Virus record (IMG/VR): IMGVR_UViG_3300025108_000398 | Location: 1-23,253 of that record | From: a virus | Reading direction: 5' to 3' (one strand) | DNA: 23,253 nt | In this document: positions 1-23,253 of the stretch, piece after piece | Layout: each line of letters opens with the position of its first letter | Position numbering within the stretch: position 1 is the stretch's first letter | The notes under the pieces: generated by a model | Told to the model about the DNA's origin: nothing | Seen by the model: only the letters and a program-made list of their open reading frames with translations | The model's database searches: none | Position numbers and translations under genes: made by a program

Positions 1-123
1 CACCAGAACAACTTTGAGGATGGAATTAAGTCAATGCGCCGTGTGTTAATGGATGATGCTATTTCTATTCGTTCTACAGTAGTTACACGAGGTAGTACAA
101 CCTCTTTTAGTGGCGGGTACTAA
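1..123 (+). CDS. C-terminal end of an upstream tail gene (partial)
   Basis: The reading frame is open from the first base to a TAA at 121-123, giving the last 40 residues of a protein that begins outside the window. The visible part ends in a Ser/Thr/Gly-rich tail (RGSTTSFSGGY). Its stop overlaps the next start as TAATG, so the two genes are probably translationally coupled. Position directly before a nozzle-like gene suggests a tail adaptor or tube protein, but this is inferred from context only; too little sequence is present to identify a family. Confidence 0.75.
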   Translation, partial: HQNNFEDGIKSMRRVLMDDAISIRSTVVTRGSTTSFSGGY

Positions 124-1670
124 TGGCTGACAATGTACGATCCTTTTTGGCTCCTTGTGCGGGTGGGTTGGTTAATAACCAAGACTACATTACACAGGCG
201 TCACAAATGCCGGGATCAGCTATCCGTATGATTAACTATGAGCCAGCTATTGAAGGCGGCTATAGACGTATTAGCGGTTACAGCAACAGCTATGGCACCG
301 TCCCAGGCCTAGATGGATCAGCAGTACTTGGTGTATCAGTATTCAATGGTTTAAATGATGGTATCTTTGCTTGTCGTAAGCCTGCTAGTGGTAACAACTA
401 CTTTCACTACTGGAGTAACTCAGCTTCTGCTTGGGTAACCCCAAGTACGGCTGGCTCTCCTACTATGGTAGGCGTTAATAAAGTACGCTTTGAGAAGTTT
501 AACTGGGGTACACCTAAGCTTATTCTTACTGATGGCGTTAACCCTGCAGCCTCGTGGAATGGTACAACATACACTCCGCTAAATAGTACAGAAGCCCCCA
601 GCGCCCCTAAGTTCTGTGAGACTTTCTCTAATCACCTCTTCCTTGCTGGTGACCCTAGTGAACCTAACATGCTGTACTTCTCTGCTCCACTGGATGAGAC
701 AGACTTTACTCCAGCAGGCGGCGCAGGTGTAATTAACGTAGGGTTTGACATTGTTACTATTAAGTCTTTCCGTGATCAGCTTTACATCTTTGGTGTCAAC
801 AACATCAAAAGACTAAACGGTAATAGTATTGCTGACTTTGTACTGTCTGACGTAACTAAAAACCTAGGCTGTGTATCTTCTGATGCAGTAGTAGAGTTTA
901 ACGGAGACATTCTCTTCTTAGGGCCAGATGGTATTAGACCCGTTACAGCTACAGAACGTATTGGTGATATTGAACTTGGTACTCTGTCTAAGCCTGTACA
1001 GTCTATCTTTGAGGCTTACTCTCGCAATGAAGACCTAGACAGTATTACTATGATGGTAGTAAATAGAAAGTCTCAGTTTAGATTGTTTTTCTCTAATGCT
1101 GAATCTCTGGGTCTTATTGGTTCTCTACGTAGAGCAGGACAACAGGGTTTAGGATTTGAGTACTCTCAGCTTGTAGGTGTAGAAGTATCATGTGGTGATA
1201 CAGGTTACATAGACACAGAAGAGTTTGTTATTCACGGCGATTCTACAGGCAAAGTACACAGACAAGAAACAGGTACATCTTTTAATACAGAGCCTATCTT
1301 CTCTTTGTACCAGACGCCTTACGTATATATGGATGATCCTATCGTAAGGAAAATCTTCTACGATGTACACACGTATATGAGATCAGAAGGTGAAGTCACA
1401 GTAAATATTGGTGTTGAGTATGACTACGGAGATAGTGACGTACTAATACCTTTTAACTTCGGGTTTACAACTGCGGGTGCAGCTTCCTACTGGGGTATTG
1501 CATCGTATGACACCAGTGATATTTATGATGGTAACCCTAGCCCAGTAAGAAAAACAAACCTCAACGGCTCAGGCAGTTCTATATCCCTGACCTACGTTAC
1601 AACAGAAGACCAACCAAGCCATACAATACAATCTTATGTTGTATCCTATGCGCTTGCAGACAGGAGATAA
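123..1670 (+). CDS. Probable tail nozzle / tube protein, beta-rich (P22 gp10 / T7 gp12-like role)
   Basis: A 515-aa protein with no membrane segment. It is rich in short beta-type stretches separated by Gly/Asn/Asp turns. The N-terminus (residues about 13-52) reads GGLVNNQDY, then MPGSAIRMINYEP, then GGYRRISGY. This is the 'PG-x-A-x-x-x-x-N-[FY]-x-P ... G-x-x-R-x-x-G-[FY]' opening seen in nozzle or stabilisation proteins of short-tailed phages. Hydrophobic-aromatic repeats such as LFLAGDPSEPNMLYFSAP, DQLYIFGVNNIKRL and GDILFLGPDGIRPV look like propeller blades. The family's role is to extend the tail tube below the portal and adaptor, carry fibres and plug the channel. The position just before the fibre genes agrees. 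AGGAG lies at 1662-1666, inside the end of this gene, and serves the fibre gene. The family assignment is by pattern and not by alignment. Confidence 0.6.
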   Translation: MADNVRSFLAPCAGGLVNNQDYITQASQMPGSAIRMINYEPAIEGGYRRISGYSNSYGTVPGLDGSAVLGVSVFNGLNDGIFACRKPASGNNYFHYWSNSASAWVTPSTAGSPTMVGVNKVRFEKFNWGTPKLILTDGVNPAASWNGTTYTPLNSTEAPSAPKFCETFSNHLFLAGDPSEPNMLYFSAPLDETDFTPAGGAGVINVGFDIVTIKSFRDQLYIFGVNNIKRLNGNSIADFVLSDVTKNLGCVSSDAVVEFNGDILFLGPDGIRPVTATERIGDIELGTLSKPVQSIFEAYSRNEDLDSITMMVVNRKSQFRLFFSNAESLGLIGSLRRAGQQGLGFEYSQLVGVEVSCGDTGYIDTEEFVIHGDSTGKVHRQETGTSFNTEPIFSLYQTPYVYMDDPIVRKIFYDVHTYMRSEGEVTVNIGVEYDYGDSDVLIPFNFGFTTAGAASYWGIASYDTSDIYDGNPSPVRKTNLNGSGSSISLTYVTTEDQPSHTIQSYVVSYALADRR

Positions 1671-1677
1671 TTAAGAT

Positions 1678-4600
1678 ATGTCAGGTTACACACGCCAATC
1701 CGTAGCGGATATTGTACCTACAGCTGTTGTACGGTCTGCACCCGTTAACGCTGAGTTTAATACTATTAGGGATGCCTTTGCTGCATCTACAGGTCACAAG
1801 CATGATGGCGGTACAGGAGAGGGTGGCTATGTCCCTCTAATTGCTGACTCAGACGGTAAGAATAAAGTTGTAGTCGATACAACCACTAATACTATTGATT
1901 TCTATGTTGAAATATCAAGTGTGCCTGTAGAGCAAATTAGTATTCGTGATGGTGTTCTTGTTCCTATCACAGATAACGACATTGATCTAGGTGCTGTTGG
2001 TTCAGAGTTTAAAGACTTATATATTGACGGTATTGGCTACATTGATACACTTGCAGTACACGAGAATGCTACAGTAGCTGGAACACTGAATGTTACTGGT
2101 GTCATTACAGCCCCTGCAGGTGTTGTTGCTAGTATCACGGGTAACGTCACAGGTAATCTCACAGGTGATGTAACTGGTGACTTGACTGGTGATGTAACCT
2201 CTACAGGTACTTCTACCTTTACTACAGTAGATATTAACGGTGGTAACATTGACGGTACTGTTATTGGTGCTACTACTCCAGCCGCTGCTGACTTCACTAC
2301 AATGGACACTACAGGTAACGCATCTGTAGGTGGTACGTTTGGTGTAACTGGCACATCTACCTTCACAGGTGCTATGTCTGCAGGTAGCCTTACAACTACA
2401 GGTAACTCCACCCACGCTACTGTAGACATTAACGGCGGTGTTATTGATGGCACAATCATTGGTGCTTCTAGTGCTGCTGCTGGTAGCTTTACAACTGTAT
2501 CGACATCTGGACAAGCCACACTGGCAACTGCTGACATTAATGGCGGTACTATTGATGGTTCAGTTATTGGTGGTGCAACTCCACAGGCTGTGACAGGTAC
2601 AACCATAACAGCTAACACAGGCTTTGCTGGTGCGCTTACAGGTAACGTCACAGGTAACGTAACGGGAAATCTTACAGGCGATGTAACTGGAGATGTAACA
2701 GGTGATCTGACTGGGAATGTTACTGCAGCTAGTGGTACTTCCTCATTTACAGATGTGACCATCAACGGCACACTAAATATGAATGCTGGTACGACTGCTA
2801 CCATCACCAATCTTTCTGCCCCCACAAACGCCAATGATGCAGCACGAAAGGTAGACGTTGATAACGCTGTAGCTAACCTTGTAGATAGCGCCCCCGGTAC
2901 ACTGGACACGTTGAATGAGTTAGCGGCTGCGCTGGGCGATGATGCAGACTTTGCCAACACAATTACAACTAGCATAGCAACCAAGTTACCACTAGCAGGT
3001 GGAACCATGTCGGGTGCTATTGCTATGGGTACATCTAAGATTACTGGTCTAGGTAATCCAACTGCAGCACAAGACGCAGTAAGTAAGAGTTATTCTGACA
3101 CACAGGATGCTACTAAGCTGAACCTGTCTGGTGGTACGATGACAGGTAACATTGTACTGGGCGCTAACAAGGCTACCTCTACTGCTACACCCTCCGCTGC
3201 AGATGATCTGACACGCAAAGGTTACGTTGATAGCATCCTTGGTTCAGCTACGAGTGCCGCTACAAGTGCTTCTGCCGCTGCTACATCAGCCAGTAGTGCC
3301 GCTACAAGTGAAACTAACGCAGGTAACTCTGCCGCTGCAGCCGCTGCATCTTATGACAACTTCGATGATCGTTACCTTGGTGCTAAGTCTTCTGCTCCAT
3401 CTGTAGATAACGATGGCGATGCACTTGTAACTGGTGCTTTGTATTGGAACTCTACAAGCGATGAACTGTACGTTTGGGATGGCAGCAACTGGCAACAGGG
3501 TAGCTTCACTGCAGGTTCACTCTTAGCGAATGTACTTGAAGACACTACTCCTCAGCTTGGTGGTGACCTAGACCTTAATGGTTCTGACATTACAGGTACT
3601 GGTGCTATTGATATTACTGGTACAGTCTCTGCAGGTGCAGTTACTTACACTGCTACAGATGGTACAGCAGGTCAGTTCTTGCAGACGGATGGTTCAGGCA
3701 ACACTACCTTTGCATCTGTAGCAGCCCCTAGCATTAATAACCTAAGCGATGGTTACTCTGATACTTTCTCTATTGGGCTTGGTAGCGGGGCGCTGCAGTT
3801 TGATGATGGTGGTAACTTTAGTATAGGTGTTGGCAAGAACGCCTTGCGGCGGAATGCGAGTGGTACATCGAATGTAGCTATAGGCTATGAGTCTATGGAA
3901 GGCGTAAGTGGGAATAGTCATAGCAGCAACACAGCTATTGGCTATCAGTCTGGCTTCAGCGTCACTACAGGTGGCAACAACTTCTTTGGCGGCAAGCAAG
4001 CTGGGTTCAATAATACTACGGGCCACAGAAACTTCTTCGGCGGTTCTCTAGCTGGTTACAGTAATACAGGAGGTGCTTATAACGTAGCTATTGGCGACAC
4101 GGCGTTGTATCGTGTCACAACAGGTTCTACTAACGTAGCCATCGGCTCTGCGGCTCTCTATAACATGACTACAGGCACCTACAATCTTGGGATGATTAAT
4201 GGGCTAAACTCAGTTACTACGGGTAGTAACAACATTGGCATAGGTAAAGACGCAGGAGACAAACTAACTACTCCAGATGGTAACGTGGCTATAGGCAAAG
4301 AGGCATTAAAATATAGCGTAACAGGTACGGCTACTGTAGCACTGGGCGAAGGCGCTCTTCGTGGCGCTATTGGTAACTCCCACAGCAGCAATACTGCCAT
4401 TGGTTATCAAGCTGGTAAGGATATTACTACAGGGGGCGAGAACTTCTTTGGTGGGTATCAAGCTGGGTACGCTAATACTACAGGCATTAATAATACCTTT
4501 ACGGGGTATTCGGCTGGTAGAGCCAACACTACAGGCGCTGACAATACTGCTATTGGTTGGAATGCTCTATCGTCAAACATTGCTGGAGGTCAAAACGTAG

Positions 4601-4968
4601 CTTTAGGCGACAGCGCAGGTAGGTTCACTAGCAACTCTTACAATAGTGTGTTTGTCGGTCACGGTGCGGGTAGTAACTTAACTTCAACCTATACTTACAA
4701 CAACATTATTATGGGGTATAGTGCGCAGCCTTCTAGTACCTCAGCCACAAACGAAATCACGCTGGGCAACAACAGCATCACAGCCTTCCGCATACCGGGC
4801 CTTAACATTAGTGCTGCATCCAACAGCTTCACTATCAACGGTTGGACGATCACCGAAAGCGGTGGGTCTCTGTACTTCGCTACAGGCGGCTCAAACAAGA
4901 TGAAACTAGACGCAAGCGGCAACTTGGATGTTGTAGGTAACGTCAACTCTAACGCAACCATTAGCTAA
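1678..4968 (+). CDS. Long tail fibre, repeat-rich, without a visible C-terminal chaperone
   Basis: A 1096-aa protein, very rich in Gly, Thr, Ser, Ala and Asn. Residues 1-140 look like a virion-anchoring head (GHKHDGGTGEG at about 39-49; a DNDIDLGAVGSEFKDLYIDG segment typical of phage fibres). Residues about 155-350 hold beta-helix-like repeats with two blocks of the pentapeptide [VL]-T-G-[ND]. Residues about 390-510 carry familiar fibre phrases (LDTLNELAAALGDD, LPLAGGTMSGAI, LSGGTMTGNI). Residues about 520-560 are an Ala/Ser/Thr-rich stretch suited to a trimeric coiled coil, followed by YDNFDDRYLGAKSSAP. Residues about 713-1025 are about 18 copies of an N-x-[AF]-[IG]-G-x-x-A-G type repeat. 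The end (KMKLDASGNLDVVGN) is where an S74 intramolecular chaperone often begins, but the protein stops there. The likely role is host-surface binding as a trimer. AGGAG at 1662-1666 supports the ATG chosen. Confidence 0.85.
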   Translation: MSGYTRQSVADIVPTAVVRSAPVNAEFNTIRDAFAASTGHKHDGGTGEGGYVPLIADSDGKNKVVVDTTTNTIDFYVEISSVPVEQISIRDGVLVPITDNDIDLGAVGSEFKDLYIDGIGYIDTLAVHENATVAGTLNVTGVITAPAGVVASITGNVTGNLTGDVTGDLTGDVTSTGTSTFTTVDINGGNIDGTVIGATTPAAADFTTMDTTGNASVGGTFGVTGTSTFTGAMSAGSLTTTGNSTHATVDINGGVIDGTIIGASSAAAGSFTTVSTSGQATLATADINGGTIDGSVIGGATPQAVTGTTITANTGFAGALTGNVTGNVTGNLTGDVTGDVTGDLTGNVTAASGTSSFTDVTINGTLNMNAGTTATITNLSAPTNANDAARKVDVDNAVANLVDSAPGTLDTLNELAAALGDDADFANTITTSIATKLPLAGGTMSGAIAMGTSKITGLGNPTAAQDAVSKSYSDTQDATKLNLSGGTMTGNIVLGANKATSTATPSAADDLTRKGYVDSILGSATSAATSASAAATSASSAATSETNAGNSAAAAAASYDNFDDRYLGAKSSAPSVDNDGDALVTGALYWNSTSDELYVWDGSNWQQGSFTAGSLLANVLEDTTPQLGGDLDLNGSDITGTGAIDITGTVSAGAVTYTATDGTAGQFLQTDGSGNTTFASVAAPSINNLSDGYSDTFSIGLGSGALQFDDGGNFSIGVGKNALRRNASGTSNVAIGYESMEGVSGNSHSSNTAIGYQSGFSVTTGGNNFFGGKQAGFNNTTGHRNFFGGSLAGYSNTGGAYNVAIGDTALYRVTTGSTNVAIGSAALYNMTTGTYNLGMINGLNSVTTGSNNIGIGKDAGDKLTTPDGNVAIGKEALKYSVTGTATVALGEGALRGAIGNSHSSNTAIGYQAGKDITTGGENFFGGYQAGYANTTGINNTFTGYSAGRANTTGADNTAIGWNALSSNIAGGQNVALGDSAGRFTSNSYNSVFVGHGAGSNLTSTYTYNNIIMGYSAQPSSTSATNEITLGNNSITAFRIPGLNISAASNSFTINGWTITESGGSLYFATGGSNKMKLDASGNLDVVGNVNSNATIS
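2140..2208 (+). repeat. Pentapeptide repeat block 1 in the fibre
   Basis: Codes for GN-V-TG, GN-L-TG, GD-V-TG, GD-L-TG and GD-V-T in tandem, a four-to-five-residue period of [VL]-T-G-[ND]. Such blocks usually fold as a regular beta-helix or spiral in phage fibres. DNA copies differ mostly at third codon positions. Confidence 0.85.
2641..2724 (+). repeat. Pentapeptide repeat block 2 in the fibre
   Basis: A second, longer block of the same [VL]-T-G-[ND] unit (seven units), about 500 bases after the first. Between the blocks are three copies of a longer unit with the core [VA]-D-I-N-G-G-x-I-D-G-[TS]-[VI]-I-G. The shaft therefore alternates two repeat types. Confidence 0.85.
3814..4752 (+). repeat. 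About 18 tandem 17-residue head-type repeats in the fibre
   Basis: Each unit follows N-[VTF]-[AFS]-[IGL]-G-x-x-[AS]-[LG]-x-x-x-T-T-G-x, for example NVAIGDTALYRVTTGST and NTAIGYQAGKDITTGGE. The pattern resembles the left-handed beta-roll head repeats of trimeric adhesins such as YadA. In phages it occurs in distal fibre regions. A run of repeats beginning GNSHSSNTAIGYQ near 3910 recurs near 4372, so a larger nine-unit block appears duplicated. Confidence 0.8.
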
Positions 4969-4983
4969 TAGGAGCATCCGAGG

Positions 4984-7335
4984 ATGGCTATAAAAATTGC
5001 AGGCACTACAGTAGTAGATGACTCACGAGGTCTTACTAACATTGCAACAGTAGACGCAACTACAGCGGCTGCTATTAGTGCTGCAGGTGTTGGTGGTGGT
5101 GGGGAGCATGACTTTGTTGCTAGTGGTGCTATAACTAATGGTGATGTAGTCGGTTTAAATGCTGATGGTACTGTTAGTGTAGTTGCTGAAACAAATGTTC
5201 CAGATTCTGCTGGTTCTGCTGTTGTATTTGAGAGTGCTAGTGTTGTCCATACTTCAGCTACCTATGACTCTATTAATAAAAAAGTTATCATAGTTTATAG
5301 GGATGGAGGCAATTCTTATTATGGTACAGCAGTAGTTGGAACTGTATCTGAAAGCACTATTAGCTTTGGGACACCTGTTGTATTTGAGAGTGCTAATTCC
5401 CTCTTTAATTCAGCAGTATATGACGCTAATGCTCAGAAGGTTGTTATTGCTTATAGGGATGGAGGCAATTCTTATTATGGCACAGCTATTGTGGGTACAG
5501 TAAGTGGAACGTCTATTTCCTTTGGTTCCCCTACTGTATTTGAGAGCGCTAGGACTGATTTTATCTCAATCGTATATGACGCTAACGCTCAGAAAGTTGT
5601 CATAGCGTATCAAGATGACGGGAATTCAAGCTACGGTACAGCTATTGTGGGTACAGTAAGTGGAACGTCTATTTCCTTTGGTAGTGCAGCTGTATTTGAG
5701 AGTGCGGATACGCCCAATATATCAGCTACTTTTGACTCTACTACTCAGAAAGTTGTCATAGCCTATACTGATGCAGGCAACTCCTACCACGGCACTGCTA
5801 TTGTAGGAACGGTGAGTGGAACATCTATTTCCTTTGGTAGCGCTGTTGTATTTGAGAATTCTGAAACTAGCAGTTACATTTCAGCAGTATACGATGATAA
5901 TGCTCAGAAGGTTGTTATTGCTTATAGGAATGACGGGAATTCAAGCTACGGTACTGCTGTTGTTGGTACAGTATCAGGCACATCTATAAGTTTCGGTACT
6001 CCTGTAGTATTTGATGGAGGTACAAACGCATTTTATGTTGCAGCTGCCTATAATGCCGATGCCCAGAGTGTTGTTATAGCTTATAAGGATACTGGAAACA
6101 ATAACTACGGCACTGCTATTGTAGGAACGGTGAGCGGAAGCTCTATTAGCTTTGGGTCTCCTGTTGTTGTTGTTGGTAGTAATTTTAGTTACATTTCAGC
6201 AGTATATGACGCTAATGCTCAGAAGGTTGTTATTGCTTATGAGGATGAAAGTAACTCAAGCTACGGTACTGCTGTCGTATTCACAAACGCCTATACTTCA
6301 ACCAACGCCTCATCCTACATAGGCGTAGCAGCGGAGGACATCTCAGATACAGCTACTGGTGCTGTCACTATTGATGGTGGTGTTAATGAGCAGACTGTAA
6401 ATAGTTATGATCTAGCTAATGCTAGTTATGATAGTGTTAGCTTCAGTGTGTCGGCTCAAGAAGGTAATCCAAAGAGTATTTCTTTTAAGCCTGACGGAAC
6501 CAAAATGTTTGTTGTAGGTGCAACTGGGTCAGATATTAACGAGTACAATCTATCTTCTGCGTGGGATGTTTCTAGTAGTTCTTATGTTCAGAACTTCAGT
6601 GTTTCTGCTCAGATTGGTCAGGTAGGCGGTGCAGTTTTCAAACCAGATGGTACTAAAGTGTACATCACAGATATTAACGGTGATGATGTAAATGAGTATG
6701 ATCTAAGCACAGCTTGGGACATTTCCACTGCATCTTACACTCAAAACTTTAGTATTGCTTCACAGGGTACAGCACCTTGGTCTGTATTTTTTAAGACTGA
6801 TGGTACTAAGATGTATTTTATAGATAGTACTAACGATGTTTATGAATACAATCTAAGCACGGCTTGGAATATATCAACAGCCTCTTATGTGCAAGGTTTG
6901 GATGTTAGCAGTGTACTTAGTTTTTCTACATGTCTGTTTTTTACTCCTGACGGAACCAAAATGTTTCTTGCAGGTCAATCTTTCAGAAATGTAAGTGAGT
7001 ACAATTTAAGCACAGCTTGGGATATTTCCACTGCATCTTACATTCGCAATTTTAATGTTATCTCTCAAGAATTCTATCCAAACGCTTTAACCTTTGGTAA
7101 CAACGGCACTAAAATGTATGTAGTAGGTTCCCAAACAGACACCATCTACCAATACTCCACAGGCACATTCGGTGGTTACACTATTAACGTTTCACAGTTT
7201 GTAGCAGATGACGGAAGCCTTACCACAACCAATAATGGACGCAAGATTGCAAGAAGTATTTCCACAACAGAGTTACTAATCGACAGCGCAATGACTGGTG
7301 ATGAGACAAACGAATATCTTGGCTCTCTGGTATAA
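4984..7335 (+). CDS. Beta-propeller receptor-binding protein A with inserted second propeller
   Basis: A 783-aa paralogue of the next gene. Residues 1-67 are a shared N-terminal module (MAIKIAGTTVVDDSRGLTN ... GDVVGLNADGTVSVV). Residues about 75-435 hold seven repeats of 52-53 residues with the core V-V-I-A-Y-x-D-x-G-N-S-x-Y-G-T-A-[IV]-V-G-T-V-S-G-T-S-I-S-F-G. This repeat number and spacing suit a seven-bladed propeller. A shared C-terminal module starts at YIGVAAED (about 442) and ends with TTNNGRKIARSI ... NEYLGSLV. Within it, after GGVNE (about 468), sits a domain of about 260 residues with five 50-51-residue repeats centred on [DN]-G-T-K-M-[FY] and L-S-T-A-W-D-I-S-T-A-S-Y. The fibre's neighbours and the repeat architecture point to a tail-tip or fibre-tip adhesin. 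AGGAG at 4970-4974 precedes the ATG. The exact fold and ligand are not shown. Confidence 0.75.
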   Translation: MAIKIAGTTVVDDSRGLTNIATVDATTAAAISAAGVGGGGEHDFVASGAITNGDVVGLNADGTVSVVAETNVPDSAGSAVVFESASVVHTSATYDSINKKVIIVYRDGGNSYYGTAVVGTVSESTISFGTPVVFESANSLFNSAVYDANAQKVVIAYRDGGNSYYGTAIVGTVSGTSISFGSPTVFESARTDFISIVYDANAQKVVIAYQDDGNSSYGTAIVGTVSGTSISFGSAAVFESADTPNISATFDSTTQKVVIAYTDAGNSYHGTAIVGTVSGTSISFGSAVVFENSETSSYISAVYDDNAQKVVIAYRNDGNSSYGTAVVGTVSGTSISFGTPVVFDGGTNAFYVAAAYNADAQSVVIAYKDTGNNNYGTAIVGTVSGSSISFGSPVVVVGSNFSYISAVYDANAQKVVIAYEDESNSSYGTAVVFTNAYTSTNASSYIGVAAEDISDTATGAVTIDGGVNEQTVNSYDLANASYDSVSFSVSAQEGNPKSISFKPDGTKMFVVGATGSDINEYNLSSAWDVSSSSYVQNFSVSAQIGQVGGAVFKPDGTKVYITDINGDDVNEYDLSTAWDISTASYTQNFSIASQGTAPWSVFFKTDGTKMYFIDSTNDVYEYNLSTAWNISTASYVQGLDVSSVLSFSTCLFFTPDGTKMFLAGQSFRNVSEYNLSTAWDISTASYIRNFNVISQEFYPNALTFGNNGTKMYVVGSQTDTIYQYSTGTFGGYTINVSQFVADDGSLTTTNNGRKIARSISTTELLIDSAMTGDETNEYLGSLV
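5152..5183 (+). repeat. 32-bp perfect direct repeat, copy 1
   Basis: Identical to 7516-7547 in the following paralogue. It encodes GLNADGTVSV at the junction between the shared N-terminal module and the propeller, whereas the DNA before and after it differs at many synonymous sites. Confidence 0.9.
5200..6285 (+). repeat. Seven tandem 52-residue propeller repeats (protein A)
   Basis: The conserved G-T-A core recurs with its preceding codon at 5320, 5476, 5632, 5788, 5947, 6106 and 6262, spaced 156, 156, 156, 159, 159 and 156 bases. Several stretches are identical or nearly identical in DNA between units, for example around 5490-5520 and 5646-5680, so unit gain, loss or exchange by recombination is plausible. 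Confidence 0.9.
6391..7170 (+). other. Inserted five-repeat propeller-like domain in protein A
   Basis: Five repeats centred on F-x-x-[DN]-G-T-K start at 6484, 6637, 6790, 6940 and 7093, a period of 150-153 bases. Each is followed by a [ED]-Y-[ND]-L-S-[ST]-A-W-[DN]-[IV]-S segment except the last. The N-terminal edge (VNSYDLANASY) and C-terminal edge (TIYQYSTGTF) look like halves of one blade, which would close the ring. The paralogue at 7348-8883 has no such segment at the matching place. Confidence 0.75.
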
Positions 7336-7347
7336 GGTGGTACTCTA

Positions 7348-8883
7348 ATGGCTATAAAGATTGCAGGTACTACAGTAGTAGATAATAGCAGAGGCTTAAC
7401 TAACATTGCCACTGTTGATGCAACAACTGCAACAGCTATAGGTAATGCTGGCGTAGGAGGTGGAGGTACACACGACTTTGTAGCTAGTGGTGCTATAGCT
7501 AATGGCGATGTAGTGGGTTTAAATGCTGATGGTACTGTTAGTGTAGTGTCTCCTAGTGGGGTTGCTTCAGCCTTGGGGTCAGAGACAGTTTTTTCAACCG
7601 CTACCACATCTAATTTCTCGGCTACTTTTGATAGTAATTCTAATAAGATTGTCGTTGTTTATCGTGTTAGCGGAACTAGCCTAGCTGTAGTTGGAACTGT
7701 ATCAGGGACAACAATATCGTTTGGCTCTCCTGTTGTTTTTGATAGTAATCCTCTAGTGTATCCTTCTATTGTATTTGATAGCAGTGCTAATAAAATTGTT
7801 GTAGCTTGGAAAGATTCTAACAATAATTACGGAACTGCTATAGTAGGAACGGTAAGTGGTACTTCTATTAGTTTCGGTACAAAGGTAGTATTTGAAAGCG
7901 CCAGCACAGGTTATATATCCGCTACTTATGATGTAAACTCTAATAAAGTTGTAATAGCTTATTCAGATTTAGCTAACTCATTTTACGGTACGGCTATAGT
8001 AGGAACTGTAAGTGGTACTTCTATTAGTTTTGGTAGCCCTACTGTTTTCAATGCGGGTCAAACAGTACTTTGTGAAGCTGCTTATGATAGCTATAGTAAT
8101 AAAGTAATTATAGCATACAGAGATAATGGTAACTCTAGTTATGGTACTGCTATAGTAGGAACGGTAAGTGGTACTTCTATTAGTTTTGGGTCTGAGGTAG
8201 TATTTGAAAGCTCTTTTATAAGTAGTATATCCTCTACTTTTGATAGTAAAAACAATAAGGTTGTCATCTGTTACAACGCTTCTAGCTTGGGCAAGGCTAT
8301 CGTTGGTGAAGTTAGTGGTACATCTATAACTTTTGGTAGTGCCGACACTTTTAGAAGTGCATCAGCAGGAGAGATTTCGGTTACGTTTGACTCAAGTTCT
8401 AACAAAGTAGTTATTTCTTACGACTACAACTACGATGGATTTATAGTAGCAGGAACGGTAAGCGGTACATCTATCACATTTGATGCAGCGGAAACTTACA
8501 CGTTAGGACGAAGCCAAGAGACTTCAACTACTTTTGATAGCAACTCAAATAGGGTGGTTACTTTTTTTAGGGCGCAGAATAATTCAGACTATGGTACATC
8601 TGTGGTCTATAAACCTTCTTCAACCAACGCCTCTAACTACATCGGCATAGCAGACGGAGCTACCTCTAACTCAGCTACAGGTAAGATCACTATCAATGGT
8701 GGTGTTAACGAAGGGCAGTCAAGCCTAGCTGTAGGCACAACCTACTACGTTGCTGACAACGGTGACCTACAAACAACTAACAACGGACGCAAGATAGGCA
8801 AAGCTATCAGTGCATCAGAATTACAAGTCAAAACTAAACTCACGGGTAGTGAGATGAACGAATACTTAGGAGGTTTGGTCTAA
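7348..8883 (+). CDS. Beta-propeller receptor-binding protein B
   Basis: A 511-aa paralogue of the preceding gene. The N-terminal 67 residues are almost the same (MAIKIAGTTVVDNSRGLTN). Seven repeats follow (about 75-420), with cores such as VVAWKDSNNNYGTAIVGTVS and VIAYSDLANSFYGTAIVGTV, at 49-52-residue spacing. The C-terminal module begins YIGIADGAT and continues GGVNEGQSSLAVGTTYYVAD to NEYLGGLV. It is the plain, uninterrupted version of the module that is split in protein A. No enzyme motif, membrane segment or signal is visible. The likely role is a virion adhesin or fibre-tip protein used together with or instead of protein A. AAGGTGG just after the previous stop serves as ribosome binding site. 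The stop overlaps the next start (TAATG at 8881-8885). Confidence 0.75.
   Translation: MAIKIAGTTVVDNSRGLTNIATVDATTATAIGNAGVGGGGTHDFVASGAIANGDVVGLNADGTVSVVSPSGVASALGSETVFSTATTSNFSATFDSNSNKIVVVYRVSGTSLAVVGTVSGTTISFGSPVVFDSNPLVYPSIVFDSSANKIVVAWKDSNNNYGTAIVGTVSGTSISFGTKVVFESASTGYISATYDVNSNKVVIAYSDLANSFYGTAIVGTVSGTSISFGSPTVFNAGQTVLCEAAYDSYSNKVIIAYRDNGNSSYGTAIVGTVSGTSISFGSEVVFESSFISSISSTFDSKNNKVVICYNASSLGKAIVGEVSGTSITFGSADTFRSASAGEISVTFDSSSNKVVISYDYNYDGFIVAGTVSGTSITFDAAETYTLGRSQETSTTFDSNSNRVVTFFRAQNNSDYGTSVVYKPSSTNASNYIGIADGATSNSATGKITINGGVNEGQSSLAVGTTYYVADNGDLQTTNNGRKIGKAISASELQVKTKLTGSEMNEYLGGLV
7516..7547 (+). repeat. 32-bp perfect direct repeat, copy 2
   Basis: Second copy of the sequence at 5152-5183, in the same codon register and at the same structural boundary of the paralogue. 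Confidence 0.9.
7570..8610 (+). repeat. Seven tandem propeller repeats (protein B)
   Basis: The V-G-T-V-S-G core lies at 7690, 7843, 7999, 8155, 8302 and 8449, spaced 153, 156, 156, 147 and 147 bases. A seventh unit ends as YGTSVVY near 8610. Units 2 to 4 share long nearly identical DNA around the A-I-V-G-T-V-S-G-T-S-I-S-F codons. Units 5 and 6 are shorter and more diverged. Confidence 0.88.
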
Positions 8884-9143
8884 TGAAAAAGACTATAGTA
8901 GAAACAGCGACAGGCTTATCAAAGTATATCTTTGAGGATGCAGCAGAAATAGTGATGTCTCCTGATAACATTGTTACGCCTGACTTCATTATCGGTGACT
9001 TGAATGCTGTTAATGCAACGCTGCATGAGAACGTAACACCACCAGAAGACTGGCAGGGTAATCGTTACACCTTTGATGGTACTACATGGGAAGTTAATCC
9101 TGACTGGGTAGACCCTGCGACACTTGAAGATGAGGGCGAGTAA
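8883..9143 (+). CDS. Small conserved-looking fibre-cassette protein (function unknown)
   Basis: An 86-aa acidic, soluble protein coupled at both ends: its ATG overlaps the stop of protein B and its TAA overlaps the ATG of protein C. A strong TAGGAGG at 8867-8873 lies nine bases before the start. The sequence has KYIFEDAAEIV near the start and ENVTPPEDWQGNRYTFDGTTW in two adjoining parts near the end. I recall this kind of 'DW-x-G-x-x-Y-x-F-D-G-x-x-W' ending from small genes beside phage fibres, but I cannot name a family. Tight coupling between two adhesin genes suggests an assembly helper, cap or accessory of the adhesins. No function is demonstrated. Confidence 0.8.
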   Translation: MKKTIVETATGLSKYIFEDAAEIVMSPDNIVTPDFIIGDLNAVNATLHENVTPPEDWQGNRYTFDGTTWEVNPDWVDPATLEDEGE

Positions 9144-10633
9144 TGGCTTTATTAACTGAATTAATTGCGTCTAATTCTACGGCGTTGACTAGTGCGGGTA
9201 AAATTGAACTTACCACTTCTGAGGATGTTGTTGAGGGTGATACTCTATCCTTCAATTTCAATACGGGTAAGGTTGAGAAAACTACTAGAATAGGTGGTTC
9301 TCGTGAAATATTTCATTCTGATGTGGGGTTTACATATAGGCTGTATGAAGTCCTCTACATACCAGAAATAGATAAAACAGCATTTTTGATGTATAACGCT
9401 ACCAGCAACAACATGGGCGTTATGTTGGCAACTCAAAACGCAAGCACAGGTGCGTACACTTTTGGTAGTTATCATTACCTGAGCAGCGGTAATTACGATG
9501 GGACAACACTTGCTTACGATAGTAATGTAAACAGACTTTTAGCTTTTTATCGTACAAACAGCACACTTAGCTGTAGGTCGTGTTCTATAAGTGGAACGAC
9601 ACTGACAACAGCAAGCACCGCCACTATCGACACTAGTGTCAGTATGGGTCCCGCATATAAGCTAGCAGCTTACCATAACGCATCTGATAATTACACATAT
9701 ATTATGTACGATCAAAGCAACGGTTATGCCGTTACGAGGGTAGGAACTATTGGAGCTTCATCTCAATCTTGGTCAGGTGCTGACGGACACTCCAGCAATA
9801 GATTTGGTAATAACTATCCAAATGCGTTTGCTATAACCAGTGTAGGAAGTACCGTAATATTTCACTGGTCAAAAAGTGGTAAAAGGGCTGTAGCTGGTCA
9901 ATGGAATGGAGGTTCTTGGACTTGGGGCAGTGAAACTTTTTTAACCACTGACCAGTCTGCCAACAACGGCCCGGCAATGGCCTTTAGGCTTAGTGGCACA
10001 GGCACCTCCAACGATGCGGCATATCTTGCAAAGTATGGAAACAATACTGGTGTATTTCAGTACACTGTGAGTGGAACCACAATATCACCTGCTAACGAGT
10101 ACGGCGTACATTCTAATTCTGGCGAGGGTTGTGTTGGAGGGTATGACCCATCTAATAATAAATATTACTCATTTACTGAGTATAATAATAACGGCGTGTT
10201 GGCTTATAATAAAACAGCAAGTAGCACTTGGCTGGGTAATTTTGAAGATATAGTATATACCAATAACTCCAGTAATATAACGTGCGGAAGCCTTAACACA
10301 CAGACAGGTTTTTTTACCGTTGGGAATGATACCAATATGGAGGCTTACTCGCATAGGCCAATTGAAGATAACTACAAGACTTTTATAGGTGTTGCAGCCG
10401 AGGCGGCATCTGCAAACACTGCGGTAAAAATAAACAACGCTGGAACTATTGCAACGGGTCTCTCGGGACTAACGCCGACTACGGCTTATCGGATTAAGTT
10501 TGATGGAACCTTTGAGTACGACACCAGTTTTGCATATGGCTTATTAAATAGCACCAATAGAGCAAGGATAACTGGTATTGCACTAACGTCTACTACAATG
10601 TTAATGTTAAATGACTTTTTGACTAACCCCTAA
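9143..10633 (+). CDS. Beta-propeller receptor-binding protein C (diverged)
   Basis: A 496-aa third member of the cassette, much more diverged. The N-terminal part keeps the same element in altered form (EDVVEGDTLSFNFNTGKVEK against GDVVGLNADGTVSVV). About seven aromatic and Gly/Asn-rich repeats can be counted, for example AYDSNVNRLLAFYRTNST, VGSTVIFHWSKSGKRAVAGQ and YDPSNNKYYSFTEYNNNGVL. A C-terminal module starting FIGVAAEAASANTAVKINN ends the protein, but it is longer and different after that point (LLNSTNRARITGIALTSTTM). The protein is probably another virion adhesin with a distinct ligand. The start is set by TAATG overlap with the 86-aa gene and a GAGGGCGAG stretch just upstream. The last codons lie inside a 12-bp inverted repeat that reaches the next gene's ribosome binding site. 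Confidence 0.7.
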   Translation: MALLTELIASNSTALTSAGKIELTTSEDVVEGDTLSFNFNTGKVEKTTRIGGSREIFHSDVGFTYRLYEVLYIPEIDKTAFLMYNATSNNMGVMLATQNASTGAYTFGSYHYLSSGNYDGTTLAYDSNVNRLLAFYRTNSTLSCRSCSISGTTLTTASTATIDTSVSMGPAYKLAAYHNASDNYTYIMYDQSNGYAVTRVGTIGASSQSWSGADGHSSNRFGNNYPNAFAITSVGSTVIFHWSKSGKRAVAGQWNGGSWTWGSETFLTTDQSANNGPAMAFRLSGTGTSNDAAYLAKYGNNTGVFQYTVSGTTISPANEYGVHSNSGEGCVGGYDPSNNKYYSFTEYNNNGVLAYNKTASSTWLGNFEDIVYTNNSSNITCGSLNTQTGFFTVGNDTNMEAYSHRPIEDNYKTFIGVAAEAASANTAVKINNAGTIATGLSGLTPTTAYRIKFDGTFEYDTSFAYGLLNSTNRARITGIALTSTTMLMLNDFLTNP

Positions 10634-10657
10634 TGACCAACGAAATTAGTCAAAAAG
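10615..10657 (+). promoter_or_regulatory. 12-bp perfect inverted repeat overlapping a ribosome binding site
   Basis: CTTTTTGACTAA (10615-10626) is exactly complementary to TTAGTCAAAAAG (10646-10657), with a 19-base loop holding the stop codon of protein C. The right arm includes the first three bases of the AAGGAG (10655-10660) used by the gene at 10670. No U-run follows, so it is not a standard terminator. It could mask the ribosome binding site in the mRNA. Confidence 0.75.
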
Positions 10658-10669
10658 GAGAAAGAAACG

Positions 10670-11017
10670 ATGGAAAACATTAAACTTCCTATTGCTCTTG
10701 TTGCAGCTATGGCTGTACAGCTTGCGGGTGGAGTATGGTGGGTGTCTCAACAGGCATCTACTATTGCAGGCTTAGAGGAGACTGTCAGTCAGCTTGGCTC
10801 ACGTATGGCTATTGAGGACAACATTAACCTCAAGCGTGACGTTGAAAGCAATGGCGTAGAGATACAATACGTATGGGATGATGTAGAGGAGCTATGGGAT
10901 GAGCTTGCCTCTATGACATTAGCTATCAATGAGATCAATAAACTCAAGCAACGCATAGCCGTTATGGAAAGTGAGCTTCGGTACATCAACCGTGACCATA
11001 GAGATATGGCAAAGTAA
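10670..11017 (+). CDS. Small membrane-anchored coiled-coil protein, candidate lysis or virion protein
   Basis: A 115-aa protein. Residues about 5-27 form one hydrophobic helix (KLPIALVAAMAVQLAGGVWW). The remainder (about 30-112) is charged and helical with heptad-like Leu/Ile spacing, suited to a coiled coil. Orientation is probably N-in or a signal anchor. No lipobox and no enzyme motif are seen. Its position at the start of a trio of small membrane proteins makes it a candidate holin or spanin-like protein, but there is no diagnostic motif. AAGGAG lies ten bases before the ATG, partly inside the inverted repeat described separately. Its stop is one base before the next start, so the pair is probably coupled. 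Confidence 0.8.
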   Translation: MENIKLPIALVAAMAVQLAGGVWWVSQQASTIAGLEETVSQLGSRMAIEDNINLKRDVESNGVEIQYVWDDVEELWDELASMTLAINEINKLKQRIAVMESELRYINRDHRDMAK

Positions 11018-11018
11018 G

Positions 11019-11492
11019 ATGATTGAAGTATTAGCTCTTGCAAGCGCAGTCAGTACAGTCGCTAATAGTATCAGTAGTGCAGTAAAGGCGGGTAAAGATG
11101 TAAACAGTCTTATGCCTGCTTTTGGTAAGCTTGCTAATCTTGAGGCAGAGATTGGTGTTGCAGAGAAGGGTAGACACAAAGGACCACTAGGCCGTTTAAC
11201 ATCTACAGAAGAAGAAGGCTTTGCAATTGCTCAAGCAAAGATGAAGCACAAAGAAGTTACGGATGAACTCCGATCTATATGCCAGTTGTACGGACCACCG
11301 GGTATGTGGGAGAGTGTAGTACATGAGCAAGCAAGAGCACGTAAGAGACGCAAGGATGCCCTTGAAGCTGAGGCTGCAAAGAGAGATAAGATCTTCTATG
11401 CACTTACAATAGTAGCCGCTATTGTTGTCTTTGCATTAGGTAGTGCAGGTCTAATCTGGGGCGCTGCAATACTAGCTCAAGAAGTAAGGTAG
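11019..11492 (+). CDS. Helical protein with C-terminal membrane segment (unknown)
   Basis: A 157-aa protein from the ATG at 11019, one base after the TAA of the previous gene. A longer frame opens at 10971 but would overlap the upstream gene by 47 bases and adds unnatural sequence, so the inner start is preferred. The N-terminus is an amphipathic Ala/Ser-rich helix (IEVLALASAVSTVANSISSA). The middle is charged (EQARARKRRKDALEAEAAKR near 108-127). Residues about 131-153 form a hydrophobic helix (FYALTIVAAIVVFALGSAGL). The layout suits a tail-anchored inner-membrane protein or a virion protein that enters the membrane during ejection. No family recognised. Confidence 0.8.
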   Translation: MIEVLALASAVSTVANSISSAVKAGKDVNSLMPAFGKLANLEAEIGVAEKGRHKGPLGRLTSTEEEGFAIAQAKMKHKEVTDELRSICQLYGPPGMWESVVHEQARARKRRKDALEAEAAKRDKIFYALTIVAAIVVFALGSAGLIWGAAILAQEVR

Positions 11493-11505
11493 ACTACACT
11501 AAGGC

Positions 11506-11534
11506 TTGACAAGTAAGCTAAAAACTGTTATAAC
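11506..11534 (+). promoter_or_regulatory. Sigma70-type promoter with extended -10 (P1)
   Basis: TTGACA at 11506-11511, a 17-base spacer, and TATAAC at 11529-11534, preceded by TG at 11526-11527. That is a perfect -35, a 5/6 -10 and an extended -10. It lies in the largest plus-strand intergenic gap of the window and would start transcription near 11541, about 30 bases before the gene at 11573. The upstream bases TAAGGC match TAAGCC at the minus-strand promoter near 22500. Confidence 0.8.
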
Positions 11535-11572
11535 TTAACAATCCTCTACTCAATAAATAGGTACTAAAGAGC

Positions 11573-11827
11573 ATGGGTCAAACAACAATCACAAATGAAG
11601 AACTTGAAGCTATGCTTGATCGTGCGGCCCGTAAGGGTGCGAAGGAGGCATTGGCTTCTATTGGCTTGCTTGATGACTCTGCACAGAGAGACATAACTGA
11701 GATGCGCAGCCTGCTTGAGGCTTGGCGTGATACTCGTAAGTCTATCTGGAACACAGTAACTAAAGTAATGACAGTCTCTATACTCACCTTTATTGCAGGT
11801 GCAGTATGGATGAACTTAGATAAGTAA
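11573..11827 (+). CDS. Small C-terminal-membrane protein, DUF6127-like, candidate holin
   Basis: An 84-aa protein. Residues 1-60 are charged and helical (NEELEAMLDRAARKGAKEAL, then LRD-type heptads and LLEAWRDTRKSIW). Residues about 63-82 form one hydrophobic helix (KVMTVSILTFIAGAVWMNL). This order (an 'L-x-x-x-L-x-R-A-A-x-x-G-A-x-x-A-L' helix, 'L-L-x-A-W-R-D-x-R', then one membrane helix) resembles the family I know as DUF6127 from alphaproteobacteria and their phages. The match is from memory. A holin or holin-like role is plausible by size and topology but not shown. It is the first gene after promoter P1 and starts the ejection-protein block. Confidence 0.75.
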   Translation: MGQTTITNEELEAMLDRAARKGAKEALASIGLLDDSAQRDITEMRSLLEAWRDTRKSIWNTVTKVMTVSILTFIAGAVWMNLDK

Positions 11828-11839
11828 GGGTAAAGTATA

Positions 11840-14737
11840 ATGGCAAGCATAGAAGACATCAAAGCTTTAGCAGACTTAGTATTTATATCCCAGAACACGG
11901 GTGTAGCAACAGCAGATCTGGACGCCGCATATCAGGCTGTAGGCCTGGAAACCAGCCAAGAAAACTCTTTTGCCTTTGTAGCAGCTAATGACCTACTAGC
12001 AGAGAATGGCTACAACGTAGGGGATAACAAGACTTTCTATGGAGGTAATACCCCTGAGGACGTTGGGGCCACATTGCTTTACGATAGATGGCAAGATGCA
12101 CCTACTCAAGAAGAACTTGTAGAAGCAGGTCTTGATGAAATAGTTGTAACGAATAGTAGCGCAGGATCAAATGCTTGGCTTACTCAAGAGCTTGCAACTT
12201 TAGGCATTGATGCCTCTACAACAAGTGCTATAACAGGTAAAACTATAGAGCAAGCGGCTCAAGATAAAGTCAACACTGCTGCACTAGTAGCAACTAACCC
12301 TTACTGGGAACCTATTATAGAAAACGCAGGTTCCTTTGATGCAGCCGAGCTTGATATATTTGAGTGGGGTGACTTACCTAAAAAGAAAAAGCCTATAGTC
12401 CCTACACCTACTACACCTACTGCGCCTGCTGTAACCTCTTCGTCTAACACAGACATACTTAACTTAGGTCAAGGCGAGGTAGCTCCTGTACAAGCTGTAC
12501 CTCAAGTAGTAACACAACAGGTAACACCTCCTAGCTACTACAACCAGCCTCAAATATCAGCAAATACATCTATCAGCAACGAAGAGGCAGGTACATTTAG
12601 TAAGCCTCTTCAGACTGCAGGCCTTAGCGCTGTACCTACTACTGCTACATATAAGACACACTACGCTGGTACACCTGGCTTGGTAGACCCTACTCTTGTA
12701 GCTCCAGTAGGCGGTGGCGTACAGCAAGTTATCTACGGTAATAACTTAGGACAGCAGCAAGTGGTAACTGAAGTAAATGGTAGCCCTACCACCTACGTAC
12801 CGCCGGGGTTTGTTCGTAAGGGTACTCCTCAAGAAGTAGCACAAAAAGAAGCTACTGGCATGGCCCAAGGCGGTACTGTACGTGGTTATGCTGAGGGTGG
12901 GGATGTAGCACTAATCAAGCTAGCTCAAATGAATGGTATGCAAGGCGATGACATAGATACTGCACGTGCGTTTATGAATGCTTCAGAGGGACTACGTAAC
13001 AAAGTCAAAGCTATGGGTGCTCTTATGGGAGGTGCTAAGGAGCCAGAGCCTGTATACGCTAGTGATGGTACATTTATAGAGGATCAAGCCCAGCGCACTC
13101 AGAACTTGATTACCCAGACTATGCAACCTACTCAAGCGCCTGTGTCCTACATTCAGCCAGTAGCTGCAGACTTTGTACCCGTAGACGCTGGACAAGCTAC
13201 TCCTATTGCACCCTACGCAGAGGCAGCTACAGTTGGTACTGTACAACAAGCCAACCAACAAGTCACCCCTGTAGCACAGACCTACGATTTCACCCCAGCT
13301 TACTCACAGGTACAGGCTCAGACAGCTGGACTACAGCCTGCACAGGGTACAGTGTCTGCTCCCGCACAGGTAGCTGCACAACAACAAACTACTACAGCAT
13401 TAACTGGTATGCAAGGCGCACAGGGTACAGCTACTGACGTTGTAGCCCCTGCGCCCAGAGAGATGCAGACAGGTGAACTCATTGACCCTGTAGCTGATGC
13501 GTCTAGTGCTGCTGCCTTTACTGAGCAAGTACAAGCTGCAACTGCAACGCCCAGCGCACAGGCTACTGTAGCAGGTCAACTAGAAGGTCTTATGCAGCAG
13601 TTCGAGGGTGGTGAAACACCTGCATGGGCTGCAGGCTCTATGCGTACAGCTATGGCTACACTCTCTGCTCGTGGCTTAGGTGCGTCTAGCCTTGCTGGTC
13701 AGGCTGTTATCCAAGCTACAATGGAAGCTGCACTACCTATCGCTCAGATGGACGCACAAGTACAGGCTCAGTTTGAGTCCCAGAACTTGACAAACCGTCA
13801 GCAACGTGCTATGCTCTCTGCACAACAACGTGCTACTTTCCTTGGCATGGAGTTTGACCAAGGCTTCCAAGCTCGTGTACAGAACTCAGCACGTATCGGT
13901 GACATAGCTAACATGAACTTCTCAGCGGAGCAGAACATAGCTCTTGAGAATGCACGTGCAGCTAACACGATGAACCTTAACAACCTGTCCAACCGTCAAG
14001 CTATGGTGATGGCTGAGGCTGCAGCTTTGTCTAACTTAGATATGGCTAACCTCAACAACCGTCAACAGGCTGCAGTACAGAACGCTCAAAGCTTCCTACA
14101 GATGGACATGGCTAACCTGTCTAACGAACAACAGACAGCTATCTTTAAGACGCAGCAGAACGTACAGGCTTTGTTCACAGATCAGGCTGCAGAGAACGCC
14201 GCTGCACAGTTCAACGCTACAAGCCAGAACCAGACAGATCAGTACTTTGCTAACCTACGTAGTCAGACTTCACAGTTCAACGCCTCACAGCAGAACGCTA
14301 TGGATCAATTCAATGTTAACTCTGTGAATGCACTGCGTGAGTTTAACTCTGAGATCCAGCAACAGCGTGACTTGTTTAACGCACAGAATGGTCTACTCAT
14401 TGCTCAATCAAATGCACAGTGGCGTCAGACTCTATCTACAGCCAACACTGCAGCGCAGAACGAAAGCAATATGAACTTCGCTAAGACTATTAATGCTTTG
14501 ACTGCTACTAACCTGGACGCATACTGGCAGAGAGAGCGTGACGTTATGAGCTTCGCTTATGCGTCTGGCGAGAGTGCAGCAGATCGCATGGCTACTGTGC
14601 TAGTTGAAGAGCTAAAAGCTGACGCACAGGCAGCATATGCAGATGCCCAAGGACAAGGCGGCTTGTTTGCTACCCTTCTTAAAGGTGGTTTGAACTATAT
14701 GAGTGCCTCTGCTGGCAAAGGTATCATATTAAACTAA
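11840..14737 (+). CDS. Large internal virion / ejection-type protein with 22-residue helical repeats
   Basis: A 965-aa protein in three parts. Residues 1-185 are an acidic mixed domain (IEDIKALADLVFISQNTGVA). Residues about 190-560 are a low-complexity Pro/Thr/Gln/Val linker, broken near 332-390 by MAQGGTVRGYAEGGDVALIK and a short helical segment. The 'GG-x-V ... Y-A-E-G-G' phrase is common in structural proteins of marine phages. Residues about 580-960 are almost entirely helical, Gln/Asn/Ala-rich and very low in Pro and Gly. They include at least six units of exactly 22 residues beginning N-[LF]-[TSN]-[NA]-[RE]-Q. The end turns hydrophobic (LFATLLKGGLNYMSASAGKG). The position before a tail lysozyme and two giant helical proteins suggests an ejection protein released with the genome. 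An extended fibre-like role cannot be excluded. Confidence 0.7.
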   Translation: MASIEDIKALADLVFISQNTGVATADLDAAYQAVGLETSQENSFAFVAANDLLAENGYNVGDNKTFYGGNTPEDVGATLLYDRWQDAPTQEELVEAGLDEIVVTNSSAGSNAWLTQELATLGIDASTTSAITGKTIEQAAQDKVNTAALVATNPYWEPIIENAGSFDAAELDIFEWGDLPKKKKPIVPTPTTPTAPAVTSSSNTDILNLGQGEVAPVQAVPQVVTQQVTPPSYYNQPQISANTSISNEEAGTFSKPLQTAGLSAVPTTATYKTHYAGTPGLVDPTLVAPVGGGVQQVIYGNNLGQQQVVTEVNGSPTTYVPPGFVRKGTPQEVAQKEATGMAQGGTVRGYAEGGDVALIKLAQMNGMQGDDIDTARAFMNASEGLRNKVKAMGALMGGAKEPEPVYASDGTFIEDQAQRTQNLITQTMQPTQAPVSYIQPVAADFVPVDAGQATPIAPYAEAATVGTVQQANQQVTPVAQTYDFTPAYSQVQAQTAGLQPAQGTVSAPAQVAAQQQTTTALTGMQGAQGTATDVVAPAPREMQTGELIDPVADASSAAAFTEQVQAATATPSAQATVAGQLEGLMQQFEGGETPAWAAGSMRTAMATLSARGLGASSLAGQAVIQATMEAALPIAQMDAQVQAQFESQNLTNRQQRAMLSAQQRATFLGMEFDQGFQARVQNSARIGDIANMNFSAEQNIALENARAANTMNLNNLSNRQAMVMAEAAALSNLDMANLNNRQQAAVQNAQSFLQMDMANLSNEQQTAIFKTQQNVQALFTDQAAENAAAQFNATSQNQTDQYFANLRSQTSQFNASQQNAMDQFNVNSVNALREFNSEIQQQRDLFNAQNGLLIAQSNAQWRQTLSTANTAAQNESNMNFAKTINALTATNLDAYWQRERDVMSFAYASGESAADRMATVLVEELKADAQAAYADAQGQGGLFATLLKGGLNYMSASAGKGIILN
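13784..14179 (+). repeat. Six 22-residue helical repeats (hendecad pairs)
   Basis: Units start at 13784, 13850, 13916, 13982, 14048 and 14114, each exactly 66 bases. They open NLTNRQQ, EFDQGFQ, NFSAEQN, NLSNRQA, NLNNRQQ and NLSNEQQ. Twenty-two residues equals two hendecads, the period of right-handed or nearly straight coiled coils. Confidence 0.85.
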
Positions 14738-14753
14738 TTAAGAAAGAAAAGAC

Positions 14754-15527
14754 ATGGCAGAGATTAGCTTAGCAGATGAGATTGTAGCACGAGCTACAGA
14801 TATACCTAGCATAGGTGGACGTAGTAAGAGCGCTAGTGGTATCATGTCTCGTAAGGTCATTGATGCTGGCTCTGAGGACTACGACATAGAAAGCTACATT
14901 GGTGACTATCTAAATACTATACGTGAAGAGCGTACTCCTATGTCGTTTGATGCTTATGATGCTGAGGATATTGATGCACGGGTAGATGCTATGGATGCAC
15001 AGGCTCAGAGTGGAGCTATGTCTGAGCTTACCAGTGGTACTTACTATCAAGAGAATGGCGCAATAGCACAGGGTAGCTATTACGATGTAGCTACACGTCT
15101 GTCTGGTGACCTTATGAATGACTTTGATCTAACTAAAGAACAGGCAGCAGGTCTTGTGGGTAACCTGGCGTATGAGACTGGTAACTTTAAGTACGCTCAA
15201 GAGATTACACCAACAGTAGAGGGTAGCCGTGGCGGGTATGGTATAGCTCAATGGACTGGACCTAGACGGAAAGCTTTTGAAAGCTGGGCAACTAGTCAAG
15301 GCTTAGACCTCTCTTCTTATGAAGCTAACTACGGGTATCTTAAAAAGGAATTAAGTAGTAAGGATGCTGTCATTGGTGACATTGGCATGAACACTATCGC
15401 TAAACTAAAAGAAGCAGGTACTGTTGAAGACGCCACAGAGCTTGTCAGTGAGTACTACTTACGTCCTGGGAAGCCCAATATAAATAAGCGGTTGAGTAGT
15501 GCTGCAGGCGTATACAGTCTATTATAA
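14754..15527 (+). CDS. Tail lysozyme / peptidoglycan hydrolase of the ejection apparatus
   Basis: A 257-aa protein. Residues 1-100 are an acidic N-terminal part with no recognised domain. Residues about 108-255 match the phage tail lysozyme pattern (Pfam Phage_lysozyme2 type): a helix ending GLVGNLAYETGNF with the expected catalytic Glu at about 141, then GGYGIAQWTGPRRKAFESWA at about 160-179, and a C-terminal helical part with VSEYYLRPGKPN. The family cleaves glycan strands so that the tail or ejected proteins can cross the cell wall at infection. In T7 this activity is a domain of the giant gp16; here it is a separate gene just before two giant proteins. The upstream spacer has only a weak purine-rich ribosome binding site. 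Confidence 0.85.
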   Translation: MAEISLADEIVARATDIPSIGGRSKSASGIMSRKVIDAGSEDYDIESYIGDYLNTIREERTPMSFDAYDAEDIDARVDAMDAQAQSGAMSELTSGTYYQENGAIAQGSYYDVATRLSGDLMNDFDLTKEQAAGLVGNLAYETGNFKYAQEITPTVEGSRGGYGIAQWTGPRRKAFESWATSQGLDLSSYEANYGYLKKELSSKDAVIGDIGMNTIAKLKEAGTVEDATELVSEYYLRPGKPNINKRLSSAAGVYSLL

Positions 15528-15543
15528 GATAAGGTAACACACA

Positions 15544-16113
15544 ATGTCTCAATTATTAAACGCCCCTATAGCAGGTCAATCCCTTACGGACACACCCAAG
15601 AACTACCCTTGGGAGCGTCCCGCTGAGATCTCTGACCCACGTGAGGCTATCAAGTTCCACATGGAAGGGTTAAGCTCCCCTGAGGCTCTCGACAATATAG
15701 TAGAGCTTATCCAAGTAGGTGTTCCTCTTCGTGCTCTATCTAAGACAGTATTAACTACTGCACAGATGGAGGGTATTCATTCTGTAGATGTTAGTCTTAT
15801 TATTGGTGATGTCATCTACGAAGAGCTAGTATCTATCGCTGAAGAGGCTGGCTTAGACTACACGACAGGCGATGAACCCTCTGAGTTTGAGATGCAAGAG
15901 AAAGAAGATAAACAAGTCCTCGCTCTATTACGTAAGAAGTTAGATGCTGTAGAGCCAGGGTCAGAAGCTGACGATGCAGGCGTAGAGACTATGCGTCAAG
16001 TAGAAGACATGCTGTCTGAGCCTCAAGACGAAGAACAACAAGACACAGAAGAAATGCCTATGATGGAAGCTCCCGTTGAGGAAGCACCACGTGGCTTGAT
16101 GGCAAGGGGTTAA
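15544..16113 (+). CDS. Probable virion protein, acidic C-terminal tail (unknown)
   Basis: A 189-aa acidic protein. The N-terminus reads MSQLLNAPIAGQSLTD, then NYPWERPAEISDPREA. Residues about 40-110 are helical and contain IHSVDVSLIIGDVIYEELVS. The last 70 residues are very rich in Glu, Asp, Gln and Met and look disordered. I recall similar 'L-x-A-P-I-P-G-x-S-L-T ... P-W-E-x-P' proteins from structural blocks of marine phages, of unknown function. Placement between the lysozyme and the two giant proteins suggests a virion component or assembly chaperone for them. AAGG at about ten bases upstream supports the ATG. Confidence 0.75.
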   Translation: MSQLLNAPIAGQSLTDTPKNYPWERPAEISDPREAIKFHMEGLSSPEALDNIVELIQVGVPLRALSKTVLTTAQMEGIHSVDVSLIIGDVIYEELVSIAEEAGLDYTTGDEPSEFEMQEKEDKQVLALLRKKLDAVEPGSEADDAGVETMRQVEDMLSEPQDEEQQDTEEMPMMEAPVEEAPRGLMARG

Positions 16114-16117
16114 TACT

Positions 16118-18607
16118 ATGGCAGCAGGATTTATGGCAGGCTTCGGCGCTACGATGTCTAAGCTAATTGAAGAAGATCGTCAGTACTACAGGGCTAAAGC
16201 GGAGAAACGTAAGGACTACTTGCAAACCTATGGTACAAAGGCTGTAGTAGACATTGAAGGTAAAGCAAATGATGCGCTAGCTGTAGCTAATCAGCTTCAA
16301 GACTTTGGTTTCTCTAAGGGGTTTGTAACTGGTATCACTAACAAGAGTGGCGTTAGAGGTATGTATGACTTCGCTCAGAATGTACTTAAGCGTACAGATC
16401 TAACGCCTGATGACATTAAAGAACTTGAAACCTCTGCCCTAGACTTTGTAAGTGATAACCCAGAGGAAGACTTAGAGACTGTGATTAATCGTGCGTATGG
16501 TCTTTACAAGTCTGAGTCAGATCCAGTTAAACGTAAGACGGGCATGTTGGGTGCTATGCTAGGCTTAGATGCTCAGGCTCTGGAAGACCAAGTTATTAAT
16601 GCTGACTATTATGGTGGCTACAGTGGTCAAGACTTAATTCGTATTGCCGCTAGCTCTGGACCTAAGGCAGGTAAACCTTTAGGTATTAAGCTACCACCTA
16701 AGCCTCTTAGCCCTACTGAGTACGGTCAGGTAAACAAGCTTGTAAACAGTACGTTTGATAACGCCATTGCGAGGCAGATAGATGAGCTAGGTGTGCTTGT
16801 AAAGCAAGGTGGGCCTGAGGTACAGAAGGTAATGGAAGAGCTAACGAAACTTCAGGATATTCAGAAGCTAGCAAAGTCAGACCCTAATTCGGCTATAAAT
16901 ACCTACCTTAAAGATTATGATACTAACGGAGAGTTCTTATCCTATCTACAGGGGCTTGAGAGTAATGGCCTTGGTAGGGTAAGTAGAAACTTCTTACTGG
17001 GTAAAGAAGTCATTGCTACCTTCAAGACACTATCTGGTGATCGGGCAGACGATGCCTCATTAGAAGGTAGGGGTGTGGAAATACCCACATTAAATACTAC
17101 ACCTCGTGGTAGCGAAGTTAATACTGTAGTAACTCCAATAACCTATACACAGGCCTCTGTACAAAAAGCTGTAGAAAACGGTGATATAAAAGTAGGCGAT
17201 ACTATTGCAGTTGATGGTAAAGAAATTGTAGTTAAACAAGGCTTTATTGATACTTATACTAAGGCTACACCTCCAGTAGATCCAGAACCTAAAGTAGACG
17301 CAGAGGCCGCAAGAATTGACGAAATCCGTGAACGACAACAGTCGGCTATGTCTGCTAGGTTCCAGAAGTGGATAGCACCCCTGATGACACCAGCAGTGGA
17401 TCAAGGCTACGGTAATACAAAGAGTGGTATGACTCCTTTCGGACCCATCTCATATACCAGTCTACCTATGGATGACGTACCAATAGATGATAGCTGGAAA
17501 GATAGCTCATACCTATTGCCAGAAGACGCTGATGCGTTGTCTGATGCTGTAATAGGAGGAGAGATAGTAGCTGGCTTCTTAAGTAAAACTAGTGACTTTG
17601 TAAACACTAAAGGCTATACCTATATGGACGTAGGTAAAGCGGGTTTAGCCAATGCTATGTCTACAGTTATAGACTTTGGTAGAGGTCTGTTTAACTCCTC
17701 AAAAGCAGACTCCTCTGAAGCATGGTCACGTCAACTACAGGAGAACGCAGAGCTTTACTCTGAGAGAGCAGCAGACATTGCCGCTATGGGTTGGAAGGAG
17801 TACATGCAACTCAATATAGGTGAGGAAGTTCCTGATGAAGTTGAGGCAGAGGTTAAGTCTGGTTTCTTTGACTGGTTTACAGGTCCAGAAAATCCTATTG
17901 GTTCTTTGATGGAAATGATTGGTGTAGGAACAGAGGCCGCAGATGGAGAGAAGAAAACTAACTCTGAAATAATTGCTGCCGCTAGGGGGATGTTATCAGA
18001 CGAAGCTAATGCACGTATTGACGCTGGTACAAACATCATTGAGCAGAGTAGAGAAGAGTTTACCCCAGAGTTCCCTGGAGATGTACCCGATAACTTAGAG
18101 GAAGCCACAACAGAGTCCATATCAAAAGCATTAAGGTTCTTGACTGAGTTGCCTGATAGGATTCATCAGTCCCTGTTTGATACTCAAGATATGATAAATG
18201 CCTCTATAGCATCCCTCTTTGAGGAGACATTAGGGGAACGTATTATGAAGAGCAAAGGGCAAAAGAATAGGGTAGTAGCTTTACAAGCCCTTAAAGATAA
18301 GATCACTGAGATGCGTAAAGCAGCAGAGGCAGAGGATTCTGTAGACACTGAACCTTCTGCAGCGGAAGATGGGTTTGTTCCAAGGTTCCCTGGAGATACA
18401 CGACAGCAACAGGCTATGGTGGCCCGAGACAACAAAGTTGAGCCTCTGGTAAGAAGGCCTAAGAAACCTAAAGAGATGACATCAAGCGATAAGGCACGTC
18501 TTAAAAGAGCACAGAAAGCTAACGAACTAAGTGGTGACTCAGGCTTGCTGAATATGCTAGTTGAAAAGTATGGCTCAGTTATAGTACAAAAAGAGATGGG
18601 TCTGTAA
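16118..18607 (+). CDS. Large internal virion / ejection-type protein (829 aa)
   Basis: Mostly helical and charged, with no signal peptide. It begins with an amphipathic Gly/Ala/Met-rich stretch (AAGFMAGFGATMSKLIEE). Near 350-390 there is a small beta-type insert (GDIKVGDTIAVDGKEIVVKQ). Residues about 425-480 are Pro-rich and extended. The C-terminal third is helical and ends in basic clusters (VRRPKKPKE). Two copies of an F-x-P-x-F-P-G-D motif flank part of the C-terminal third. Size, composition and position between the tail lysozyme and the 1196-aa protein suggest an ejection protein like the T7 gp15/gp16 group, but no family is recognised. The AAGGGG used for initiation lies in the end of the previous gene, and its own stop directly abuts the next ATG. 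Confidence 0.7.
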   Translation: MAAGFMAGFGATMSKLIEEDRQYYRAKAEKRKDYLQTYGTKAVVDIEGKANDALAVANQLQDFGFSKGFVTGITNKSGVRGMYDFAQNVLKRTDLTPDDIKELETSALDFVSDNPEEDLETVINRAYGLYKSESDPVKRKTGMLGAMLGLDAQALEDQVINADYYGGYSGQDLIRIAASSGPKAGKPLGIKLPPKPLSPTEYGQVNKLVNSTFDNAIARQIDELGVLVKQGGPEVQKVMEELTKLQDIQKLAKSDPNSAINTYLKDYDTNGEFLSYLQGLESNGLGRVSRNFLLGKEVIATFKTLSGDRADDASLEGRGVEIPTLNTTPRGSEVNTVVTPITYTQASVQKAVENGDIKVGDTIAVDGKEIVVKQGFIDTYTKATPPVDPEPKVDAEAARIDEIRERQQSAMSARFQKWIAPLMTPAVDQGYGNTKSGMTPFGPISYTSLPMDDVPIDDSWKDSSYLLPEDADALSDAVIGGEIVAGFLSKTSDFVNTKGYTYMDVGKAGLANAMSTVIDFGRGLFNSSKADSSEAWSRQLQENAELYSERAADIAAMGWKEYMQLNIGEEVPDEVEAEVKSGFFDWFTGPENPIGSLMEMIGVGTEAADGEKKTNSEIIAAARGMLSDEANARIDAGTNIIEQSREEFTPEFPGDVPDNLEEATTESISKALRFLTELPDRIHQSLFDTQDMINASIASLFEETLGERIMKSKGQKNRVVALQALKDKITEMRKAAEAEDSVDTEPSAAEDGFVPRFPGDTRQQQAMVARDNKVEPLVRRPKKPKEMTSSDKARLKRAQKANELSGDSGLLNMLVEKYGSVIVQKEMGL

Positions 18608-21600
18608 ATGGATAGCTCTGCTCTGTTCAATAAGGCGTTAGCTAATAATGTAGAGGTTAAGCCTGAAGAGGAAGATGATGCTCAGAGTCTTTTTAATAAG
18701 GCTATGGCTGCTAATGTAAATGGTAGAGTAGACACTCAGACTGACGATATGTTAGAGCCGGGTGCTGACCCTGAAGGTGTGCGTGATCTGACTAGAGATG
18801 ATGTGTACAGTAGGATTGCACCCTACATGAAAGACCACTTTGGCATGACTGAAGATAAGCATGGCAGAGATAAAGTAGTTGACTCTTACGTTAACCACAT
18901 GCGTAAGTTTAGCTTTGGTCAGTCAGTAACTACCTTTGAGGAGCTTGCCTACCTGAATAAGATTAAAGGTACAGAAAATAAAGCTGAACGTACTAGACTT
19001 ATGAATCAAGCAGCCTCAGCCTACGACACCTTTGACTCTATGAAGGGTGCTTTCTCTGAGGGTACTTCTTCTATGGAGAAGCTTGACGCTGTAGGTGACT
19101 ACGCCCGTGCCTTAATCGTAGACCCTATGTGGTTGGTGGGGCTAGGTGTAGGTAAGCTTGCAGGTATGGGAGCCAGTAAAGCTGCAGGTCAAGTAGCTAA
19201 ACAAGCAGCACGATCATATGCTTTAGACATAGTTAAAAAGAAAGGCGCTTCAGAGGGAGCAAGACAGGCTGTACAACAACAAGAACGTATAGCAGCAAAC
19301 AAGCTGATGACTAGTGCATCCCTTAAGTCTGGAGCAAAAACAGCAGAGCAACAAACTTTTCTAGCGGCTACTAAACAGGCTGCACGTAGAGAAGCTATTG
19401 GCGTAGGTCTTACAGACACTGTAGCTGGCGTTGGTATGGACGCTATCTATCAAAACATTATGGATGACGTAGACCTACAAGATGGTTACAACATGATGCA
19501 AGGTGGCTTTGCTGCTGCTGGTGGTGCTATAGGTCTTGGCGTAGGCTACTCTTTCGCACGTGGATTTAACTTAGATGAAGCAGACCTATCTTCTCTGGGG
19601 GCCATGCGTTTCTATCAGGCACAAGAACACCTAGCTAATGCTCGTAAGATAGCAGGTGAGCCATCACAAACCCTAGACGATTTAGATATGGATGGCTTTG
19701 AGGCTAGTCTAACTGGTTTCCGTGATATGATGGAGACCCTAAAAGATAAAGCTGCACGAGGTGTACCACTACGGGAAGTAGAACAAGGCGACTATATCCC
19801 TGATGACTTAGTATGGCAAGACGCTTTCTTTAAGGGTATATCTACTAGCCTAGCTGACAACGGTATCAAGTACTGGACCAAGCGTGACCCTCAGGACGGA
19901 TTCCTGAACTGGATGAGTGACCTTATGGTAGCCATGCCAAACAATGTAAAGGCTCAGTTATCAGACATCTTTGATGATACGCTTGGTGCAAACGTAGATC
20001 TTTACAAAGGCAAGAAGCTATTTGAACAAGCTACTATCAAAGACGCAGATGGCAATACCATAACAGGTACAGCCTTAGACTTGGTAGCTAGTGAGATCAG
20101 TGACGCCGCTAAGAAGATGGCTATTGTGCGTAATGCATCTAGCGTGTTCAACAAGATACGTGAGATCAAACCAGACGCAGAAGCAGGGGAATTGATAGAA
20201 GAACTTATCAAGGTTGAAACCCCCGGCGTTACAACTAAAGTACGTGAAGGTATACTAGGTACTGCTAACTACATGCAGCGTAACCTTATTCGTATGCTCG
20301 TTACACACCCTGGTACTACTGCACTTAACTTGGTTGGTTGGTCTACTGCTAGTTCTATGCAGAGCGCTACTGATATTGTGCGTGGTACTCTCTTTGGTGG
20401 GGCTGCTATTCTTAACGCTGCTATGTTTAATAGGGAAGGCGCTGCTAGCTACGCTAAGAAGGCAGGTCTTATGTTCTCCCTGCAGAAACAAAAAGCTCGT
20501 AACTTACTAGACCCTAACATGACTTACGAAGCCTTCCAAGACATACTGGCATTTAATCCTCAGGCTCAAAAAGATATGCTGCGCTACATGGCAGGTGGTG
20601 TTGATATAGAGGAGCTGTCCCGTAAGCTACAACTAGAAGAGTTCTCAGAGGTAGCGAGTGAGGCTCTGGGTGATGGCGCAGTAAATACCATTAGCCGTAA
20701 TAAACTAGATAAGATTATGGATAAGATCCAGCTTGTCTATGGTGTTAAGCTACAGGACGTTGCTACTAAGTCTCAAGAGTTTATGTATGCCGTAGATAAA
20801 CAGATGCGTATTAAATATAACATGTCATATAAGGAGTTCTTACAAGACCCTGACATGTGGAAGAAGATGATGGGGGATGACTACGCTGAAGTAATAAGTG
20901 CCGCATCTCAAGACGCACTGCGTAATGTATTCTCTAAGAGTTATGCTGACTCCAGTACAACTCTAGGTAAGATTGCTGGCATGGTTGAGGAGGTAAGCCG
21001 ACTACCTCTCGTTGGAGCTATGATACCATTCGGGCAGTTCTTTAACAACACTATTGCACACATGATGGACCACTCTGGTATAAGCCTTACGCACAGGATC
21101 TTTATGGGTGGTACACGGGACGTAGGAGATCTAGCTAGCAAGACAGCTGTGGGTATTTCTTTTATAGGTGCAGCCTACAACTACGAAAAAGATTACCTAG
21201 AAGAGGGTCTTCAATGGTATCAATCTAGGTCTTCTGATGGGTCTATTCGTAACCGTCTGTATGACTTCCCATACATATTCTACAAGGCTATTGGGCGTAT
21301 GGCTGCTCACATTGACAAAGACGGTACAGTACCTGAAGAAACCTTTAGAGAGATCGTGACTGTGCTAGGTCCAGGGAACATGACCCGTCAGCTTGATGAT
21401 ACGATCAAGGGTTCTTTCGACTTGCTAGTGGAAGCTATGACAACAGAAGATATTGAGGTCAAAGAAGCTTTGATTAAAGTTATCCAAGGCTCTACATCTA
21501 TGTACGCCTCAGGCTATACTCGTTTCCTAGACCCTGTTAACTTGACTGCAGCTATGGTTAAGGGTGATGCATATGTAGCACCAGATCGTAAGCAAGGCTC

Positions 21601-22198
21601 TGAGTGGGTTAACAAGTCTGTTAGATACGCAGATGAGTTGCTGGAGTCTATGGAGCTATACACAAAGCCGGGTGAGAAGTACAACGCTATCACTACGGAC
21701 AGAGCACAAGTACCAATAAGTAAGGTCTTTGGTATACGATTCAATAATGCGTTATCTAGTACAGAGAAAGCGTTTGGTGAGGCTGGTATACCCAACTGGA
21801 AGACTGACATAAGATCATCTATTCCTGAGGCTCGTAACGATGTACAGCGTATCATTGCCCCTGTACTTGAGTATGAGTTTGCGGCTCTTATAGAGTCTAC
21901 TAAGTGGAAATCAGGTACACCAGCGCAGCGTAAGAGCTACATATACCAGCGCATAAGAGAGAGTAAAGCTCTAGTAAAAGATATCCTTTCTTCGTCCTTT
22001 GACCCCAAGGATACACGTACCCTGATGCTGTTTAAATTAGGGGCTGGGGAGTACGCCAATAAGGCTAGGCTGAAGCAGTACGCTAAGGAGTTTGGTATTG
22101 AAAAAGATCTAAATGAGCTAGAGGATCATCAGCTAAAACTCTTTGTTGGTTTCGTTGAGGTAAGGGAAGACCAACGATTAATAGACGAAAAGAAATAA
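18608..22198 (+). CDS. Giant internal virion / ejection-type protein (1196 aa)
   Basis: The last and longest gene of the late operon, starting at the base after the previous stop. Residues 3-40 contain two copies of LFNKA-[LM]-A-x-N-V, 22 residues apart. Residues about 155-200 and 265-320 are Gly/Ala-rich hydrophobic helices (WLVGLGVGKLAGMGASKAAG; GGFAAAGGAIGLGVGYSFAR) that could enter a membrane. The centre holds LVTHPGTTALNLVGWSTASS and GTLFGGAAILNAAMF (about 560-610) and then LPLVGAMIPFGQFFNNTIAH (about 798-817). I know such phrases from giant structural proteins of marine podoviruses. The rest is helical and charged. The likely role is a channel or chaperone protein ejected with DNA across the envelope. 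No lytic enzyme domain is seen here, which fits the free-standing lysozyme upstream. Confidence 0.75.
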   Translation: MDSSALFNKALANNVEVKPEEEDDAQSLFNKAMAANVNGRVDTQTDDMLEPGADPEGVRDLTRDDVYSRIAPYMKDHFGMTEDKHGRDKVVDSYVNHMRKFSFGQSVTTFEELAYLNKIKGTENKAERTRLMNQAASAYDTFDSMKGAFSEGTSSMEKLDAVGDYARALIVDPMWLVGLGVGKLAGMGASKAAGQVAKQAARSYALDIVKKKGASEGARQAVQQQERIAANKLMTSASLKSGAKTAEQQTFLAATKQAARREAIGVGLTDTVAGVGMDAIYQNIMDDVDLQDGYNMMQGGFAAAGGAIGLGVGYSFARGFNLDEADLSSLGAMRFYQAQEHLANARKIAGEPSQTLDDLDMDGFEASLTGFRDMMETLKDKAARGVPLREVEQGDYIPDDLVWQDAFFKGISTSLADNGIKYWTKRDPQDGFLNWMSDLMVAMPNNVKAQLSDIFDDTLGANVDLYKGKKLFEQATIKDADGNTITGTALDLVASEISDAAKKMAIVRNASSVFNKIREIKPDAEAGELIEELIKVETPGVTTKVREGILGTANYMQRNLIRMLVTHPGTTALNLVGWSTASSMQSATDIVRGTLFGGAAILNAAMFNREGAASYAKKAGLMFSLQKQKARNLLDPNMTYEAFQDILAFNPQAQKDMLRYMAGGVDIEELSRKLQLEEFSEVASEALGDGAVNTISRNKLDKIMDKIQLVYGVKLQDVATKSQEFMYAVDKQMRIKYNMSYKEFLQDPDMWKKMMGDDYAEVISAASQDALRNVFSKSYADSSTTLGKIAGMVEEVSRLPLVGAMIPFGQFFNNTIAHMMDHSGISLTHRIFMGGTRDVGDLASKTAVGISFIGAAYNYEKDYLEEGLQWYQSRSSDGSIRNRLYDFPYIFYKAIGRMAAHIDKDGTVPEETFREIVTVLGPGNMTRQLDDTIKGSFDLLVEAMTTEDIEVKEALIKVIQGSTSMYASGYTRFLDPVNLTAAMVKGDAYVAPDRKQGSEWVNKSVRYADELLESMELYTKPGEKYNAITTDRAQVPISKVFGIRFNNALSSTEKAFGEAGIPNWKTDIRSSIPEARNDVQRIIAPVLEYEFAALIESTKWKSGTPAQRKSYIYQRIRESKALVKDILSSSFDPKDTRTLMLFKLGAGEYANKARLKQYAKEFGIEKDLNELEDHQLKLFVGFVEVREDQRLIDEKK
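18623..18721 (+). repeat. Duplicated LFNKA motif at the N-terminus of the giant protein
   Basis: LFNKALANNV (from 18623) and LFNKAMAANV (from 18689) are 66 bases apart, with an acidic linker (EEEDDAQ) between. They look like two copies of a short docking peptide. Confidence 0.8.
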
Positions 22199-22200
22199 AA

Positions 22201-22226
22201 AGAGGGGAGCGATTAAGCTCCCCTTT
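22201..22226. terminator. Bidirectional intrinsic terminator between convergent genes
   Basis: GGGGAGC (22204-22210) pairs with GCTCCCC (22217-22223) around a six-base loop, extended by AGA/TTT outside. Going right the stem is followed by TTTCTAGTTTT. Going left (minus strand) it is followed by TCTTTTTATTT. It sits directly between the stop of the 1196-aa gene and the stop of the minus-strand gene. Confidence 0.88.
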
Positions 22227-22232
22227 CTAGTT

Positions 22233-22442
22233 TTACTGTATGCCGTGCTTGTCCATACAATGCTTAGCCCATAGCACAGCTTCTTGTAGAGCCTTGATAG
22301 CGTGGTCTCGTTCATCAGAAGAGTATAAGTTATACACTATGTAGTCAGATGTAGTGGTGTACATCTTATCTATCTCAGTGATGAACTCTCTCTTCTTCAG
22401 TGCGATGAAACGCTTAGCTTCTTCTTCTATATTAAGTACCAT
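22233..22442 (-). CDS. Small helical protein, candidate Acb2/Tad1-hairpin-like cyclic-nucleotide sponge
   Basis: A 69-aa protein from the ATG at 22442. An upstream in-frame TTG at 22454 gives four more residues but has no ribosome binding site, while GGGG lies about five bases before the ATG. It is predicted as two helices: an N-terminal one (IEEEAKRFIALKKREFITEI) and a C-terminal one (DERDHAIKALQEAVLWAKHC). The second matches the pattern S-x-E-R-x-x-A-[IL]-x-x-L-[EQ]-[EQ]-A-V-x-W-A that I know from the helical hairpin of Acb2-type anti-CBASS proteins, which bind cyclic di- and trinucleotides as hexamers. The usual F-x-Y-H-x-P stretch at the N-terminus is absent, so the call is tentative. It has its own promoter and shares a terminator with the late operon. 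Confidence 0.6.
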   Translation of the reverse strand: MVLNIEEEAKRFIALKKREFITEIDKMYTTTSDYIVYNLYSSDERDHAIKALQEAVLWAKHCMDKHGIQ

Positions 22443-22471
22443 AACACGCCCCAAACAATGTTAACTAGGGC

Positions 22472-22500
22472 AGTTTAACATATGCATGTGATACTGTCAA
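22472..22500 (-). promoter_or_regulatory. Sigma70-type promoter with extended -10 (P2, minus strand)
   Basis: Read on the minus strand: TTGACA (22500-22495), a 17-base spacer, TAAACT (22477-22472), with TG at 22480-22479 as an extended -10. It would start transcription near 22465 and serve the 69-aa gene. The upstream TAAGCC before TTGACA and the distance to TGTTA match promoter P1. Confidence 0.7.
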
Positions 22501-22518
22501 GGCTTAACTACAAGCCTT
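22499..22518. repeat. 7-bp inverted repeat at the 3' end of phoH
   Basis: AAGGCTT (22499-22505) and AAGCCTT (22512-22518) form a perfect stem with a six-base loop. The stop codon of phoH lies within it, and its outer edge overlaps the -35 box of promoter P2. No U-run follows on the minus strand, so termination would be weak. Confidence 0.7.
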
Positions 22519-23212
22519 CCTTCATAAACACCTTGACCCACTCAGCGCAGATCCCACTACGTACAATGTCATCAATGCCAAACTCTACTACGGGAACATC
22601 TAGCATGTGCTTCTTAGCTAGGTGTATGATCTTAGCTAGACCAGACGTACCCTTCAAGTCAGACTGTTGTATGTCACCATTGAGGACGATAGTGCTACCC
22701 TCACCTACACGTGTCAACAACATCTTGATCTCTGGTATGTCTATGTTCTGTGCTTCGTCTACAATAATGAACGCATTGTCAAAGCTACGTCCACGCATCA
22801 ACGCTAGTGTAGCTACTTCAATGTTACCGTTCTTTACACCTGTATCAACAGCGCCCCTACCTAAGTGTTTAATCAGTACGTCTAGCACAGGCAGCGCCCA
22901 AGGTTGTGCTTTCTCTTCTAGTGTACCGGGTAGGAACCCAATGTCTTTACCTACAGCTACGTGAGGACGTGTGATAACAATCTTGTCAATCTCTTTGCGT
23001 GTGTACAAGTCTGCTGCACATGTAGCTGTAACGTAAGTCTTACCTGTACCAGCAGGGCCAAGTATTAGCACCTGCTTGCTAGAGGCAATGGCGTTGATTA
23101 GCTTACATTGATTGTCAGTCTTAGGTACTATGCCAGAGGTAGGCTTGCTAGCTGCACCCTTGTAGGTTGTCTTACGGCGGGTACGTCTTGGTTTAACTAA
23201 TTCTTCTTGCAC
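22508..23212 (-). CDS. phoH: PhoH-family ATPase
   Basis: A 234-aa P-loop ATPase of the PhoH family. The N-terminus is basic (KPRRTRRKTTYK). Walker A is GPAGTGKT at 52-59. A conserved ITRPHVAVGKDIGFLPGTLE follows at about 80-99, and Walker B is FIIVDEAQ at 148-155. The segment GDIQQSDLKGTSGLA near 190 matches the usual G-D-x-x-Q-x-D family motif. Length is normal for phage PhoH, which lacks the extra N-terminal domains of some bacterial forms. Cellular role is unsettled; it is tied to phosphate stress in bacteria and to RNA helicase or RNase activities in some members. phoH is common in marine phages. The start is a GTG at 23212, with GGAG seven bases upstream, because an in-frame stop lies only a few codons before it. 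Confidence 0.95.
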   Translation of the reverse strand: MQEELVKPRRTRRKTTYKGAASKPTSGIVPKTDNQCKLINAIASSKQVLILGPAGTGKTYVTATCAADLYTRKEIDKIVITRPHVAVGKDIGFLPGTLEEKAQPWALPVLDVLIKHLGRGAVDTGVKNGNIEVATLALMRGRSFDNAFIIVDEAQNIDIPEIKMLLTRVGEGSTIVLNGDIQQSDLKGTSGLAKIIHLAKKHMLDVPVVEFGIDDIVRSGICAEWVKVFMKEGL

Positions 23213-23252
23213 GTAAATACTCCGCTTGTTTGATTAACTTATCAGGGTTGTC
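23193..23252 (-). CDS. C-terminal end of a gene upstream of phoH (partial)
   Basis: On the minus strand the frame starting at 23252 is open to a TAA at 23195-23193, giving DNPDKLIKQAEYLRARRIS. The other two frames hit stops at once. It overlaps the phoH start by 20 bases, and the phoH ribosome binding site lies inside it. This arrangement is typical of coupled phage genes. Too short to identify. Confidence 0.6.
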   Translation of the reverse strand, partial: DNPDKLIKQAEYLRARRIS

Positions 23253-23253
23253 A

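Follow-up and report, generated by a model that had tools for sequence, protein, structure and literature searches.

To our knowledge, the phage receptor-binding tips of known structure are homotrimers as a rule. Beta-propellers occur in phage receptor binders. For example, Gp45 of Staphylococcus phage phi11 is a homotrimer with five-bladed propellers, in which a blade is closed by the N-terminal strand; it is the product of one gene, has a coiled-coil stem, and no slots or head swapping have been reported for it (PMC4901313). Likewise, PhiKZ gp131C (4GBF; cited in PMC4901313) is a seven-bladed propeller at the periphery of a phage tail, but it comes from one gene and a myovirus baseplate, its role is unproven, and its likeness to the proteins described below lies in the seven-bladed fold and the place on the tail. 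A heterotrimeric tail has a precedent in the virophage DSLV2, where three consecutive tail proteins form a 1:1:1 heterotrimer; the available portion of that report describes T4 gp37-like fibres on a virophage, with no propellers, cement-like frame or swap cassette (PMC12724248). Small trimeric beta domains are found among the phage cement proteins. E217 gp24, which is named in the PF22758 description, has a beta-tulip fold and an extended N-terminal arm and is a trimer in the solved virion (PMC10329688), as is the capsid stabilisation protein (CSP) of HFTV1 (PMC12494034). Cement proteins of this kind (PF09956, PF22758, HFTV1 CSP) sit on the capsid, are homotrimeric and have no inserted propeller.

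Here we describe a cassette in 23,253 nt of a marine virus, record IMGVR_UViG_3300025108_000398; this whole stretch of DNA is called the window. The cassette encodes the proteins P1, P2 and P3 and a small protein, S. Each of the three larger proteins would consist of a frame of about 110 residues, made up of its N- and C-terminal ends, and a binding head inserted in one loop of the frame; the head is usually a seven-bladed propeller, and the place of a gene in the triplet is its slot. In our judgement P1, P2 and P3 probably make up a hetero-oligomeric, and most plausibly heterotrimeric, tail-fibre tip with exchangeable heads that are all present at once.

Among cultured phages, almost no relatives of the P1 seven-bladed propeller (propeller A) were found beyond Lentibacter phage ICBM2 (Cobavirinae, MF431616), which has homologues of P2 (gene 49), of S (gene 48) and of the second propeller of P1, propeller B, as a separate protein (gene 51). 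Genes 47-51 of this phage differ in that each fibre-like gene has its own chaperone gene, the pieces stand in another order and there is no framed-propeller triplet; no virion proteomics was found in the main text of the ICBM2 paper. The tandem arrangement, which a preliminary description of the window had called unusual, is so among cultured phages but is common in metagenomic viral contigs. No description of framed-propeller triplets was found in the literature searched. Within that literature the combination of slot-locked cement-like frames with freely exchanged heads is new; phage propeller binders and a 1:1:1 tail heterotrimer were already known.

Gene order and the three proteins of the window

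The window holds a tail and internal-protein module, nearly all of it on the + strand, and the virus is probably a short-tailed phage. The trunk gene is followed on the + strand by P1, P2, S and P3, and then by genes for small and internal proteins (Table 1). The phrog_5107 label of the gene upstream of the trunk, 'amidase', is doubtful; its position and its relatives, including the gene preceding the trunk in locus L201 (40% identical), suggest a tail nozzle protein. Further downstream, a phage tail lysozyme domain (PF18013, 1.4e-24) is encoded at 14754-15527 among internal virion proteins, and a PhoH-like ATPase gene lies on the minus strand at the end of the window (22508-23212). A host among the Rhodobacteraceae is only a guess, because it rests on the 1196-aa protein of the window, whose nearest cultured relative, at 35%, belongs to Roseobacter phage CRP-9; nine relatives among genome contigs, mostly metagenome bins, do not settle the host. 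One propeller relative stands in an isolate genome (L172, a Pseudomaricurvus alkylphenolicus scaffold), which is possibly a prophage and could offer a culturable system.

Table 1. Coordinates of the cassette, its parts and the preceding genes (positions in the window)
Feature	Position	Strand	Basis or remark
Nozzle-like tail protein	123..1670	+	phrog_5107 8.9e-60; upstream of the proposed device
Tail-fibre trunk, separate gene, 1096 aa	1678..4968	+	phrog_38058 tail fibre 1.6e-19; directly precedes P1
P1, slot 1, 783 aa	4984..7335	+	frame with propeller A (seven blades) and propeller B (five units)
P1 N-end (aa 1-67), frame part 1	4984..5184	+	93% to L008 slot 1
P1 propeller A, seven blades (aa 68-438)	5185..6297	+	AF2 pLDDT about 97; structural matches; 45% to L008 slot 1
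P1 C-terminal module, first part (aa 439-472)	6298..6399	+	opens YIGVA; 91% to L008 slot 1
P1 propeller B, five four-stranded units (aa 473-737)	6400..7194	+	DSSP; pLDDT about 96; inside C-terminal module; 58% to L008 slot 1
P1 C-end (aa 738-783), slot-1 specific	7195..7335	+	93% to L008 slot 1, 28% to P2
P2, slot 2, 511 aa	7348..8883	+	frame, seven-unit propeller
P2 N-end (aa 1-67), frame part 1	7348..7548	+	91% to L008 slot 2
P2 propeller (aa 68-430)	7549..8637	+	53% to P1 propeller A, 53% to L008 slot 2
P2 C-terminal module and C-end (aa 431-511)	8638..8883	+	last 50 aa 80% to L008 slot 2
S, 86 aa, chaperone-like helper (putative)	8883..9143	+	between P2 and P3; homologous to N-half of ICBM2 gene 48
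P3 (496 aa), third gene; propeller diverged, ends related	9143..10633	+	family profile match; AF2 propeller-like

Direct repeats of 147-159 nt run throughout P1 and P2, far above chance (repeat families D1-D6). P1 has seven units of about 52 aa and then five of about 51 aa, and P2 has seven units of the first kind (read by eye). P3, the most diverged of the three, shows almost no DNA periodicity, but about seven groups of strands can be made out in its AlphaFold2 model (pLDDT 61.5). The N-terminal element is GDVVGLNADGTV in P1 and P2 and GDTLSFNFNTGKV in P3, and the C-terminal modules open with YIGVA, YIGIA and FIGVA in P1, P2 and P3, respectively; in P2 the propeller is flanked by GDVVGLNADGTV and by the module YIGIA...TTNNGRKIGKAISASEL. 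The preliminary description, made from the letters and open reading frames, had read three proteins with about seven repeats between related ends, and the open reading frames, repeats and end motifs bear this out. It had, however, taken P1 for a single-array protein and the cassette for three genes only. P1 has a second array, of five 51-aa units, which splits the C-terminal module that is contiguous in P2, and the gene of S lies inside the cassette.

The AlphaFold2 monomer model of P1 (44 aligned sequences, mean pLDDT 87) is mostly around 97 for residues 71-439, with low confidence at the far ends. Propeller A is modelled as seven four-stranded blades, which most likely form a closed ring. 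Its structural matches in the PDB include YncE (Z 32.4 over 308 residues), a designed seven-bladed protein (Z 29.4), RACK1 (about 28-29) and the Photorhabdus lectins PLL2, PLL5, PHL and PLL (Z 29-30). PLL, PLL2 and PHL are likewise seven-bladed and bind glycans, but they are free bacterial lectins with a sequence identity of 9-12%. The seventh unit of propeller A lacks an outer strand, and from sequence and DSSP the N-terminal strand can fill this place and close the ring. The second array forms five four-stranded units in the model, and closure of propeller B into a ring is putative. Hypothetical proteins of about 1,200 aa in the Roseobacter phages CRP-13 (L177, 4481-8122) and CRP-9 (L178, 4427-8152) match propeller B. 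The model of P3 still retrieves propellers and the same Photorhabdus lectins. The seven-bladed fold proposed earlier holds well for P1 and at low confidence only for P3. Whole-protein searches of P1, P2 and P3 against Pfam, PHROGs and PDB sequences gave no informative match because the repeats swamp the signal and the frame, being split, is recognised only once the head has been cut out. Similarly, a mixed alignment including P3 held no conserved stretch usable for scanning.

P1 and P2 had been called close to each other, which is true of their N-ends (91% identical) and of their propellers (53%), but not of their last 50 residues (28%). The C-ends are therefore slot-specific and the N-ends are not; slot specificity within the window rests on the C-ends because the N-ends of P1 and P2 are nearly the same. 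The comparison with L008 gives high identities at the ends and lower ones in the propellers of both proteins (Table 1), and the L008 counterpart of P2 has two propellers (A and B) where P2 has one. The position matching P3 is taken in L008 by a Gly-rich protein without a frame. P3 is 81-86% identical to its relative in L019 except over the first 20 aa; its body is found alone in that locus, behind an N-terminus of the P1/P2 type.

Locked slots, moving heads and the frame domain

Retrieval of related loci started from propeller A, and seven IMG/VR scans gave 314 loci for counting, including two from other sources; an eighth scan sought further bare frames. Conserved ends with variable centres, as seen initially in the window, recur across about 300 related IMG/VR loci. 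The slots were compared in 68 dereplicated triplets with short N-ends (204 genes), taking the first 38 and last 46 residues as the frame and the central 330 residues as the head; an earlier, cruder definition of the frame had blurred the slots, which this one resolved. The nearest frame in another locus came from the same slot for 197 of the 204 genes (label shuffles: mean 68, maximum 104), and the result was replicated for 105 of 105 genes from 35 loci absent from the first comparison. Only in 7 cases was the nearest frame a paralogue in the same locus. The heads behave otherwise, as their nearest relative was in the same slot for 77 of 204 (shuffle mean 68, P 0.13). Divergence is correlated among the frames of the three slots (Mantel r 0.35-0.61, lineage Z) but not among the heads. 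Between distant lineages the order of the slots is not clearly the same (24 of 33 against 11 expected, with one locus per loose frame cluster).

The variation observed is an exchange of whole heads. For example, slot 1 of L145 and slot 3 of L122 are 41-66% identical in DNA at the ends and mostly 86-100% in the centre, and one head, 95-97% identical, recurs in L122 slot 3, L197 slot 2 and L145 slot 1 on contigs from different metagenomes, these contigs being repetitive and of a kind in which repeats can cause misassembly. Swaps confined to the centre, which had been proposed as a check, are thus found at the DNA level. The first suggestion, a duplicated gene in which only the binding part then changed, is too simple an account: the three frames are old and distinct, and recombination moves the heads from slot to slot and from virus to virus.

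In three relatives the frame pieces are directly joined with no propeller between them. Slot 1 of L120 (373 aa) has a contiguous frame followed by a Gly_rich_2 head (PF21722), slot 2 of L201 is a headless frame of 117 aa in a complete ORF (8777-9127), and slot 2 of L061 is a headless frame of 110 aa that is cut by the contig end. The head is therefore an insertion in a loop of a frame of roughly 110 residues, and propeller B of P1 reads as a second insertion into the same frame.

Profile scans were run with 18 frames, of which 14 had their heads excised in silico and 4 were natural. The matches were weak: PF09956 (Phage_cement_2) in 12 of 18 (E <= 0.1, best 3e-5), PF22758 (Phage_cement) in 7 of 18 and PF23982 (XM1 gp53 minor capsid) in 5 of 18, with a natural bare frame scoring 21.1 bits against PF09956, below the curated cut-off of 24. 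The best PDB sequence match was the HFTV1 capsid stabilisation protein (E 0.023), and the frames also match PHROG head-decoration families. The frame, which would also be a small beta domain, is thus likely, though not proven, to belong to the phage cement (beta-tulip) family, and it is most likely a trimer-forming domain of that type.

Gene number, trunk fusion and the putative helper gene

Among dereplicated clusters complete on both sides, one framed gene was found in 35, two in 6, three in 64 and four in 2, and clusters containing a gene of less than 530 aa had three framed genes in 56 of 66. The 64 triplets come from a handful of lineages, and the count is therefore not one of 64 independent events. 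Exceptions to one or three include L086, L097 and L322 (two genes) and L099 and L231 (four). In L007, which has two framed genes in an arrangement like that of L008, the third place is taken by a Gly-rich protein with its own chaperone. L097 has only two framed genes, the second of which (7211-8698) combines a slot 2-like N-end with a slot 3-like C-end and looks like a fusion of the two slots. In L099 (5495-7627) and L231 the additional gene is long (711 and 656 aa, respectively), which gives the look of a triplet with a single-gene device beside it.

Phages that encode several receptor binders in tandem are known, and the cassette could be read in this way, as three adhesins that each form a homotrimer of their own and make the virion a mosaic or serve as a stock for switching; the preliminary description, with several specificities on one virion or such a stock, comes near to this. 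Related tandem genes with variable binding parts are what such adhesins would show. They need no slot-specific ends, however, and need not number three, headless forms such as those of L201 and L061 would not be kept among them, and a repeat search of the cassette gave no obvious inversion element, so that we regard independent adhesins as improbable. From that earlier reading, several heads at once is the better part. The stock for switching is unsupported because the ends are slot-locked, headless frames are kept and the gene number is one or three.

The first 150 aa of the trunk give a further line of evidence. In eight loci the trunk N-terminus and a framed propeller form one ORF, which is physical continuity with the fibre, and the framed gene is single in 8 of 8 (some cut by the contig end); where the first 150 aa lie on a separate gene, a triplet is mostly next. 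A trimeric device that is homomeric in the fused form and heteromeric in the split form would show this pattern. The fusion also supports the tail-fibre context. In the window's trunk, the C-terminal third (3700-4680, aa about 680-1000) carries tandem 14-18-residue repeats of the form N-[VTF]-[AF]-[IGL]-G-x-x-A, which resemble the head repeats of YadA-type adhesins; the L008 counterpart is longer (1305 vs 1096 aa).

Slot-locked frames could also arise from three different homotrimers stacked in series, with slot 1 on the trunk, slot 2 on slot 1 and slot 3 on slot 2, each frame being locked by its differing neighbours. Such a stack would account for the headless frames that are kept and for a trunk directly upstream of the cassette. 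In a chain, however, nothing would favour three members or disfavour two, as against the observed 35/6/64/2, the trunk-fused versions contain exactly one frame, and the frame resembles cement proteins that form one-layer trimers; stacking is in our view unlikely. Capsid decoration, in which the frames would be cement proteins placing propellers on the head at three-fold positions, has in its favour the matches to capsid cement and head-decoration families. We consider it very improbable, as eight loci have the same framed propeller as the C-terminus of a tail-fibre trunk, and the cassette lies downstream of nozzle and trunk genes and includes a gene resembling those of tail chaperones.

That gene, S, is present with 61 of 64 triplets and 28 of 35 single genes, which is one S per device whatever the gene number. 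S is related to the S149 protein of L034, and both S149 and ICBM2 gene 48 carry PF16778 (Phage_tail_APC); the C-terminal APC domain of PF16778 has no match in S. The presence of this tail assembly chaperone domain in its longer homologues suggests that S may assist folding or assembly. A conserved 124-aa protein, absent from the window, sits in L100 (6314-6685), L056 (6145-6516) and L201 (6617-6988) between slot 1 and a trunk-like protein ending GKAIAMA[IM]VFG; it had no Pfam or PHROG match where tested and is a candidate adaptor.

A proposed tip with exchangeable heads

In the heterotrimeric tip proposed here, the gene arrangement would set the symmetry. Where trunk and frame are one polypeptide, the device is encoded by one gene and would be a homotrimer. 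Where the trunk is separate, as in the window, three slot-locked frames would form a heterotrimer, possibly aided by S in its assembly, and place three different heads side by side. The window has three consecutive tail genes, as DSLV2 has, and the slot-locked frames and gene number point to a 1:1:1 complex of P1, P2 and P3. Recombination swaps heads from slot to slot and from virus to virus with the frames left where they are, and therefore one virion would carry a changeable set of three specificities.

The blades are consistent with heads turned outward. Across 197 blade units, each of 52 residues, variation is highest at positions 14, 16, 20 and 43-50; the P1 secondary structure places these in the B-C and D-A loops, and the A-B and C-D loops are conserved. 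The two variable loops share one face in an antiparallel blade. Because the propeller begins with an outer strand and its last blade stops at the third strand, both chain ends would exit on the opposite, conserved face, toward the frame, and the variable face may point away from the virion. Glycan binding by the heads is the natural guess, because they resemble lectins in fold.

In its broadest form, towards which we lean slightly, the reading is that an obligate heterotrimer arose from a homotrimeric tip, that its three slot-locked cement-like frames accept any head from a shared pool (propellers, Gly-rich, none), and that these widespread, almost uncultured tailed viruses recognise their hosts by a combinatorial code of three places, which head exchange rewrites. 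If the heterotrimeric tip with exchangeable heads is true, a domain like that of capsid cement would have been recruited as an adaptor at the fibre tip, combinatorial host recognition would be open to direct test, hundreds of currently unnamed viral genes could be annotated, and the device would explain how marine viruses combine specificities.
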